Shown here: piece after piece, positions 1 through 64,000 of the stretch | How the letters are laid out: the number at the start of each line of letters is the position of its first letter | Position numbering within the stretch: position 1 is the stretch's first letter | Assembly (NCBI GenBank): GCA_023667315.1 | Contig: JAMPAI010000005.1 | Coordinates: forward strand, 110,341-174,340 | DNA length: 64,000 nucleotides | From: Ruminococcus flavefaciens | GTDB taxonomy: Bacteria; Bacteroidota; Bacteroidia; Bacteroidales; P3 | Direction: 5' to 3' | Made by a program: the position numbers and the translations under genes | Notes under the pieces: model-generated | The model's input: the letters and a program-made list of their open reading frames with translations, nothing else | Databases searched by the model: none | What the model was told of the DNA's origin: nothing

Positions 1-277
1 AAAAGGCGTTGGATTCCTCGGCCGTGGAGAAGCCGGCATACTGACGGATGGTCCAGGGACGCTGGGTGTACATGGTGCTGTACGGGCCGCGTAAAAACGG
101 AGGAAGACCGGCCGCATAGTTGAGATGTTCCATGCCCTGCAGGTCTTCTTTGGTGTAAAACGGTTTTACGGGTATTTGTTCGGGCGTGTTCCAGACAGGA
201 CTTTCCGCCTTTTTCGTCGTTGATTTCCGAGCCGGAACGCCGGCCTTGATATCGACGTTTTTAAAATTCGGTTTCAT
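1..277 (-). CDS. mutB: Methylmalonyl-CoA mutase large subunit, N-terminal part (runs off window)
   Basis: The first 92 codons read [13 protein letters not shown], then [38 protein letters not shown] and [20 protein letters not shown]. This is the conserved N-terminal entry to the substrate-binding barrel of the catalytic subunit of adenosylcobalamin-dependent methylmalonyl-CoA mutase. The enzyme interconverts methylmalonyl-CoA and succinyl-CoA in the propionate/succinate route. The start ATG is at 275-277, with a TAnnTTTG promoter element about 65 bases upstream. The cobalamin-binding domain and the rest of the protein lie outside the window. Symbols mutB, mcmA and scpA are all in use for this subunit. 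Identification is firm; only the 3' extent is unknown. Confidence 0.95.
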
Positions 278-342
278 GCATTTGCTTTTTTATCAAGGGT
301 TTCAACCTCACTTTTCTTATGCACCCCCTCAATTCAAACCTG

Positions 343-350
343 CAAAGATA
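343..350 (-). promoter_or_regulatory. Bacteroidota -7 promoter element for the mutase gene
   Basis: On the minus strand this reads TATCTTTG, an exact match to the Bacteroidota TAnnTTTG element, about 65 bases ahead of the mutase start. No convincing TTTG was found at the -33 position, which would fall inside the 3' end of mreD. Confidence 0.55.
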
Positions 351-366
351 GTGCAATCTGATTAAA

Positions 367-894
367 TCAGCGCAGGCTCGCCTTGGGCTTGAATACCGTT
401 ATCGTGAGTATCACGCATACAAAACATACCAGCGTGCTGCCCACGGTAAGGTAGAGAGTGTAGAATATGTTCCTGAAGCTGAAAGCGTCTATCATGAAAT
501 ACGACAGGTGAAAGAGCAGGGTCGTCCACAAGGTGTAGGAAACGAAGCCGCCCCAGCCCATCTGCGCCGGCAGCGGCGTTCCGCTCAGGTCGCTGTCGCG
601 CCCCGATTCGTGGCGGTTCTTGATACGGAAATAAACGACCCGCACGAAGGCCATCAGCGTGGCCGCGGCCGCGTTAAGCCCCGGCACCTGGCAGAGCACG
701 TCCACGCAGAGTCCGGAAACGAAACCCAGCAGCAACACCACCGCAGCCGAAGTCTGCAAGGGCAGCAGCAGGATGGCGATCGGATACACCATGCAGTGCA
801 GGTTGCCCGGCAGGTCGATGTGTTCCAACACCATGCCCTGCAAAAGGATCAGGAATACGAAACGTATCAGATTTTTCCAGATGCTTGTCTGCAT
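367..894 (-). CDS. mreD: Rod shape-determining protein MreD
   Basis: A 175-residue, very hydrophobic protein with about five predicted membrane segments (near residues 8-25, 35-60, 65-90, 115-135 and 145-168). Size, topology and position directly after mreC identify it as MreD, the inner-membrane partner of MreC in the elongasome that directs side-wall peptidoglycan synthesis. The start overlaps the end of mreC by 28 bases, which suggests translational coupling. MreD sequences are poorly conserved, so the assignment rests on topology and gene order. The region behind its stop holds the promoter of the next minus-strand gene. Confidence 0.9.
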   Translation of the reverse strand: MQTSIWKNLIRFVFLILLQGMVLEHIDLPGNLHCMVYPIAILLLPLQTSAAVVLLLGFVSGLCVDVLCQVPGLNAAAATLMAFVRVVYFRIKNRHESGRDSDLSGTPLPAQMGWGGFVSYTLWTTLLFHLSYFMIDAFSFRNIFYTLYLTVGSTLVCFVCVILTITVFKPKASLR

Positions 895-1694
895 GCCTCA
901 ATGTCTTCTTTGTAAAGGTTCTTCACCACATAGACCCGGTCTATGCGGCGATAGTCTTCGCTGAACTGTATTTTCAGGCGGTAAAAGTCGTCTTCCTTGC
1001 CGGCAATCTCAGATACGAAACCCACCGGAATGCCGCCCGGATACACCACCGAGAGCCCGCTGGTAACCACCTTGTCGCCCACGCGCACAGGCACGTGCGA
1101 GGGAATGTCGCTCAACACCGCCTCGTCGCAACGCACGCCCGGCCAAGTAAGCGAGCCCGAATGCCCGCTGGCGGCCAAACGCACGCTCACCATGCTCTGA
1201 CGGTGCAAGACCGAGATAACGGAACTGAAATGCTGGGAAACCTTGTCCACGATACCGACGATGCCGTTGGGCGAGATCACCGCCATGCCCGGCTCCACGC
1301 CTTCGTCGCGGCCGGCATCCAACAGAAAATAGTTGTCGGCCTGGTTGATGTGCCCGTTTACGATACGGGCGGGCAGGAACACGTACATCTGACGGTAAAG
1401 ACTGTCGGTACGGGTGGAATCCTGAAAATGGACAGTTTGCAGATAGGAGGTTTCCAGACCGGCGCGCAGACGGGCGTTCTCGCGTTGCAGGCGGGCGTTC
1501 TCGCGCCTCAGATCGGCCTTGCTCCGGTACTCGCCCGAAGACATGAAAACACCCTTCACGCCCGTGCAAAAGCCATACAGGCGCGACTCCTGCTGCTGGT
1601 GATAACGGAAGTAGAGCGTAAGCGCCACGGCTTCCAAGGCCAGGAACAAGAGCACGTAGAAGTTACGTTTCAGCAATTGAAAGATGGTCTTCAT
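867..1694 (-). CDS. mreC: Rod shape-determining protein MreC
   Basis: This 275-residue protein has one N-terminal membrane anchor (residues about 12-28), a charged coiled coil (about 58-85, repeated RREN/QREN-type stretches) and the beta-rich periplasmic MreC domain. Recognisable stretches are ARIVNGHINQADNYFLLDAG, PNGIVGIVDKVS and VGDKVVTSGLS. MreC scaffolds the cell-wall elongation machinery between cytoplasmic MreB filaments and periplasmic penicillin-binding proteins. It sits 22 bases behind mreB and overlaps mreD, the usual operon order. No key region is missing. Confidence 0.96.
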   Translation of the reverse strand: MKTIFQLLKRNFYVLLFLALEAVALTLYFRYHQQQESRLYGFCTGVKGVFMSSGEYRSKADLRRENARLQRENARLRAGLETSYLQTVHFQDSTRTDSLYRQMYVFLPARIVNGHINQADNYFLLDAGRDEGVEPGMAVISPNGIVGIVDKVSQHFSSVISVLHRQSMVSVRLAASGHSGSLTWPGVRCDEAVLSDIPSHVPVRVGDKVVTSGLSVVYPGGIPVGFVSEIAGKEDDFYRLKIQFSEDYRRIDRVYVVKNLYKEDIEACRQASGKI

Positions 1695-1716
1695 CTTCTG
1701 CTCTCCGTAACAAGAA

Positions 1717-2739
1717 CTACTTAATCAGGAAGGTAAACTTGTCGAAGTTTTTAAGCGCGATGCCCGTACCGCGGGCCACGGCGCGCAAGGGGTCTTCCGC
1801 CAGATGCACGGGCAGTTTGGTTTTGGCCGCCAAACGCTTGTCCAATCCGCGCAGGAGCGAACCGCCGCCCGCCAGATAGATACCCGTCTTGAAAATATCG
1901 GCCGACAGTTCGGGAGGCGTCATTTCCAAGGCATTGAGCACCGCCGCCTCGATCTTGAGGATCGAACGGTCCAACGCCTGGGCAATCTCAGCGTAATTCA
2001 CCACGATTTCCTTGGGAATGCCGGTAAGCATATCGCGACCCTGAACGGCGAAGTCTTCGGGAGGCGTGTCCAATTCGGGAAGCGCGGCCCCCACCTCGAT
2101 CTTGATGCGTTCGGAAGTATAGTCGCCGATGCTGATGTTGTGGCGCTTGCGCATGTATTCCTTGATATCCTGGTTGAAATCGTCGCCGGCGATACGGATC
2201 GACTTGTTGCTTACGATGCCGCCCAGCGCGATGACCGCGATTTCGCTGGTACCGCCACCGATGTCCACCACCATGTTGCCGTGGGGTTCAAGCACGTTGA
2301 GGCCGATACCTATGGCGGCCGCCATAGGTTCGTGAATCAGCCGCACCTCGCGGGCGCCGGCCTGTTCGGCCGAATCCCTTACGGCACGTTCTTCCACCTC
2401 GGTGATGCCGGAGGGAATACAGATAACCATCTTGAGCGCGGGCGGAAACACCGACTTGGGCGCGGGAATTTTCTTGATCAGCTCGCGCATCAGGCTTTCG
2501 GTGGCCTGGAAGTCGGCGATCACCCCGTCTTTCATGGGGCGTACGGTGCGGATGTTGTCGGGCGTCTTGCCATGCATCATCATGGCGTATTTCCCTACGG
2601 CAAGCACCTTGCCGCTGTTGCGTTCCAGGGCGATGACCGAAGGCTCGTCCACCACCACTTTATCGTTGTATATGATAATCGTATTGGCCGTTCCGAGGTC
2701 AATCGCGATTTCTCGATTCATGAATGAAAAAAGGCCCAT
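1717..2739 (-). CDS. mreB: Cell shape-determining actin-like ATPase MreB
   Basis: A 340-residue actin-family ATPase. The phosphate-1 loop is IAIDLGTANT (residues about 11-20). The phosphate-2 motif is VVDIGGGTSEIAV (about 157-169), and the adenosine motif is IYLAGGGSLLRGLDKRL (about 287-303). It forms membrane-bound filaments that position the elongasome. The start MGLFSF was kept because this amphipathic N-terminus is typical of MreB; a second ATG lies six codons in. It is the first gene of mreBCD and has a complete two-part promoter upstream. Confidence 0.98.
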   Translation of the reverse strand: MGLFSFMNREIAIDLGTANTIIIYNDKVVVDEPSVIALERNSGKVLAVGKYAMMMHGKTPDNIRTVRPMKDGVIADFQATESLMRELIKKIPAPKSVFPPALKMVICIPSGITEVEERAVRDSAEQAGAREVRLIHEPMAAAIGIGLNVLEPHGNMVVDIGGGTSEIAVIALGGIVSNKSIRIAGDDFNQDIKEYMRKRHNISIGDYTSERIKIEVGAALPELDTPPEDFAVQGRDMLTGIPKEIVVNYAEIAQALDRSILKIEAAVLNALEMTPPELSADIFKTGIYLAGGGSLLRGLDKRLAAKTKLPVHLAEDPLRAVARGTGIALKNFDKFTFLIK

Positions 2740-2811
2740 TTCTCTTGTAACTATGTGATTATGTGTTGTATTTTAGCAAAACTCGCTCTACTAAGCGAAA
2801 AATACAACTGC

Positions 2812-2843
2812 CAAAAGTAATTATTTTGTTGCTTTCTTACAAA
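2812..2843 (-). promoter_or_regulatory. Promoter of the mreBCD operon
   Basis: On the minus strand there is TTTG (2840-2843) and TACTTTTG (2812-2819) separated by 20 bases, matching the Bacteroidota -33/-7 layout. Transcription would start near 2805, leaving a leader of about 65 bases before mreB. Confidence 0.7.
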
Positions 2844-2899
2844 ACAAAATCGGGCTATTATCCACAGAATGATGTTAAAAAGTGACGCCTCCGCCGTTA

Positions 2900-2931
2900 T
2901 TTGGCAGCGCAAGGCAGAAACATTAACTTTG
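2900..2931 (+). promoter_or_regulatory. Promoter of cca-miaA; fixes the cca start
   Basis: TTTG (2900-2903) and TAACTTTG (2924-2931) are spaced 20 bases apart. Transcription should start near 2938, so the in-frame TTG at 2901 cannot be the translation start, while the ATG at 2949 can. The resulting leader is very short, about 10 bases. Confidence 0.7.
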
Positions 2932-2948
2932 CGCTACTGGCATTTATC

Positions 2949-4388
2949 ATGAACCTGAAAGAAAAACTCACCCATCCCGTTTTCGGAATCATCCAAAAGG
3001 TGGCCGACCGCAAAAAGCGACAAGTGTTCGTGGTGGGCGGCTTCGTGCGCGACCTGCTGCTGAACCGGCATTCGGCCGACGTGGACTGCGTGGTGATGGG
3101 AAACGGCATCGACCTTTGCCGGGAGATCTGCGCGGAAATCGAAAAAACGTACAAGACGACCGTCGATTTACAGGAATTCGGGCAATTCGGAACCTGCAAG
3201 TTCGGATTCGACGGCCTGGAAATCGAGTTCGTGGGCGCCCGCAGGGAATGTTACCGCCCCGGTTCGCGCAAGCCCACGGTGGAGGAAGGCACGATGGAGG
3301 AAGACCGGATGCGGCGCGACTTCAGCATAAACGCCATGGCGCTCTCGCTCAACAAAAAGACGTTCGGCGAGCTGTCCGACCCTTTCAATGGCGTGGAAGA
3401 CCTGCAGAACCAACAGATACGCTCCCACCGCGACCCGGACCAGAGTTTCGAGGAAGACCCCCTGCGCATGCTGCGCGCCATCCGCTTCGCCTCCCAGCTG
3501 TTTTTCGACATCGAGGCGGAGACCTTCGCGGCCATCATACGCCAAAAGGAGCACGTGCGGGAACTCTCGGCCGAACGCATCACCGAAGAACTCAACAAGA
3601 TCATCCTCTCGCCCAAACCCTCCTACGGCTTCAAGCTGCTGGACGCCGCGGGCATCCTCGAGATAATCTTTCCCGAATTCTGCGCCTTGAAAGGCGTGGA
3701 AGTGCGCAACAAGAAGGCGCATAAAGACAATTTCGAACACACCCTGGAAGTGCTCGACCACGTGGCCTACGCCGACGGAGGGGGGAACCTCTGGCTGCGG
3801 TGGGCGGCGCTGCTGCACGACATCGCCAAGCCCAGGACAAAACGTTTCGAGGAACCGCGCGGATGGACGTTCCACGGACACGAGTTCGTAGGCGGCAAGA
3901 TGGTACCGGGCATTTTCCGCAGGTTCAAGCTGCCGATGGACGAGAACATGCGCTTCGTAAAGAAGATGGTGGAACTGCACCTGCGCCCCATCATCCTGGC
4001 CGAAGACATCGTGACCGATTCGGCGGTGCGCCGCCTGCTGTTCGAGGCCGGCGAGGACATCGATAGCCTGATGACGCTGGCGCGCGCCGACATCACCTCC
4101 AAGAACCGCGAGAAGGTGCAGCGTTACCTCAACAATTTCACGATCGTGGAACGCAAGCTCAAGGAACTGGAGGAAAAGGACCGCATCCGCAACTTCCAGC
4201 CTCCCGTTTCGGGCAGCGACATCATGGAATACTATAACCTGCCGCCCTGCGCGGAAATCGGCATCATAAAGACCCGCATCAAGGACGCCATCCTGGACGG
4301 CGCAATCGAAAACGACCGCCAGCAGGCATGGAACCTCATGCTCGAGATAGGCCAAGAACTCGGTTTGAAATGTCCGCAAAAATCCTGA
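2949..4388 (+). CDS. cca: CCA tRNA nucleotidyltransferase with HD domain
   Basis: A 479-residue polymerase-beta-superfamily enzyme that adds or repairs the 3' CCA end of tRNA. The nucleotidyltransferase head shows the GG motif in VVGGFVRDLLL followed by the metal-binding DVDCVV, then RRDFSINAMAL and DPLRMLRAIRFASQL. The C-terminal half carries an HD-type phosphohydrolase domain (FEHTLEVLDHV, then ALLHDIAKP), as in bacterial poly(A) polymerase/CCA enzymes. The start at 2949 is chosen because a promoter overlaps the upstream TTG. The stop overlaps the start of miaA by 19 bases, so the two tRNA-processing genes form a coupled pair. A poly(A) polymerase role cannot be excluded from sequence alone. 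Confidence 0.94.
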   Translation: MNLKEKLTHPVFGIIQKVADRKKRQVFVVGGFVRDLLLNRHSADVDCVVMGNGIDLCREICAEIEKTYKTTVDLQEFGQFGTCKFGFDGLEIEFVGARRECYRPGSRKPTVEEGTMEEDRMRRDFSINAMALSLNKKTFGELSDPFNGVEDLQNQQIRSHRDPDQSFEEDPLRMLRAIRFASQLFFDIEAETFAAIIRQKEHVRELSAERITEELNKIILSPKPSYGFKLLDAAGILEIIFPEFCALKGVEVRNKKAHKDNFEHTLEVLDHVAYADGGGNLWLRWAALLHDIAKPRTKRFEEPRGWTFHGHEFVGGKMVPGIFRRFKLPMDENMRFVKKMVELHLRPIILAEDIVTDSAVRRLLFEAGEDIDSLMTLARADITSKNREKVQRYLNNFTIVERKLKELEEKDRIRNFQPPVSGSDIMEYYNLPPCAEIGIIKTRIKDAILDGAIENDRQQAWNLMLEIGQELGLKCPQKS

Positions 4389-5221
4389 AAGTATTGGAAG
4401 GACCCACCGCCTCGGGCAAGACGGCGCTGGCCATCGAATGGGCGTTGAAGGAAAACACCGAGATCGTCTCGGCCGACTCCCGGCAGTTCTACCGCGAGCT
4501 GAACATAGGCGTGGCGCGGCCTTCGCCCGAAGAACTGGCCGCCGTTCCGCATCATTTCATCGCCAACAAGAGCATCTTCCACTACTACAGTGTATCGCAC
4601 TACGAACAGGAAGCCCTGGCCTTGCTCGACCGACTCTTTGCGCGCCACGACACGGTAATCATGGCCGGCGGTTCCGGCCTGTACGTGAACGCGGTCTGCC
4701 ACGGCATCGACGAACTGCCCGACCCCGCTCCCGAACTGCGGCAGCAACTAAAGGAACAGGAGGTGCGCGAGGGTTTGGAATCCTTGCAGGAACTGCTCAA
4801 AAAACTGGATCCCGTCTTTTACGAAAAGGTGGATTTACATAATCCGGTACGCCTGCGCCGTGCCTTGGAAGTGTGCATCACCACCGGCAAGCCGTACTCG
4901 TCCTTGCGCACGGCAACGTCCAAGCCAAGGCCCTTTGCGATTGAACGCTACGTGCTGACCCGCCCCAAGGAAGAACTGCACGATCGTATCGAAAAACGCA
5001 CCGACCTCATGATGGAGGCGGGCTTGCTCAACGAAGCCAAGACCCTATACCCGCACCGCGAACTGAACGCGCTGCAGACGGTGGGCTACCGCGAGCTGTT
5101 CGCCTACCTCGACGGCAAGATCAGCCTCGAGCAGGCCGTTACCGATATAAAGACCAACACCCGCCGCTACGCCAAGCGGCAGATGACGTGGCTGCGGCGG
5201 CAGGATGCCGTATGGTTGTAA
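4370..5221 (+). CDS. miaA: tRNA dimethylallyltransferase
   Basis: A 283-residue enzyme that transfers the dimethylallyl group to adenosine 37 of tRNAs reading UNN codons. Visible motifs are the P-loop GPTASGKT (residues 10-17), DSRQFYRELNIGVARPS, PHHFI, the catalytic-region MAGGSGLYVNAV, QTVGYRELF and the C-terminal TRRYAKRQMTWLRR. The ATG at 4370 is preferred over one at 4328, since the P-loop normally lies close to the N-terminus. It overlaps the cca stop. An AT-rich island begins directly behind its stop codon, so this 3' end marks an insertion boundary. Confidence 0.97.
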   Translation: MSAKILKVLEGPTASGKTALAIEWALKENTEIVSADSRQFYRELNIGVARPSPEELAAVPHHFIANKSIFHYYSVSHYEQEALALLDRLFARHDTVIMAGGSGLYVNAVCHGIDELPDPAPELRQQLKEQEVREGLESLQELLKKLDPVFYEKVDLHNPVRLRRALEVCITTGKPYSSLRTATSKPRPFAIERYVLTRPKEELHDRIEKRTDLMMEAGLLNEAKTLYPHRELNALQTVGYRELFAYLDGKISLEQAVTDIKTNTRRYAKRQMTWLRRQDAVWL

Positions 5222-5326
5222 ATGATGATTATTGGGATTGTTCTTCAAGAACGACTCCACAAACGTCTGCGCCCGCAGTCCGAAACAAGACAATAAGAAG
5301 ACCAAAATTGGAAATAGGAACTTCAT
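5222..5326 (-). pseudogene. Truncated copy of the neighbouring secreted-protein gene (5' end only)
   Basis: Only the first 30 or so codons of a gene remain. They encode a signal peptide ending in LRAQ and then TFVESFLKNN, which mirrors AQTFVDSFLKNK at the same position in the intact gene just upstream (5339-6310). Over the 32 bases around this segment about 29 are identical. Homology then stops close to the miaA stop codon; the frame continues only as antisense of miaA and is not a sensible protein there. It is best read as a relic of a tandem duplicate, cut by the event that joined the island to miaA. Confidence 0.7.
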
Positions 5327-5338
5327 GATACATCGCTG

Positions 5339-6310
5339 TTAGTCACCTACCCACCAATCTTTTTTGGATGGAACCCTGCGATATGAAATAGGTCCGTGGT
5401 ATTGATTCTCTTCTCCCCGCTCCCTATACGCCTCCTCGCAAGGCACAAGGCGATACCCGAATATCTCTATAAATTCCTTGCTATTCAGGGAGACACCACA
5501 AAAACCTCCATTATCTGCTGCGAGTAGATAATGAAAGATAATTTCATCGTCCAATATCCGGACTATCTTTTGTCTTTTTTCGGCGGGAATGATACACGTT
5601 TCATCCAATCTGTTGATAATATGGGCCGCTTTCGGATGAATATCATCCAAGGTTTCCTGAACCGTGCGCAACCGAATCCGGTTGGAATCCGTCGCCCATA
5701 CATATCCCGTATAAAGGGTATCTCCTTTCAAAAACCATTTATTGTCCATTCCCTCACATAAACTGAAACAAACAAGCTTTCTTTCCTCGAATTTACAAGG
5801 ACTGCACTTCGATTCCAAAGTGTGGTTTATTCTGTCTTTCGGCTTCCTTTTCGGAGAGGAAGCGCCGCTGCACTTCGATTCCAAAATGTGGTTTATGCCA
5901 TCATCCTCTAGTCCCCAAAAGTGTACAAGATCATCTTCCGGAGCATAACAAACAAGATAGGGCTGTACGATAAGATCCGGTTCAGGAAATGCGCCTTCTA
6001 TCCTAAGGGGATGTACACCAAATGAAGACGGTTTCTTTTGCCGATACATACTATAGATGGTAGTTGTCTTTCCTAACAGGTATTGGTTCCACTGCGACAG
6101 CAATCGGTCGGCATCAATCCGTCCGGAGGTGTCCGGTACAAGCCTGTCGGCGAACAGATAGAACCGTACCACCGGAATCATTTCCTGGCCATCTCTGTTA
6201 TGATAGATGGTGATACTGTCTTTGTTCTTCAAGAACGAATCCACAAAGGTTTGGGCTTGCACCGTGCAAACAGAACAAAGAAGTATAAAGGCAATGTTGA
6301 TAGGTTTCAT
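5339..6310 (-). CDS. Secreted protein of unknown function behind the RHS gene; candidate immunity protein
   Basis: This 323-residue protein has a clear signal peptide (residues 1-19, ending VQAQ) and no recognised domain. Visible features are a mature N-terminus TFVDSFLKNKDS, an internal near-repeat (INHILESKCS and INHTLESKCS, 22 residues apart) and seven or more cysteines. It begins 25 bases behind the giant RHS gene on the same strand, the place where immunity genes of polymorphic toxins normally lie. A truncated copy follows it, as is common in immunity arrays. The immunity role is inferred from position only. It shares the low GC content of the RHS gene. Confidence 0.6.
   Translation of the reverse strand: MKPINIAFILLCSVCTVQAQTFVDSFLKNKDSITIYHNRDGQEMIPVVRFYLFADRLVPDTSGRIDADRLLSQWNQYLLGKTTTIYSMYRQKKPSSFGVHPLRIEGAFPEPDLIVQPYLVCYAPEDDLVHFWGLEDDGINHILESKCSGASSPKRKPKDRINHTLESKCSPCKFEERKLVCFSLCEGMDNKWFLKGDTLYTGYVWATDSNRIRLRTVQETLDDIHPKAAHIINRLDETCIIPAEKRQKIVRILDDEIIFHYLLAADNGGFCGVSLNSKEFIEIFGYRLVPCEEAYRERGEENQYHGPISYRRVPSKKDWWVGD
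5802..5896. repeat. In-frame duplication: two 29-base repeats, 66 bases apart
   Basis: Two copies (5802-5830 and 5868-5896) differ at one base. They share CTGCACTTCGATTCC and GTGGTTTAT. They encode the INHxLESKCS segments of the secreted protein, and the 66-base period keeps the frame. Confidence 0.75.
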
Positions 6311-6335
6311 GACAATTTATATGGAAAGATTATTT

Positions 6336-9300
6336 TTAGTGTATCAAATAAAAATAAAAATCCTTGTTTATTTCCCACGAACGAAAATATCTATGTATTA
6401 TCCGTTTGAGATTGCTGTCCCAAGAACGAATAGAGAAAGATGTTCGTGTTTTACCCAAAAGATTGGTTCTTGTTCGGATTTTTAAGGACAATGTATTGTT
6501 AAAATGGTTAGGTTTTTCCCCTGATATTCCAGGGATATACTCTACCACAGCCGGTATATACGATATGTTTTCACCAAAAGTTTTAAGTGTGGATATATCG
6601 GTTAAAGAAACGCGCCTCAAACCACCAGGATTGAGACCTAAAACGCTTGCTACTTCTACAAAAGAACCTTCTTTGGGTAGTATGCCGGGGTTTCCTTCTC
6701 CAATAAGATAATTTAGATATATAAGTTTGCGTTCTTCGTCCGTACGATTAGGATGAAATAATTTATCTACATTACACGCCGTTGCATGATAACACTCTCC
6801 ATCTATTACAGAGGTCCTCATAAGAGTTCTTTTCGGTAGGTGGTCTAATTGGCTTGTGTACTTCAGTGTACCGTCAAACCACCGTAACCCCTGTGCTTTG
6901 GCGGCCAATGCCCCTTGCACTCCTCCTGAAATAAAACCATTCAGAAAACCTAAGATGATGTCTGAAACCACTTGTTTTCCGAGATTCATGTCAAAAGGAT
7001 TGTTTAATGTGATATTATTCAAAACGGTTTGCAAGGGGGAGGTTACTGCACCGACAGCTGCACCACCTAAACCTCCGGCTAATGCGCCCCATGCAAATCC
7101 ATTGGCACTTGTTACGCCCGCTAATCCGATGCCTGCAAAACTGCTGGCAGCCCCCATAAAAGCCCCTATGCCGAACAAGGCGAAGTCTTGCCATAAATGG
7201 GTCGTCTGCCGTGAATGTATGGCAACATTTGTGATTCCTCCGATAACAGCCATTACCCCCACCATTACCCACGACATCGGCTCGATAAAATTCCCCGTGG
7301 GGTCGGTATAATTAAACGGGTTATTCAATGCATAAGAATAACGGTTTAGGTTTTGTATGTTTTTGTAGTCCTGAAGAAAAGGATCCGGATTCAGGAATCT
7401 GCCCAAGATAGGGTCATACAAACGGGCATTGAGGTTTATCAGATCGAATTCGTCCATATGCTCTTGCCCGCAAAACCCTCGTTCGAGTAAAGATATGGCA
7501 AGATGAGGAGAATCCAAATTCCAAACGGGTTCGTTCTGACAAAATGATTTATGGGTGACAGGATTTCGCCTTTTACCCCATGGATCAAATTCAAAACGTT
7601 CGACTATCGAACCATCTCTGGTCATGATAGCCCGAATGCTATTCATATAATCGGATGCCACGTGGTAAAACTGTTGGCTGTCTGCAGGGTTTATAGTGGT
7701 GTGTATTCCCAATAAACCTACAGGGGACAAGACATAGCAATACTCTACAGTCTTTCCGTCATTTTGTTTCTTTTCATAATCATCAAAATAGAAGTTCGTT
7801 GTAGTCCTGACACCATCCAATGAACGTTCCATCGTCATGCGCTCTAAATCCGGATTATATGAAAAAGAGGATTTTATTTCCTTGGCCTTACCGTTATCAT
7901 TTCTCTGTTGCGTTATTTCGTTAATCTGCTTAAATGGAGTATATTTTATCCTTTGAGTCAATAAACGCTCCGACAGATAACCCAATTCGCCTTTTACGCC
8001 AATTCCATTTACTGCATACGGTTTGTCCGGATAATACCCATAGTCTCCGACATCGCTTTTCGATAAGATATTGCCGTTTTTGTCGTATTGAATATGAATA
8101 CCGAGGCTGTCATTTCCGATACAAGAAAAGATCAGCCGCCCCCAGTCATCGTATTTAAAAAATTCGGTGTCGGTTCGAGGTTGTACCGTACTGGTGTTGT
8201 CATCGGATTCGGGAAACATTTCCTGAGTCATGAAAGTTCGGGAAATAAGGTTCTGGCCCGCCGAGTCGAAAGTGTATTTTTCACCATAAAGTACAGTAGT
8301 GGCGTCCTTTTTATATGCCAGTTCAATAACCCTTCCATAATCGTTGTATTGTATCTCATAATGAAGTCCATCGCCAAATTCGTAGGAAGTAATACGGCCA
8401 TGGGCATCATATTGGGGATTTTTAAATAAAACGTGGGCAAGGTTATCCGTAATCTGTACTACATTGCCCTGTTCGTCATAGCCATAATAAACACAATATC
8501 TGTTTGGGTAACACAATTGCGCTATTCTACCGAAAGAGTCGTAATCGTAAGTAAACGTATAAGCATCTGATCCGTTATACAGGGTCTTTGTGGTCAACCG
8601 ACCGGCTTGGTCGTATTGATACGAGATTCGGCTTCCATTGTTCAAGGTTTTTTCAACCAACAAGTCTTTTTCATTGCCAGCCTCTCCATAACGAAAGTCA
8701 ACCTTGGCATCTCCGATTTTCATTTCGGTTTCCCGCCCGAGAGGGTCATACGTATAACTGCTGACAATTCCCTCCGCATCCGTGCTCCATACTAAATCAT
8801 CGTTCTCGTTGTAAGTGAATGTAGTTTTTCCTGCCGATGGGTCGTCTAATGAAATCTGCCGCCCTCTTGAATCATATGTCATTTTAGTCGTAATTCCATC
8901 ATTGGAAATAGCCGACATCTTTTCCGGGTAGCTGTATTCGTACGAAACATCCGCATTTTCCCCACTTTCTACAAAATCCCAAACGTGCACTACATCACCC
9001 GTATGATTTCTCTGTTCAATATGAGTGATTCCATCCGGTTTCCGAACCGAAGAAACAAGATCATAGTACTGATATTCTGTTATTCGCTTTCCGAAAGTTT
9101 CTTTTTTCAATCGGTTTTCCGTGTCATATTCATACAAATGCAACATTCCACCCTCAGTACTGAAAGCGGGTTCCGACAAACCGACTAAGCGACTCCATTG
9201 GTCATATATTTTGCGTGTAAAACTCCGTGTGTTTCCAATCGTCTTAGATGTTCCTATTTCGTTGCCCCACTTGTCATAATAGGTTTGCGAGGTCACGCCA

Positions 9301-12300
9301 GGGACATTCTTTTCTTCTACAAAAAGGCATGCTCCGACCGGGTGAGCACTCGTAGCCCAATCTTTTTTGTACAATGTTTTGTATCCATCGGGATCTGTTT
9401 TTTGTATCAAATAACCGAGTTTGTCATATTCATAGGAGGTTGCACGTCCTCGGATATCGCGTTGCTTTAACAACAGCCCTGAAATGGAGTCGTAATGATA
9501 GGTCTGTGTTCCCGTGGTATCAGAAACTGCCTTTATGAATCTATGATCCGATGTGTATTCAAAGCTTTTCCGTAAGCATGCATTCGGATGTGCGGTGGAA
9601 ACGAATGTTTGATTTCGTAGCAAACCGGTACTATTATAATCATATCGAGTTGTACCTATACGATTTTTACTTAAGATTAGTCTTCCCCGTTTATCATAAT
9701 CCATAAAGGCGGTATCTGCCAATGATGGTTTACCGATATAGCCGCATCGGGTAATTTTCTTGATACACGCATTAGGTACGTTCCACGATCCATAAGAAGC
9801 GTATTCTGACTGTGTTTCTTCTTCAGATTCCCATATGAGTTTTTTTTGCCCGTCATAAGAACCGATACGGTGTGTTTCCGATGCAAGATTTCCATACCTG
9901 TCATGCCGGAGCCAAAGTCGTTCCTGTGTATTTGTTAATTTATCAACGGATTGCGTGGATTTGAGTGTCCAATAGGTTTTTCCATAATACGAGGTATCCC
10001 ATCCGTATTCATACGTTTTCAAGGAGAATGGTGTTTCTTCTTTCTGAGGGAATAACATGGATTTGTCTGCATTCAGACCATATTCCGACAACGAACTATG
10101 TCCTTGAGGAGATATACGTTCTATCTTGGAAAAACCGAGGAAGGCGGATTTTCCTTTATGATACAGGCCATCCATATAGCGGTATTCATTTTTATCGCGG
10201 ATTTCATCTCCTGACTGTCGATAAGTCCGTGCAACAACTTCAAGTTGGTTAAGTTGTACAATAGGATATTGGTTGTATGTTTCCTTACGCCCGTTTTCCC
10301 TTTGACTGAATCCGTATTCGATATGCAATGGAGGCTTATTCCAACCTTCTCTAATTGTGGTTATTTTGGGAGTTCCTTTCGTTTCGTGTTCATACAGTAG
10401 AAATTTCAGTTGTCCTTTCTTTGGTATCAATAGGAGGTCAATATCGTTATCTCCATCGAAGTTGCCAAACAAGCGGCTGTAGTCCGAAGAATATGCCACC
10501 TCTTCCGTCTGTATGGAAGAAAAATGACCTCCCGTATTTTGTATCCAATGGGTGTTTTCTTTACCAAGAGCTAAGATGTCAGGCAATCCATCTTGATTCA
10601 TGTCAATAAATAAAACCGGATTTTCTTCGGAATTTTTCCATTGACCTTTGGTATTTAGTAGATCTGTTGTGAAAGTTGCATTCACTACTTCCAGAGATTT
10701 CCCCTTTATTCCGAATGTTCGTTCCTCCCCTCCATTTTCAAAGACCTCGATTCCCTTTTCGCTCATAACAACAAGATCGGGATAGCCATCAGCATTCATA
10801 TCCTGAAGGCTGATGTGATATCGTTCCCCTGCAGAACCTCTTTCTGCTATAATTGAATACACTTCTCCCCAAGGAATCACAAGAGTCCACTCTGGTTGGC
10901 TTTGGTCTAAGTTATCATAAAATCCTACACCAAGGAGTTCCCGAACATCAGGGTGCACGGGATCCGAACCCACCGATAACGCTTGGTGCACTCGCACTAC
11001 CTCATCCTTTCCATCGTTATCCAAATCCGCAATTATAAAATAAACCAAATCGAAACTTCCATGTTTTTTTGATATTGAACCGACTTGTTGTTGCAATTGA
11101 TATTGTCCATTTTCATGGCTATAAATTTGCTGTGTCCAAGTAGCATATCGATTCTCTGCGTCATCACTAGATAACACAGCGGAAGTAAATATTTCAATAC
11201 TCCCATCCCCATCGAAGTCTCCAAAATATAATTGGGGAACAATCCAAAAATTATGTCCCAATATGACCTTTTTTTTCACTGACTTTATCTTTGAAATCTC
11301 AAATGTTGCCTGTGATGCCCATGCCGTATTCTTTTCCCCTCCATTGATAAAGACAGATGTCCCTCCTTTATGGCAAACCAAAACATCGTCAAGCCCATCT
11401 TGATTGACATCATATACAAAATATGCAACATCCTCTCGTCCTACATAAGACCATAATGTGGAGTTTTCTTCAGGATTTGCATGTAATATCTTTTCCCATT
11501 TTCCATTTCCTCTGTACGTATAGATTCCTAATTGAGGTAACAACACATCAGATTTCCCATCTCCATTGAAATCACCTAAGAAACAAACATCCATATTGGA
11601 AATTTCTGTCTTTATATTTCCATTTTCATCCCGAATTTCCTCTGTAAATGTTTCCTTGGCTACAAATCGTGGATTCAAGTTTGTTTCTCCTGTCCATTCA
11701 AATACAACGGGAGGTAACGGGTTTCCCATATATGTCTTTTCCACTTTTTTCAATAGCGGAAAATGAGAATCTAAATTCCTATATGTAAAGCGATAGGAAC
11801 TTTGCTCTTGATTATGTACGATACAGGAAATGGAATGTAAAATGGAGTCCTCCCATATGCGTTCTCCATTTAAGATTGAATAATTTCCAGCTTTCTTTTC
11901 ATAAGAGAACTTGAGCAAAACAGAGCCTTTTGAGTCTATAAGTGTGGATGGATTGTCCACGACAGCCGCAATAGGAAAAACTTCAGAGTCATACATCTTC
12001 AAGGAGATCCGGCCATATTCGATTTGCGATAGATAGGCACGACCTTTCTGGGTATTATATCGATAGAGTATAGACAGTCCGTTTGCATTGCAGACTTCTC
12101 TCAATAGATATGCATATATTTTACCGTTTCCATCTTTGATTAGGGCATTTTCATTGCCTCCATAGTAGCAAACCACACCGTCTTTTGAACGGACGGTAAA
12201 ACCAGGCAATGTTCTTTCCGTATAAATGATCTGGATAAAACTGGGTTGCTCCGCTATTTCATATTGTGAATTATTTTTCCCATATGAACCTGATATCAAT

Positions 12301-13289
12301 TCCAAACGTTGTCCATTGAGCGAAAATCGGAAAACACTATCATCAAAAGAGGAACTCCCTTGTCTATCGTAGTGGAACAGGGCGCCTTCTCTGTTGATTT
12401 GCGAAAGCCCCGATAACGAAAAGCCAACCCCCAATAGGCCGGTCGAATTTTGACTATTATAAGATAGAGACAATTGGGGGGTAAAATTATCGATACCTGT
12501 AGGAATCTGAATTGGAATATCATAGGAAAATGCACCCGAAGATGTTACCTGATAATCTCCTGATGGTGCATCCAGGGGGGATACAATGCTGTTAGATACC
12601 CTGAAACAAGTATCGCTTACGGTAAAAAAATGGGAATTCAAAGCAATCTCCTTAGCAAAAGCAAAAGCTTTTACTTGTTTCTTGACAAAATCAGACCTTA
12701 AAGCCGGATTATTCTTAACATTGATACGTTGAAGGGAAACACACTTATCCCCATTAAGTCCGCTTGCATTGGGAGCACGTAATGCCGTAGGCACCGAATC
12801 GGGTGCTTTGGATGTGCCGTCATAGGTCATAGCGTCAATTATACGGCCATTTGCATCCTGCAATACAAGTGTTTCTCCCCCATTAGCTAAAATCAATTTA
12901 TCTTGATACAACAACAAGTTCCACCCATGTTCGCGGGCATTTGTATAAACGCTATCTAAACGGAATGTTTTGTTTTTGCTTCCGCGAAAAGCCACAATAC
13001 AAAGGGATTGAGGCATAAGGATGGTTCCTGAAGGGAAGATGAATGTTTCTTTTCCTCCGTCTGTTATCCTCCATGCAGACAAATCCACCTGCTCATTTCC
13101 ATAATTAAGAAAACTGATGAATTCACCATGGCTATAGTTCGGTTTCGTTATAACCTCGTTTAGCGGTGAATCATATAAAACTTCTGCGATGGCTACCGTG
13201 GGATGTGTTAAGTCGGAATCTAAGGTTTGGCATATACCGTAATTCCCCAATAGGAGTAATATCCAAAGCAACTTTTTTATCGAATTCAT
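6336..13289 (-). CDS. Giant SpvB/RHS-repeat polymorphic toxin-like protein
   Basis: A 2317-residue exported protein. It has a signal peptide (1-20, ending ICQ) and a lamin-tail-like beta domain (about 30-150). An SpvB-type segment follows (about 240-330, SYDIPIQIPTGI and LSLSYNSQNSTGLLGVGFSLSG). FG-GAP/VCBS calcium-type repeats span about 550-950 (for example GDFNGDGKSDVLL, DVNQDGLDDVLV, GDFDGDGSIEIF). Many YD repeats follow (about 1150-1850), then the RHS core (FDPWGKRRNP, LNARLYDPILGRFLNPDPF, YSYALNNPFNYTDPTGNF) ending near residue 1998. The last 320 residues begin with hydrophobic Gly/Ala-rich segments and end in a domain with GECYHATA (about 2165), PNHF and SWDSN. This looks like a variable toxin tip, possibly a cysteine peptidase, but I do not recognise the family. 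It is AT-rich and lies in an operon behind a T9SS-sorted protein. Confidence 0.9.
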   Translation of the reverse strand: MNSIKKLLWILLLLGNYGICQTLDSDLTHPTVAIAEVLYDSPLNEVITKPNYSHGEFISFLNYGNEQVDLSAWRITDGGKETFIFPSGTILMPQSLCIVAFRGSKNKTFRLDSVYTNAREHGWNLLLYQDKLILANGGETLVLQDANGRIIDAMTYDGTSKAPDSVPTALRAPNASGLNGDKCVSLQRINVKNNPALRSDFVKKQVKAFAFAKEIALNSHFFTVSDTCFRVSNSIVSPLDAPSGDYQVTSSGAFSYDIPIQIPTGIDNFTPQLSLSYNSQNSTGLLGVGFSLSGLSQINREGALFHYDRQGSSSFDDSVFRFSLNGQRLELISGSYGKNNSQYEIAEQPSFIQIIYTERTLPGFTVRSKDGVVCYYGGNENALIKDGNGKIYAYLLREVCNANGLSILYRYNTQKGRAYLSQIEYGRISLKMYDSEVFPIAAVVDNPSTLIDSKGSVLLKFSYEKKAGNYSILNGERIWEDSILHSISCIVHNQEQSSYRFTYRNLDSHFPLLKKVEKTYMGNPLPPVVFEWTGETNLNPRFVAKETFTEEIRDENGNIKTEISNMDVCFLGDFNGDGKSDVLLPQLGIYTYRGNGKWEKILHANPEENSTLWSYVGREDVAYFVYDVNQDGLDDVLVCHKGGTSVFINGGEKNTAWASQATFEISKIKSVKKKVILGHNFWIVPQLYFGDFDGDGSIEIFTSAVLSSDDAENRYATWTQQIYSHENGQYQLQQQVGSISKKHGSFDLVYFIIADLDNDGKDEVVRVHQALSVGSDPVHPDVRELLGVGFYDNLDQSQPEWTLVIPWGEVYSIIAERGSAGERYHISLQDMNADGYPDLVVMSEKGIEVFENGGEERTFGIKGKSLEVVNATFTTDLLNTKGQWKNSEENPVLFIDMNQDGLPDILALGKENTHWIQNTGGHFSSIQTEEVAYSSDYSRLFGNFDGDNDIDLLLIPKKGQLKFLLYEHETKGTPKITTIREGWNKPPLHIEYGFSQRENGRKETYNQYPIVQLNQLEVVARTYRQSGDEIRDKNEYRYMDGLYHKGKSAFLGFSKIERISPQGHSSLSEYGLNADKSMLFPQKEETPFSLKTYEYGWDTSYYGKTYWTLKSTQSVDKLTNTQERLWLRHDRYGNLASETHRIGSYDGQKKLIWESEEETQSEYASYGSWNVPNACIKKITRCGYIGKPSLADTAFMDYDKRGRLILSKNRIGTTRYDYNSTGLLRNQTFVSTAHPNACLRKSFEYTSDHRFIKAVSDTTGTQTYHYDSISGLLLKQRDIRGRATSYEYDKLGYLIQKTDPDGYKTLYKKDWATSAHPVGACLFVEEKNVPGVTSQTYYDKWGNEIGTSKTIGNTRSFTRKIYDQWSRLVGLSEPAFSTEGGMLHLYEYDTENRLKKETFGKRITEYQYYDLVSSVRKPDGITHIEQRNHTGDVVHVWDFVESGENADVSYEYSYPEKMSAISNDGITTKMTYDSRGRQISLDDPSAGKTTFTYNENDDLVWSTDAEGIVSSYTYDPLGRETEMKIGDAKVDFRYGEAGNEKDLLVEKTLNNGSRISYQYDQAGRLTTKTLYNGSDAYTFTYDYDSFGRIAQLCYPNRYCVYYGYDEQGNVVQITDNLAHVLFKNPQYDAHGRITSYEFGDGLHYEIQYNDYGRVIELAYKKDATTVLYGEKYTFDSAGQNLISRTFMTQEMFPESDDNTSTVQPRTDTEFFKYDDWGRLIFSCIGNDSLGIHIQYDKNGNILSKSDVGDYGYYPDKPYAVNGIGVKGELGYLSERLLTQRIKYTPFKQINEITQQRNDNGKAKEIKSSFSYNPDLERMTMERSLDGVRTTTNFYFDDYEKKQNDGKTVEYCYVLSPVGLLGIHTTINPADSQQFYHVASDYMNSIRAIMTRDGSIVERFEFDPWGKRRNPVTHKSFCQNEPVWNLDSPHLAISLLERGFCGQEHMDEFDLINLNARLYDPILGRFLNPDPFLQDYKNIQNLNRYSYALNNPFNYTDPTGNFIEPMSWVMVGVMAVIGGITNVAIHSRQTTHLWQDFALFGIGAFMGAASSFAGIGLAGVTSANGFAWGALAGGLGGAAVGAVTSPLQTVLNNITLNNPFDMNLGKQVVSDIILGFLNGFISGGVQGALAAKAQGLRWFDGTLKYTSQLDHLPKRTLMRTSVIDGECYHATACNVDKLFHPNRTDEERKLIYLNYLIGEGNPGILPKEGSFVEVASVLGLNPGGLRRVSLTDISTLKTFGENISYIPAVVEYIPGISGEKPNHFNNTLSLKIRTRTNLLGKTRTSFSIRSWDSNLKRIIHRYFRSWEINKDFYFYLIH

Positions 13290-13321
13290 TTTATGGCAGT
13301 TTTAGAGTCAGACAACAATAC

Positions 13322-13912
13322 TTACCGTTTGATGATTTTCCACGTTTCGCGGCACTCTTTGTTTTCAACTAAAAACAAATAGGTGCCTGCAATATATTCG
13401 TTCATATTTATCAACTTACTTTCATTAAAAGCAATCGTGCCACTTTGCAGTAGATACCCGGTTGTTGTGTACAAAAAGAATTTAAGTTGATCCTGTTGTG
13501 TTGAGGTTCCGCTGTTTTGTGCTATTACATTAAAACTTCCATATACCGGATTGGGATATAACCGAAGTGAAATGTTTCCAATTCTATCTTCGTACACGTC
13601 ATTATTTTTATTCTCAGAGAAAAGGTTGTTTTCTTCTGTAGCCTTTTCATTCGATGCGCTCAGATAAGTGCTGTTGTCGGGGCGCATATTGTCATTCAAG
13701 GAATCGGACGGTTTTGTCGCGTTCATTGCAATAATCATCTGTCGATCCGTACGGTTTCCCGTAGCGTCGTAATAAAATGAAATATATAGCCTTTTATTAA
13801 TCTGAGGGACATCTTGTGCATTCAACCTGTTTATGTGAAATGGAACTATAGTCAGAAATAAAATCCAATAAAAGTTCCAATTCATCCATGAATAGGACAT
13901 GTTTTTTTTCAT
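13322..13912 (-). CDS. Small T9SS-sorted protein ahead of the RHS gene
   Basis: A 196-residue exported protein. A hydrophobic signal segment ends at about residue 32 (RLNAQ). A short mature stretch contains YISFYYDATGNRTDRQM, which is a single YD/RHS-type repeat. A low-complexity Asn/Glu-rich linker follows. The C-terminal 80 residues form a T9SS type A sorting domain (LRLYPNPVYGSFNV, then IAGTYLFLVENKECRETWKIIKR). It is 32 bases ahead of the RHS gene and has its own promoter, so it heads the operon. The RHS protein has no sorting domain, so this partner may provide surface anchoring or export; that is inference. Confidence 0.8.
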   Translation of the reverse strand: MKKNMSYSWMNWNFYWILFLTIVPFHINRLNAQDVPQINKRLYISFYYDATGNRTDRQMIIAMNATKPSDSLNDNMRPDNSTYLSASNEKATEENNLFSENKNNDVYEDRIGNISLRLYPNPVYGSFNVIAQNSGTSTQQDQLKFFLYTTTGYLLQSGTIAFNESKLINMNEYIAGTYLFLVENKECRETWKIIKR

Positions 13913-13965
13913 GATTTGGAGTTTTTCCTGTTTGAATAATCAATGTTGGTTTGAAATTCGAGGCG

Positions 13966-13995
13966 CAAAGATAAAAGATAATTCGATACATTCAA
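13966..13995 (-). promoter_or_regulatory. Promoter of the RHS island operon
   Basis: The minus strand shows TATCTTTG (13966-13973) with a TTG at 13993-13995, 19 bases upstream. The leader before the T9SS-sorted gene is about 45 bases. Confidence 0.65.
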
Positions 13996-14210
13996 CTTAA
14001 TTTTAGAGGCACTTCAACCGAATGGAACACACTATGGAACACTACATCCGCAATGAAAACTCATCCTTCGCCAGCCACCTCAACATACTCATACGCGGAC
14101 ACTGAAACATCGAGAACCGATAGTACTGATGTCTGAACGTTCTCTCAAGAGAAAACCATTTTTTTCGTATTTTCGCGCACCTTGGCCAAAAAGCGTAAGG
14201 ATTTAACGGT
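13996..14210. other. Intergenic region between RHS island and TonB receptor
   Basis: No convincing gene. A plus-strand frame of 27 codons (14022-14105, starting MEHTMEHYIRNENSS) may be chance or the 3' scrap of a lost gene. A small inverted repeat (TTCTCTCAAGAGAA) lies near 14140-14153. A promoter-like element precedes the receptor gene. Confidence 0.4.
14168..14175 (+). promoter_or_regulatory. Probable -7 element for the TonB receptor gene
   Basis: TATTTTCG matches TAnnTTTG at seven of eight positions, 36 bases before the start codon. No -33 TTTG was found. Confidence 0.4.
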
Positions 14211-16727
14211 ATGCGTTTCTTCAAAAAACTTTTTACGGCTTTACTATTATCAGGAGCGACAGGCTGTTGGCTTTTCGCCCAAAGCGGCTCCTATTCGGGA
14301 AACGTTCTCGAATACGGCGCCAACACGCCCTTGGAGTTCGTCAACGTAATGGTTTTCGACACCAACGGACAGAAGTTGGTGGGCGGCGCGGTAACCGACG
14401 ACAAGGGCTCGTTTTCCATTGCCAAACTGCCCCTGAACCGCCCCTTGCAGACCACCTTCTCGGCCATGGGCTTCAGCGACCTTAAAGGCCCCGTGTTCCG
14501 CCTCAGCGGCAACAAACCCGCACTGAACGCCGGATCCGTCTATATGAAGACCGCCGCCCAGATGCTGGAGGCAGTCACCATTACCGGACAGAAACGCACC
14601 ATCGAATACAGCCTCGACCGCAAGGTGGTGAACGTGGAACAGAGCCTGGTGAGCGACGGCGGCTCGGCCGTGGACGTATTGCAGAACGTGCCCTCGATAA
14701 GCGTGGACGAAGAAGGCAATGTATCGATGAAAGGCAGCGAGAGCGTAACCATCCTGATCGACGGACGCCCCGCCACCCTTTCCGGACTCGGGCTCGAACA
14801 GATTTCGGCCAACAACATCGCCAACATCGAGATCATCTCCAACCCTTCGGCCAAATACAATCCCGAAGGCACCTCCGGCATCATCAACATCATTACCAAA
14901 GAACGCAAGAACACCGGCGTGAACGGCAGCGTGTATGCCTCGGCATCCACGGCCAACCGCTACGGACTGGGCACCAACCTCAGTTTCGGCTTCAAGAAAG
15001 TGACCCTCTTCACCAACCTCGACGTAAACTACCGGAACCGAGGTTCTTCGGGCAGTTCGACCCGCACCAGCTTCCGGGGAGACAACCCGCTTTATCCGCT
15101 CGACAACACCCAGGTGGAAACCGGCAAGAGCGACAACAAGCGCGGCGGCTACGGCGGCAAGTTCCAGCTGGGTGCCGATTTCCGCATCACGCCCAAAGAC
15201 AACTTCCTGATCAGCGGAACCTTCGAGACCTGGGAATTCGAACGCCGCAGCAAGAACCCCGCCACCGAGACCTTCAGTCGGTTCGACCCCAAACGCAGCG
15301 AAGACGCTTCCGCCAGCTATCCCGATTCCCTGCTCGGCCCGCATTGGATCCGCAGCCTCGGAACCTCTTCCATCGACAGATCGCTGATGCTGAACGGACA
15401 GGGCGCCATTTCCTACATACATAAATTCGGCAAGCCCCAGCAGGAACTTTCGCTGGATGCCACCGTAAACTACCACAACTCGCACGGCAAGGCCACCAAC
15501 AACCGGAGCATGCTTACCCGCCACGACACCACATTTACGAGACAGAACACCGTCAACGACCGGCAAGGGGTCAACTTCGACGCCCAGCTCAACTACCTGC
15601 ACCCGTTCAGCGAGAAACTCTCGCTCGAAGTGGGCTACCAGGCCAAGGTGCAGTGGCAGAAGACCGTGAGCCGCTACGACACCCGCCTCAACGAGTATCA
15701 GGACACCTCGATGTTCTTCGACTACATCGAACACAACCACGGCATCTACGCCAACCTGATGGGTAAGTTCGGAAAGTTCAGCTTTCAGGTGGGCGGGCGT
15801 ATGGAAGCCGACCTGATGACGGCCAAAAAGAAAACCGAGACCGCCGACACCGGATTCGACTACAGCCATTTCCGCTTCTACCCCGCCGTGCACCTGTCGT
15901 ATAAGATCGGCGAGAAACAGGAACTGCAGCTTAGTTACAGCCGCAGGGTGAACCGTCCCCGTCCGCACAACCTCGACCCCTACGTGGATTACGCCGATTA
16001 CCCCTCCTCCATTTCCTACGGGAACCCCGAACTGAAGCCTCAGGACATTCATTCGATCGAGCTCAACTACTCGCTTTTCCTCAAATCCTCCTCGTTTTAC
16101 GTAACGGTGTATTACCGCTACCTCAAAGACCTGATACGCCGCTACCAGTTCGAGGCCGAATACGCCTCCACGGGCGAGATCCTGCTGAACCGCACCTTTC
16201 ACAACTACGCGCACGGCAACACCTACGGCTTCGACATCTCGTACGAACAGCAGCTGCTTAAGTGGTGGCGCATGAGCCTGAGCGGAAGCCTGTACCAGAA
16301 CACCACGTCCGACAAGGCGCTGGACGAATCCTCGGCCGCCGAAGGCATCAGCTACAACCTCCGCTTCAACACCACGATGAACCTGCCCCTGGATTTCGTG
16401 GTGCAGCTTTCCTGCCGCTACAGCGGGCCTTCGTACTGGGGTCAGACCAAATTCGACCAAAGCGTTTCGGGCGAGCTGGCGGTACGCAAGAATTTCCTGA
16501 AAAAGAAACTGAACGTGGGCCTGCGCGTAAGCGACCTCTTCCATACCCAGCGGTGGAACAACACCATCAGCGGCGAAGGCTTCGTCTCCTACAACAAACG
16601 CCGCCCCAAAAACTCCACGGCACTCTATGTAACCCTCTCCTATAAAATCAACAAAGGTGAGGAAAAACAACGCCGCAAGCGCCTCAACTCCAACGAAGAC
16701 AAGGGGTTCGGCGGCGACATGAATTAA
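14211..16727 (+). CDS. TonB-dependent receptor / outer membrane beta-barrel family protein
   Basis: An 838-residue outer-membrane protein. It has a signal peptide (1-23), a carboxypeptidase-regulatory-like beta-sandwich (about 25-110: YGANTPLEFVNVMVFDTNGQ, VTDDKGSFSI) and a TonB plug (about 120-225). The plug shows DVLQNVPSISVDEEGNVSMKG, VTILIDGRPA and PSAKYNPEGTSGIINIITKE. The rest is a C-terminal 22-strand type barrel with LSYSRRVNRPRPHNLDPYVD. This is the Bacteroidota family often annotated as outer membrane beta-barrel protein rather than a SusC nutrient receptor, and no SusD-like partner is present. The ligand cannot be named. The FAH-family gene follows after nine bases and is probably co-transcribed. 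Confidence 0.9.
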   Translation: MRFFKKLFTALLLSGATGCWLFAQSGSYSGNVLEYGANTPLEFVNVMVFDTNGQKLVGGAVTDDKGSFSIAKLPLNRPLQTTFSAMGFSDLKGPVFRLSGNKPALNAGSVYMKTAAQMLEAVTITGQKRTIEYSLDRKVVNVEQSLVSDGGSAVDVLQNVPSISVDEEGNVSMKGSESVTILIDGRPATLSGLGLEQISANNIANIEIISNPSAKYNPEGTSGIINIITKERKNTGVNGSVYASASTANRYGLGTNLSFGFKKVTLFTNLDVNYRNRGSSGSSTRTSFRGDNPLYPLDNTQVETGKSDNKRGGYGGKFQLGADFRITPKDNFLISGTFETWEFERRSKNPATETFSRFDPKRSEDASASYPDSLLGPHWIRSLGTSSIDRSLMLNGQGAISYIHKFGKPQQELSLDATVNYHNSHGKATNNRSMLTRHDTTFTRQNTVNDRQGVNFDAQLNYLHPFSEKLSLEVGYQAKVQWQKTVSRYDTRLNEYQDTSMFFDYIEHNHGIYANLMGKFGKFSFQVGGRMEADLMTAKKKTETADTGFDYSHFRFYPAVHLSYKIGEKQELQLSYSRRVNRPRPHNLDPYVDYADYPSSISYGNPELKPQDIHSIELNYSLFLKSSSFYVTVYYRYLKDLIRRYQFEAEYASTGEILLNRTFHNYAHGNTYGFDISYEQQLLKWWRMSLSGSLYQNTTSDKALDESSAAEGISYNLRFNTTMNLPLDFVVQLSCRYSGPSYWGQTKFDQSVSGELAVRKNFLKKKLNVGLRVSDLFHTQRWNNTISGEGFVSYNKRRPKNSTALYVTLSYKINKGEEKQRRKRLNSNEDKGFGGDMN

Positions 16728-16736
16728 GCATCGCTC

Positions 16737-17351
16737 ATGAAAATCATCTGTATCGGCATGAACTATGCCGAACACATCAAGGAACTGAAGAAGGAAACAC
16801 CGCAGGAACCGGTGTTTTTCTGCAAACCCGACACCGCCCTGCTTATCCGCAACCGGCCCTTCTATATTCCCGACTTTACGAAAGAACCGCATTACGAAAC
16901 GGAACTGGTGCTGCGCATCTGCAAGGTGGGAAAGAACATAGAGCCTAAATTCGCCTCTTCGTACTACGATGCCTATACCTTGGGCTTCGACTTTACCGCA
17001 AGGGACCTGCAGCGGAAATGCTTTCAGGAAAACCTGCCCTGGGAAATGAGCAAGGGCTTCGACAACTCGGCGGCCATCGGCGAATTCATTCCCAAGGAAA
17101 AGTTTCCCCAGGGGCCGCAGCAACTGCACTTTGAAATGAAGAAAAACGGAGAGGTCTGCCAACGGGGCGACACTTCCGACATGATCTTTACGATAGACCG
17201 GATCATAAGCCACGTGTCGAAGTTCCTTACCCTCCGCACGGGCGATTATATTTTTACCGGAACGCCTCCCGGTATCGGGAAAATCGAGATAGGCGACAAG
17301 CTGGAGGCCTGTCTGGAAGGCATTCCGGTATTGCGCTGCGCCATTAAATAA
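16737..17351 (+). CDS. Fumarylacetoacetate hydrolase (FAH) family protein
   Basis: A 204-residue cytoplasmic enzyme of the FAH/2-hydroxyhepta-diene-dioate isomerase family. Visible motifs are the N-terminal IGMNYAEHIKEL, metal-binding glutamates in HYETELVLRI, the DFTARDLQRK segment, KGFDNSAAIGEF, and GDYIFTGTPPGIGKIEIGD near the C-terminus. Members hydrolyse or decarboxylate beta-diketo acids, often acylpyruvates or oxaloacetate; the substrate cannot be fixed here. The length is normal for the compact bacterial branch. It follows the TonB receptor by nine bases and converges on pgk with an 8-base overlap of the stop regions. Confidence 0.9.
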   Translation: MKIICIGMNYAEHIKELKKETPQEPVFFCKPDTALLIRNRPFYIPDFTKEPHYETELVLRICKVGKNIEPKFASSYYDAYTLGFDFTARDLQRKCFQENLPWEMSKGFDNSAAIGEFIPKEKFPQGPQQLHFEMKKNGEVCQRGDTSDMIFTIDRIISHVSKFLTLRTGDYIFTGTPPGIGKIEIGDKLEACLEGIPVLRCAIK

Positions 17352-18534
17352 GGATGGCCTTCACGCCGGGCAGTTCCTTGCCCTCAAGGTATTCGAGCAT
17401 CGCGCCGCCTCCTGTGGAAACGTAGGAGATGTTCTTGGCCAATCCCAGACGGTTCACCGCCGCCACCGAATCGCCGCCACCCACGGCCGTATAGCCGCCG
17501 TTTTCGGTAACCTTTCCGATGCAACGCCCGATCTGCAGGGTTCCCTGGCTGAAGTTTTCCATCTCGAACACGCCCAGGGGGCCGTTCCAGAGTACCGAGC
17601 GGGAGCCGGCGATCGCCTTTTCGTATTCGGCAATCGTGTCGGGGCCTATGTCCATGCCCATCCAGCCGTCGGCAATCTCACCCGTGGGCATCACCTTGCG
17701 TTCGGCATCGTTGTCGAACTTGTCGGCGCAGAGCGTGTCGGAAGGCAAGAGCAGACGCTTGCCCTTTTCCTTGAATATCCGGATGATTTCGAGCGCGGTC
17801 TCCATCTTGTCGTCTTCCACCAGCGAATTGCCGATCTTTCCGCCCATGGCCTTGGCGAAGGTATAGGCCATACCGCCGCCGATCAGCATATTGTCCACCT
17901 TATCGACCAGGTTTTTGATCACGTCGATCTTGCTCGACACCTTAGCCCCGCCGATCACCGCCGTGAACGGATGTTCTGCATGGTTCAGCAGTTTCTCGAG
18001 ATTGGTGATCTCGTGCGCCATCAACAGGCCGAAATACTTGCTTTCGGGAAAGAACTTTGCAATGACCGCCGTGGATGAATGGCTGCGGTGCGCCGCCCCG
18101 AAGGCGTCGTTTACATAGGCATCGCCCAAGGAGGCCAGATAGCGCGCGAATTCTTCGTCGCCCTTGGTCTCGCCCTTGATGAAGCGCAGGTTCTCCAACA
18201 GCATCACCTGCCCCGGCTGCAGGGCCTTGGCGGCATCCACCGTGGCCTGCGTAAAGGCGTCGCCCGGAAAGACGACGGGGCGTTCCAGCGTTTTTTCCAG
18301 ATGTTTGGCCACGGGCGCGAGGCTGAACTCGGCTTCGAATCCCGTGCCGGCAGGCCGCCCCAAGTGCGACATCAGAATCACCGCCGCCCCATCCTGCAGA
18401 AGCTTGCGCACGGTGGGCATGCTCTCGCGGATACGGGTGTCGTCGGTAATCGTTCCGTTCTTAAGCGGCACGTTGAAGTCGCAACGTACCAACACCTTCT
18501 TGCCTTTGAAATCGGCTTGTTCTATGGTCTTCAT
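17344..18534 (-). CDS. pgk: Phosphoglycerate kinase
   Basis: A 396-residue glycolytic enzyme that transfers phosphate from 1,3-bisphosphoglycerate to ADP. It shows RCDFNVPLKNGTITDDTRI at the N-terminus, SHLGRP, ENLRF, VNDAFGAAHRSHSSTA, GGAKVSSKIDVIKNL, the NGPLGVFE loop and the C-terminal GGGDSVAAVNRLG with TGGGAMLEYLEGKELPGV. All substrate-binding motifs are intact. It is the last gene of ffh-folD-glmM-pgk, 24 bases behind glmM, and its stop overlaps the converging FAH gene by eight bases, leaving no room for a separate terminator. Confidence 0.98.
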   Translation of the reverse strand: MKTIEQADFKGKKVLVRCDFNVPLKNGTITDDTRIRESMPTVRKLLQDGAAVILMSHLGRPAGTGFEAEFSLAPVAKHLEKTLERPVVFPGDAFTQATVDAAKALQPGQVMLLENLRFIKGETKGDEEFARYLASLGDAYVNDAFGAAHRSHSSTAVIAKFFPESKYFGLLMAHEITNLEKLLNHAEHPFTAVIGGAKVSSKIDVIKNLVDKVDNMLIGGGMAYTFAKAMGGKIGNSLVEDDKMETALEIIRIFKEKGKRLLLPSDTLCADKFDNDAERKVMPTGEIADGWMGMDIGPDTIAEYEKAIAGSRSVLWNGPLGVFEMENFSQGTLQIGRCIGKVTENGGYTAVGGGDSVAAVNRLGLAKNISYVSTGGGAMLEYLEGKELPGVKAILI

Positions 18535-18558
18535 AGTTTCGGTTTTTGAATTCCCTGA

Positions 18559-20016
18559 TTATTTCCTTACCGTGCGCTTGGCCGCGGGCTTGCGCGCCGT
18601 CTTGCCCGACAAGGCGGCAATCTCGTCGGTAAAGCGCTTGGCCAAGGCTTCGGCCTTACTGCCGGTGGCGCTTTCGGCATACACGCGGATAATGGGTTCG
18701 GTATTCGACTTGCGCAACTGCACCCATTCCTTGGTTTTGGCGAAATCGATGCGGATGCCGTCTTCCACGTTCATCTTTTCCTTGGCGTGGTTTTTCTTAA
18801 TCTGCGCCAGAATCTTGTCCACATCCATGCCGGCCTTCAGATCCACGCGTTTCTTGGCAATCACATAGGCAGGGAAAGAATCGCGGTAGGCGGTCATCGT
18901 AAACTTCTTGTCGGCCTTCAGCTTGCGGGCGAACGCACTCAACACGAGCGCTACACCCACCAAGGCGTCGCGGCCATAGTGCAGTTCGGGATAGATCACC
19001 CCGCCGTTGCCTTCTCCTCCGATCACGGCCTTGGCCTTCTTCATCCTTTCCACCACGTTCACCTCGCCCACCGGCGCGGCCACGTACTTGCAGCCGTAGC
19101 CTTCGGCCACGTCGCGCAAGGCACGGGTCGAGGAAAGGTTGGAAACCACCGTGCCCTTGGTGTGCTGCAGCACGTAGTCGGCCGCCGCCACCAGCGTGTA
19201 TTCCTCGCCGAACATCGAGCCGTCCTGGCAAACGAAGGCCAGGCGGTCAACGTCGGGATCCACGGCGATCCCCATGTGCGCCTTGTGTTTCTTTACCTGT
19301 GCCGCCAAGTCCTTGAGGTTGGCGGGAAGCGGTTCGGGATTGTGCGCGAAATTTCCCATCGACTCGTCGTTGATGGCACGCACCGTCTGCACGCCCAGGC
19401 GTTCCAGCAGCAAGGGTATCACCACGGCGCCCGTAGAGTTTACACCGTCAACCACCACGCTCAGCTTGGCGGCCTTGATGGCCTTTACGTCCACCAGCTT
19501 CAAATCGAGTATGCTTTGGATATGACGGTCTATATCGGGTTCGTCGTAGAACAGGAAACGCCCCAACTTATCTACCGGCGCGAAGGGAAAGCCTCCCTTT
19601 TCGGCCATCTTGACCACCTTGGCGCCTTCTTCGGCACTGATGAACTCACCCTTTTCGTTGAGCAGCTTCAAGGCGTTCCATTCCATGGGATTGTGGCTGG
19701 CGGTAATGATGATGCCGCCGTGGGCCTTGTGCGCCTTTACCGACATTTCCACCGTGGGAGTCGTGGAAAGCACCAGTTCCACCACGTCCACGCCCATGCC
19801 CATGAGCGCACCCTGCACGAGATGGTCCACCATCTGTCCCGAAATACGGCCGTCGCGACCCACCACGATGCGCACGCGTTTCACCTTGGCGTTCTTTTCC
19901 TGAATGAAGCGGGCGAAGGCACTGGTAAACTTAACGATATCTATTGGCGTAAGGTTTTCGGCTTCCTTGCCGCCGATGGTTCCCCGGATGCCGGAGATGG
20001 ATTTTATCAAGGTCAT
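18559..20016 (-). CDS. glmM: Phosphoglucosamine mutase (alpha-D-phosphohexomutase family)
   Basis: A 485-residue four-domain phosphohexomutase. It has the N-terminal SGIRGTIGG, the phosphoserine loop ITASHNPMEWNALKLL, the metal loop DPDVDRLAFV, the sugar-binding GGEGNGGVIYPELHYGRD, and the C-terminal phosphate-binding RKSNTEPIIRVYAE. The GEGNGG loop and overall pattern fit GlmM, which converts glucosamine-6-phosphate to glucosamine-1-phosphate for cell-wall precursors. A phosphomannomutase role is the main alternative. The last 14 residues (KTARKPAAKRTVRK) form an unusual basic tail beyond the normal fold. It is 12 bases behind folD. Confidence 0.9.
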   Translation of the reverse strand: MTLIKSISGIRGTIGGKEAENLTPIDIVKFTSAFARFIQEKNAKVKRVRIVVGRDGRISGQMVDHLVQGALMGMGVDVVELVLSTTPTVEMSVKAHKAHGGIIITASHNPMEWNALKLLNEKGEFISAEEGAKVVKMAEKGGFPFAPVDKLGRFLFYDEPDIDRHIQSILDLKLVDVKAIKAAKLSVVVDGVNSTGAVVIPLLLERLGVQTVRAINDESMGNFAHNPEPLPANLKDLAAQVKKHKAHMGIAVDPDVDRLAFVCQDGSMFGEEYTLVAAADYVLQHTKGTVVSNLSSTRALRDVAEGYGCKYVAAPVGEVNVVERMKKAKAVIGGEGNGGVIYPELHYGRDALVGVALVLSAFARKLKADKKFTMTAYRDSFPAYVIAKKRVDLKAGMDVDKILAQIKKNHAKEKMNVEDGIRIDFAKTKEWVQLRKSNTEPIIRVYAESATGSKAEALAKRFTDEIAALSGKTARKPAAKRTVRK

Positions 20017-20028
20017 GGCTTTTTCTGT

Positions 20029-20913
20029 TTATTGGATTTTAACCCTGTTCTTGTAGGCTTTCATCGTGTTCATGAGCAGGGCGGCGATGGTCATCGGCCC
20101 TACCCCGCCCGGAACGGGCGTGATGGCGCTGCACTTGGGCGCCACCTTGTCGAAATCCACATCGCCCACAATGCGGAAACCGCTCTGCTTGCTGCTGTCG
20201 GCAATACGGTGTATGCCCACATCCACCACCACGGCGCCTTCCTTCACCATATCGGCGGTAACGAAACCGGGCTTGCCGAGGGCGGCCACCAAAATGTCTG
20301 CCTGACGGGCTTCTTCTGCCAGATTCTTCGTCTTGCTGTGGCAGATGGTCACGGTGGCGTTGGCGTGCGGGTTGTTGCGGCTCATCAAGAGCGCCATGGG
20401 CGTTCCCACGATATTGCTGCGGCCCAGCACCACGCATTTCTTACCCGAGGTCTCGATATCGGCGCGTTTCAAGAGTTCCATGATGCCGCAGGGCGTGGCA
20501 GGCACGAAGGCGTCCTCGCCCAAGGCCAGCCGCCCCATGTTGACGGGATGGAAGCCGTCGATGTCCTTGGCCGGATCCACGGCGGCGATGATGCGGTCCA
20601 CATCGATATGCTTGGGCAAGGGAAGCTGCACGATAAAACCGTCCACTTCCTCGTCTTGGTTCAGGAACGAAATCACTTCGAGCAGTTCCTTTTCGGAAAT
20701 GTTCTCTTCGTAACGGTACAGCGAGGAAGTCATGCCCACCGCGCGGCAGTTCTTCTCCTTGCTGGCGATGTAGGTCTCGCTCGCCCCGTCGTGTCCCACC
20801 AGAATGGCGGCCATGTGCGGCGCGCGGTAGCCCTTGTCGATTAAAGAAGCGACCTCGGCGGCAATCTCTTTCTTGATGGTCTCGCTGATGGTCTTTCCGT
20901 CTATCAGTTTCAT
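20029..20913 (-). CDS. folD: Bifunctional methylenetetrahydrofolate dehydrogenase/cyclohydrolase FolD
   Basis: A 294-residue one-carbon enzyme that oxidises 5,10-methylene-THF to methenyl-THF and hydrolyses it to 10-formyl-THF. The catalytic Tyr/Lys pair is seen in SETYIASKEKNC, the folate site in VDGFIVQLPLPKHID, the PxxxDGFHP region in DIDGFHPVNMGRL, and the nucleotide-binding CVVLGRSNIVGTPMA. The C-terminal signature is ITPVPGGVGPMTIAALLMNT. The family motif near residues 40-60 and full length are normal. It lies 36 bases behind ffh and 12 ahead of glmM, so it is likely expressed from the ffh promoter. Confidence 0.97.
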   Translation of the reverse strand: MKLIDGKTISETIKKEIAAEVASLIDKGYRAPHMAAILVGHDGASETYIASKEKNCRAVGMTSSLYRYEENISEKELLEVISFLNQDEEVDGFIVQLPLPKHIDVDRIIAAVDPAKDIDGFHPVNMGRLALGEDAFVPATPCGIMELLKRADIETSGKKCVVLGRSNIVGTPMALLMSRNNPHANATVTICHSKTKNLAEEARQADILVAALGKPGFVTADMVKEGAVVVDVGIHRIADSSKQSGFRIVGDVDFDKVAPKCSAITPVPGGVGPMTIAALLMNTMKAYKNRVKIQ

Positions 20914-20949
20914 GTTCGTGTGCTTGTATTTTTGGTTATGCCCTTCGGC

Positions 20950-22278
20950 TTATCTTCTTTTCTTCATGTTGCGCATGGCCTGCATCACGCCCGGCTTGGA
21001 AACGGCGCGCATCATCTTCTTGGTTTCCTCCAGCTGCTTTATCATCTTGTTGACCTCGCCGATGGTGGTGCCGCTGCCCATGGCGATACGCTTGCGGCGG
21101 TTGGCGTCCAGCACCTGCGGGTGTGCGCGTTCGTAGGGGGTCATCGACTGGATCATGGCTTCCACGGGCTTGAAGGCGTCGTCCTTGATGTCCACGTCGC
21201 GCAACATCTTGCCCATGCCGGGAATCATGCCCATAAGGTCTTTCATGTTCCCCATCTTCTTTATCTGCTGTATCTGGGAATAGAAATCATTGAAGTCGAA
21301 GTCGTTGTTGCGGATTTTCTTGTGCAGCTTGCGGGCCTCTTCCTCATCGTACTGCGCCTGGGCCTTTTCCACCAGCGAAACGATGTCGCCCATGCCCAGG
21401 ATACGGTCGGCCATACGGGAGGGATAGAACACGTCCAGGGCGTCCATCTTCTCGCCCAGGCCCACGAACTTTACGGGCACCTGCACCACCGAACGGATGG
21501 TAAGCGCCGCACCGCCCCGGGTATCACCATCTAATTTGGTGAGGATCACCCCCTGGTACTGCAGCTTGTCGTAGAAGGCCTTGGCGGTGTTCACGGCATC
21601 CTGCCCGGTCATGGCATCGACCACGAACAGGGTTTCCTCCGGATGGATCTCTGCCTGGATGCGGCCTATCTCGTCCATCATCTGCTCGTCCACCGCCAGA
21701 CGGCCGGCGGTATCCACGATCACCACGTTGAACGCGTTTTCCTTGGCGTACCGAACGGCGGCCTTGGCAATCTTTACCGGGTCTTTCTCCTCGCGCTGGG
21801 CGAACACGGGCACCTCGATCTGAGCGCCCAGGGTTTCCAACTGGTCGATGGCGGCGGGACGGTACACGTCGGCGGCCACCAGAAGCGGACTCTTGCCTTT
21901 CTTGTGCTTGAGGAAATACGCCAGCTTGGCCGAATGAGTGGTCTTACCCGAACCCTGCAAGCCTGCCATCAGGATAACGGTGGGATTGATCTGCAGGTTG
22001 AGTTCTGCCTCCTTGCTGCCCATCAGTTCGGTAAGCTCCTCATGAACGAGCTTTACCATCATCTGCCCCGGCGAAACGGCGGTAAGCACCTGCCGACCCA
22101 ATGCCTTTTCCTTTACGGTATCCGTAAACTGTTTGGCTATCTTATAGTTGACGTCGGCTTCCAACAAAGCCTTACGTACTTCCTTAAGCGTTTCGGCTAC
22201 ATTGATCTCGGTGATTTTGCCCTGGCCTTTGAGCACCTTAAAGGCTCTGTCCAACCTATCTGAAAGACTTTCAAACAT
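20950..22278 (-). CDS. ffh: Signal recognition particle protein Ffh (SRP54)
   Basis: A 442-residue SRP GTPase that binds signal peptides of nascent membrane proteins and 4.5S RNA and docks with FtsY. The N domain (1-85) is followed by the G domain. The G domain has P-loop GLQGSGKTTHSAKLA (about 107-121), DVYRPAAIDQL, DTAGRL, TKLDGDTRGGAAL and GLGEKMDALDVFYPSRMADRILGMGD. The M domain is methionine-rich (GNMKDLMGMIPGMGKML, SMTPYERAHPQVLDANRRKRIAMGSG, GVMQAMRNMKKRR). It is the first gene of the ffh-folD-glmM-pgk cluster. Confidence 0.99.
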   Translation of the reverse strand: MFESLSDRLDRAFKVLKGQGKITEINVAETLKEVRKALLEADVNYKIAKQFTDTVKEKALGRQVLTAVSPGQMMVKLVHEELTELMGSKEAELNLQINPTVILMAGLQGSGKTTHSAKLAYFLKHKKGKSPLLVAADVYRPAAIDQLETLGAQIEVPVFAQREEKDPVKIAKAAVRYAKENAFNVVIVDTAGRLAVDEQMMDEIGRIQAEIHPEETLFVVDAMTGQDAVNTAKAFYDKLQYQGVILTKLDGDTRGGAALTIRSVVQVPVKFVGLGEKMDALDVFYPSRMADRILGMGDIVSLVEKAQAQYDEEEARKLHKKIRNNDFDFNDFYSQIQQIKKMGNMKDLMGMIPGMGKMLRDVDIKDDAFKPVEAMIQSMTPYERAHPQVLDANRRKRIAMGSGTTIGEVNKMIKQLEETKKMMRAVSKPGVMQAMRNMKKRR

Positions 22279-22325
22279 TTCTTCCTTCTTAAATTAAAAA
22301 CCAAACACCCCGAAAGGGTAAAAGG

Positions 22326-22333
22326 CAAATTTA
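22326..22333 (-). promoter_or_regulatory. -7 promoter element for the ffh operon
   Basis: The minus strand reads TAAATTTG, an exact match to TAnnTTTG, 48 bases before the ffh start. No clear -33 element was seen. Confidence 0.55.
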
Positions 22334-22397
22334 CATCATTTTCGCGGGCTTTAAAAATCGAGCAATCCGAACACCGCGGATTGTTTATCTCTAAATT

Positions 22398-22667
22398 TCA
22401 ACAATTCACCCGAATGATGGGTTTGCCGAAGAAATTGCCGAGCATGGCAAGGGTTGCAAGCGTAAAATTGTGTTCCCCGCTAAGCCAACGGGTCACCTCA
22501 TTCGGTCTTTTGCCTATGGCATCGGCCAGTTGCTTTTTGGATAGACCCCGCTCGGTCATCAACGCATCTATCCGATTGGATATCTCGAACGAAAGACGTG
22601 CTTCCGCCCTATCCACCGCGGGTATCTCACCCAATAAATCCCGAAGCGACATTTCTGCCCTTTTCAT
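22398..22667 (-). CDS. Helix-turn-helix antitoxin (XRE/Cro type)
   Basis: An 89-residue DNA-binding protein. The HTH lies at about residues 38-70 (MTERGLSKKQLADAIGKRPNEVTRWLSGEHNFTL), with a canonical second recognition helix. Its ATG overlaps the stop of the upstream gene by four bases, the standard toxin-first order of HigBA-like modules. It most likely binds and neutralises the toxin and represses the shared promoter. A near-perfect 9-base inverted repeat over that promoter is a candidate site. Assignment as antitoxin is inferred from gene order plus the HTH. Confidence 0.8.
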   Translation of the reverse strand: MKRAEMSLRDLLGEIPAVDRAEARLSFEISNRIDALMTERGLSKKQLADAIGKRPNEVTRWLSGEHNFTLATLAMLGNFFGKPIIRVNC

Positions 22668-23134
22668 AGTTTAAAAATCTTGTCGGTTTGAATCTCATTT
22701 TCTGTAATGCGCACACTGCCCTCCCGAACTCCATCCTTGAGCAACTTATCAAAACGTTGCAGCGTAACCACATAACCTTTCAGCGAATCATCTTCATCAT
22801 AAGTCCTGCTTGTCTTCGCGCCCCCATTCCCCAAAACAAGAATCCTATCGGAGAGCCGAAGACAATACAAACGGAGTTTTGAACGAAGTACCGGAAGCGC
22901 CACCACCGAATCCTTCATCTTGCCTTCAGGCCGAAAATATCTTTCCAACGCCCCAAAGTCCAATATTTGATCGATGAATTTTGCTATCACTTTGAAATCT
23001 TTATCAAAAACGGCATCCTCACGGAATTTCGACACAAATTTCTTGAATTCGTGCCTGTCGTCGGTGAGAAATTGAATCGAATAAACCGTACAGTTTTCGG
23101 TTTGATCGAGTAAAATAAGTTCCACTTCGCTCAT
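22664..23134 (-). CDS. Probable HigB/RelE-like toxin of a toxin-antitoxin pair
   Basis: A 156-residue soluble protein with no signal peptide. The C-terminal half (LRSKLRLYCLRLSDRILVLGNGG, then YVVTLQRFDKLLKDG) resembles the beta-strand core of RelE/HigB-type or phage Gp49-like toxins, where a conserved basic/aromatic core cleaves mRNA on ribosomes. The N-terminal half shows FKKFVSKFRED and a Lys-rich helix. It precedes and overlaps the HTH antitoxin gene by four bases. The family match is moderate, and which residues are catalytic cannot be stated. The pair is slightly AT-richer than its surroundings, which fits a mobile module. Confidence 0.7.
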   Translation of the reverse strand: MSEVELILLDQTENCTVYSIQFLTDDRHEFKKFVSKFREDAVFDKDFKVIAKFIDQILDFGALERYFRPEGKMKDSVVALPVLRSKLRLYCLRLSDRILVLGNGGAKTSRTYDEDDSLKGYVVTLQRFDKLLKDGVREGSVRITENEIQTDKIFKL

Positions 23135-23156
23135 GGCCGGGTCTCGTTTTACGTTT

Positions 23157-23164
23157 CAAATATA
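23157..23164 (-). promoter_or_regulatory. -7 promoter element of the toxin-antitoxin pair
   Basis: The minus strand reads TATATTTG, an exact TAnnTTTG match, 23 bases upstream of the toxin start. The position expected for the -33 element falls in the adjacent inverted repeat. Confidence 0.6.
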
Positions 23165-23171
23165 CTACAAA

Positions 23172-23193
23172 TATTTTACACAAATGTAAAATA
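23172..23193. promoter_or_regulatory. Palindromic operator candidate of the toxin-antitoxin pair
   Basis: TATTTTACA and its exact complement TGTAAAATA flank a four-base CAAA spacer. The site sits eight bases upstream of the -7 element, where a bound repressor would block RNA polymerase. This fits autoregulation by the HTH antitoxin. Confidence 0.6.
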
Positions 23194-23364
23194 CAAATCT
23201 TTCCAACAAACATTCAGCCAAAGCAACTTACGCTTGTCTATAATATAAATCCCATCTTCACGAATTTATCGAACCCACAGAAACAGAAACAGTCAAAATA
23301 AACGCATTATCAATACTAAACATTGAAACAACATAGATGAACCAAGCATCGGCGAAAAAAAATC

Positions 23365-23428
23365 TTGCATATTCAAAAACTTGCCGTACATTTGCGCCCC
23401 GGAAACGATTTGAAAAAAAAACGTTTCC
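23365..23428 (+). promoter_or_regulatory. tetR promoter with an inverted repeat at the transcription start
   Basis: TTG (23365-23367) and TACATTTG (23387-23394) are spaced 19 bases apart, predicting transcription from about 23401. A perfect 7-base inverted repeat (GGAAACG at 23401-23407, CGTTTCC at 23422-23428) starts exactly there. It could be the TetR operator or a leader hairpin. The promoter rules out the in-frame ATG at 23337 as start. Confidence 0.6.
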
Positions 23429-23435
23429 TTGTGCT

Positions 23436-24098
23436 ATGAGTGCCGAAAGAAAAGAAACACTGCGTCCTGACCCGCAGATGCTGGAGCAGATCTCGGATCT
23501 GTTCCTCAAATACGGACTGCGGAGCACCTCGATGGACGACATCTGCCGCCATCTGAACATCTCCAAGAAAACGCTCTACCAATACTTCGAGAACAAGGAG
23601 CAGCTGGTGGAAGCCGTCTTCATGATGCGGCACCAGGATTTCGATTTTGAACACATCAGGCAGAAGATCCGGCCCGTTCCCGCGATCCAGATCCTGTTCG
23701 GCACGGTGGATCATTTCCTGCAGAGCCAGCAGAGCCTGCTGCCGGCCAATATGTTCGACCTTAAGAAATACCACCCCGTGGTGTTCGAGAAACTGGCCAG
23801 ACATATCGAGATATTCATCTGGAAATTCTACACGCTTGTCTTCAAGAAAGGACAGGACGAAGGAATTTTCAGAACCGACATAGACCGCGATATCCAGATA
23901 TGGCTTTTCGGGGAACAGTTCGGCATACTCCGCGACCCCGAGAAACGGGATTCGTTCAAATTTCCCCTCAAGGACATCGTATATACCGTTACGGAAAACT
24001 TTATCCGCAGCGTGGCCACGGAAAAAGGCATCGGGGATCTTGAGAAATTCAAGAAAACACCCGCTTTCCACAAAAAAAATGAACGAACTCCTCCATGA
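23436..24098 (+). CDS. TetR/AcrR-family repressor of the efflux operon
   Basis: A 220-residue regulator. The N-terminal HTH (about residues 12-58) reads MLEQISDLFLKYGLRSTSMDDIC followed by LNISKKTLYQYFENKEQLVEAVF, the classic TetR signature. The C-terminal half is helical and would bind an effector. The start at 23436 is chosen because the promoter lies between it and an upstream in-frame ATG. It is the first gene before the tolC-like, adaptor and RND pump genes on the same strand, so it probably represses this efflux operon and itself. The effector is unknown. Confidence 0.9.
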   Translation: MSAERKETLRPDPQMLEQISDLFLKYGLRSTSMDDICRHLNISKKTLYQYFENKEQLVEAVFMMRHQDFDFEHIRQKIRPVPAIQILFGTVDHFLQSQQSLLPANMFDLKKYHPVVFEKLARHIEIFIWKFYTLVFKKGQDEGIFRTDIDRDIQIWLFGEQFGILRDPEKRDSFKFPLKDIVYTVTENFIRSVATEKGIGDLEKFKKTPAFHKKNERTPP

Positions 24099-24171
24099 AC
24101 ACGGACATCATGCCGGAACCATGGAGAAGTTATATCAAGAATAGTTACACCGAATTTCCAATAAAAAAGAG

Positions 24172-25509
24172 ATGAAAAGAAGAACCCTCATTCTCGGTTT
24201 GATGATGGCAGGTCTGCTGCCGTTGTCGCCGTTTTCGCGCGCGCAGGAACAGCGCTCCGACCAGGCCGTTTTGGAAACGGCCGCGCTCGATGAACCCCAA
24301 CGTCTGAGCCTGGAGGATGCCGTGGATTTCGCGCTCGAGCACAACAAAAGCCTGCAGGCCTCCCGATTGGACATCGACCTGTATAAAAAGAAAGTGATGG
24401 AGGCCGTCTCTGCGGGTATTCCGCAAATCAACGGCAGCCTGGGTTACTCCACGTACTTCAACCAAAAGATGTCGTTGGGAAACATGCCCGGAAGCATCAC
24501 GATGGACGACAACCTGAACTTGGTCGCCTCTGCCCAGTGGACATTCAGCGGACAGTGGGTCGTGGGCATACAGACAGCCAAAATTGCCCGCATCCTGGCC
24601 ACCCAGCAAACCGACATCACCGCTCTGGATATTAAAAGTACGGTGTACAATTCGTACTACACGATTCTGGTTTGCGAACACCTGCTCGAAATCCTGAACG
24701 ACAACCTCAAGAACATGCAGGAAATCCTGCAGCACACCCAGAACATGTACGACGCGGGAAGCCTTGAAATCAGCGACGTGGACCAGCTCCGCATTACCGT
24801 GGGGCAACTCAACAACAGCAAGCTGGCCATGGAACGCACCGTGGACGTGAACTACAACCTGCTCCGCATCCAGCTGGGCGTGAAGGCCGGCACGCCGCTC
24901 GTCCTTACCGAACCCCTCGACCGCTTCCTGAACGTGGAAGTGTTCGCCGAATGGGCGTTCAAGGATCTGGACGTAAACGAGAACCTGAGCTATCAGGCCA
25001 CGCTGACCCAGGAAAAGATGCAGAAGAAATCGCTCACCTCGGCCTACCTGGCCTGCGTTCCCACGCTTAGCGCGGGCTACAACTACCAATATCAGATTAT
25101 CGAGGGAGGTTTCATGAACATGCCGCATTCGGCCACCGTTACCCTTAACGTGCCTATCTTCGGCGGCCTTTCCCGCGCGTCCAAGATAAGCCAGGCCAAG
25201 ATAAGCCTGCAGCAGACGCGCCTCAACAAGAGCCTGCTGGAAGACCAGCTGCACTTGCAGGAAGCCCAGTACAAGTACAACCTGCAGAACGCCACCGAGA
25301 ACTTCAAGCTTCAGAAAGACAACATGGAGGTAGCCAAGAGCGTGCTGGGACATTACAAGGCCAAATTCGAGGTGGGCGCCATCTCGAGCCTCGACCTGAC
25401 CCAGGCCAACAACAATTACTTAGGGGCGGCCAACAACTACACCTCCGCCTGCCTCGACCTGTTGCAGGCCCAGACGGAACTGCTCAAGCTTTACAACGAG
25501 CTTCCGTAA
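24172..25509 (+). CDS. TolC-family outer-membrane efflux channel
   Basis: A 445-residue protein with a signal peptide (1-25, ending SRAQ) and two outer-membrane efflux repeats of long helices. Recognisable parts are LSLEDAVDFALEHNKSLQASRLDIDLYKKKVMEA, the second repeat VTLNVPIFGGLSRASKISQAKISLQQT, and the terminal FEVGAISSLDLTQANNNYLGAANNYTSACLDLLQAQTELLKLY pattern that ends each repeat. It would trimerise into the outer-membrane duct for the RND pump encoded two genes later. It sits 73 bases behind tetR and 43 before the adaptor gene. Confidence 0.94.
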   Translation: MKRRTLILGLMMAGLLPLSPFSRAQEQRSDQAVLETAALDEPQRLSLEDAVDFALEHNKSLQASRLDIDLYKKKVMEAVSAGIPQINGSLGYSTYFNQKMSLGNMPGSITMDDNLNLVASAQWTFSGQWVVGIQTAKIARILATQQTDITALDIKSTVYNSYYTILVCEHLLEILNDNLKNMQEILQHTQNMYDAGSLEISDVDQLRITVGQLNNSKLAMERTVDVNYNLLRIQLGVKAGTPLVLTEPLDRFLNVEVFAEWAFKDLDVNENLSYQATLTQEKMQKKSLTSAYLACVPTLSAGYNYQYQIIEGGFMNMPHSATVTLNVPIFGGLSRASKISQAKISLQQTRLNKSLLEDQLHLQEAQYKYNLQNATENFKLQKDNMEVAKSVLGHYKAKFEVGAISSLDLTQANNNYLGAANNYTSACLDLLQAQTELLKLYNELP

Positions 25510-25552
25510 TACAAGACCATATACATTACTCATCCGAAAAATTTAAAGTGTC

Positions 25553-26587
25553 ATGATAAAGAAAACATTGTTGGGTATCGCCGCCTTGGCTATCCTGACC
25601 TCCTGCGGCTCAAAGAAAAGCGCCGAAACCGTGCAAGAAGAAAACAAGATTACGGTGAAGGTGCAGAAATTAGAAAAAATGAGGGTTGCCCGCACGCTCG
25701 ACTATGCCGCCAACCTGCAGGCCGACGAACAGGTGTTCTACGCGCCCGCCAATGCCGGACGTATACAGAAGATCTACGTGGAAGTGGGCGACCGCGTGAA
25801 GAAAGGCCAGCTTTTGGTGGAAATGGACAAGACCCAGTTGCGCCAGACCGAAGCCCAGTTCGAGAACATCAAGACCGAATACGACCGTGCCGTGAAGCTT
25901 AAGAAGACCAACAGCATAAGCCAGCAGGCATACGATCAGGCCGTTACCCAATACACCGTAACCAAGGCCAACCTCGAGTTCCTGCGCGAGAACACCCGCA
26001 TGGAAGCGCCTTTCGACGGCGTGGTGACGGGCAAATACTTCGAAGACGGCGAAATGTACACCGGCGGCGCTTTCGGCGGCGCTTCCAAGCCCTCCGTCAT
26101 CGCCCTCGAAAAGATCAACCCGCTCAAAGCCTACGTGAACCTTTCCGAACAATACTTCCTGCAAGTGAAGGAAGGCACGGAAGTGGCCCTCAAGTGCGCC
26201 ATCTTCCCCGGACGCGAGTTCCCCGGCAAGGTAAAGATCGTGTATCCCACCGTGGATCCCTCTTCCCGCACCTTCTCGGTGGAAGTGCAGGTTCCAAACG
26301 CCAGGGAAGAACTGCGCCCGGGCATGTACGCCAACCTCGAGTTCCACGTAAGCCAGTCGGATGCGGTGCTGGCGCCGGCCATCGCCGTGCTCAAGCTGCA
26401 GGGCTCCAATGACCGCTACGCCTTTATAAACAACAACGGCAAGGCCAAGCGCGTAAGCGTCACCATCGGCAAGCGTTTCGAGGACATGGTGGAAATCATC
26501 AGCCCCGACGTGCACGAAGGCGACGAATTGGTGGTGGTGGGACAAGGCAAGCTCGTTGACGGTTCGCCCCTGGAAATCCTCCGCTAA
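25553..26587 (+). CDS. RND efflux periplasmic adaptor lipoprotein (HlyD/MFP family)
   Basis: This 344-residue protein has a lipoprotein signal with lipobox LTSC (Cys at residue 19). The lipoyl/barrel-sandwich half-motif GRIQKIYVEVGDRVKKGQLLVEMD is followed by an alpha-hairpin (about 95-150) and the second half-motif MEAPFDGVVTGKYFEDGEMY. A beta-barrel domain (LRPGMYANLEFHV) and a membrane-proximal domain (GDELVVVGQGKLVDGSPLEIL) complete it. It bridges the inner-membrane pump and the TolC-like channel. It lies 43 bases behind the channel gene and 29 before the pump gene. Confidence 0.95.
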   Translation: MIKKTLLGIAALAILTSCGSKKSAETVQEENKITVKVQKLEKMRVARTLDYAANLQADEQVFYAPANAGRIQKIYVEVGDRVKKGQLLVEMDKTQLRQTEAQFENIKTEYDRAVKLKKTNSISQQAYDQAVTQYTVTKANLEFLRENTRMEAPFDGVVTGKYFEDGEMYTGGAFGGASKPSVIALEKINPLKAYVNLSEQYFLQVKEGTEVALKCAIFPGREFPGKVKIVYPTVDPSSRTFSVEVQVPNAREELRPGMYANLEFHVSQSDAVLAPAIAVLKLQGSNDRYAFINNNGKAKRVSVTIGKRFEDMVEIISPDVHEGDELVVVGQGKLVDGSPLEILR

Positions 26588-26616
26588 TTTTCTCTCATCC
26601 TTAAAGACCTACTGTC

Positions 26617-29600
26617 ATGAGTATATTCACAACAGCCGTAAACAAACCCATCTCCACCCTGATGATCTTCGTGGCCATCCTGGTGCTGGGCATCGCCTCC
26701 TACCTGAACCTTCCGGTGGACCAGTACCCCAAGATGGATCCTCCGTACATCACGGTAATGGCCACCTATCCGGGCGCCAACGCCGCCGACATCGAGGAGA
26801 ACGTAACCAAGATCCTCGAAGACCAGCTCAACTCGGTGGACGACCTCAAGGAAATCACCTCCACTTCGTACGACAACCTGGCCGTGATCAGCCTCGAATT
26901 CGAATGGGAAGTGAACCTGGACGAAGCCTCCAACGACGTGCGCGACGCGGTCGATAAATCCATGACCAGCCTGCCCGACGACATCGACCGCCCCACCATC
27001 ATGCGTTTCAACACCTCCATGATGCCTATCCTGATCTATGCCGTTACCGCCGAGGAATCGTATTCCGGCCTGGACAAGATTATCGACGACAAGCTGATTA
27101 CCCGTCTGAACCGTGTGGACGGGGTGGCTTCGGTTACCCTTGCCGGCGCACCCGAACGTGTTGTCTATGTGGATCTCGACCCCAACATGCTGGATGCCTA
27201 CCACCTTACCGTGGAGCAGATCGGCAACAAAATCCTGTCCGAAAACATAGACGTATCTTCGGGTAGCGTGAAGATGGGGCTGATGGACTACAGCCTGCGC
27301 GTGGAAGGCGAGTTCGATGAGAGCGACCAGATAAAGGACATCGTCCTGGGCACGGTGAACGACCGCACCATCTACCTGCACGATGTGGCCAGAATACGCG
27401 ACACTATCAAGGACATCACGCTCGAACAGACCATCAACAGGGGAAAAGGCGGAGTGCTGCTCATCACCAAGCAGACCGACGCCAACGCGGTGGCCGTGGC
27501 CAAGGAAGCCAAGAAACAGCTGGAAATCGCCCGGAAGGAAATGCCCTCCGACATCAAGTTCCAGATCATCACCGACAACTCCGACTTTATCGTCAAGTCC
27601 ATCAACAACCTGCAGGAAACCCTGCTCTACGCCTTGCTGTTCGTGGTGTTGGTGGTGTTCCTTTTCCTCGGCAGGTGGCGCGCCACCTTCATCGTGGCCC
27701 TTACCATCCCCATCTCGCTTATCGTGGCCTTCATCTACCTGTTCGCCACCGGCGAGTCGTTGAACGTGATATCGCTCTCCTCGCTCTCCATCGCCATCGG
27801 CATGGTGGTCGATGATGCGATTGTGGTTTTGGAAAACGTCACCAAGCATATCGACCGCGGCAGCCGTCCGCGCGAGGCGGCCAAATACGGAACCAACGAG
27901 GTATGGCTCTCGGTTATCGTGACCACGCTCGTTACCGTGGCCGTGTTCTTTCCCCTTACCTTGGTTACCGGCATGACCGGTATCCTGTTCAAGCAGTTGG
28001 GCTGGATCGTCTGCATCACCGTATGTACCTCCACGGCAACGGCCATCTCGCTCACGCCCATGCTCTGCTCGCAGCTGCTCAAGCTCAAGGACAAGGCCAC
28101 GATCAAGAAACATTCCTTCTATGCCATCTCCTCTCGCGCGCTCGACAGGCTGGACGCTTTCTACGAACGCATCATCAACTGGGTGCTCCGCCACAAGACC
28201 GTTACCATCTGCGGCATGTTCGCCCTCTTTGCCGGATCCATCTTCCTGGCCAGGTTCGTCAAGACCGACTTCATGCCGCAGAACGACCAGAACTCGCTCT
28301 CGGCCTACGTAAAGATGCAGTCCGGACAGCGTGTGGAAGAAACCAAGCGCGTGGCCTTGCGGATCGACTCGGCCATCCGCGCCGCCGTACCCGAAATCAC
28401 GGTGATGAACCTTTCCTACGGCAGCGAGGAAGAGGCTTCTTTCGCCTCCATGATGAACTCCACGGGGAACAACATCCTGAACATGCGTATCCGTACCGTG
28501 GATCTGAAGGACCGCGACCGCAGCGTGTTCGAGATGGCCGACCAGATCCGGGGCATCCTCAAGAGTTTCCCCGACGTGCTGGAATACACCGTCTCCACAT
28601 CCAGCGGGGGCGGAGGCCTTGGCAGCAACTCGGTGGATGTGGAAGTGATCGGCCACGACTTTACCGTTACCGGTGCCCTGGCGCAGGAAATCTCGCGTCA
28701 GGCGCAGGAAATCCCCGGGGTGGGCGACGTGAAGATAAGCCGCGACGACGACAAGTCTGAACTGCAGGTTATCCTCGATCAGGACAAGCTGGCGCGCCAC
28801 AACCTCACCACCTCGCAGGTGGGCATGTACCTGCGCAACAGGGTGTATGGGTTCCGCAACAGCAAGTTCAAGGAAGACGGCGAGGAATACGACATCATCG
28901 TGCGCCTCGATGAAGAATACCGCTCTTCGATCACCGATGTGGAAAACTTCCTGATACCCGACGGGAACGGGCAGAAAATCCGCCTGAAGGAACTCGGTTC
29001 GATCCGCGAATACTACTCGCCGCCCAATATCGAACGCAAGAGCAAGCAGCGTTACCTCAAGGTAAGCATCTCGCCCGCCGCCGGCGTGCCTATCGGCGAA
29101 ATGGCCATCGGTGCCCAGAAAATCATAGACAATCTGGAAGACGTTCCCGGCAATGTGTCGTTCTATATCGGCGGCAGCTACGAAGACCAGCAGGAATCTT
29201 TCGGCTCGCTCACCATGCTGCTCCTGCTCTCCCTGATGCTGGTGTATATCGTGATGGCGGCCCAGTTCGAGAGCTTCAAGATGCCGTTCATCATCATGAT
29301 GGCCATTCCCTTCGCCTTTACAGGGGTTATCCTGGCCTTGCTGATGACCGCCACGCCTTTGAGCGTCGTGGCGGCCTTGGGTGCGGTGCTGCTGGTGGGT
29401 ATCGTTACCAAGAACGGTATCGTGCTCATCGACTTCATCAACCTCCTGCGCGAACGCGGCCTGCCTCTCTACGAAGCCATCGCCCAGGCCTGCCGTTCCC
29501 GTCTGCGCCCGGTATTGATGACTTCGTTGACCACTATCCTCGGTATGGTGCCTATGGCATTGAGCATGGGAGAAGGTTCCGAAACCTGGCGTCCTATGGG

Positions 29601-29775
29601 TATCGCGGTTATCGGGGGGATGATCTTCTCCACCCTGATCACCATGATTATTGTGCCGGCCATCTACGCGGCCACCAACAAGAGCGGAAACCGCAACAAG
29701 CAGAAGACGATCGCCAAGCAATACACCTTCATGCACGGCTTCGATCCCAAGGAGCTTCCGCAGGTAACCCAATAG
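26617..29775 (+). CDS. RND efflux pump, AcrB/MexB type (HAE1)
   Basis: A 1052-residue inner-membrane drug/proton antiporter of normal family length with 12 membrane segments and two large periplasmic loops. The N-terminus is SIFTTAVNKPISTLMIFV. The first loop has DQYPKMDPPYITVMATYPGANAADIEENVTKILEDQL. The proton-relay aspartate pair in TM4 is seen in GMVVDDAIVVLENVTKHI. The TM11-12 region shows VGIVTKNGIVLIDFIN and SRLRPVLMTSLTTILGMVPMAL. The Asp pair indicates a drug-type rather than metal-type pump. Substrates are unknown. It is followed after 56 bases by the PII-like gene. Confidence 0.97.
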   Translation: MSIFTTAVNKPISTLMIFVAILVLGIASYLNLPVDQYPKMDPPYITVMATYPGANAADIEENVTKILEDQLNSVDDLKEITSTSYDNLAVISLEFEWEVNLDEASNDVRDAVDKSMTSLPDDIDRPTIMRFNTSMMPILIYAVTAEESYSGLDKIIDDKLITRLNRVDGVASVTLAGAPERVVYVDLDPNMLDAYHLTVEQIGNKILSENIDVSSGSVKMGLMDYSLRVEGEFDESDQIKDIVLGTVNDRTIYLHDVARIRDTIKDITLEQTINRGKGGVLLITKQTDANAVAVAKEAKKQLEIARKEMPSDIKFQIITDNSDFIVKSINNLQETLLYALLFVVLVVFLFLGRWRATFIVALTIPISLIVAFIYLFATGESLNVISLSSLSIAIGMVVDDAIVVLENVTKHIDRGSRPREAAKYGTNEVWLSVIVTTLVTVAVFFPLTLVTGMTGILFKQLGWIVCITVCTSTATAISLTPMLCSQLLKLKDKATIKKHSFYAISSRALDRLDAFYERIINWVLRHKTVTICGMFALFAGSIFLARFVKTDFMPQNDQNSLSAYVKMQSGQRVEETKRVALRIDSAIRAAVPEITVMNLSYGSEEEASFASMMNSTGNNILNMRIRTVDLKDRDRSVFEMADQIRGILKSFPDVLEYTVSTSSGGGGLGSNSVDVEVIGHDFTVTGALAQEISRQAQEIPGVGDVKISRDDDKSELQVILDQDKLARHNLTTSQVGMYLRNRVYGFRNSKFKEDGEEYDIIVRLDEEYRSSITDVENFLIPDGNGQKIRLKELGSIREYYSPPNIERKSKQRYLKVSISPAAGVPIGEMAIGAQKIIDNLEDVPGNVSFYIGGSYEDQQESFGSLTMLLLLSLMLVYIVMAAQFESFKMPFIIMMAIPFAFTGVILALLMTATPLSVVAALGAVLLVGIVTKNGIVLIDFINLLRERGLPLYEAIAQACRSRLRPVLMTSLTTILGMVPMALSMGEGSETWRPMGIAVIGGMIFSTLITMIIVPAIYAATNKSGNRNKQKTIAKQYTFMHGFDPKELPQVTQ

Positions 29776-29831
29776 TTTAAATCCGGGGAGGCGGACTGCT
29801 GAACCACCCGCCTCCCCTCAATATCCGAACC

Positions 29832-30128
29832 ATGAAAAAAGCAGTCTTTATAGCCTATAACCAAGCCTTGACCGAGCGTGTGGACTACATCCTCAAACAG
29901 CTCAACATAAAGGGCTACACGCAATGGCCCACCGTAAACGGCGCGGGAAGCCACACGGGTGAACCGCGTATGGGGAACCACACCTGGCCGGAAATGAACT
30001 CGGCCACGATGACCGTGGTGGAAGCCGAAATGGTGCCGATCTTGCTGAAGTATATCAAGCAATTAGACGAGATCAATAAGGAGAACGGTATCCGGGCCTT
30101 TGTCTGGGATATTGTAGATTCCTATTAG
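29832..30128 (+). CDS. Small PII-like protein in the efflux operon
   Basis: A 98-residue soluble protein: MKKAVFIAYNQALTERVDYI, then NIKGYTQWPTVNGAGSHTGEP, and a C-terminal helix plus GIRAFVWDIVDSY. The ferredoxin-like pattern and the glycine-rich loop after the second strand resemble the PII-like superfamily, which binds small ligands as trimers. Related PII-like proteins are known next to RND efflux genes in Bacteroidota and Proteobacteria. Residues corresponding to the uridylylated T-loop tyrosine of true PII are not obvious. It is the last gene of the efflux operon, directly before a strong terminator, and may sense a substrate or tune pump activity; that role is inferred. Confidence 0.7.
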   Translation: MKKAVFIAYNQALTERVDYILKQLNIKGYTQWPTVNGAGSHTGEPRMGNHTWPEMNSATMTVVEAEMVPILLKYIKQLDEINKENGIRAFVWDIVDSY

Positions 30129-30155
30129 AATGTATTAGTTGTTGAATGTTGCTGA

Positions 30156-30185
30156 AGCGGCCCGCGAAAAGCGAGCCGCTTTTTT
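30156..30185 (+). terminator. Rho-independent terminator of the efflux operon
   Basis: The stem AGCGGC/GCCGCT, with further inner GC pairs and a GAAAA loop, is followed by six T. It lies 27 bases after the PII-like gene and just before the end of the converging mtnN. Confidence 0.85.
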
Positions 30186-30189
30186 ATCC

Positions 30190-30873
30190 CTATAATGAGG
30201 CTAAAATTCCGTGTACCAGTTCGAAGTTCTTTTGGGGCGCGAGGGTCCAGAAGTCGTTGTACCGGGTCATGTTGTCGGCCTTCTTGCCGGGAGTGTCGCT
30301 GATTACGCGCAGCGACAGGAAGGGAATCTGCCAGATATGGCACACCTGCGCCATGGCCGCGCTCTCCATATCGACCGCCAGCACTTCGGGAAAACGCTGC
30401 CTGATGGCCTGCAGTTGCACAGGATCCTGGATAAACTGGTCGCCGGTGCAGATAAGCCCCGTCTCTACGCTTTCGTGGTTCACGGCCCGCAATAATTCGG
30501 GAGATGCCGCGTAACGCGCGGGAAAGCCCTGCACCTGGCCGTATTCGTTGCCTATGCCGCAATCCACATCGTGATACACGCAGAAATCGCCGGCCACCAC
30601 GTCGCCCACTTCCAGGCTCTCGCCCAGACCGCCGGCCACGCCCGAATTGACGAGCGCATCGGGCGCGTATCCGTACTTTATCAAGTTTATGCCGGTGGCC
30701 GCCGCCACCTTGCCGATACCCGACTTCATGAGCACCACCTCCTTGTTCCCCACACGCCCGGCGGCAATGCGGAAACCGGAGGAGGAAACGTCTTTCTTCT
30801 GCTGCAACAGGCCTTCCATAAGGGCGAATTCCTTATCCATGGCCACCACGACGGCTATCCTTTTCATCGGCAT
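30190..30873 (-). CDS. mtnN: 5'-methylthioadenosine/S-adenosylhomocysteine nucleosidase
   Basis: A 227-residue nucleosidase of the PNP/UDP-phosphorylase superfamily that releases adenine from MTA, SAH and 5'-deoxyadenosine. The catalytic region shows VVVAMDKEFALM (first glutamate), MKSGIGKVAAATG, NSGVAGGLGESLEVGDVV, GLICTGDQFI, AVDMESAAMAQVC (ribose-binding Met-Glu) and LRVISDTPG (catalytic Asp). A second ATG two codons in is equally possible. It has its own promoter in the divergent region shared with the alkaline phosphatase gene. Confidence 0.95.
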   Translation of the reverse strand: MPMKRIAVVVAMDKEFALMEGLLQQKKDVSSSGFRIAAGRVGNKEVVLMKSGIGKVAAATGINLIKYGYAPDALVNSGVAGGLGESLEVGDVVAGDFCVYHDVDCGIGNEYGQVQGFPARYAASPELLRAVNHESVETGLICTGDQFIQDPVQLQAIRQRFPEVLAVDMESAAMAQVCHIWQIPFLSLRVISDTPGKKADNMTRYNDFWTLAPQKNFELVHGILASL

Positions 30874-30889
30874 TCGTTTTAGAACGCCG

Positions 30890-30897
30890 CAAAAGTA
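30890..30897 (-). promoter_or_regulatory. -7 promoter element of mtnN
   Basis: The minus strand reads TACTTTTG, an exact TAnnTTTG match, 17 bases before the mtnN start, giving a leader of about ten bases. Confidence 0.55.
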
Positions 30898-30929
30898 CGG
30901 GTTTTTGCCAAGCCTTGCCCCGATTTTTA

Positions 30930-30937
30930 TAAATTTG
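30930..30937 (+). promoter_or_regulatory. -7 promoter element of the alkaline phosphatase gene
   Basis: TAAATTTG is an exact match, 23 bases before the ATG at 30961. A TTTTTG ends 22 bases upstream of it, close to the usual -33 spacing. Confidence 0.55.
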
Positions 30938-30960
30938 CCCCTACCTCAACACCTATCGAG

Positions 30961-32730
30961 ATGAAGCTGAAGAAAACCGCCGGCGTATTTTGCCTGCTTT
31001 TGCTGCTGGCTCCGCTCGGCCAAAGCCAGAACCAGTTCAGGACCTATAACCGCAACGAGCCCCGCAACAACGGCCTGGGCACGGAAACCATCGACAGCCG
31101 CCGGTTTCAACGGGTAAGGCTCACGGAGTCCGCAAAACCGGATATCAAGAACGTTATCGTGATGATTCCCGACGGATGCAGCACCGAACTGCTGGCCGTG
31201 AGCCGCTGGATGAACAACGGCCTACCCCTGGCGCTCGACAGCAGGATACGGGGTCTGGTGCGCACCTATTGCTCCGACAGTCCCATCGGCGATTCCGCCC
31301 CCACCGGCAGCGCCTACGCCACCGGCCACCGTTCCCAGGACGGCTTCGTGGCCACCTACCCCGCCCGCAGCATGGACAGCGCCGGCCTCCGCCTCTACAC
31401 CGACACCGCCTTGGCCTACCAGCCCATGTTCACGCTTCTGGAAGCCGCCCGCCTGCAAGGAAAGGCCACCGGCATGGTGGTTACCTGCTATTTTCCGCAC
31501 GCCACGCCCGCCGATTTCCTGGCGCATACGCCCAAACGCAACCAACACGCCCGCATCGCCAAGCAGATGGTGCACCACCCCTGCGACCTGCTGCTGGGCG
31601 GCGGCGCCTATTGGATCGACTCGTCGTTCAAGGCGGGCTATGATGCCGTGAAAGAATTGGCGAACCGCGATATCTTCTACACCAAACAGTTTGCCGATGT
31701 CAGACAGGAGGTGGACAACGGCAACTACAGGATTTGGGGGCTGTTCAGCCAAAAGGAAATGGACTACGAGATAGACCGCGACCCGCGGGAGCAACCCTCG
31801 CTCGAAGAGATGACCCGCCTGGCCATCGAGGCCCTCTCGCAGCAGGAAAACGGTTTCTTCCTGATGGTGGAAGGCAGCAAGGTGGACTGGGGCGCGCACA
31901 ACAACGACCTGCCGGCCACCGTATTCGATTTCCTGGCTTTCGACCGTGCCGTGGGTGCCGCCATGGAGTTCGCCAAAAAAGACGGGCAGACCCTGGTGGT
32001 CGTGATGCCCGACCATCAGACGGGTGGCCTCAGCCTGGGCAACCGCCGCCTCAATTCGGGCTACGCGCAGACGAGTGCGGAAGAACTGTTCGAACCCTTG
32101 CGCAACTGCAAGGCATCGTACGAAAAGACGGTAAAGGACCTCTTCGCCAAGAAATCCGGCAAGCCTTTGGGCGAACGCCTGAGGCAGGGCGTAAAGGCCA
32201 ATTTCGGCATCGACAGTCTCCCGGCCGAAGACCTGGCACGTTTAACGGAAATCATGAAGGAACACAAGGACAGCCGCAAGAGCGTCCGCGCGCTCAGCGA
32301 TGTATTGAACCGTTATTTCTATATGGGATGGACCACTTTCGGGCATAACGGCGGCGACGTGATGTTCGCCACCTATCATCCGCAGGGAAACGAACTGAAA
32401 GGCGTTATCGACAATGAGGAAATCGCGCCCTATATCTGCCGCCAGGCGAAACTGGGAAATCTGGACTCCCTCTCACTCCTTTATTACGCGCCGATTGAAC
32501 GCGTGTTTCCGGACATCAAGTATCATGCCGTGTTCAAGAACGCGGAACACGACGAATCGGAAGATCCGCTCTACATCGAGCTGGTTTTGGAAAACGGCAA
32601 GCGGCTGAGACTGTTTCCGAATACCGACCGCGCGCAGCTCAACAAGAAGAAGATTACGCTGCCGGGCATCTGCATCTACAACGGAAAGGGCTTTTACCTG
32701 CCCATGGAAACCACGAATCTCGCCAAGTAA
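30961..32730 (+). CDS. Secreted alkaline phosphatase (PhoA superfamily)
   Basis: A 589-residue exported phosphomonoesterase. It has a signal peptide (1-22, ending QSQ), a first metal-binding Asp in VIVMIPDGCS, and the nucleophilic serine in GDSAPTGSAYATGH. The metal loop is CYFPHATPADFLAH. Further ligands lie in MVEGSKVDWGAHNNDLPAT and VVVMPDHQTGGLSL, and a late histidine in TTFGHNGGDVMFATY. All three two-metal-site signatures are present, so it should be active. The domain is longer than E. coli PhoA because of an insert and a C-terminal beta extension. It converges on the next gene with an 18-base gap. No Pho-box could be identified. Confidence 0.93.
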   Translation: MKLKKTAGVFCLLLLLAPLGQSQNQFRTYNRNEPRNNGLGTETIDSRRFQRVRLTESAKPDIKNVIVMIPDGCSTELLAVSRWMNNGLPLALDSRIRGLVRTYCSDSPIGDSAPTGSAYATGHRSQDGFVATYPARSMDSAGLRLYTDTALAYQPMFTLLEAARLQGKATGMVVTCYFPHATPADFLAHTPKRNQHARIAKQMVHHPCDLLLGGGAYWIDSSFKAGYDAVKELANRDIFYTKQFADVRQEVDNGNYRIWGLFSQKEMDYEIDRDPREQPSLEEMTRLAIEALSQQENGFFLMVEGSKVDWGAHNNDLPATVFDFLAFDRAVGAAMEFAKKDGQTLVVVMPDHQTGGLSLGNRRLNSGYAQTSAEELFEPLRNCKASYEKTVKDLFAKKSGKPLGERLRQGVKANFGIDSLPAEDLARLTEIMKEHKDSRKSVRALSDVLNRYFYMGWTTFGHNGGDVMFATYHPQGNELKGVIDNEEIAPYICRQAKLGNLDSLSLLYYAPIERVFPDIKYHAVFKNAEHDESEDPLYIELVLENGKRLRLFPNTDRAQLNKKKITLPGICIYNGKGFYLPMETTNLAK

Positions 32731-32748
32731 ACACCTTGCGGCACCCCG

Positions 32749-33960
32749 CTATTTGAGGCGACGCAGGGCGCTCCACCAGCGCGCGGGCACCTCGTTCTGC
32801 TGGGCGGTCTGGTAGTCGGCGTACGAACAGGCCAGATAGCAATGCCGGCCGTACCGCTGTTTCTGTTCCTCACTGCAGGGCAGCTCGATCCACCAGCGGT
32901 CGGTCTGCCTGCATTTGTGGAACACCAGATCCTGCTCCAGTTCTTCCAAGGGCACGATATACTGCTTGAACTCCACGCCGGCGGCGGTTAAGGGATGGTC
33001 GTCGCTGCGGTGTTCCATGCCGTCGAGGAAACACCACACCATCTCGGCCATCAACTGGGCGCTGCTGCCCTCTTTGTCGAGCGCGGGATAATACTCGAAC
33101 AGGCCCAGCACCCCTACCTGGCGGCTGATGCCCGCGTAACGCGCCAGCTGGCAGGCCTGTTCCGCGGTGAAACCGGTGGGGCGCGCCCAGGGGTTGGCCG
33201 GACTGTCGGCCTTCTTTACCGCGCAGAGGTCGAAGCTCACGCAATCGGAGTCGCGCACATAGGGTTCGGCCGCCTGCAGGTTGTCGCGCAGCATACCGTA
33301 GCGGCAGGCATCGAAGAACAGACGGTTCATCAGGCCTATCGCGTCCCTGTCCACCAGATAGGTCTGGTAGCCCACGTTCATGTAGTTGTACAGGTAATTG
33401 TCGGGTTCCACCACCATGCGCGCCGCAAAGGAATTGTGGCTCAGAGGCTCGGCAACCGGGTCGAAATCGGCGTTCATGCCCTCGGCTATATTGAGGCGGG
33501 AATCGACGGTAAGGATATTGGTCATCCGGTGCAGCCGCACATAGGCGCGATAGACGGCATAGGTAAGGTCTTGCGTGCCGCCCAGCAGCACCACCACGGT
33601 ATTCTGCGCCAGCAGGCAGGAAATCACTTCAGAAAGGGCGAAACAGGTATCCTGCAGGGTCTTTCCACATTTCAAGTCGCCCAGATCCACCAGTTTGCCC
33701 CACGAGGCCGAGCCGTATAGGTTGTAGAGTTCGCGGCGCACGTTTTCGGCGCCGTTGCAGCGCAAGCCGTCGAGGCTGCCGCCCCGGCTTTCCTCCAGTC
33801 CGATAAAGGCCACGGCCGCGCCCTGCACCGAGGGGAAATGTTCGGACACCGTGAATTTCTGCACCTGACGGCCCAGGCGGGCGGTATTGTCGGCATAAAA
33901 GATCCCCGCCTCCATATACGGGCAGGGATTGAAATACAGGCTCAGGTCGATTTCTTTCAT
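32749..33960 (-). CDS. Ureohydrolase-fold (arginase/formimidoylglutamase-like) protein with altered metal motifs
   Basis: A 403-residue cytoplasmic protein. The order of segments matches the arginase/agmatinase fold: VAFIGLEESRGG, then VVVLLGGTQDLTYAVYRAY where active enzymes have GGGHE/D, then LTVDSRLNIAE where they have DAHxD, then SFDLCAVKKADSP where they have SxDxDxxDP, and late EYYPALD. Three of the four metal-ligand positions thus differ (His to Gln, DAH to DSR, second Asp to Cys), so ordinary two-manganese ureohydrolase chemistry is doubtful. The start at 33960 (MKEIDLSLYFNP) is preferred; an in-frame start at 33990 falls almost on the predicted transcription start. It is a distinct Bacteroidota branch of unknown substrate. 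Confidence 0.75.
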   Translation of the reverse strand: MKEIDLSLYFNPCPYMEAGIFYADNTARLGRQVQKFTVSEHFPSVQGAAVAFIGLEESRGGSLDGLRCNGAENVRRELYNLYGSASWGKLVDLGDLKCGKTLQDTCFALSEVISCLLAQNTVVVLLGGTQDLTYAVYRAYVRLHRMTNILTVDSRLNIAEGMNADFDPVAEPLSHNSFAARMVVEPDNYLYNYMNVGYQTYLVDRDAIGLMNRLFFDACRYGMLRDNLQAAEPYVRDSDCVSFDLCAVKKADSPANPWARPTGFTAEQACQLARYAGISRQVGVLGLFEYYPALDKEGSSAQLMAEMVWCFLDGMEHRSDDHPLTAAGVEFKQYIVPLEELEQDLVFHKCRQTDRWWIELPCSEEQKQRYGRHCYLACSYADYQTAQQNEVPARWWSALRRLK

Positions 33961-34003
33961 CTGAAAAACATTTGTGGCGATGCCCGCCATACGGACACCG
34001 CCA

Positions 34004-34011
34004 CAAAAATA
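34004..34011 (-). promoter_or_regulatory. -7 promoter element of the ureohydrolase-like gene
   Basis: The minus strand reads TATTTTTG, an exact TAnnTTTG match. Transcription near 33997 supports translation from 33960. Confidence 0.5.
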
Positions 34012-34071
34012 GGACAGAATGCCTTTTAAAAACGGCCTGTCAACGGCAAAGCATCCACAACCCGAGGTTAA

Positions 34072-37000
34072 TTACAACTTGATCAGCTTGCCCCGCCTGC
34101 GCGATCCTCCGGTGAACCGCAGTTCGTAGAAATAACAGCCCGCCTGCAACTGAGGCAGACGCAAGGCCACCGACTGCGCGCCATGGTCGGAGAACCTGCG
34201 GTACATGACATACTTGCCCGTTACTGTAAAGAGGCGTATGGAAAGCAGGTTTTCCTTGTCCGAGATGATATGCAGCATATCTCCTTCGCGCAGGGGATTC
34301 GGGTAAACGCGGAAATGCCTTTCCTCCTGCACGGTATCTCCGGGATCAACGGTATCGTTCGGCCTGGGCCCGGGCGCATTCACGCTGGCGGTGAGAATCT
34401 CGGTATGCGTAACCGCATAGAGATAGTCAGGCAAAACGCTCACCTGGTTGAAGTCGGCGTCGCTCCAGTTCTTGAACGTAACGCTGTCGTAAAGGTAGAT
34501 GCCGATCTGCGCGGTGTCGCCCCAATAGTAAGAACCGCCGCCGTAGGCAAGGCCGCCGTGGTCGGGATAGACCGAAGTCAGAACCTTGTAGCGTTTTGGC
34601 GCGAACACGGCCACGTAATCGGCCTCCCCGCACACCTTCACCTTCAGGACGGGGTCGGAGCTCACTTCCTTTCCATCCAGTGTCCATGCCGTGAATACAT
34701 GGTCGGCGTCGGGCATGGCCTCGAAAGAAAGCTCCATGCCGTAATCGAAGCTGCCTCCCCGATCCACCTTTCCCGCCCCGAGAGGAGAGGCATGCGTCTG
34801 CACACGGTATTTCAAGGGGGAGAAGTCCGCCGTAACCCTTATGTCCTGGCTTACCCACAGACCCAAGGCCGGCAAGACGGCCTGCGCCTCGTCAAGGCCG
34901 GGAACGCCCTGCCAGCGGACGAAGCGGTGTCCGGAGTCAGGTATCGCCTCCAGAAATACGGATGAAGCGTAGGGCACCCTGCCGCCGCCCTTGACCATCC
35001 CCCCCTCGGAGGCTTCGGCATCCACCGTCAGCATCAGGGGAAAGAACCCTGCCCGTAGCGACGTGTTTCCGCTTATCGTGAATGAATACGGGTTCTGCGC
35101 GCTCAACCGCTTCCCGCTCCCGTCATACCACGCCTCGAAACCGTATTTCCCGTCGGCCTGCGCCTGCACCTGCACCGTGCTTCCCTTGAGGTAAGCGCCG
35201 CCGCCCTGCACGCTGCCGCCCAAACCGGCATAGACCTCCAGGCACACCGTGTCGCGCGAGAAACAAGCGGTAAGCAGGGTGTCGCCGTTTACAGAGAAAG
35301 CATGGGTCAGGCTGTCGGATATCCATCCGACGGAGGTCCGCCAGCCCTTGAACACATACCCCTCTCCGCATACAGCCCGCACCGAGGCCGTGGTACCGTA
35401 GTCATAGATACCGCCGCCCTGCACGCTGCCGAAACCGGACGGCTCGGACTGAACCTGCACCCGGTATGTCCGGGGTTCAAAGACAGCCTCCACCTCCATA
35501 TCGCTCCGCACCTGTATCTTCAGCACGGAATCCTCGCCCAGCGAGATTCCTCCGGCGCGGGTGTCGCGCCTTATCCATTCCGAGAACGTGTAGTGGTCGC
35601 GCGGCTCTGCCTTGAGGGTCACCGAATCCAGATGCGTGATCTGTGCGTAATCCCCCTCATTCACCGTATCGCCGTCTCTCCCGGTTTCCATCCATACCCG
35701 CCCCGCACGCGCCATGTTGGCATACAGATGCAGTTCCCTCCGCGCGGGCTTGAAGCATGCCACGAAAGCGGTGTCCTGCAGGACGAGGGTCGAGAATACC
35801 GCCGAACGCGAGACCACCGTCTGCGGATCCTTTTCCAAGACCCAGCGGTCGAATTCGTAACCGTCGGCCGGCAATGCCCGCACCTGCTCCAGGCTTCCGT
35901 AACCGGGCTGCTGGTTGTAATCGTCGGCCACGGTGCCGTGCATCGGATTCTCCGGTTCGGCGGCGAGCCTTTTGGTTTCGGGTATGAACTCGGCATAGAC
36001 CACCGTATCGCCACGCACGTTGAGTCCAAATGGGTTGGCACGCGAGATACGCCTGCCCCATGCATCCCGCCATTGGGAGAAGCGGTAATCGGGATATGCC
36101 CCGGCCTGCAGAAGCACCGTGCTGTCGTAGCCCACCATGGAGGTCTGAGGTACGGACTGCACCCGGCCCCTTCCCGTATCGGAGGAAAACACCTGCAGCG
36201 AATACTGCGTGGGTTCGAAGACCACGATGACGCTCCGGGCGGTATCCATACGGAAACCGGCGAAACTTTCGCGCAGGGTGTCGTAGCGACCCTGCGGCCT
36301 GACCGCCAGGATGTGTTTCAACGCATAGCCTCCTTCAGGATAAGTGCGCAGGATGGCCTCGGAGAGGTAGGCATAGACACCCGTCCCGCTTACCCGTCCC
36401 GCCCCCTGCGGACGTATCTCGGCCGAAAGAGGGAACTTGACCGGGGCGAATGCGGCGGCGAGGCTCTCGTCCCGCCGCACGGTAAAGGCGTAGTCGGATT
36501 CTTTGGACAGGATGGTTTTCATCAGGGTGTCGGCTGCCGCATACCAACCGGCAAACGCATAGCCGTAGGCCGGAACGGCTTTCAGCCGCGCCTCCTTCCC
36601 GTAGGCGTAACGCGCCGCACCGCTTGCCGTGCCGTTCGCCTTGCCGCCCCACACCTCAACCTGCACCTGCAGGGTGTCCGGCTTGAACACGGCCCTCACC
36701 GAGGTGTCGGCCACCGCCTGCACCTGCAGACGGCCCGATCTTTCGGGATGGCGGTTGCCGGACATACTTTCCCAATGGGAAAAATCATAGCCCGGCTCAG
36801 GCTCGGCCACCAGTTCAATCCACAGATCCCGGCGGTAATTGCCTTGGTTGCGTACCCTTCCGCATGCCGGATCCGGCTGCACGATGGCCGAAATGTGGCA
36901 CGCATCGGCGGTGAAGCAGGCCAGCATATAGGTTTCCCCCCTCACCACAAAAATCTCCTCGGCCTCGCGCGAATAGAGCGAGTCCCTCATCACGTTCCCG

Positions 37001-39861
37001 TCCCTATACACCAATCGCCACTGGATAAAGCGGTAGCCGGGGGCGAGAGCCTGCGCCCGGAGGCGGAGGGTGTCACCGTAGCGCACTTCCCTCACGTGGC
37101 GGGAGGCCGGCTCGCCGCCGTCTATGCAGGTCTTCCCGTTGGCCGAATTACCCTCGGTCATCAGCGTGAAAGTGTACCGCAAGGGTTCGAAACGGGCGTA
37201 CACCGCCGTGTCGTTCCTTACCGGAAGGTTAAGCCTGTAGTCGGTCGTCGCACGGTTTCCGGAGCCGTCCTCCCAGTGCGAGAAACGGTAGCCGTAGGCC
37301 GGAGCGGCCTGCAGCACGGCGTATGACCCCGACACATACGCCCCCTCTCCCGTCAACACACCGGCTCCCTGCGGGCGGCAATAGGCCGCCACTTCCTTCC
37401 TTCTTTCACTGAAGACGGCCACCATCTCCATATCTCCCCTCACCTCCACCCGCCACGGGTTCTCTTCCGAGACATTGTCTATATTCAGGCCGCGCCTCAC
37501 GCCCCAGTACAGGAACTCGCAGCCGGGACCGGCTTCCGCCTGCAACAGGGCTGTGTCGAAATGCGTATAGACACCCGCCCCGCTCACCGTCCCGTATTTT
37601 CCGGGGCTTGCCGAAAGTTCCACCACGTGCCGTTTCAGGGAAAACAGCGCCTTGTAACGGCGGGCGTTGCCCTCCTCGATGGTGAAGCTGAAGGGGTTCT
37701 CGCGCACCGTGTCGCTCCTGCCGTGGTCGCTCCTCACCCATGCCGTGAAAGCGTAATGATCCTGCGGTGTGGCCCTGAGCGTCACCCTGTCGCGGAACAG
37801 ATACGTGCCGGCTCCCTGCAGCGTTCCCGCGCCGGCCGGCACGGACTCTATATCCACCGTGTATCGCTCTACGTCGAAATAGGCCGTGTAGGACAGGCTG
37901 CGGGTAAGCCTCCCCGAGGAAAGCACCGTGTAGGGGTTGTCTTCGTGTTCCGTTCCGTCGGTGTCCGACTTCCAGTACAGGAACGCGTAGCCCGTGTGCG
38001 GTTCGGCCTTCAGGACAATGCTCGTGTTGTTCTGCGATGCCGCGAAACGCCCGCCGCCGGCAAGCTCGCCCGCCCCCTCTATATTGGAGGAAAGCGTTAC
38101 CGTATAGTATTGCTGGGCGAATACGGCCGTGAGCGATCGGTTCTTTCCTGCCGTAAAGACGTATTTCGGTTCCCGGCTCACCGTATCGCGGCCTTCCATC
38201 CAGGCCACGAAGTAATAATACCGGTTGTGCGGAATGGCGGTGAGGGTCACCGTTCCGCCCACCTCATACCGTCCGCCGCCCTCCACCCTGCCGAAATCGG
38301 GCTGCGCCGTGCCGGCGGCTATGTTCACCCGCCCTCTCTCGAACACGGCGGTGATGCGCATGTCCGAAACGATATTGAACGAATACGTCCTGCTTTGCGA
38401 AAGGAGTACCCCTTCCGAACGGTATCCGGCAAAGTCGTAGCCTTCGTCGGGCACGGCCTCTATGCCCACCCTTTCCCCGTGTGTGAACTCACTCTTGCCC
38501 GAGGCGTTGATCACCTTTCCGTTGCCTTCCGTCAGGAGTTCCAGCCGGTAGGTGTTTATGGCGAAAACGGCCGTGAGGTGGCGGTCGGAAGTTACGCTGA
38601 AAGAGTAGGTCGCCCCCGCTCCCTCCACCTTCCGGCCGTTTTCCTCCCAACGGTCGAAATGGTAACCGGTGTAGGGGATGGCCTTGAGGGTGGCCACCGC
38701 CCCTTCGGCATAGGCGCCGCCGCCCTCCACCGAACCCCGGCTTTCGTCGGCGGACTCGGCCTTCACGGTGTAGCCGCGCGCAAGGACGATGTCTTCGGCG
38801 CATGGCTGGCTATAGACGTCTCGGTCGGTGGCGCGGAGCCTTACCTTGTAGTGTTCGCCCAAGGGCGTGCCGGCGGGAATGGTGGCGGCGAGCGTGCCGC
38901 TCTCCTCTGTCTCCACGGATCCTATCTCCACCGGCAGGGCAAAACTGCCCGAGGCGTCCGAGAGTTCGGCCACCACCCTGTTTTTCCGCGCCGAATTGGC
39001 ATCGAGCGGCAAGGTGCCGCTTACGGTGAACGGGATGCTTAAGGACGCGTCCCCGTCGCGCATATTGAAACTTGCCACCGGCAGCCTGCCTATCGCCATT
39101 TCGGGATTATAGACGAAAAGGATGTCGTCCACCCAGACTTCCGCCGCCCCTCCGCCGGGCTGCTTGTTGGTGGTGATGGATACCAATATGTAGCGGGCAT
39201 CCTGAACACTCTGCCCGCATCCCTCGCGGTCGAAAGGCACGCTGTAGCGCACCCAGCCGCCGCTGCCCTTCACGGGATTCACGGTGGCAAGCGCCACGAT
39301 CTCCGATCTCTTGAAGCCGGGATCCCAGGGTTCGTTGTCGCCGTGGATGATGGCGTTGATCTGTCCTTGGTCGGAGGCATCCTTCGGGGCGTATCTCGCC
39401 CAGACCACCATGGAATCGGGTACGGCGGTGAAGGGAAAGTTGAAGCCTTCCGAGGCGCGGTCGCTGAAATTGTGGTTGCTGGCATCGGTGGCCGTGGCAC
39501 TCCCCATGTTGATGCGCCCCGTGGTGACGTTTCCATTGGCATTCACGCCTAAGATTTCGGTAGAAAATACCCTCATTCCATATTTCCCTGCCGTTCCGGG
39601 CCTTCTTTCCGTTACCCGTTCCAGACGTCTGGCTTTTCCCGCAGACGCTATGCCGGAGGCATTGGCGGTCATGAACGAGTTCCAGTCTGTCGGCTCAACA
39701 TTGTCCGTGCCCAAGTTGTCGTACTCCTCGAAGCCCCGGTTCTTCAGCTGCTGCGTGCCGTTTATATTCTGCGCCGAAGACTTCGGAACAAACATACCGA
39801 AACAAAGGATTGCCCAGAACAATCCGAAAATCCTGCCAAAGGGAATATATGTCGTTTTCAT
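34072..39861 (-). CDS. Giant T9SS-secreted protein with about 19 divergent InlB-type repeats
   Basis: A 1929-residue surface protein. It has a signal peptide (1-30, ending SSAQ) and an N-terminal PCMD-like beta domain (about 35-255; ends in VWVDDILFVYNPEMAIGRL). A short Ig-like segment follows (about 260-365). About 19 tandem repeats of 70-90 residues then span about 365-1840; each has the pattern GxVxGGGxY, AxPxxGYxFxxW, TAVF. They match the divergent InlB B-repeat family. The last 80 residues are a T9SS type A sorting domain (HFRVYPNPLREGDMLHII, LPQLQAGCYFYELRF, RGKLIKL). Repeats differ from one another, so the array is old. It starts 18 bases behind the 1909-residue paralogue and is probably co-transcribed. 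Confidence 0.9.
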   Translation of the reverse strand: MKTTYIPFGRIFGLFWAILCFGMFVPKSSAQNINGTQQLKNRGFEEYDNLGTDNVEPTDWNSFMTANASGIASAGKARRLERVTERRPGTAGKYGMRVFSTEILGVNANGNVTTGRINMGSATATDASNHNFSDRASEGFNFPFTAVPDSMVVWARYAPKDASDQGQINAIIHGDNEPWDPGFKRSEIVALATVNPVKGSGGWVRYSVPFDREGCGQSVQDARYILVSITTNKQPGGGAAEVWVDDILFVYNPEMAIGRLPVASFNMRDGDASLSIPFTVSGTLPLDANSARKNRVVAELSDASGSFALPVEIGSVETEESGTLAATIPAGTPLGEHYKVRLRATDRDVYSQPCAEDIVLARGYTVKAESADESRGSVEGGGAYAEGAVATLKAIPYTGYHFDRWEENGRKVEGAGATYSFSVTSDRHLTAVFAINTYRLELLTEGNGKVINASGKSEFTHGERVGIEAVPDEGYDFAGYRSEGVLLSQSRTYSFNIVSDMRITAVFERGRVNIAAGTAQPDFGRVEGGGRYEVGGTVTLTAIPHNRYYYFVAWMEGRDTVSREPKYVFTAGKNRSLTAVFAQQYYTVTLSSNIEGAGELAGGGRFAASQNNTSIVLKAEPHTGYAFLYWKSDTDGTEHEDNPYTVLSSGRLTRSLSYTAYFDVERYTVDIESVPAGAGTLQGAGTYLFRDRVTLRATPQDHYAFTAWVRSDHGRSDTVRENPFSFTIEEGNARRYKALFSLKRHVVELSASPGKYGTVSGAGVYTHFDTALLQAEAGPGCEFLYWGVRRGLNIDNVSEENPWRVEVRGDMEMVAVFSERRKEVAAYCRPQGAGVLTGEGAYVSGSYAVLQAAPAYGYRFSHWEDGSGNRATTDYRLNLPVRNDTAVYARFEPLRYTFTLMTEGNSANGKTCIDGGEPASRHVREVRYGDTLRLRAQALAPGYRFIQWRLVYRDGNVMRDSLYSREAEEIFVVRGETYMLACFTADACHISAIVQPDPACGRVRNQGNYRRDLWIELVAEPEPGYDFSHWESMSGNRHPERSGRLQVQAVADTSVRAVFKPDTLQVQVEVWGGKANGTASGAARYAYGKEARLKAVPAYGYAFAGWYAAADTLMKTILSKESDYAFTVRRDESLAAAFAPVKFPLSAEIRPQGAGRVSGTGVYAYLSEAILRTYPEGGYALKHILAVRPQGRYDTLRESFAGFRMDTARSVIVVFEPTQYSLQVFSSDTGRGRVQSVPQTSMVGYDSTVLLQAGAYPDYRFSQWRDAWGRRISRANPFGLNVRGDTVVYAEFIPETKRLAAEPENPMHGTVADDYNQQPGYGSLEQVRALPADGYEFDRWVLEKDPQTVVSRSAVFSTLVLQDTAFVACFKPARRELHLYANMARAGRVWMETGRDGDTVNEGDYAQITHLDSVTLKAEPRDHYTFSEWIRRDTRAGGISLGEDSVLKIQVRSDMEVEAVFEPRTYRVQVQSEPSGFGSVQGGGIYDYGTTASVRAVCGEGYVFKGWRTSVGWISDSLTHAFSVNGDTLLTACFSRDTVCLEVYAGLGGSVQGGGAYLKGSTVQVQAQADGKYGFEAWYDGSGKRLSAQNPYSFTISGNTSLRAGFFPLMLTVDAEASEGGMVKGGGRVPYASSVFLEAIPDSGHRFVRWQGVPGLDEAQAVLPALGLWVSQDIRVTADFSPLKYRVQTHASPLGAGKVDRGGSFDYGMELSFEAMPDADHVFTAWTLDGKEVSSDPVLKVKVCGEADYVAVFAPKRYKVLTSVYPDHGGLAYGGGSYYWGDTAQIGIYLYDSVTFKNWSDADFNQVSVLPDYLYAVTHTEILTASVNAPGPRPNDTVDPGDTVQEERHFRVYPNPLREGDMLHIISDKENLLSIRLFTVTGKYVMYRRFSDHGAQSVALRLPQLQAGCYFYELRFTGGSRRRGKLIKL

Positions 39862-39879
39862 CTCTTGCCTTGTTTTGGT

Positions 39880-42800
39880 CTATTGCTTTTTCGCGCGGGC
39901 ATCGATACGCATGTCCCGTCTTACGGTAAACGTATATTCGGGATCGGTGGAAAGCGGCGTGTCCGAACCTTCCTCGAACCAGCCCAGAAACTCGTATCCG
40001 TCACGAACCTCCACGCTCAGTTCCGCCTCATCGCCTTGATAGAAGGATCCCGAACCGTGCAAGGTCTTCAATCCTTCGGGCGTGGAGCTCGACAACTTTA
40101 CATAGCAGGGTTCCGGCATAAAGTGCGCCACCACCTGCGAAGCCTGCATCCTTTCCGTCTCGATTTCCGCCCCTGTGCCGAGAATGCTGTCGTTCCTCGT
40201 CCAATACTTCAGGTAATGGTTTTCTTCGGGAAGGGCCTGCAGGGTAACGGTCGACGACGTGGCCGAATCTTCCTTCACCTCGATCTCGCCGCGCCCGCCC
40301 ATATTGCTGATGGGGGAAACGGGATAGATGTCTTCCCCGAACACGGCGGTCAGTTCCAGCGGGGCGCGGACGCGGAACACGAGGCTGTCTTCCCCGCTGA
40401 AGACCCTGCCGTTCCGGTACCAGGCCGCAAAACGCCGCCCCGGATCGGGAACGGCCGCCAGCCGGACGCTGTCCCCATGCCCGTATTCGCCCCCGCCGGA
40501 CACTTTTCCTCCGCCCTCTTCCCACAGTTCCACCCTATGGCGGATTCCGTTCCATTCGGCATACAGCACCGTGTTTCCGGAAACCCGGAGGCTAAAGTCC
40601 GGATCGGACGAGACGGTCTCACCCCTTTCATTCCTCCATGCCGAAAAGACATACCCCTCCGGGCAGATGTCCGTACGGATGTTCGCCTCGCTGCCGAAGG
40701 CATACTCGCCCGCCCCGTGCAACGCGACATCGATCCCCCGCGACTCCAGCCGCAGGCGGAACACGTCGGGTTCGAAGACGGCCTCCAACGTCCTGTCCGA
40801 CCGCATCGCCAGCGATATCTCCGCATCGCGGCCTATCTCCACGCCGTACTCTTTCCATGCCGCGAAATGATGTCCGGGGGCGGCCTGCGCCTCCGCACGG
40901 GCGGTTCTCCCGTACTCGTATAATCCATCGCCGCGCACCGTCCCCCCGCCTTGCGCCTTGACCCGCAGGGTGCGCAGAGCCGGTTTGAAGAAGGCATGCA
41001 GGGTATCGGATCCACCCACAGGATGGCCGTAACTTCCGTTTTCCGACAGGGTGTCGCGCCCGTCGGCCGACGCACTCCAATAGGCGAACGCCAGGCTGTC
41101 GTTCCATGCGAACGCCTCCATGGCGGCCTGCGTGCCGTAGGCGTACCGGCCCGTGCCGAGAGCCTGCCCCTGCCGCACGTCCGCCGGCAATGCGTAAACC
41201 ATATAGTCCTCAGGCAGGAACACGGCCCTTATTTCCATGGCCGAATCCACCCGAAAAGTGCATTCGGGGCTGTACGAGATCACCTCGTCGCCGCTCATGT
41301 AGGCGTGGAAGCGATGGTTCTCCCCGGCCTCGGCCTTTATTTCCGCCCACCGGCCGTACTTATAGCCACCCTGCCCCCGCACGCTGCCGGCGGCGGGAGG
41401 CTCCACCGACACCGAAAGCGGATAGACCACCGTGTCGAACACCGCCGTGACCGAGCATCCCCCCTCGGGGAAGAAGGTGTGCTCCTCGTCTTGCCATTCC
41501 TCGGATTCCCCCGACACATCCTCGTGCCGCCACATCCTGAACCTCATGCCTCTGGCGGGAACGGCACGGAAACGTATGCTGTCCTCGAAAGGCACGCTCA
41601 CCTCACCCTCCAGCCGCATGCCGCCGTAGCGCGCCGTGTCGCCGTACACCGTGCCTCCGAGGGGCGGCTCCACCGAGATGCGGGCGGTTACCGGCAGGGG
41701 CTCGAAATCAGCGAAAACGTCCATGGAGTCGGTAACGATGAAAGTCCATGTGTGCTGGCGGCTCAGCATGGAGTCTTTCCCGTCGTACCAGCCGGTGAAA
41801 TGATAGTTTGCGTTGTGCCCGATGGTGAGGGTGCATGTGGAGAGGTATTCGTAACTGCCGCCGCCCGTCATCCAACCCCTCTCCGGCCTGCGCGACACGC
41901 CGTTGATCTTGAGGGACAGGGGTTTGAACACGGCCTTGAAGTTCGTGTCCGAACGGGTGACGAACGTCAGGGCGGGATCGTCGCCGACCCTGTCCCCGTT
42001 CCCGTCTTCCCAATGGGAAAAGCCGTAGCCGTGGGCGGGATGCGCCGTGGCGCGGGCGGCCGAATCGTAATAGACCTCGCCGCAGCGGACCCGTCCCGCA
42101 TCGTCCGGCCAGACGGCGAAGGACGGATAGAGCCTCTTGGGGCGCATGACCGCCGTAAGCGTGCTTTCCTCAAAGACATCATGCAGGTAAGGGTTGAGCC
42201 GGGAGAGGGTGTCGCCCTTGCCGTCCACCCAGGCCGCCACCTCGTAGCCGGTCTTGGCATACACGTACACGTTGGCGTTGTAGGCGTAGCGGTACATGCC
42301 CTGTCCGAGGCATGAGTCCGCCCTGGCGGTATCGTCGGCCCTCACCGACACGAGGAAGGTCTTTTCCCTGAACTTCGCCGTAAGGTAGCGGTCTTCCCGC
42401 AGGTTTTCAAGGGTAAAGTCCAAGGCGGGGCTGAACAGTGTGTCGGCCTCGTACCAGCCCATGAATTCATAGCCCTCGAACGCCTCCACACGCACCCGCG
42501 CCGTTTCGTCCTCCCTGTAACGTCCCGCCCCCTCGGCCTCGCCCACCCCCAAGGGTGACACGAACAGGCTCACCGCGTGGCGCAGGGGCTCGAAACGGGC
42601 GTACAGCACGGTGTCGCGCCATACGGGGAAATCCTCCTGCGGATAGGCGCTGCCTGCCATCCCGTCCCCTCCGGCGAACCAGCCGGCAAACTCGCTGCCC
42701 GGTGCCGGGACGGCCTCTATGCGCGCGTATTCCATATAGTCGAACGATGCCGAGGTCTGCCCTGCGGCGGGTTCACCCACGAACACGCTTCCGAAACCCT

Positions 42801-45609
42801 CCCCGGCCGGCTTCAGCTCCACCCTGAACCTTTGGGGAGCGAACAGCGCCGTAAGGACCGTGTCGCCCTCTATCCCGTCAATCCGCAGGGTGGCCTGCGC
42901 CACGGTGTCGCCCTGCGGTGTGCGCCAGCCCTCGAAGCGGTAGCCCTCGAAAGCCTCCGCCGCAATCGTTACCGGGCTGTGCCACTCGTAGGTGCCTGCG
43001 CCGCTTGTCTTCCCGTAGGTGTCGTTCGTGGCGTGGAGCGCGACATGCGAGCGGGCGTGGCTGAAGACGGCCATCACCCGGCAGGAATCCTCCACTTCCA
43101 GAAGGTAGTCCGGCTCCGTGCCGAGGCTGTCGCCGTCTATCACCCAGTAGCGCAGTTCCGCCCCCGGGGCGGGAAGGGCCGTCAGTCCGAGTTCGCTGCC
43201 GTATCCGTAGAGTCCCCCGGAGAGGTTCACGCCCCCCAGGATCCCGTCGTTCACCGATATGTCCACCCTGTACAGGTTGGGTTCGCAGACCAGTCTCACC
43301 GATGTGTCGTTCAACACCTTCAGCACGAGCGTGTCCTGTGTCCCTATCGTTTTCCGTCCGCTCTCCCAGCGGGCAACGTGATGCCCCTTGTCGGGAAGGG
43401 CAACCAGCCTCACCTCCGTGCCGTAGGGATAGGAGCCTGCACCCTCCGCGCCTCCGTTCTCGGCGGCGAGCGTAAGGGCATAGTCCAGGATGCCGAAAAC
43501 GGCCTCCGCCGAATAATCGGCATCCATATGCGATTTCCGCGTGAGGTAGTAGGGATTGGCAGCCGTATCGCGCTGCGGCATCCCGTCCCTCTCCACTTTC
43601 CAGTACCGGAAACCGAAGCCTCTGGCAGGCACGGCCCGCAGCGACACTTCCGTCAGGTCGAACGCGCTGTAGGAGCTGTCGGCCTTGCGCTGCCCGCACT
43701 GCAGGGCGCTCCCTCCGACCGGATCGTTCACCGACAGGTGCACCCTGTGGAAAGTCTCTTCGAAGACGGCGCGGTAACTGCCTCCGCCGCTTATGTTCTC
43801 TATCCGCAGCGGATTCTCCGTCCCCACCATGCCGCCGTCCGCGTCTTCCCAATGCAGGAACGTGCTGTAGCGCGGGTCGTTCGACTCGGCGCGGGCCGTC
43901 ACCGTACCGAAATGCTTGTAGGTGCCGCTTCCGCTCACCTCGCCCAATTTGGCCTCGGGCCAGGCAGAGAACTCGAAATCGTAGGGAATGCTGTCGGTGC
44001 GCACGTAGATGGTTCCGCCGCGCATCACGTCCCGGTAGTCGTAGGAAGCCTGGCGGGAGATCACCGTGCCGCCCAGTTCAAAGCCCATGAAAAGATAGCC
44101 CTCGTCTATATCCGCGCGCAGCCTGGCCGTCTGCCCGTGCAGGAGGGTTATCTCCTGCCTGCGGATTCCCGTCGTGTCGTCGAAATAGGCGTACGCCCCC
44201 ACCGCCTCGGCGAAGCGGAGCGTGTAGGTGGTGTCGAAAACCGCCGTGAGGTCGCGGTCGGAGGTGATGCTGAACGTGTAGTCCGCCTCGGTGGAGACCG
44301 TCTTTCCGTTCTCCTCCCAGCGGAGGAAGCGGCAGTCGGGTCCGGCCTCGGCATGGGCGGACTGCTGGCTGTTGTGCCGGCACGGAACGCGGTTCTTGGC
44401 CTCCGTGCTGCCGTATCGGCCGGCCGGGTTTACGGTGAGGTACCACCGGCTGTATATGCTCAGGTGGATGATGTTGCTCTGCAGGTCATAATTCGACGCC
44501 TCTATGCGGATGCGGTACTTGTCGGAATCGGGCAGGTCGGCCGGAAGGTCTATCCTCGCGCGCCCGGTGTGCCTTATGTTGTCGCCGCCGTCCACCTGCA
44601 CGGAAGTGAGCAGTCCGGCCTTTATGAAGTTTCCGTCCTCGTCGGAAAGGTAGAACCTGAGTTCGTTCTGCGCGGCAGGGTCGATGGGGTCTGCCGTGCC
44701 CGAATAGAAGGTGTAGGGAAGCTCGAAGGAAAGCCCGCTGCTTCCGTGGTGCGCCATCTCCAGATATTCGGCCGTATCGATGCTGAGGACGGGGTTATAG
44801 ATGAATTCCACGTCGTCCACCCAGAGTTCGTCGCCCTCCACCACCTCGCGGAAGTTGTTGCCCGCCGTAAAACTGAGCAACAGGTAGGCCGGCGTTTCAT
44901 CGCTCTCGTAGGCAATGGGAACGCTGTAGCGTACCCAGCCGCCATTGCCTCTGGTTATCTTCTGATTGGCCGACCCGATGGGGGTGGTTGATTGCATTGA
45001 TGGACTTATAATAGCCGTGGGAATTGAACTGTTGCTTTTCTTGACGCCATTCGGGTTGCAGTCGGCAAAATATTCATTTCGGTGCAGGTAAAGCGTCATA
45101 TCGGCCGGACGTTCGCTTCTTGACCATTTTGCCCAGAACACAACAGAATCGGGATGACCGGTAAACTCCCACCGTTTGGAACCGTTACCGATATTTGTAT
45201 AAATAAATGAATTTGCATTATCCTTGGAGTCATAATAATAAAGCGTTCCCGTAGTCAAAGTTCCCATCTGTTCGTAGGAAGTAGTGCCGAAAGGAACTTT
45301 AAAGCGATACCAACTGGATTGGGTAACCTTGATATACACCGAGTAAACTCCCGGACTTCCCGGACGGACTTCATTGGACGACCATACCGACTGATTCCGC
45401 TTCTCACGGCTTGGATTATTTCCCACCTCATAGCACGAACTCGAATTCCAGCCCCAGGGCTCCGGGTCATCCCATACCTCGAAATCGAAATTAGGGGCCT
45501 GCGGGGTGTTGTATTTGGTGGTAACCTGAGCCTGAACGCGGGATACAAAGAAGAGGTTCGCCAACGCGCACAGTATCAAGACAGGCAGAAGTTTAAGCGT
45601 CTTTTTCAT
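39880..45609 (-). CDS. Giant InlB-type repeat protein, paralogue lacking a T9SS sorting domain
   Basis: A 1909-residue exported protein. It has a signal peptide (1-27, ending RVQAQ), a PCMD-like N-terminal domain (about 35-275; ends in LWVDDVEFIYNPVLSIDTA), an Ig-like segment, then about 20 divergent InlB-type repeats of 70-90 residues up to the end. It stops inside or directly after a repeat (YTFTVRRDMRIDARAKKQ) with no YPNP-type sorting domain, unlike its downstream partner and the related 320-residue protein. It may be periplasmic, may rely on the partner for export, or may have lost its tail. It heads the two-gene unit. The repeats are Tyr/Gly/Trp-rich with RGD-free loops; ligand unknown. 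Confidence 0.88.
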   Translation of the reverse strand: MKKTLKLLPVLILCALANLFFVSRVQAQVTTKYNTPQAPNFDFEVWDDPEPWGWNSSSCYEVGNNPSREKRNQSVWSSNEVRPGSPGVYSVYIKVTQSSWYRFKVPFGTTSYEQMGTLTTGTLYYYDSKDNANSFIYTNIGNGSKRWEFTGHPDSVVFWAKWSRSERPADMTLYLHRNEYFADCNPNGVKKSNSSIPTAIISPSMQSTTPIGSANQKITRGNGGWVRYSVPIAYESDETPAYLLLSFTAGNNFREVVEGDELWVDDVEFIYNPVLSIDTAEYLEMAHHGSSGLSFELPYTFYSGTADPIDPAAQNELRFYLSDEDGNFIKAGLLTSVQVDGGDNIRHTGRARIDLPADLPDSDKYRIRIEASNYDLQSNIIHLSIYSRWYLTVNPAGRYGSTEAKNRVPCRHNSQQSAHAEAGPDCRFLRWEENGKTVSTEADYTFSITSDRDLTAVFDTTYTLRFAEAVGAYAYFDDTTGIRRQEITLLHGQTARLRADIDEGYLFMGFELGGTVISRQASYDYRDVMRGGTIYVRTDSIPYDFEFSAWPEAKLGEVSGSGTYKHFGTVTARAESNDPRYSTFLHWEDADGGMVGTENPLRIENISGGGSYRAVFEETFHRVHLSVNDPVGGSALQCGQRKADSSYSAFDLTEVSLRAVPARGFGFRYWKVERDGMPQRDTAANPYYLTRKSHMDADYSAEAVFGILDYALTLAAENGGAEGAGSYPYGTEVRLVALPDKGHHVARWESGRKTIGTQDTLVLKVLNDTSVRLVCEPNLYRVDISVNDGILGGVNLSGGLYGYGSELGLTALPAPGAELRYWVIDGDSLGTEPDYLLEVEDSCRVMAVFSHARSHVALHATNDTYGKTSGAGTYEWHSPVTIAAEAFEGYRFEGWRTPQGDTVAQATLRIDGIEGDTVLTALFAPQRFRVELKPAGEGFGSVFVGEPAAGQTSASFDYMEYARIEAVPAPGSEFAGWFAGGDGMAGSAYPQEDFPVWRDTVLYARFEPLRHAVSLFVSPLGVGEAEGAGRYREDETARVRVEAFEGYEFMGWYEADTLFSPALDFTLENLREDRYLTAKFREKTFLVSVRADDTARADSCLGQGMYRYAYNANVYVYAKTGYEVAAWVDGKGDTLSRLNPYLHDVFEESTLTAVMRPKRLYPSFAVWPDDAGRVRCGEVYYDSAARATAHPAHGYGFSHWEDGNGDRVGDDPALTFVTRSDTNFKAVFKPLSLKINGVSRRPERGWMTGGGSYEYLSTCTLTIGHNANYHFTGWYDGKDSMLSRQHTWTFIVTDSMDVFADFEPLPVTARISVEPPLGGTVYGDTARYGGMRLEGEVSVPFEDSIRFRAVPARGMRFRMWRHEDVSGESEEWQDEEHTFFPEGGCSVTAVFDTVVYPLSVSVEPPAAGSVRGQGGYKYGRWAEIKAEAGENHRFHAYMSGDEVISYSPECTFRVDSAMEIRAVFLPEDYMVYALPADVRQGQALGTGRYAYGTQAAMEAFAWNDSLAFAYWSASADGRDTLSENGSYGHPVGGSDTLHAFFKPALRTLRVKAQGGGTVRGDGLYEYGRTARAEAQAAPGHHFAAWKEYGVEIGRDAEISLAMRSDRTLEAVFEPDVFRLRLESRGIDVALHGAGEYAFGSEANIRTDICPEGYVFSAWRNERGETVSSDPDFSLRVSGNTVLYAEWNGIRHRVELWEEGGGKVSGGGEYGHGDSVRLAAVPDPGRRFAAWYRNGRVFSGEDSLVFRVRAPLELTAVFGEDIYPVSPISNMGGRGEIEVKEDSATSSTVTLQALPEENHYLKYWTRNDSILGTGAEIETERMQASQVVAHFMPEPCYVKLSSSTPEGLKTLHGSGSFYQGDEAELSVEVRDGYEFLGWFEEGSDTPLSTDPEYTFTVRRDMRIDARAKKQ

Positions 45610-45660
45610 AAATCGTTGCTTTCGTTGACCGAATAGCGCGATTCCTTGTCAACAACGGCG

Positions 45661-45668
45661 CAAAATTA
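45661..45668 (-). promoter_or_regulatory. -7 promoter element of the giant-repeat-protein pair
   Basis: The minus strand reads TAATTTTG, an exact TAnnTTTG match, 51 bases upstream of the 1909-residue gene. No -33 element was seen. Confidence 0.5.
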
Positions 45669-45833
45669 AAATACCCCCTCCGCCCTCACTCCCCTTTCCC
45701 TACCGAATTTCATCGAAAATATCGTTTTTTACCCACCAAATAGCATATAACAAAATGATAACAAACAAAATAATCAGTATCCGTCATAAAACTCAAGATT
45801 TATCGAAATTTACCGAAATTTCATCGGCACAAC

Positions 45834-45863
45834 GATCATTTTCGTGAGCTCACGAAAATGATC
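45834..45863. repeat. Palindromic repeat copy 1 (perfect 30-base palindrome)
   Basis: The arms GATCATTTTCGTGAG and its exact complement give a perfect palindrome with centre GAGCTC. It is followed by the tail CTGATATACTGACAATTA shared with copies 3 and 6. Confidence 0.95.
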
Positions 45864-45956
45864 ACGATGCCTGATATACTGACAATTAGTTCAAAACCCG
45901 CCTATCCCTCCCATCCCCTCTTTTCTACTGCCACGAACTATCCCATTACTGGAATT

Positions 45957-45984
45957 ATCATTTTCGTGGGCTCACGAAAATGAT
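45957..45984. repeat. Palindromic repeat copy 2
   Basis: The arms ATCATTTTCGTG/CACGAAAATGAT surround centre GGCT. Its tail CTTACAATTA type is shared with copy 5 (subtype b). Confidence 0.93.
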
Positions 45985-46078
45985 CACAGCAATTGATTTT
46001 CTTACAATTAGCTATTTCAAATCACATACAGGGAATCCGTCTTGCCTATAAACCTTAAACGACAACACGGCCGCCTAC

Positions 46079-46108
46079 GATCATTTTCGTGACCTCACGA
46101 AAATGATC
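46079..46108. repeat. Palindromic repeat copy 3
   Basis: The arms GATCATTTTCGTGA/TCACGAAAATGATC surround a CC centre, the same centre as the copy inside dinD. It has a subtype a tail and lies 122 bases after copy 2. Confidence 0.93.
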
Positions 46109-46158
46109 ACAATATCTGATATACTGACAATTACGATACATCAAAAGGAGCAAACAAA

Positions 46159-47061
46159 TCACCTTTTATTCGGCAATTTGGAAGACGTTTGCTCTATCTT
46201 CCTTTCATTTGCAGCAACACGGCGTTCCACCTTCTTGATGTCTTCAGCTGCAGGCAGTTCCTCCGGTTTAATGCCTCTATGTCCCAACATCTGCCGCACA
46301 CTCTTGTTGTTTTGCATATGTTCCTTTGTAATCGAAATTTCTCCTTGCAGATCCTTTTGTCCTACATTGTAGTTCGTCATTTCGGTAGCAAGGTTTTTAG
46401 CCGCAATCGTAAGTGTCGGGAGAAAATCGGCAAGAGGTCTGTTAGCCTTTACACCCAGCTTCTGTTTCATCCCTTCGGTAGATATGCCTCCAAAAAGAAC
46501 GGAATCTCCCTTAGACCTAATCCTGCCAAAACCTCGTTCATCAACACCGCGTTCGTAGATATTTTGAGAAAGCTGTTTTTCAGAAGACCGAAGTCTATCC
46601 CGTGCCTCCAGTCTCGCAATATGCTGTAAATGCTCGGCAATCAACTCCGCCTTACGTGTCTGCAATGCAAAATACCCCTGAGCAAACGCGATCTCCTCTT
46701 TCTTGGGATCCCCGTTTTGGGCTATAAGGTAACAGGCAAAACGGGTAAGTACGAAATCATCCACCGCACGCTGCCCTCCCTTACCGATAGATATCATTTT
46801 CGTGACCTCACGAAAATGATCATCAACATTGACTCCCTGCATATTACAAGAATCCATCGCTCTATTGATCGCCACTTGAAAATTTTCCCAACGGGCATAC
46901 CCCAACAGTACCTGCAATTCCCTCGCGAACCACACCTCCATATCCTTATTTTCATCATCCTTTGTGATATGCGTAATCTTATTGAATGTAGCCGTATGCT
47001 GCTTTATCCTATGTATATCCATTTGCCCAATATTTTGATTAGTGCCCCAGGTCTCCGACAT
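46159..47061 (-). CDS. dinD: DinD-like DNA damage-inducible protein D (BRO-N type)
   Basis: A 300-residue soluble protein matching E. coli DinD through its length. It shows VWFARELQVLLGYARWENF (BRO-N-type start), VNVDDHFREVTKMI, FVLTRFACYLIAQNGDPKKE, FAQGYFALQTRKAEL, then LFGGISTEGMKQKLG and a charged C-terminus (about 250-300). E. coli DinD is SOS-induced and reported to disrupt RecA filaments; whether this one does is unknown. Codons for DHFREVTKMI form a palindrome nearly identical to five copies outside the gene. Two 180-base direct repeats flank the gene, which splits a group of PCMD-domain genes. Low GC content and these repeats suggest an acquired unit. No transposase or integrase is nearby. 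Confidence 0.87.
   Translation of the reverse strand: MSETWGTNQNIGQMDIHRIKQHTATFNKITHITKDDENKDMEVWFARELQVLLGYARWENFQVAINRAMDSCNMQGVNVDDHFREVTKMISIGKGGQRAVDDFVLTRFACYLIAQNGDPKKEEIAFAQGYFALQTRKAELIAEHLQHIARLEARDRLRSSEKQLSQNIYERGVDERGFGRIRSKGDSVLFGGISTEGMKQKLGVKANRPLADFLPTLTIAAKNLATEMTNYNVGQKDLQGEISITKEHMQNNKSVRQMLGHRGIKPEELPAAEDIKKVERRVAANERKIEQTSSKLPNKR
46793..46820. repeat. Palindromic repeat copy 4, inside the dinD coding sequence
   Basis: The same arms ATCATTTTCGTG/CACGAAAATGAT surround centre ACCT, here read in frame as part of DHFREVTKMI. The shared tail is diverged on this copy. Confidence 0.93.
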
Positions 47062-47092
47062 CTGCCGGCTTATCCTCCCTAAAGCATTGGTA

Positions 47093-47140
47093 CAAAGGTA
47101 CGGTATCTATCCATACGCAAATGTTAAAAAAAACTTAACA
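47093..47140 (-). promoter_or_regulatory. dinD promoter with upstream inverted repeat
   Basis: The minus strand shows TACCTTTG (47093-47100), an exact -7 element 31 bases before the dinD start, with a TTTG (47118-47121) 17 bases upstream. Just beyond lies the inverted repeat TGTTAA/TTAACA with a seven-base spacer (47122-47140), a candidate repressor site such as LexA. The link to LexA is only a suggestion. Confidence 0.5.
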
Positions 47141-47145
47141 GATTT

Positions 47146-47173
47146 ATCATTTTCGTGGGCTCACGAAAATGAT
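47146..47173. repeat. Palindromic repeat copy 5
   Basis: Same arms and GGCT centre as copy 2, with a subtype b tail. Confidence 0.93.
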
Positions 47174-47268
47174 CACGACAACTGATTTTCTTACAATTAG
47201 CAATTAAAAATCACATACAGGGAATCCGTCTTGCCCATAAACCTTAAAACGACAATACTGTCGGCCAC

Positions 47269-47298
47269 GATCATTTTCGTGAGCTCACGAAAATGATC
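47269..47298. repeat. Palindromic repeat copy 6 (perfect 30-base palindrome)
   Basis: Identical to copy 1, with centre GAGCTC and a subtype a tail, and 123 bases after copy 5. Confidence 0.95.
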
Positions 47299-47338
47299 AC
47301 GATACCTGATATACTGACAATTACACCCAATACACCTC

Positions 47339-47376
47339 AAAAAAAATTCCGCCTCCGAAAGGATTCGAAGGCGGAA
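47339..47376 (-). terminator. Terminator of the TonB receptor/PCMD gene pair
   Basis: On the minus strand the stem TTCCGCCTTCGAA pairs with TTCGGAGGCGGAA around a short loop and is followed by a run of T. It lies 25 bases behind the 320-residue gene. Confidence 0.85.
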
Positions 47377-47400
47377 CCTCAACAGCACTTGATGTTGCGC

Positions 47401-48363
47401 TTAGCGTTTGATGGCTTTAAGGGCGGCCATACCGTCGTTGTTCGACAGACGGATGTAATACACACCCGGCGCGAAACGAGACAGATCCACGGTGTATTCA
47501 CCGGCCGTGGCCAAATTCTTCTGCATGATAAGCTGACCCGAAACCGAGAACACTTCCAGGCCGCAGGCTTCCGCTACATTCAGGTTAAACACACCGCTGA
47601 CGGAAGGATTGGGATACAGTTTGGCACCTGCCAAAACCTCGTTGGTTTCGTTGGCCACGTTATCGTAAACGAATTCCACATCATCCACCCAAAGCGTACT
47701 GCCGATCTGACCCTTGCAATTGAACAAATCATCGAAATCGTAACCGGCACTGGACACGAACAACACCGTAATCGAATCGGGTGTAAGATCATTCGTATAT
47801 TCAATAGGCAAATTGAATTCCGTCCAATTTTCCACTTTTTCCTTGTAAATCTGTTCTATCCGACCGATAGTCTGCCGTTTGCCTGCCGCAGCGTTGTATT
47901 TGTAAACTTCCACGAAAATGCTGGCACTGTCGCCATTAACCGGTTCATACTTCATATAGCCCTTGATGGCTTTCGGACGGCTGGTAAAGGGACGCCCGAA
48001 AGTGGCACTTTGGTCATCAATCAAAACCGTAAGCGCACCGACAACACCAGGCAAAAAGATTTCCTGATTTTCTCCGAATTTCAAGAAATTTGATCTCAAT
48101 TTGGGGGCGAAATCATCGGCAGCACCAGAACGACCCTTATCTTTAAATAAGGTTACGGGACCCGTAAATTTCGTAGGATCCAATGTAGCCAAAATATTCA
48201 ATGACTCCCAAAACGGATTCGCTAAATCATCATACGCATCACCTTCGTACGTTTTACCAGTTTCCCATGATTCAAACTTTCCATCAGGCAAAGCTTGAGT
48301 CTGAGCCATCGACTTTCCCCCAAAAAAGGAAAGTGCAGCCATCGCCAAAATTGTTTTTTTCAT
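47401..48363 (-). CDS. PCMD-domain secreted protein with T9SS sorting domain
   Basis: A 320-residue exported protein. It has a signal peptide (1-20, ending MAQ) and a PCMD-like beta domain (about 22-240: LPDGKFESWETG, FTSRPKAIKGYMKYEP, STLWVDDVEFVYDN). It ends in a T9SS type A sorting domain (about 245-320: AKLYPNPSVSGVFNL, FSVSGQLIMQKN, FAPGVYYIRLSNNDG). The WVDDVEF signature and layout match the N-terminal domains of the two giant repeat proteins 2 kb downstream, so all three are relatives. It lies 27 bases behind the TonB receptor gene. The family is thought to bind glycans, which is not demonstrated. Confidence 0.87.
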   Translation of the reverse strand: MKKTILAMAALSFFGGKSMAQTQALPDGKFESWETGKTYEGDAYDDLANPFWESLNILATLDPTKFTGPVTLFKDKGRSGAADDFAPKLRSNFLKFGENQEIFLPGVVGALTVLIDDQSATFGRPFTSRPKAIKGYMKYEPVNGDSASIFVEVYKYNAAAGKRQTIGRIEQIYKEKVENWTEFNLPIEYTNDLTPDSITVLFVSSAGYDFDDLFNCKGQIGSTLWVDDVEFVYDNVANETNEVLAGAKLYPNPSVSGVFNLNVAEACGLEVFSVSGQLIMQKNLATAGEYTVDLSRFAPGVYYIRLSNNDGMAALKAIKR

Positions 48364-48390
48364 CTTGTTCTATTGTTTTTTAATTAATGA

Positions 48391-51000
48391 CTAAAGTTTT
48401 GCAACATCCGCCCGATTCCGCTTAAACCACGTAACCGGATTGATATCTTGAAAACGATACACCACTTGCAATGTATATAGACGCGGAGCCTCAATATACA
48501 GCGGACGCAGGGAATATTCGGCATTGAGCAGGTTGTTCACCACAGACGAGAAAGTAAAATGGTCGATATCCACACTTGCCCTCAAATCCAATACCACTGA
48601 ACCCCACGCATGTTCTTTCCTAAATTCATCTATACCCGTAAAAGGTAAATCCATTTCCATATGGTCTAACCATGCGGCATGTTCCGGATTATTTTTATCC
48701 ATTTCCATAAACACACCGTCTATATTCTTCATCGCACTCATATACTGCACACCCATACCTACCGAAAAATGCTTGCAAAACTTGATATCAAAATCGAATT
48801 TCGCCATATGCTGGATACGGTACTTCAGGATGTTTCCTTTGGTGTCGGACGAAGAATTGCTATACTTGTAATCCATTGTCGATGTAGAATGATACACTTT
48901 CTCGGTTTCCTTGCACACCGGCAACGAATACGTATAGTTGGCCTGTAAATCAAGCTGCAGATTGTCCAAAATATCGAACTGCAAGCCCAGCGAAGCTTCC
49001 GCTCCGGTTATCGTGGCCCTCCCCGTATTGAAAAACTCAAATCCGAACCGCTTTGCCAATGGCACCGTTTCATCCAAATTCCAGGGTCCCATAAAGAACT
49101 CGATATAGTTCCAATAAATCTGATGGAATGCCGCCGCATCGATATAGCCCGTCACCACATCCGTCTTTAAATACTGACGGATGCCGAACTCCATATTGAG
49201 GCTCTTTTCCGATTTCAAATCGGGATTGGGATAGAAACCGTACATCCCTACACGGGTCGTGATAAACTTCTCGCCGATGGTGGCCGCACGATACCCCTGC
49301 CCTGCCGAAAGCCTAAATATGGTTCCCGACTTGGTAACGGCATAATTCAATCCCACTTGAAAAACGGGACTCATCTCGTGCCAGTCATCCACAAAACAGT
49401 TTTCCAGACGCGCCCCCAATTCCACCTTCAAGTTCTTTTCTTTCAAGAACGGCTTCTCCAATTTGGCGAAAACCGAAAGATTGTCGGAAGTATGCGAACC
49501 TTCGCTGCCTATCGCATACATATTTCCGGAAAAGACTTCCCCGCTCGAATACGTGTATTGATTGGCCGCTCCGACCGTCAAGCCCAAGTCGGCCGCCTTC
49601 TCGAAGGTCTTACGATAACGGTAGGTATTATATACCGACTGGGAACGGGCATCCTGACCGGTGATATTGATAACGTTGTTATTGGAAAACATATAGCGGT
49701 TATCCAATTCATGCACGCCGCCCTTGGGAGAAACGTATTTGAGATGAGGATCCACCAACACCACCACATCTTTAAAATGGCTCAATGTGGTAGCCCATTT
49801 GCCGTCGTCCGTATTGCCGAAAGGTCGATATTTTCCGTCGAGCGCATTCGCCCAAAAGTTATACATCCGGTTGTCGGAATACATAAAATTGGCATTGAGT
49901 GCCAAAGTCCATTTATCATTGATATGGAAACGGTTCCCCATATTGGCACGGACTCGTTGTTCAGCCGGTTCCACACGATTACCCGGTTCCTGTTCCGGCC
50001 CGAGGCGATACCCATCATCATAAGAATAGTCCACATTGGCACTGAAATCCCACCATTTGGCTAATTGACGGGAATGATTCAATGCAACCCCTGTCTTGAT
50101 GGGACAACCCCGTGTCCAAGACTTATCCTTAACCTTTTCATCCCGTTCCACCCACCACCATTCATAAGTCTCAGGATCAAAATCTTTATACTTTACATGC
50201 CTCGTTATCGGCTTACCATTAGGTTTTTCATACACCCCGGCATACACCTTGAACGAACTTACCGGCGTGCTGGACGCATATTTGGTATGCACGTTAATGG
50301 CTCCGTTGATGGCCGCCGAACCGTAGAGCACCGAGGCCGCGCCCTTGAGCACGTCTATCTGCTCCACATCGTCCATCGAGACCAGGTTCCATGCCGGACG
50401 CCCCGCATCGGCGCGCAACATCGGCATATCGTCCAGCAGCAGCATCACGCGGCTGCCCATTCCGGAGCTGAAACCGCTGCCGCCGCGCATCTGCGGCTCG
50501 TTATCCACAATCGCCAGACCGGCCACACCCTTGAGCGCCCGGTCCAAGGTATTCACGTTGTTCTTGGCAATGCTTTCCAAGCCCACCACCTCCATCGTCT
50601 GAATGGACGACTTGCCGTCACGTTCCAGACGGGTTCCCTGAATCTGCACGGCCTCCAAAGTGGTGGCCACCGATGCCAAGCCAACGTTCAGCACCTTGGT
50701 TTCCTCGCCCTTGGCAAACGTAACCTTGATTTTCTTGTCTTCGTAGCCCAAGTAGCGGAAATGCAGCTCCACTTCCGCGCGTTCCACCGCCAAGACATAA
50801 TTGCCGTCCATATCGGCCACCGCGCCCTGTCCGCCCCTGTCAACCACCATTACCTGCGCCTGCGGCAGCACCAACTTGTCTTTCTGGTCGTAAATCTGCC
50901 CCTTTATCACATGATAATGCTGCGCCTGAACCAAGATGGGGAAAAACATTAGCGAAAGAAACGCAACTTTTCCGAAAACAGACCGTATATATTGTGCCAT
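48391..51000 (-). CDS. TonB-dependent receptor
   Basis: An 869-residue outer-membrane receptor. It has a signal peptide (1-27, ending VQAQ) and a carboxypeptidase-like domain (about 30-115: QIYDQKDKLVLPQAQVMV, DMDGNYVLAV, FRYLGYEDKK). The TonB plug (about 120-245) shows LDRALKGVAGLAIVDNEPQMRG, RVMLLLDDMPMLRADAGRPAW, IDVLKGAASVLYGSAAINGAIN. A long 22-strand barrel follows (for example RLSAGQGYRAATIGEKFITT and NPDLKSEKSLNMEFGIRQYL). The plug and barrel resemble siderophore or cobalamin-type receptors more than SusC, and there is no SusD gene. The ligand is unknown. Co-transcription with the PCMD/T9SS gene behind it suggests joint function. Confidence 0.93.
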   Translation of the reverse strand: MAQYIRSVFGKVAFLSLMFFPILVQAQHYHVIKGQIYDQKDKLVLPQAQVMVVDRGGQGAVADMDGNYVLAVERAEVELHFRYLGYEDKKIKVTFAKGEETKVLNVGLASVATTLEAVQIQGTRLERDGKSSIQTMEVVGLESIAKNNVNTLDRALKGVAGLAIVDNEPQMRGGSGFSSGMGSRVMLLLDDMPMLRADAGRPAWNLVSMDDVEQIDVLKGAASVLYGSAAINGAINVHTKYASSTPVSSFKVYAGVYEKPNGKPITRHVKYKDFDPETYEWWWVERDEKVKDKSWTRGCPIKTGVALNHSRQLAKWWDFSANVDYSYDDGYRLGPEQEPGNRVEPAEQRVRANMGNRFHINDKWTLALNANFMYSDNRMYNFWANALDGKYRPFGNTDDGKWATTLSHFKDVVVLVDPHLKYVSPKGGVHELDNRYMFSNNNVINITGQDARSQSVYNTYRYRKTFEKAADLGLTVGAANQYTYSSGEVFSGNMYAIGSEGSHTSDNLSVFAKLEKPFLKEKNLKVELGARLENCFVDDWHEMSPVFQVGLNYAVTKSGTIFRLSAGQGYRAATIGEKFITTRVGMYGFYPNPDLKSEKSLNMEFGIRQYLKTDVVTGYIDAAAFHQIYWNYIEFFMGPWNLDETVPLAKRFGFEFFNTGRATITGAEASLGLQFDILDNLQLDLQANYTYSLPVCKETEKVYHSTSTMDYKYSNSSSDTKGNILKYRIQHMAKFDFDIKFCKHFSVGMGVQYMSAMKNIDGVFMEMDKNNPEHAAWLDHMEMDLPFTGIDEFRKEHAWGSVVLDLRASVDIDHFTFSSVVNNLLNAEYSLRPLYIEAPRLYTLQVVYRFQDINPVTWFKRNRADVAKL

Positions 51001-51102
51001 GTGTATGTTTCTTACTTAAAGCACGCGAAATTAGCCCTAAGCCAAGGAACGGCAGCCCACAAAAGACCGAAACCATTAACAAACGGCTGTTAATTACAAT
51101 AT

Positions 51103-51154
51103 AAAAAGCAGTGTTCAAGCCACTTACAACGAAGCAACCCGAACACTGCTTTTT
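51103..51154 (-). terminator. Terminator behind purM
   Basis: Perfect 14-base arms (AAAAAGCAGTGTTC and GAACACTGCTTTTT) lie around a 24-base loop and read into T on the minus strand. It separates purM from the TonB receptor gene; the symmetric A/T ends could act in both directions. Confidence 0.8.
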
Positions 51155-51199
51155 AACCGAAATTCCCGACATGCAACGGAATCCGGCAAAACGCGACCT

Positions 51200-52387
51200 T
51201 TAGTAGGTAAACGTACCGTACTCGCCGTCGATGGTGAGCATGTTTTTGGAACTGTTTTCACAATAACCGATCACCTTGGCTTCCAAATCGAAATAACGGG
51301 CAATCTTGATCACGTCGGCGGCAATGTTTTCCTTAACGTACAGTTCCATGCGGTGCCCCATGTTGAACACCTGGTACATTTCCTGCCATGAGGTGCCGCT
51401 CTCGGCCTGAATCATGCTGAAAATGGGCGGCGTGGCGAACAGGCTGTTCTTGACTACGTGCAGGTTCCGCACGAAGTTCATCACCTTGGTCTGCGCCCCG
51501 CCCGTGCAGTGGATAATGCCGTGGATGCTGGGGCGGTAGTTTTCCAGAACCGCCTGGATAACCGGCGCGTAGGTACGCGTGGGCGACAGCAGGAGCTTGC
51601 CCACGTTCAGGCCTTCCACGCCCGTTTCGTCGGTCAGCGACTTGCTGCCGCTGTATATCAGGCTTTCGTTGACCGCCGGGTCGTACGATTCGGGATACTT
51701 CCGGGCGTATTCGTGATTGAGCACATCGTGGCGCGCGCTGGTAAGGCCGTTGCTGCCGATGCCGCTGTTGTACTCGTCTTCGTAGGTGGTCTTTCCGAAA
51801 GAAGCCAGCCCGATAATCACGTCGCCCGCCTGGATGCGATCGCAGGAAATCACTTCGTTTTTCTTGATGCGTGCGCTCACCGTACTGTCGACCACGATGG
51901 TGCGCACACTGTCGCCCATATCGGCGGTTTCGCCACCGGCAAAGGTAATGTTGATGTGGTTCTGCGCCATCCGTTCCACAAATTCCTGCGTGCCTTCGAT
52001 AATTTCCTTAAGCACCTCGCCGGGAATCAGGAACTTGTTGCGCCCGATGGTCGAAGACAGGACCAGGTTTGTGGTGGCGCCCACACACAGCAGGTCGTCG
52101 GTGTTCATGACCACGGCGTCCTGGGCGATGCCGCGCCATACCGAAGCGTCGCCGGTTTCCTTCCAGTAGAGGTAGGCCAGCACCGCCTTGGTGCCCGCAC
52201 CGTCGGCGTGCATGATATTGCAATACGAAGGCCCGAACATACTCTTCTTGTTCTCGCCCATCACATCGGGAATGATCTTGCAGAACGAATTGCCGAAAAG
52301 TCCCTTGTCCAATCCGCCGATGGCGTTCTTCACGTCGGTCTTGGCCGCCGAGACGCCCCTCTGTTCATACTTTGTGTTCGCATCCAT
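51200..52387 (-). CDS. purM: Phosphoribosylformylglycinamidine cyclo-ligase (AIR synthetase)
   Basis: A 395-residue enzyme of purine synthesis that closes FGAM to aminoimidazole ribotide using ATP. Visible parts are YEQRGVSAAKTDVKNAI, the ADGAGTKAVLAYLY loop, QDAVVMNTDDLLCVGA, the TFAGGETADMGDSVRT segment, GDVIIGLASFGKTTYEDEYNSGIGSNGLTSAR, LLLSPTRTYAPVI, HGIIHCTGGAQTKVMNF and VFNMGHRMELYV. It is longer than E. coli PurM (345), as in the Bacteroidota branch. It starts 32 bases behind the PorE-like gene and may be co-transcribed with it despite the unrelated function. Confidence 0.93.
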   Translation of the reverse strand: MDANTKYEQRGVSAAKTDVKNAIGGLDKGLFGNSFCKIIPDVMGENKKSMFGPSYCNIMHADGAGTKAVLAYLYWKETGDASVWRGIAQDAVVMNTDDLLCVGATTNLVLSSTIGRNKFLIPGEVLKEIIEGTQEFVERMAQNHINITFAGGETADMGDSVRTIVVDSTVSARIKKNEVISCDRIQAGDVIIGLASFGKTTYEDEYNSGIGSNGLTSARHDVLNHEYARKYPESYDPAVNESLIYSGSKSLTDETGVEGLNVGKLLLSPTRTYAPVIQAVLENYRPSIHGIIHCTGGAQTKVMNFVRNLHVVKNSLFATPPIFSMIQAESGTSWQEMYQVFNMGHRMELYVKENIAADVIKIARYFDLEAKVIGYCENSSKNMLTIDGEYGTFTY

Positions 52388-52419
52388 AACCGTATAGTTT
52401 TAGTTGGTTTTATCCCTTA

Positions 52420-54957
52420 TTATTCTTCCACGACTATCTGCCGCGCATCCATGTCGATGGTGTAGTCTCCCAATTTGCCCATGCCCGCCGCGTTGAGTAT
52501 GATCTCCGCCGGAAGTTCCTCGGCGGTAACGAACTCGATGCGTGGCAGCACATACTGCCCCATCTTAAGTTCCTTAAGCTGCAAGTGCTGGCCGGGAAGC
52601 ACCTCCCCGTCGGCATTAAAGGCCTTTTCCTTGTTCTTGAAGCTGTTCTTGCCCAGATTACCCACCTGCAGCAGGCGCATGGCCGCATCGATGCTTATGG
52701 CGCACACCTTCGCCTTCCTGTCCACCACCGCACGCATACCCAAACCATTGGCGATAACCCGCACTTCGGGCTTGTCATCGGGATTCAGCGTAAACGGAAC
52801 CTTATTGGCATTCGCCCAGTCGCCCATGCCCACCAAGGAGGAGATATTGCCCTTTCCTGTGGGAATGAAATCCTCGCGCAGCACGCTGAATTCGGTACGG
52901 CGGTTCAACTGGTGCGCCGCCTCCTGCATATTCCTGTCCTTCAAGGAGGCGATGTAGGCGTCGGTCATCACGCAACCCGAATCGAAGGCATAGGGCGTGC
53001 CCTTATAGTAAGAAACCATGTTTTTCTGCAAGGTGCGGGGCACGTGCGAACCGTAGCCCTTGGCCACGAGGCGTTCGCCGTGGATGCCGCGCTTAATCAG
53101 GTAATCGACCACCGACTGCGCGCGGTATTGCGAAAGCGAGTCGTTGGTCATGGCGATGGGGCGGCTGTCGGTATGCGAGGCCAGTTCGATCACCAGGCGC
53201 GGGTTCTTCTCCAAAAGCACGATCAGGTCCATCAACGAATCCTGATATTGTTCCTTGAGATCCCATTTTCCGAGGTCGTAGAGGATCTCGGGCAGCACCA
53301 CCGGTCCGCGCGGCATGGGCGAGAGCACGAAATCGTGTTCGAAATCCTTGCTCGCGATCAATCCCACCGTGGTTTCGGTGCCTTCCGCTCCCAGGTAATT
53401 GCGTTTCTCCACAATCAACTTGTAGGTGGTGTTCTCGTTTACCTGACCGGCATCGAACATATAGAAGCCCTTGGAATCGGTGGTGGCCGAAACCAGCATG
53501 CCGTCGGTGCCCGCCAAGGTAATTTCGGCGTTGGGAACCGGCTGCAGCGTGGATTCGTCGGTAACGGTGCCCGAAATGGTAAAGAGGATGTCGGGCATAT
53601 AGAACGAATAGAGGTCGTCGCTGCCGCGCCCGCCGCCCCGGTTGGAGCTGAACAGCCCCCTGTTCTGGCCGGGCAGGAAGCAGATGCCGAAATCGTCGGC
53701 GTTGGTGTTTACCGGATAGCCCAGGTTCTCCACCTCGGTAAAGATACCGTCGCGCAGCACGGCGCGGAAAATGTCGTAGCCGCCCAAAGAACCGTGTCCG
53801 GTGGAGGCGAAATACAGCAAGGTGTCGTTGCGCAGGTAGGGATAGGCTTCCTTGTACGGGGAATTAACCCGGTTCTCGCCGTATTTCCTGCCCTGCTGGG
53901 CGCGAATCTCTTCTTCGGAATCGTCCTTGCGCCAGTTTACGTTGACCGGTTCGGAAAAGGTGTTGCCGCTGCCCTCCGCATACCAGATGTCGAGGTCGCC
54001 GAAGCCGCCCGCGCGGTTGGAGGCGAAAAAGAGGCGGGAACCGTCTTCGGTAATGAAGGGATGCACGAAATCAGACACCGAATCCTCCCCGATAATCACT
54101 TCCTCGGGATCGCCCCAGGCCTTGCCGTCGAAAGTGGAGGTCTTGATGACGCATCGGTTCCGTTTCTTGTTCTCGCTGCCGCAATAGGTGTAGTACATCA
54201 CCGAGCCGTCCTTGCAGAAGGAGGCATCGCTCTCGTTGGCCCCCGTGCTGGTCTTGCCCAGCTGATCCAGTTTCTCGGCCTGGCTCCAGCCGCCCTTGGG
54301 ATCCTGCTTGGCCACGAAGATATCCGAAAAACGCTGGCCTGTCCAGGCGTCGTTCTTCTTGCCCGTAACACCCTCGCGCGTGGAGGAGAACGCCACGATG
54401 GTGCCCTCGGCGTCGTAGTAGCGGGGTGTCCAGTCTCCCGAATTGGTATTGAGCTTGCGCACGTTCTCTATCTGGTAGCGGGTGCCCTGCGAAGCGGCCT
54501 TGCGCGCCATGATGCCGGCCCGCAGACCCTGAATGCCGGCGCTGTCGTCGGGAATGTAGTCTAAATAATTGCGGTAGTTGGAAATCGCGTTGTCGAACTC
54601 GCCCTCGGCCAACTGCAGGTTCGCCAGATGGAAATACACCTTGGGGTTCACCTTGTAATAACCGCTGCGGATACAGCGCTGGTACTGGCGTGCGGCCGAT
54701 TTCTGCTGCCCGCTGTAACGGTAGGCCTCGGCAATCTGAAACAGGAGGCGGTTCTTCTCGTCGGGGTCGGTCTTGGCCTTGCGCCCCATGCGGGAAAACG
54801 CCTTCTGGTACTGGGTAACCGACACATCGTACATATGGTAGCGGAAGGCCGTGTCCGCCTTCTTTATCTGACGGGCCTGCGCCATCAGCACGTTGCCGGT
54901 ACAGGCTCCAAGCAACACAGGCACAAGGGCAAGCCGTAAAAACATTCTCAACTTCAT
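52420..54957 (-). CDS. PorE-like T9SS/OmpA-family protein with extra retropepsin-like C-terminus
   Basis: An 845-residue envelope protein. It has a signal peptide with possible lipobox LGAC (about residue 19) or cleavage at LMAQA, then TPR-like helices (about 30-145). A PD40-type beta-propeller spans about 165-460 (WTPRYYDAEGTIVAFSSTREG, LFFASNRAGGFGDLDIWYAE, GLFSSNRGGGRGSDDLYSFY). A carboxypeptidase-regulatory domain (about 470-550) and an OmpA peptidoglycan-binding domain (about 580-700, LVIELASHTDSRPIAMTNDSLS, LNRRTEFSVL) follow. This is the order known for PorE of Porphyromonas. A further 125 residues resemble a clan AA aspartic protease (RAVVDRKAKVCAISIDAA, LKELKMGQYVLPRIEFV, KLGDYTIDMDARQIVV), but the DTG triad is changed to DRK, so it is probably inactive. 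The start at 54957 fits the promoter better than 54987. Confidence 0.85.
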   Translation of the reverse strand: MKLRMFLRLALVPVLLGACTGNVLMAQARQIKKADTAFRYHMYDVSVTQYQKAFSRMGRKAKTDPDEKNRLLFQIAEAYRYSGQQKSAARQYQRCIRSGYYKVNPKVYFHLANLQLAEGEFDNAISNYRNYLDYIPDDSAGIQGLRAGIMARKAASQGTRYQIENVRKLNTNSGDWTPRYYDAEGTIVAFSSTREGVTGKKNDAWTGQRFSDIFVAKQDPKGGWSQAEKLDQLGKTSTGANESDASFCKDGSVMYYTYCGSENKKRNRCVIKTSTFDGKAWGDPEEVIIGEDSVSDFVHPFITEDGSRLFFASNRAGGFGDLDIWYAEGSGNTFSEPVNVNWRKDDSEEEIRAQQGRKYGENRVNSPYKEAYPYLRNDTLLYFASTGHGSLGGYDIFRAVLRDGIFTEVENLGYPVNTNADDFGICFLPGQNRGLFSSNRGGGRGSDDLYSFYMPDILFTISGTVTDESTLQPVPNAEITLAGTDGMLVSATTDSKGFYMFDAGQVNENTTYKLIVEKRNYLGAEGTETTVGLIASKDFEHDFVLSPMPRGPVVLPEILYDLGKWDLKEQYQDSLMDLIVLLEKNPRLVIELASHTDSRPIAMTNDSLSQYRAQSVVDYLIKRGIHGERLVAKGYGSHVPRTLQKNMVSYYKGTPYAFDSGCVMTDAYIASLKDRNMQEAAHQLNRRTEFSVLREDFIPTGKGNISSLVGMGDWANANKVPFTLNPDDKPEVRVIANGLGMRAVVDRKAKVCAISIDAAMRLLQVGNLGKNSFKNKEKAFNADGEVLPGQHLQLKELKMGQYVLPRIEFVTAEELPAEIILNAAGMGKLGDYTIDMDARQIVVEE

Positions 54958-55000
54958 AGGCTCTCGCTGTCCGAACCGTTCAACCATAGAACGGACTTCG

Positions 55001-55008
55001 CGAATTTA
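55001..55008 (-). promoter_or_regulatory. Probable -7 element of the PorE-like gene
   Basis: The minus strand reads TAAATTCG, seven of eight matches to TAnnTTTG, giving transcription near 54994. A start at 54987 would leave only about seven bases of leader, so 54957 is preferred. Confidence 0.4.
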
Positions 55009-55060
55009 CGATTATTCCGCCAAAGAAAAAAACGGGGACATTTTCGTATTTGCTTTGTCC

Positions 55061-55203
55061 AAAATACTCCACCGAGAGCCGAAAACAAGTTTACTTGTTT
55101 TCGGCTCTCAGTTTATTCGTATTTTTGGGCTCCGCCGAAAATACTCCACCTCGGCCAAAAACAAGTGAACTTGTTTTCGGCTCTCGGTTTATTCGTATTT
55201 TTG
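55061..55203. repeat. Tandem promoter/palindrome repeat before the aminopeptidase gene
   Basis: Two copies (55061-55127 and 55138-55203) each run from AAAATACTCC to GTATTTTTG. Each contains GAAAACAAGT-type arms facing ACTTGTTTTCGGCTCTC. In copy 1 the arms are a perfect 17-base inverted repeat (55074-55109). Each copy ends in a full TATTTTTG promoter element (55120-55127 and 55196-55203), so the gene appears to have two promoters, each with its own operator-like palindrome. Confidence 0.85.
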
Positions 55204-55240
55204 CTTCCTACATTCACCCGCAGAAAAAATTTATACATAC

Positions 55241-56632
55241 ATGAAAAATACATTCTTCAAATTGGCGGTGCTCGCGCTCGCGCTGCCGCTCTGCCGCCCC
55301 GCCCATGCGCAGGAAATCGGCAACGCCCAACTGGATCAACTTAGAAAAGGCTTCGTGCTCGACGCCCCCACCCGCGCGATACAGAACGCGCTTACAGGCA
55401 ACGCCAACATCCGCTCGCTGGCGCTCAACCGCGAGAAACAGGGCAAGATCGACCACTTCTTCAAGTACCGGGTCGATGTAAAGGGCATCACCAACCAAAA
55501 GCAGTCGGGCCGCTGCTGGATGTTCACCTCCATGAACGTGCTCCGCCCCGGCATCATCAAAAAATACAACATCGAGGATTTCGACTTTTCGCATAACTAC
55601 CTCTATTTCTACGATATGCTCGAAAAGTCCAACCTGTTTCTCGAAAACATCATCCGCACCGCCAAGAACGACATGGACGACCGCGAAGTGGTGGCCTTCT
55701 TCTCCGCGCCCGTAAACGACGGCGGTGTGTGGAACCTCTACTACAACCTGGCCACCAAATACGGCGTGGTGCCGGCCGAGGTGATGCCCGAAACCGAGCA
55801 TTCCAACAACACGGGCCAGATGGTGAACCTGATTAACGAAAGCCTGCGCCGCAGCGGCATGGAAATACGCCACATGGCCGAAAAGGGCGCCAAGACGGAC
55901 GCCCTGCGCAAGCAGAAGATGCAGGGACTGCAGGATGTGTACCGCATTCTGGCGCTCTGTCTGGGTGAGCCTCCCGCCACCTTTACCTGGCGCTACAAAG
56001 ACAAGAACGGCGACATCAAGGAACTCAAGGACTACACGCCCAAGCAGTTCTACGCCGAGGTAACGCCCGAAGGCTACACGCCCGACAACTACATCATGAT
56101 TATGAACGACCCCACCCGACCCTACTATAATGTCTATGAAATAAAGAACTACCGCAACAGCTACGAAGGCATGAACTGGGTCTATCTGAACCTGCCCAAC
56201 GAAGACATCAAGAAAGCGGCGCTCGCCTCCATCAAGAACAACGAGGCCATGTACGCCTCCTGCGACGTGGGCAAGCAGTTCGACTCCAATCAAGGTCTTT
56301 CCGACCCGGGAATGTACGACTACGCCTCGCTGCTTGGCGTAAGGCTGGACATGGAGAAGGCCGACCGAATCCTGAGCCGCCAGAGCGGTTCGAGCCACGC
56401 CATGACACTGGTGGGCTGCGACGTGGATGAAAACGAGAATCCCGTGAAATGGGAGTTCGAGAACAGCTGGGGCGCCGATGCCGGCCACAAGGGCTACATC
56501 ACCTTTACCGACGAATGGTTCTCCGAATATATGTTCCGTCTGGTGATCCGCAAGGAATACCTGAACCAGCAGGCCATCGACGCCTTGAAGAAAAAGCCCG
56601 TCGTGTTGCCCGTCTGGGACTACATGTTTTAG
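55241..56632 (+). CDS. Secreted C1-family aminopeptidase (bleomycin hydrolase/PepC type)
   Basis: A 463-residue papain-fold peptidase with a signal peptide (1-24, ending AHAQ), unlike the cytoplasmic PepC of lactic acid bacteria. The catalytic cysteine lies in KQSGRCWMFTSMNVLRPG (about residue 91), the histidine in GSSHAMTLVG (about 386) and the asparagine in WEFENSWGADAGHKGY (about 408), so all three are intact. The C-terminus ends in VWDYMF, shorter than the blocking tail of bleomycin hydrolase. It likely degrades peptides in the periplasm or outside. Two tandem promoter/palindrome units precede it; the EEP-family gene follows after 36 bases. Confidence 0.94.
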   Translation: MKNTFFKLAVLALALPLCRPAHAQEIGNAQLDQLRKGFVLDAPTRAIQNALTGNANIRSLALNREKQGKIDHFFKYRVDVKGITNQKQSGRCWMFTSMNVLRPGIIKKYNIEDFDFSHNYLYFYDMLEKSNLFLENIIRTAKNDMDDREVVAFFSAPVNDGGVWNLYYNLATKYGVVPAEVMPETEHSNNTGQMVNLINESLRRSGMEIRHMAEKGAKTDALRKQKMQGLQDVYRILALCLGEPPATFTWRYKDKNGDIKELKDYTPKQFYAEVTPEGYTPDNYIMIMNDPTRPYYNVYEIKNYRNSYEGMNWVYLNLPNEDIKKAALASIKNNEAMYASCDVGKQFDSNQGLSDPGMYDYASLLGVRLDMEKADRILSRQSGSSHAMTLVGCDVDENENPVKWEFENSWGADAGHKGYITFTDEWFSEYMFRLVIRKEYLNQQAIDALKKKPVVLPVWDYMF

Positions 56633-56668
56633 ATTTAAAGTATCTTCGCACCCGCAAAACACAAAAAG

Positions 56669-57724
56669 ATGAAGCAGAAAGCCGCTTTATTGATCCTATT
56701 GGTTTTCCTCGGCCTTTCGGTAAGTGTCCACGCCCAGGAAAAGAAGCAGTACCGCCTGGGTATGGTGGGGTTCTATAACCTCGAGAATCTGTTCGACACC
56801 ATCGACGACCCGCTTACCAACGACAAGGAATTCCTTCCCAACGGAAGCTACGGTTGGACGGGCATGAAATACCGCAACAAACTGCACAACCTCGCGATGG
56901 CCATCTCCTCCATCCATCAGGAAGTGGGCGGCGCCATGCTGCAGGTTCCCGACATCCTGGGGGTGAGTGAGATTGAAAACCGTCAGGTCTTGGAAGACCT
57001 GGTGGCGCAACCCGAACTGGCGCCCTATGATTTCGGCATCGTGCACTACGACAGCCCCGACCGCCGCGGCGTGGACGTGGGTCTGATCTACAAGAAAGAC
57101 AAATTCACGGTGCTGGGCTCGCGTTCGGTAAACATTCCTTTCGAACGTATGGAATTCTACACCCGCGACCAACTGGTGGTTTCGGGCATCTATATGGGCG
57201 ACACCATCCACTTTATCGTGGTTCACTGGCCTTCGCGCCTGGGAGGCGAGAAAAAAAGCTCGCCCAAGCGGGAACTGGCCGCCGAATACAGCCGGGGCAT
57301 CGTGGACAGCCTCTTGGCAGTGAACCCCAACGCCAAGGTAGTGTTGATGGGCGACATGAACGACGATCCCTACAACAACAGCGTGGTAAAGATCATGAAC
57401 GCGCCCAAGCAGGACAACTACACCAAACTGCAGCCGGGGCAGATGTTCAACGCTTCCTACGGCGCCTACAAGTTGGGCAACGGCACATTGTGCTATCAGG
57501 GCAAGTGGAACCTGTTCGACCAGATGATCATTACCCAGGGACTGACGGGCAAAGACCGCTCCACGCTTAAGTTCTACGGCTACCGCATCTTCAACGACCC
57601 CATGCTGCTGCAGAAGAGCGGCAAGTACAACGGATATCCGTTGCGCACCCATGCCGGCGGCGTGTATCTGAACGGGTACAGCGACCACTTTCCCGTCTAT
57701 ATGATTCTGATTAAAGAAAAATAA
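56669..57724 (+). CDS. Secreted endonuclease/exonuclease/phosphatase-family protein
   Basis: A 351-residue exported protein with a signal peptide (1-22, ending VHAQ) and the EEP fold. The metal and catalytic motifs are GFYNLENLFD (Asn), LGVSEIENRQVLEDL (metal Glu), DSPDRRGVDVGLIYKK, FIVVHWPSRLGGE (His), VLMGDMNDDPYNNS (Asp/Asn) and NGYSDHFPVYM (Asp-His pair). All catalytic positions are present, so it should hydrolyse phosphodiesters, possibly extracellular DNA/RNA for nucleotide scavenging. Substrate class is uncertain. It has a weaker promoter-like TATCTTCG (56641-56648) of its own and is followed after nine bases by the CoA-transferase gene. Confidence 0.9.
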   Translation: MKQKAALLILLVFLGLSVSVHAQEKKQYRLGMVGFYNLENLFDTIDDPLTNDKEFLPNGSYGWTGMKYRNKLHNLAMAISSIHQEVGGAMLQVPDILGVSEIENRQVLEDLVAQPELAPYDFGIVHYDSPDRRGVDVGLIYKKDKFTVLGSRSVNIPFERMEFYTRDQLVVSGIYMGDTIHFIVVHWPSRLGGEKKSSPKRELAAEYSRGIVDSLLAVNPNAKVVLMGDMNDDPYNNSVVKIMNAPKQDNYTKLQPGQMFNASYGAYKLGNGTLCYQGKWNLFDQMIITQGLTGKDRSTLKFYGYRIFNDPMLLQKSGKYNGYPLRTHAGGVYLNGYSDHFPVYMILIKEK

Positions 57725-57733
57725 TTCATAGCT

Positions 57734-59038
57734 ATGTTGACCTCAATGAAAATCGTTTCCGCCGAAGAAGCGGTAAAAGTCATCAAGACAAACGACAGGA
57801 TTCACATCCATGCCATCGGTTGCGCGCCTCAGAAACTGATTCAGGCCATGTGCGAACGCGGCCGGCGCAAAGAGTTCAAGAACGTGCGCATCCAGCACCT
57901 GCACACCGAAGGTCCGGCTCCCTACACCGCCCCCGAATTCGAGGGTGTTTTCTGCATGGAGTCGTTTTTTGCCGGCGCCAATGTGCGCAAGGACACCCAG
58001 GCCGGTTACGCCGACTATATCCCGGGCTTCCTGCAAGACACCCAGCGCCTGATCCGCGAAGGCTACTGCCGTCCCAACGTGGCGCTGATCCAGACCACGC
58101 CGCCCGACAAGCACGGCTTCGTGTCCTTAGGCTGCTCGGTGGACGCCACCCTGGCCGCCATCGAAACCGCCGACACCGTTATCGCCACCATCAATCCCCG
58201 TATGCCGCGCTCGTTCGGCGATGCCCTCATTCCCATGGATATGATCGACATCTTTACCGAAGACGACGCCCCGCTGATTGAAGGCCACTTCGCGCAACCC
58301 ACGCCCGAAGAAGCCCAGATCGGCAAGTACGTGGCCGAACTGATCGAAGACGGCGCCACCCTGCAGATGGGTATCGGCTCCATTCCCAACGCCGTGCTCT
58401 CGCAGCTGGAAAACCACAAGAACCTCGGCATCCATACTGAAATGTTTGCCGACGGGGTGCTGAACCTCGTGCGCAAGGGCATCATCAACGGCAAGAACAA
58501 GGCCATCGACAAGGGCAAGATCGTTTCCACCTTCGTGATGGGAAGCAAGGAAGTCTACGACTTTCTCGACGACAACCCCGGCGTAGCCATGATGGACGTA
58601 GGCTACACCAACAACGAGTTCATTATCGCCAAGAACCCCAAGGTAACGGCCATCAACTCGGCCTTGCAGATAGACCTTACCGGCCAGGTCTGCGCCGACT
58701 CCTTAGGCACCAAGTTCTACTCGGGCGTAGGCGGACAGGTGGACTTCGTGCGCGGCGCATCCTTGAGCCAGGGCGGCAAGGCCATCATCGCCATGCAGTC
58801 GGTCACCAACAAGGGCGTCAGCAAGATCGCGCCCGTGCTGGCTTCGGGTGCCGGCGTAGTGACCACCCGCGCCCACGTGCAATGGATCGTTACCGAATAC
58901 GGTGCGGTGAACCTCTATGGCAAGACCATGCAGGAAAGGGCCAAGATGCTTATCTCCATCGCCCATCCCGACCACCGCGAAGAACTGGACCGCGCGGCTT
59001 TCGAACGCTTCGGCCCGCACTTCCACTTCGTGGGTTAA
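57734..59038 (+). CDS. CoA-transferase, 4-hydroxybutyrate/acetate type
   Basis: A 434-residue class I CoA-transferase of the acetyl-CoA hydrolase/4-hydroxybutyrate CoA-transferase family. It shows AIGCAPQKLIQAMCERG, FFAGANVRKDTQAGYADYIPGFL, ATLQMGIGSIPNAVLSQL, then GIHTEMFADGVLNLV. The glutamate here (about residue 236) sits where the catalytic Glu of AbfT lies, though that alignment is from memory. Further stretches are AINSALQIDLTGQVCADSLGTKFYSGVGGQVDFVRGA and VVTTRAHVQWIVTEYGAVNLYG. It would move CoA between acetate, butyrate or 4-hydroxybutyrate in fermentation. The substrate is not certain. Partner genes such as 4-hydroxybutyryl-CoA dehydratase are not in the window. Confidence 0.9.
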   Translation: MLTSMKIVSAEEAVKVIKTNDRIHIHAIGCAPQKLIQAMCERGRRKEFKNVRIQHLHTEGPAPYTAPEFEGVFCMESFFAGANVRKDTQAGYADYIPGFLQDTQRLIREGYCRPNVALIQTTPPDKHGFVSLGCSVDATLAAIETADTVIATINPRMPRSFGDALIPMDMIDIFTEDDAPLIEGHFAQPTPEEAQIGKYVAELIEDGATLQMGIGSIPNAVLSQLENHKNLGIHTEMFADGVLNLVRKGIINGKNKAIDKGKIVSTFVMGSKEVYDFLDDNPGVAMMDVGYTNNEFIIAKNPKVTAINSALQIDLTGQVCADSLGTKFYSGVGGQVDFVRGASLSQGGKAIIAMQSVTNKGVSKIAPVLASGAGVVTTRAHVQWIVTEYGAVNLYGKTMQERAKMLISIAHPDHREELDRAAFERFGPHFHFVG

Positions 59039-59060
59039 CCGACCGCTTATTCCATACGCA

Positions 59061-59100
59061 AACGCCCAGACTTCCTTACGGAGGCCCGGGCGTTGTCTTT
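59061..59100 (+). terminator. Terminator between CoA-transferase and flavodiiron genes
   Basis: A GC-rich stem (AACGCCCAGACTTCC against GGAGGCCCGGGCGTT) with a TTAC loop is followed by a short T-rich run. It sits in the convergent gap and may serve both sides. Confidence 0.75.
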
Positions 59101-59130
59101 ATCCGGCTACCGGAATGTTCCGGCACATGC

Positions 59131-60333
59131 TTACCTGGCCGCTTCAAGCGCCTTGGCGAACGCCATGCCGTACTCGCGACACTGCTTCTGAGCATTCCCG
59201 TCGGGCACCCAGGGGTTCTTCAGGCCTTCGACCAGCACCTTGAATCCGGCGCCTTCCAGCTTGGCCGTAAGCAGTTTGGGCGATTCGCCGCTCCAGCCGT
59301 AGGAACCGAAGGCGGCGCCGCACTTGCCTTTCAGCTTCATGCCCTTTATCATTTCCATAATGCCTTCCATGGCATACGAAACGCCGTTGTTGATGGTGGG
59401 GCTGCCCACCAGCAGCGCCTTGGAACGGAACACCTCGGTGGTGATGTCGTTCTTGTCGGTATGCGCCGCGTTAAACAGCTTGACCCGGATACCAGGGTTC
59501 ACGGCATGAATGCCGTCGGCAATGTTCTCGGCCATCGTGCGGGTCGAGTTCCACATGGTGTCGTAAACGATTGTAACCTGGTTTTCGGCGTAATTATCGC
59601 ACCATTCCTTGTATTTGCCCACAATCAGGTTGATGTGGTCCTTCCAGATGATGCCGTGGCTGGGCGCGATCAGGTCGAATTTCAGACCCATGCCGAGCAG
59701 TTCCTCCACCTTGCGCTTCACCATCGGGGAAAAGGGCGAGAGGATATTGGCGTAGTACTTCAGGGCCTCGCCCACCAGTTCGTCCATATCCCGCACGCTT
59801 TCGTCGAACAGGTTCTCGCTGGCGTAGTGCTGGCCGAAACCGTCGTTCGAGAACAGCACGTTGTCGCCGCTCAGGTGCGTGAACATCGTGTCGGGCCAGT
59901 GCAGCATCGGCGCCTCGAAGAACGTAAGCGTGGTTTCGCCCAGCTTCAGGGTGTCGCCCGTCTTCACGTTCACGAAGTTCCAGTCCTGGTGGTAGTGGCC
60001 GCGCAAGATGGCCTCGCCCTTGGCCGTGCAGTAGATGGGCACGCCGGGAATCTCGCGCATCAGTTCGGGAAGCGCGCCGCTATGGTCTATCTCGTTATGG
60101 TTCATGATGATGTAATCGATCTTCTTCAAGTCGATCACCGCTTTAAGGCCGCTGACGAACTCCTTGTCGAAAGGAATCCAGACGGTATCGATCAAGGCCG
60201 TTTTTTCATCGCGCACCAGATAGGAATTGTAGCTCGAGCCGAAATTGGTCGAGAGTTCATCCCCATGAAAGCGGGTAAGCTGCCAGTCGGTCTTGCCCAC
60301 CCAAGTAACGTGTTGAGAAACTTTCTTTTCCAT
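59131..60333 (-). CDS. Flavodiiron protein (O2/NO reductase)
   Basis: A 400-residue two-domain enzyme. The N-terminal metallo-beta-lactamase domain carries the diiron ligands in MNHNEIDHSGALPE (HxExDH), MLHWPDTMFTHLSG, SNDGFGQHYASE and LIAPSHGIIW. The C-terminal flavodoxin domain (about 255-400) has VTIVYDTMWNSTRTMAENIADG and FGSYGWSGESPKLL for FMN binding. No rubredoxin domain is fused. It reduces O2 to water or NO to N2O in anaerobes and protects them from oxygen or nitrosative stress. It is the last gene of a five-gene operon headed by a two-component system, so its expression may follow that system. Confidence 0.96.
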   Translation of the reverse strand: MEKKVSQHVTWVGKTDWQLTRFHGDELSTNFGSSYNSYLVRDEKTALIDTVWIPFDKEFVSGLKAVIDLKKIDYIIMNHNEIDHSGALPELMREIPGVPIYCTAKGEAILRGHYHQDWNFVNVKTGDTLKLGETTLTFFEAPMLHWPDTMFTHLSGDNVLFSNDGFGQHYASENLFDESVRDMDELVGEALKYYANILSPFSPMVKRKVEELLGMGLKFDLIAPSHGIIWKDHINLIVGKYKEWCDNYAENQVTIVYDTMWNSTRTMAENIADGIHAVNPGIRVKLFNAAHTDKNDITTEVFRSKALLVGSPTINNGVSYAMEGIMEMIKGMKLKGKCGAAFGSYGWSGESPKLLTAKLEGAGFKVLVEGLKNPWVPDGNAQKQCREYGMAFAKALEAAR

Positions 60334-60362
60334 TGTATTATGTTTTTTGATTATCGCTTATG

Positions 60363-61199
60363 CTACCGGGCGCTCTCCACACGTCCGGTCTCGTTGCTCA
60401 GTTCCGAGCCGTTGGTGCTGTGGGGCACGCAGAAGATGCCCAGCATCACGATACTGGCCGCCAGCACCGCCCAACGCGCCTGCTTGCGGAACACCATCAC
60501 GCCCCAGGCGGCCAGGAACGCCAGCAGCGCGATCAGGGTCTTGTTGTCGGTAAAATCATTTCCCAAGGGGAAACCCGACCAATACACGCCGAACGCGCGG
60601 TACTGCACCATGCAGCCGAACACGAAGCCGCCCAAGAGCAGACACAGCAAGGTAAGCAGGCAGTGGAGCCTGTATCCGGGGCGGTTCAAGGCCGCGTTCA
60701 AGCCCGCCATCACCGCAAAGAACATGGCCAGGAACATCAGCAGGATATGCGGAATCAGGATGCCGGCCGGCACCATGCCCCTGTAGCGGATCACCACCGG
60801 ACTGTCGGCAAAGAAATCCCTGCCTTCCACCTGCAGGTAATAGGCCCACTTGCCCGCCATGGGACGGGAAGGCAGGGAAGCCGTCCAGCTGCCGTCCTGC
60901 CAGCGCATCGGCACCATCGTATATTCCTCGCCCTCCACCAAGGGATACCGGCGGTAGAACAGGAACGCGCCCTGGCTCGCGGCCTGGGTGCTCGCCCCCG
61001 AGGTGTTGTCGATGATATTGGGAAATTTCACTGTGGTTTCCTCGCCCGTGGTGCCGCTGCGGGGCATCTTGTACGCATATTTATGACCGTTCACCTCCAC
61101 CTTGCCGCTCTTTGGGTTCGTGGGGCCGCTCATACGCTGGAACACGGCGAAAAGCATGGTCAGCACCACCGCCAGCAAGATCATCCATGATTTTTTCAT
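60363..61199 (-). CDS. Conserved membrane protein, function unknown
   Basis: A 278-residue protein with one N-terminal membrane segment (about 5-20). A periplasmic beta-rich domain follows (about 30-145, with GQAFLFYRRYPLVEGEEYTMVPM-like and WAYYLQVEGRD). Four further hydrophobic segments lie at about 147-172, 182-203, 226-245 and 250-265, with a polar tail. No known catalytic motif is visible and I do not recognise the family. It sits between the flavodiiron gene (29 bases) and the M28-like gene (13 bases), suggesting an envelope role linked to the two-component system or redox stress. The tail after the last segment is short and probably cytoplasmic. Confidence 0.75.
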   Translation of the reverse strand: MKKSWMILLAVVLTMLFAVFQRMSGPTNPKSGKVEVNGHKYAYKMPRSGTTGEETTVKFPNIIDNTSGASTQAASQGAFLFYRRYPLVEGEEYTMVPMRWQDGSWTASLPSRPMAGKWAYYLQVEGRDFFADSPVVIRYRGMVPAGILIPHILLMFLAMFFAVMAGLNAALNRPGYRLHCLLTLLCLLLGGFVFGCMVQYRAFGVYWSGFPLGNDFTDNKTLIALLAFLAAWGVMVFRKQARWAVLAASIVMLGIFCVPHSTNGSELSNETGRVESAR

Positions 61200-61212
61200 C
61201 TCTATGTTTCTT

Positions 61213-61926
61213 TTATCGGTTCAACAACAACCGCAAGGCCTCGCCCAATTGCGCGGCGCTGCGCATCATCCGGTCCGGTTCGGGCTCCACAGGCGGACAG
61301 AGAACAACGGCATCTACACTGGATTTATCCAGGGGAAACGCATTCCAGAAAGCCTGCCACGCATCGTTTTCGCTCTCCTCCCGCCCCAAGGCCACGAACA
61401 CAAGGCTCTTTTCCATCGGGAACTGCGAGTAGTAGCGCATCAGTTCCAGCATCACGGCCATGCTGCCCGTATTGTCCGTGCGCACGCCAACCACCACCAA
61501 ACGCCGCGCCATGTCCAGATCCATACCGCACACCACGCCGGCCACATTAAAACGGGTGCGTGCCTTTCCCTTGCGCGCTTTCTTGGTGTAAGCCTGCCAA
61601 TAGGACACCTGGTCGCGCCCCGGTTCCGCCTCCGCGTAACCCGCCCTGAGCGGGCGCAAGCCGTTTTCCATAAACCGCATGCCGATATACAGGCCCCGCG
61701 TGCTGTCCTGCACGTCCCGGCCCACGTTCTCCAGCAGCATTCCGGAAAACATCAGTACATCGTGCCGCAGCACCTGCCGGCGCGCAAAAAACGAATCGGG
61801 CTCAAACGCCTCTATCTTCGGGGCGATCGGTTCCCCTCCGCGTTCCTGCGCCCGCGCCGTGTTCACACACACCGCCGCCGCACAGACCAGCAAGGCCATC
61901 CTTATATACAGATTCCGTTTCCTCAT
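61213..61926 (-). CDS. Exported M28-peptidase-like protein, probably degenerate
   Basis: A 237-residue exported protein with a signal peptide (about 1-27, ending ARAQ). The central region VAGVVCGMDLDMARRLVVVGVRTDNTGSMAVMLELMRYYSQFP and SLVFVALGREESENDAWQAFW follows the M28 zinc aminopeptidase pattern (VVVGAHYDH...N.SG...LLE, VFVxxGAEE). The first metal His is replaced by Arg, the bridging Asp is not evident and the protein ends early, so peptidase activity is unlikely. The ATG at 61926 is preferred to a TTG nine bases upstream. It is 13 bases from both neighbours in the two-component operon. It may be a ligand-binding or regulatory leftover of the fold. Confidence 0.65.
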   Translation of the reverse strand: MRKRNLYIRMALLVCAAAVCVNTARAQERGGEPIAPKIEAFEPDSFFARRQVLRHDVLMFSGMLLENVGRDVQDSTRGLYIGMRFMENGLRPLRAGYAEAEPGRDQVSYWQAYTKKARKGKARTRFNVAGVVCGMDLDMARRLVVVGVRTDNTGSMAVMLELMRYYSQFPMEKSLVFVALGREESENDAWQAFWNAFPLDKSSVDAVVLCPPVEPEPDRMMRSAAQLGEALRLLLNR

Positions 61927-61948
61927 TCCTTCCAAATTACGGCAAAAC

Positions 61949-62746
61949 CTAATAGTTGAGCCAGAGTTTAAAGCTTTCGGCCTTTTCCTTGCTTACCAGC
62001 ACCTGTTCCTTGAACTCCGGCACCAAGGCCACCGACACCTTGCCCTGAAAGTAGTTCTCTATCTTGCTCACCGCGCGGCTGCACAGCAGTATCTGCCGCG
62101 TAGCGCGGAAAAACAGCGCCGGGTCCAGTTCCTCGCCCAGACGGTCCAGCGAATAGTCCACCACCATCGAGCCCTGCTTGAAGGTCTGGGCGTAGGTAAT
62201 CTTGTTCTCGCTAAAGAAATAAGCCACGTCTTCCACCAGCAGCACCTCCATCTGGTTGCCGCGCTGCATGAGGAAACGCTTGCGGTAGTTCTTCTCGCCC
62301 GCCGCCATCTTTTCGGGAAAGCCCTTCCAGTCGCTCTTCTCGTTTACCTGGCTGAAGTAGGCCGCCGTGCGTTTCTCGAACTTCTCCACGCTAAGGCGCA
62401 GGCGCTCCTTCTCAATGGGCTTGAGCAGGTAGTCGATGCTGTCCACCGAAAAGGCGCGCACCGCATACTCGTCGTAGGCCGTGGTGAACACGATCATGCC
62501 CTTGGGGCGCACTTCCTCCAGGAATTCGAACGACACGCCGTCGCTCAGCTCGATATCCAGAAACAAAATGTCGGGTTCCTGCCGGCAGTTCCTGAACCAG
62601 GCCACCGCCTCCTCGTTGCTGCCGCCTATATGTTCCACATCCCAGTCGGGACGCAGCGAAAGCAGCATGCTCTTGAGCAGGCGCGCGGCCGGCAGCTCAT
62701 CTTCCAGTATGGCCACCTTTACTTTGTTCTCCTTGTTAGTTTCCAT
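61949..62746 (-). CDS. LytTR-family response regulator
   Basis: A 265-residue regulator. The receiver domain (about 8-130) has the acidic pocket KVAILEDELPAARLL, the phospho-accepting Asp in DILFLDIELSDG (about residue 61), the TTAYDEYAVRAF switch region and the LLKPIEKERL lysine. The LytTR DNA-binding domain (about 160-262) has RKRFLMQRGNQMEVLLVEDVAYFFSENKITY and FFRATRQILLCSRAVSKIENYFQGK. It overlaps the kinase gene by 11 bases. It probably controls its own operon, including the flavodiiron protein; the target site is not identified. Confidence 0.95.
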   Translation of the reverse strand: METNKENKVKVAILEDELPAARLLKSMLLSLRPDWDVEHIGGSNEEAVAWFRNCRQEPDILFLDIELSDGVSFEFLEEVRPKGMIVFTTAYDEYAVRAFSVDSIDYLLKPIEKERLRLSVEKFEKRTAAYFSQVNEKSDWKGFPEKMAAGEKNYRKRFLMQRGNQMEVLLVEDVAYFFSENKITYAQTFKQGSMVVDYSLDRLGEELDPALFFRATRQILLCSRAVSKIENYFQGKVSVALVPEFKEQVLVSKEKAESFKLWLNY

Positions 62747-63854
62747 CCAGCATCGGTAATTTTACGGTAAACTGATTCTCGCTCCGCTCCACCTCGATTT
62801 CCTGCCCCGACAGTAGCCGGTAACGCTTGGCAAGGTTCTCCAGACCCGTTCCCAGCGAATGTACGTTCTTTTTGGGATTGATGTTGTTAGAAACCACCAG
62901 ATGCGACAGGTTCTCGGTAAAGGAAACGCGTATGTACAGGGGCTTCAGGCCCGATATAACGTTGTGTTTGAGGGCGTTCTCCACCAGCAGTTGCAGGGAG
63001 AGCGAGGGCAGGTAGTTTTCCTGCAGGAAATCGAGGTTGCTCCGGTCGGGATACACGCACTCGTAGTGCAGGCTCTCGCCCACCCGCACCCGGTTCAGGT
63101 TGATGTAAGCCTGCAAAAAGTCGAGTTCCTCGAACACCGCCACCAAAGGCTTGTTCTGCTTTTGCAGGATATAGCGGTAAACGCCCGCCAGGTCGATGGT
63201 AAACTGCTTGGCCGCCGCCGGGTCATAGTCGATTTCAGACACCAGGGTGTTCAGGCTGTTGAACAGGAAATGCGGGTTCAGCTGGGTCTGCAGGGCCTGT
63301 ATCTCGGAACGCACCTGCACCTGCCGCAGCTCCTCGCTTTCCTTGTAGAGCCTTATCGTGTAGCGGGCCGCGTGGTTAAGCGTTATCAGGCACATCACCA
63401 CCAGTTCCACCAGCGTGATCAGGGCCAGGGTCACCCAAATGGGCTCGGTGGGCACGAAGGGCGAGAGGCCGTCTTTGCCGCCGCCCGCCACCGCCCCGGC
63501 ATAGAGCAGGTAGTTGTAGGCATAGAACAGAACGCCTATCATCACGAAGAACAGCACCATGCCCGATGAACCGTAATAGCGGAACGGATAGCGGTTGTTG
63601 GCCTTTACGTTGAACTGCAGCAAGAAGAAGCACAGCGCGTTGAACGCCACCAGGTTCAGCACGAACACCCCCAGGGAGAACACGTCGCCGTCGAGGTTGC
63701 GTTTAAGGATGTCGGTAAAGAAGATAAGGCAGATATAGGCGAACTCCGCCAGGGCCGAGAACAGCACCACATTGAGAAAACTGTAAATGCCGAAGCCGTT
63801 GGACATCAGCCAACCCTTTTCGCGCCTCGGTCTTATTTTCTTGCGGCTTGCCAT
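62736..63854 (-). CDS. LytS-type sensor histidine kinase
   Basis: A 372-residue membrane kinase. Four hydrophobic segments (about 22-45, 60-80, 90-115 and 130-150) form the sensor part, with no large periplasmic domain. The histidine region is QTQLNPHFLFNSLNTLVSEI (His about residue 210), followed by the ATPase domain with LQLLVENALKHNVISG (N box) and LGTGLENLAKRYRLLSG (G box). It autophosphorylates and passes phosphate to the LytTR regulator encoded next. The start at 63854 (MASRKKIRPRRE) is chosen because an exact promoter element covers the upstream TTG at 63878. Confidence 0.95.
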   Translation of the reverse strand: MASRKKIRPRREKGWLMSNGFGIYSFLNVVLFSALAEFAYICLIFFTDILKRNLDGDVFSLGVFVLNLVAFNALCFFLLQFNVKANNRYPFRYYGSSGMVLFFVMIGVLFYAYNYLLYAGAVAGGGKDGLSPFVPTEPIWVTLALITLVELVVMCLITLNHAARYTIRLYKESEELRQVQVRSEIQALQTQLNPHFLFNSLNTLVSEIDYDPAAAKQFTIDLAGVYRYILQKQNKPLVAVFEELDFLQAYINLNRVRVGESLHYECVYPDRSNLDFLQENYLPSLSLQLLVENALKHNVISGLKPLYIRVSFTENLSHLVVSNNINPKKNVHSLGTGLENLAKRYRLLSGQEIEVERSENQFTVKLPMLDGN

Positions 63855-63875
63855 TATCGCTAAATCATTAAGGGG

Positions 63876-63883
63876 CAAATTTA
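63876..63883 (-). promoter_or_regulatory. -7 promoter element of the two-component/flavodiiron operon
   Basis: The minus strand reads TAAATTTG, an exact TAnnTTTG match, predicting transcription near 63869 and translation from 63854. All five genes downstream are tightly packed. Confidence 0.6.
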
Positions 63884-64000
63884 CAAAATGCGCCCGGCAT
63901 CTCCCTTATTTTTCTTACCGAAATTTCGGGGAAACCGCCCCGACCCGTGTCTTTCCCTAAAAAAAGTTGACACTATACGGGGATAAAACGTATAGAGAAA
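63884..64000. other. Window end without gene
   Basis: No coding region is supported. A 12-base palindrome CCGAAATTTCGG lies near 63915-63926. A TTGACA/TATAGA pair near 63967-63996 resembles an E. coli promoter but is not the Bacteroidota type. Confidence 0.4.

Follow-up and report, generated by a model that had tools for sequence, protein, structure and literature searches.

An inverted repeat in the BRO-N codons of dinD genes and matching sites in phage genomes

The dinD locus and its palindromes

In E. coli K-12, dinD (b3645) is induced by DNA damage, and to our knowledge its cellular role is still unclear. The window, which is the whole stretch of DNA analysed here (64,000 nucleotides of a Bacteroidales contig), contains a gene for a 300-residue protein with a BRO-N domain (Pfam residues 39-125) and a C-terminal helical part on its minus strand (46159..47061). 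The preliminary description of this DNA, made from the sequence alone, had called this gene dinD. This assignment is confirmed by a match of residues 17-296 to NCBIfam NF008573, the DinD family of BRO-N proteins that includes E. coli b3645 (E 9.4e-106; 353.4 bits against a curated cut-off of 242 bits for the whole protein), so that the window gene is a clear member of this family. Bro-N is its sole Pfam match (E 2.3e-9).

Six exact copies of a 28-bp inverted repeat, ATCATTTTCGTG(N4)CACGAAAATGAT, are detected in the window, where 0.00 are expected from shuffled sequences. One of them (46793..46820) is located in dinD, where all 13 pairs of its arms match and its codons specify DHFREVTKMI (residues 81-90). 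The other five are extragenic. Dyads a1 (45835..45862), b1 (45957..45984) and a2 (46080..46107, 51 bp downstream of the dinD stop codon) are located on one side of the gene, and dyads b2 (47146..47173) and a3 (47270..47297, the outer right copy) are located 84 and 208 bp upstream of the dinD start codon respectively. The tail is CTGATATACTGACAATT in subtype a and [TC]TGATTTTCTTACAATT in subtype b, and the order in the window is a-b-a-[dinD]-b-a. The six near-identical palindromes and the alternation of their subtypes are therefore as described previously. The start-to-start steps of the exact 28-mers are 122, 123, 713, 353 and 124 bases. The regular step of 123, 122 and 123 bases reported previously, for which slightly different ends were used, stands with the values of 122, 123 and 124.

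The left b-a block (45952..46134, plus strand) and the right b-a block (47141..47324, plus strand) are direct repeats with 90.8% identity, and the regularity of the window array is in part a duplication that covers only these two blocks. The a1-b1 spacer has no comparable repeat match inside the window, so that duplication accounts for the step of ~123 bases only partly. Helical phasing, which had been suggested from this step, is possible: steps of 121-126 bases recur in three arrays, those of the window, of a congener (G008) and of L121, but other dinD loci have steps of 55, 112 and 151 bases. L121 is a 5.9-kb contig of a Desulfovibrionaceae MAG, on which dinD is not detected. Its array (2133-4888) consists of 11 dyads of the CGT type, to which the window dyads also belong; two of them are imperfect, and the last ten are arranged at steps of 122-126 bp, one step being double.

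When up to two mismatches in the 20 fixed bases are allowed, no dyads beyond these six are detected in the whole assembly (2.93 Mb, 88 contigs). The six copies form one cluster and are not scattered over the genome, unlike a generic repetitive element, which had been put forward as the outcome that would speak against a specific role. Six other genomes contain one copy each, and up to nine copies are present in one genome (G071), such that many scattered copies per genome, as expected for a mobile repeat, are not found. It is improbable in our estimation that the dyad is a mobile palindromic repeat (REP- or MITE-like) that originated from dinD and whose stand-alone copies are functionless in phages. 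The array units are weakly similar to DinD at the protein level just upstream of the dyad, and some bacterial copies keep ~25 dinD codons, as such an origin predicts, but comparison of the array units with the dinD coding sequence at the nucleotide level reveals an overlap with the gene end only.

The congener G008 has the same six-copy layout, with steps of 124, 352, 713, 122 and 121 bases. When 13 genomes of the genus, including that of the window, are searched for the right-hand flank, 11 match, and the dinD block is present in the window genome and G008 among them. In the nine other congeners the left-hand gene is located on the same fetched stretch, without dinD and without a dinD-like dyad. 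Because the two flanking genes are near each other without dinD in these nine congeners, dinD and its arrays represent a block of ~1.5 kb, which extends approximately from 45834 to 47325 and has an undefined right border. The left flank of two congeners matches up to 45833, the base preceding the first palindrome (31 and 47 bases; weak matches, E 0.002), and dyad a1 is the probable left border of the block. According to this comparison, a CGT-type dinD with five extra cognate sites would have been gained in the window lineage or lost in the nine congeners. One of the nine (G002) carries, at another place in its genome, a different dinD whose dyad is of the GCT type. A layout tied to this locus is not supported: the in-gene copy is a general feature, as described below, on which the flanking arrays elaborate locally.

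At 55078-55181 the window has two more dyads that are nearly perfect, GCCGAAAACAAGTTTACTTGTTTTCGGC and, 76 bp further on, a variant of it; both are unlike the dinD dyad. An open frame of 1909 codons, repetitive-looking by eye, adjoins the dinD block on the minus strand (39880-45609).

The in-gene dyad among dinD genes

When named bacterial and archaeal genomes are scanned with the pattern CATTTTCGTG(N4)CACGAAAATG, at least 114 stretches are found to contain it, with titles from many phyla and many MAGs, and 89 of the 127 places listed are inside DinD-homologous stretches. A plasmid search gives seven records, two of which are dinD. Because a set fetched by the palindrome cannot prove generality, dinD genes fetched by protein were used instead. 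Of the first 30 Bacteroidales loci fetched in this way, the majority contain an inverted repeat in the corresponding codons, though often with a different sequence; the types are CGT..ACG, GCT..AGC, CCT..AGG, GTT..AAC and GCC..GGC. A 28-bp inverted repeat at these codons, which specify HFxxVxKM of the BRO-N domain, is present in most of the dinD genes examined from Bacteroidales, Pseudomonadales, Lachnospirales and E. coli K-12. In an AlphaFold2 model of the window DinD (mean pLDDT 89.8), the dyad-encoded peptide lies on a beta-hairpin strand of the BRO-N domain (residues 83-92).

The arms match at 12 or more of 13 pairs in 49 of 71 dinD contexts, whereas 0.5 are expected when synonymous codons are randomised, and at nine or more in 65. 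The contexts were obtained by protein search (69), by name (K-12) and by the palindrome (G008). Fewer than 12 pairs match in 22 of the 71, the least similar rows (34-40% identity) being counted as misses. At other positions of the same contexts, 12 or more pairs match in only one of 7455 windows. When E. coli DinD is used to fetch dinD genes of Pseudomonadales and Lachnospirales, at least 12 pairs match in 20 of 31, whereas 0.23 are expected. Two of these genes, both with 13/13, come from genomes entered via the palindrome.

The two arms change together. In 56 unique 28-mers 85.2% of positions are paired, as compared with 66.1% (maximum 69.5%) in 1000 shuffles, in which kinship is not corrected for, and 19 extra pair types are found against a shuffle maximum of 13. 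Pairs are changed on both sides at 10 of the 13 positions, which is equalled in two of 1000 shuffles, again without correction for kinship. The residues at motif positions 3 and 6 also change together: reverse-complement codons are available for them in 53 of the 71 contexts, while the shuffled mean is 18.9 and the maximum 32. At three of the Pseudomonadales and Lachnospirales loci (L585, L587 and L595) even the His and Met codons have changed jointly, to Asp and Ile, and the match of the arms is kept. These paired changes suggest that both arms are read together.

Paired changes preserve the stem of an RNA hairpin as well. Such a hairpin might be a control element of the dinD mRNA or a built-in RNA antitoxin, with RNA decoys in phages, and the arrays of the window and L121, which consist of repeated units with one stem each, are consistent with it. 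In all 173 dinD contexts, mismatch cells of the G-U kind (53) are about as numerous as those of the A-C kind (50), which this explanation can accommodate. In the less biased set of 56 unique 28-mers, however, A-C cells (41) exceed G-U cells (25), and this excess disfavours a hairpin in the mRNA, because a stem would tolerate G-U over A-C. The sequence of the stem is conserved and the loop is free, which also argues against a hairpin. We consider it unlikely that the dyad acts as RNA.

A general property of BRO-N genes is rejected, since no dinD-like dyad is detected in the 21 of 30 fetched Bro-N loci that lack DinD similarity. One of them (L559) has an unrelated dyad elsewhere in the locus, and in another (L547) only a run of N is detected. 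Outside these 30, a stand-alone CGT site is located ~157 bp from a non-DinD-like Bro-N gene (G058 contig 41, L011:1272-1299), which hints that other Bro-N proteins may use such sites. Another genome (G044) has a CGT site, and dinD is absent from it at E 1e-20.

The dyad of E. coli K-12 dinD (nt 176-203) is ACCATTTCGAGGAGATCCTCGATATGGT, with 12 of 13 pairs. dinD matches are found in 4668 of 5426 E. coli genomes, at least 80% of the K-12 gene being covered in 1526, and the match begins only at nt 247 in 13 of 25 evenly spread rows. E. coli genomes have no match to the CGT-type query. Five alleles of a second kind, which have the same length, are 55-72% identical to K-12 per 60-nt window in the first 240 nt and 90-100% identical in the remainder of the gene, the differences stopping at nt 246. 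The nearest 80 bp upstream is 97-100% alike between these alleles and K-12. The swapped segment spans nt ~33-246, with the adjoining DNA alike. The second allele, which is apparently commoner, has a dyad with 10 of 13 pairs. Limitation of the swap to the BRO-N part with the dyad indicates that these two move as one block.

Where extra dyads close to dinD were noticed in passing, they belong to the type of the gene itself at 10 of 13 loci (the window, G008, G071, G140, L090, L105, L109, L118, L309 and L326; in L109 the gene copy carries one change) and to another type at L081, L023/L282 and L573. At six of the ten (the window, G008, L105, L109, L309 and L326) own-type copies are located upstream of dinD, as would be the case if the dyad were an autoregulatory dinD operator that phages have borrowed as an SOS-responsive operator for their own genes. 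The dinD gene of Streptococcus phage Javan290, located beside an integrase and a repressor, is also consistent with an operator. We nevertheless regard this explanation as rather doubtful in view of the arrangement of the viral sites described below.

Sites in viral genomes

When viral contigs are scanned, the CGT type is found in at least 120 stretches, the CCT type in 49, the GCT type in 32 and the symmetric K-12 type in five, while two permuted control palindromes give one match and none. Among the matches listed, 106 of the 120 CGT places are outside DinD-homologous stretches. Only one of 49 CCT places and one of 33 GCT places are inside dinD, and all others are outside. The CGT, GCT and CCT sets show the same conservation at positions that the scans left free: position -2 is A in 88-96% of the sites, position -1 is Y in 90-96% and position 10 is R in 94-100% (94, 92 and 94% respectively in the CGT set). 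This conservation is not expected for functionless copies of a mobile repeat.

Of 168 distinct viral sites 146 are placeable, and 121 of these are intergenic, though open reading frames occupy 83% of the bases. The orientation of the genes around the sites is close to background: divergent gaps contain 15.7% of the sites and represent 16.9% of the intergenic length. Neither this lack of enrichment nor the unrelated genes that the sites adjoin is expected for a borrowed operator, and the near-background frequency of the sites in both convergent and divergent gaps argues against an RNA decoy. Because the phage sites are found in any gene arrangement and match the dinD types, a genome-wide decoy or mark suits them more than an operator.

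The genes that flank CGT viral sites are mixed and include those for terminase, portal, endolysin and repressor; integrases and recombinases account for only ~10 of 94. An attachment site is rejected on this basis, since integrases are a minority. More broadly, the dyad might be a site of site-specific recombination or integration, by which phages enter dinD, much as dif-like elements make use of XerCD. Two half-sites flanking a free 2-bp centre are compatible with this function, as are the arbitrarily placed and usually single site in each viral stretch fetched, the several dinD remnants that end at or near the dyad and the probable left border of the window block at a dyad. In contrast, the centres of the viral sites are varied, integrases do not regularly adjoin them, and a prophage-split dinD with a dyad at both ends was not noticed among the loci viewed. 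The differing types kept by dinD clades are also left unexplained. Integration at the dyad is therefore, in our judgement, a poor candidate.

The type of the site differs between closely similar phage loci. One locus has CGT (L207), GCT (L351, L357 and L370) or CCT (L487 and L509), a second has CGT (L261) or GCT (L348), and a third has the K-12 type (L378) or CCT (L493). At a fourth locus, located after one terminase gene, the site is CGT, GTT (L424) or a tandem of CCT and CGT (L417 and L426). Both arms switch in these pairs, and the flanks are 79-95% identical over the longer matched side. Because the identity of the flanks is only 79-95%, the switches may have occurred via recombination of a short segment. 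A relaxed scan detects adjacent sites of differing types in L036, L180, L193, L236 and L350. In a strict scan, five perfect second dyads are found near 128 viral sites, as compared with two in 297 control windows, and none of those near the viral sites is of the dinD kind. Neither the switches of both arms at four loci nor the adjacent sites of different types are readily explained by a mobile repeat.

In a terminase (TerL) family, of which the best 80 of 139 relatives were compared, a site directly behind the stop codon is recognisable in 24 and decayed in at least four; in the rest of these 80 no site is seen, and two of them have fewer than 40 bases downstream. Gain and decay of sites after one gene are also predicted by a mobile repeat. 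Absence or decay of the site in most of the 80 relatives suggests that any benefit to the phage is not constant. Several single-arm changes in this family are uncompensated, unlike what is expected for an RNA stem. Among viral sites in which both variable positions are asymmetric, one wobble-tolerant strand is consistent with 20 and inconsistent with nine, which leans towards RNA.

In stand-alone viral sites the outer (-1/+1) and inner (10/13) variable positions often differ between the arms, and the excess of asymmetry at the outer pair is unlike that pair in dinD. Imperfect CGT-like sites are located over the annotated start of a hypothetical gene in two P. gingivalis phages (L296:3667-3690 and L297:2902-2928). 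Matches of Campylobacter phages A18a and A11a were dropped; the A18a stretch (L482, an unverified record) reads as E. coli dinD and is therefore probably contamination. A Microvirus match with an imperfect dyad was set aside, as were other weak phage matches.

A candidate reader of the dyad

A dimeric protein on duplex DNA fits these observations best, as far as sequence comparison allows. The preliminary description had proposed a binding site for an oligomeric DNA-binding protein, plausibly DinD. The first part of this proposal is supported, in that the dyad looks like the site of a dimeric protein and is present in clade-specific types in most dinD genes. For the second part, the gene carries the dyad and the domain that would read it moves with the dyad, so that DinD is the natural candidate reader; the own-type extra copies at 10 of 13 loci are consistent with this role, as is the DNA-binding protein that represents its best fold match. 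On balance we lean towards the view that the dyad is recognised by a DNA-binding dimer, most likely of DinD, and that phages display it to engage or titrate DinD. The site would have two half-sites of 13 bp each, which read AYCATTTT-xyz-GR in the common types and are separated by 2 free bases, and would be written into the codons of the BRO-N domain of DinD itself. A dimeric reader, most likely DinD, would bind it as duplex DNA, and reader domain and site, being one piece of DNA, would evolve and move together. The in-gene and flanking copies of the host would serve autoregulation or self-marking, and phages would keep a matching site to engage or titrate the DinD of the host, as a counter-measure in host-phage conflict.

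The best solved-fold match of DinD by Foldseek is DdrC of Deinococcus radiodurans (7udi, 8u0g and 7qvb; E 1.3e-6 to 6.5e-5), with low TM-scores of 0.27-0.34 and 0.38-0.46 (0.34/0.46 for the top match at E 1.3e-6, with an rmsd of 10.8 over 247 columns). Excerpts of PMC5436757 describe DdrC as a damage-induced DNA-binding protein that exists as monomer and dimer in solution and binds DNA without sequence specificity. The TM-scores set this match apart from a clear DdrC-like fold, and the reported lack of specificity is a point against DinD as the reader of a specific site. The contexts with fewer than 12 pairs, the 10/13 allele of E. coli, the site without dinD in G044, the non-DinD Bro-N neighbour in G058 and the other-type copies at L081, L023/L282 and L573 also count against it.

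A part of PMC4129442 cites E. coli DinD for inhibiting RecA-mediated strand exchange, which is a further point against this reading. In a pneumococcal island, deletion of the dinD-like and regulatory genes has a smaller effect than deletion of the whole island, according to a part of PMC10602874. The portions of these two articles and of PMC3121763 that were available do not mention the dinD dyad, and an in-gene dyad with phage-borne cognates is not found in the open-access literature searched, so far as the accessible text of these DinD descriptions and other sources extends.

Several known systems resemble parts of this arrangement. Phages carry decoys of host immunity, such as ToxI-like repeats against ToxN and solitary CRISPR repeats, which are likewise small copies of the cis element of a host system. 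The dinD element differs from them in being a dyad within a coding sequence and in occurring in several types, and its inhibition of DinD is putative. In type I specificity subunits (HsdS), the recognition part is exchanged as a block between alleles, similarly to the BRO-N part of dinD, and a PADLOC model named Specificity_I (PDLC03083) matches DinD. However, Bro-N is the only Pfam match of the window DinD, and its site would be inside the codons of the recognition domain. Phage antirepressors (BRO-N/KilA-N) have the candidate reader domain in common with DinD, and BFVD matches of DinD include antirepressors and regulatory proteins, but the 21 non-DinD Bro-N loci have no dinD-like in-gene dyad.

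It is conceivable, though we hold it only tentatively, that DinD represents a family of self-describing recognition proteins, in which the DNA for one strand of the BRO-N reading domain is also the target, such that a change of specificity rewrites protein and site at once, that phages of many sorts counter-sign with interchangeable copies of a host type, and that this family is an unrecognised and widespread system of defence or self-non-self discrimination. A covarying in-frame dyad and switchable phage copies provide dinD with a testable ligand and a testable phage conflict. If this interpretation is correct, a recognition code would be common to bacteria of several phyla and their viruses, phage-host matches might be readable from a few bases, and dinD would be a rare example of a recognition site imposing paired residue changes on the protein with which it overlaps.

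By PADLOC, DinD falls in PDC-S13 (E 1.4e-113), which is a candidate defence family only. Among 52 genes adjacent to dinD at 27 loci, only a few have matches in type I restriction families. Three loci (L066, L103 and L106) have short forms of dinD, in which the N-terminal part to approximately the dyad is followed by the C-terminal tail and the middle is missing; these could be functional mini-DinDs or products of decay.
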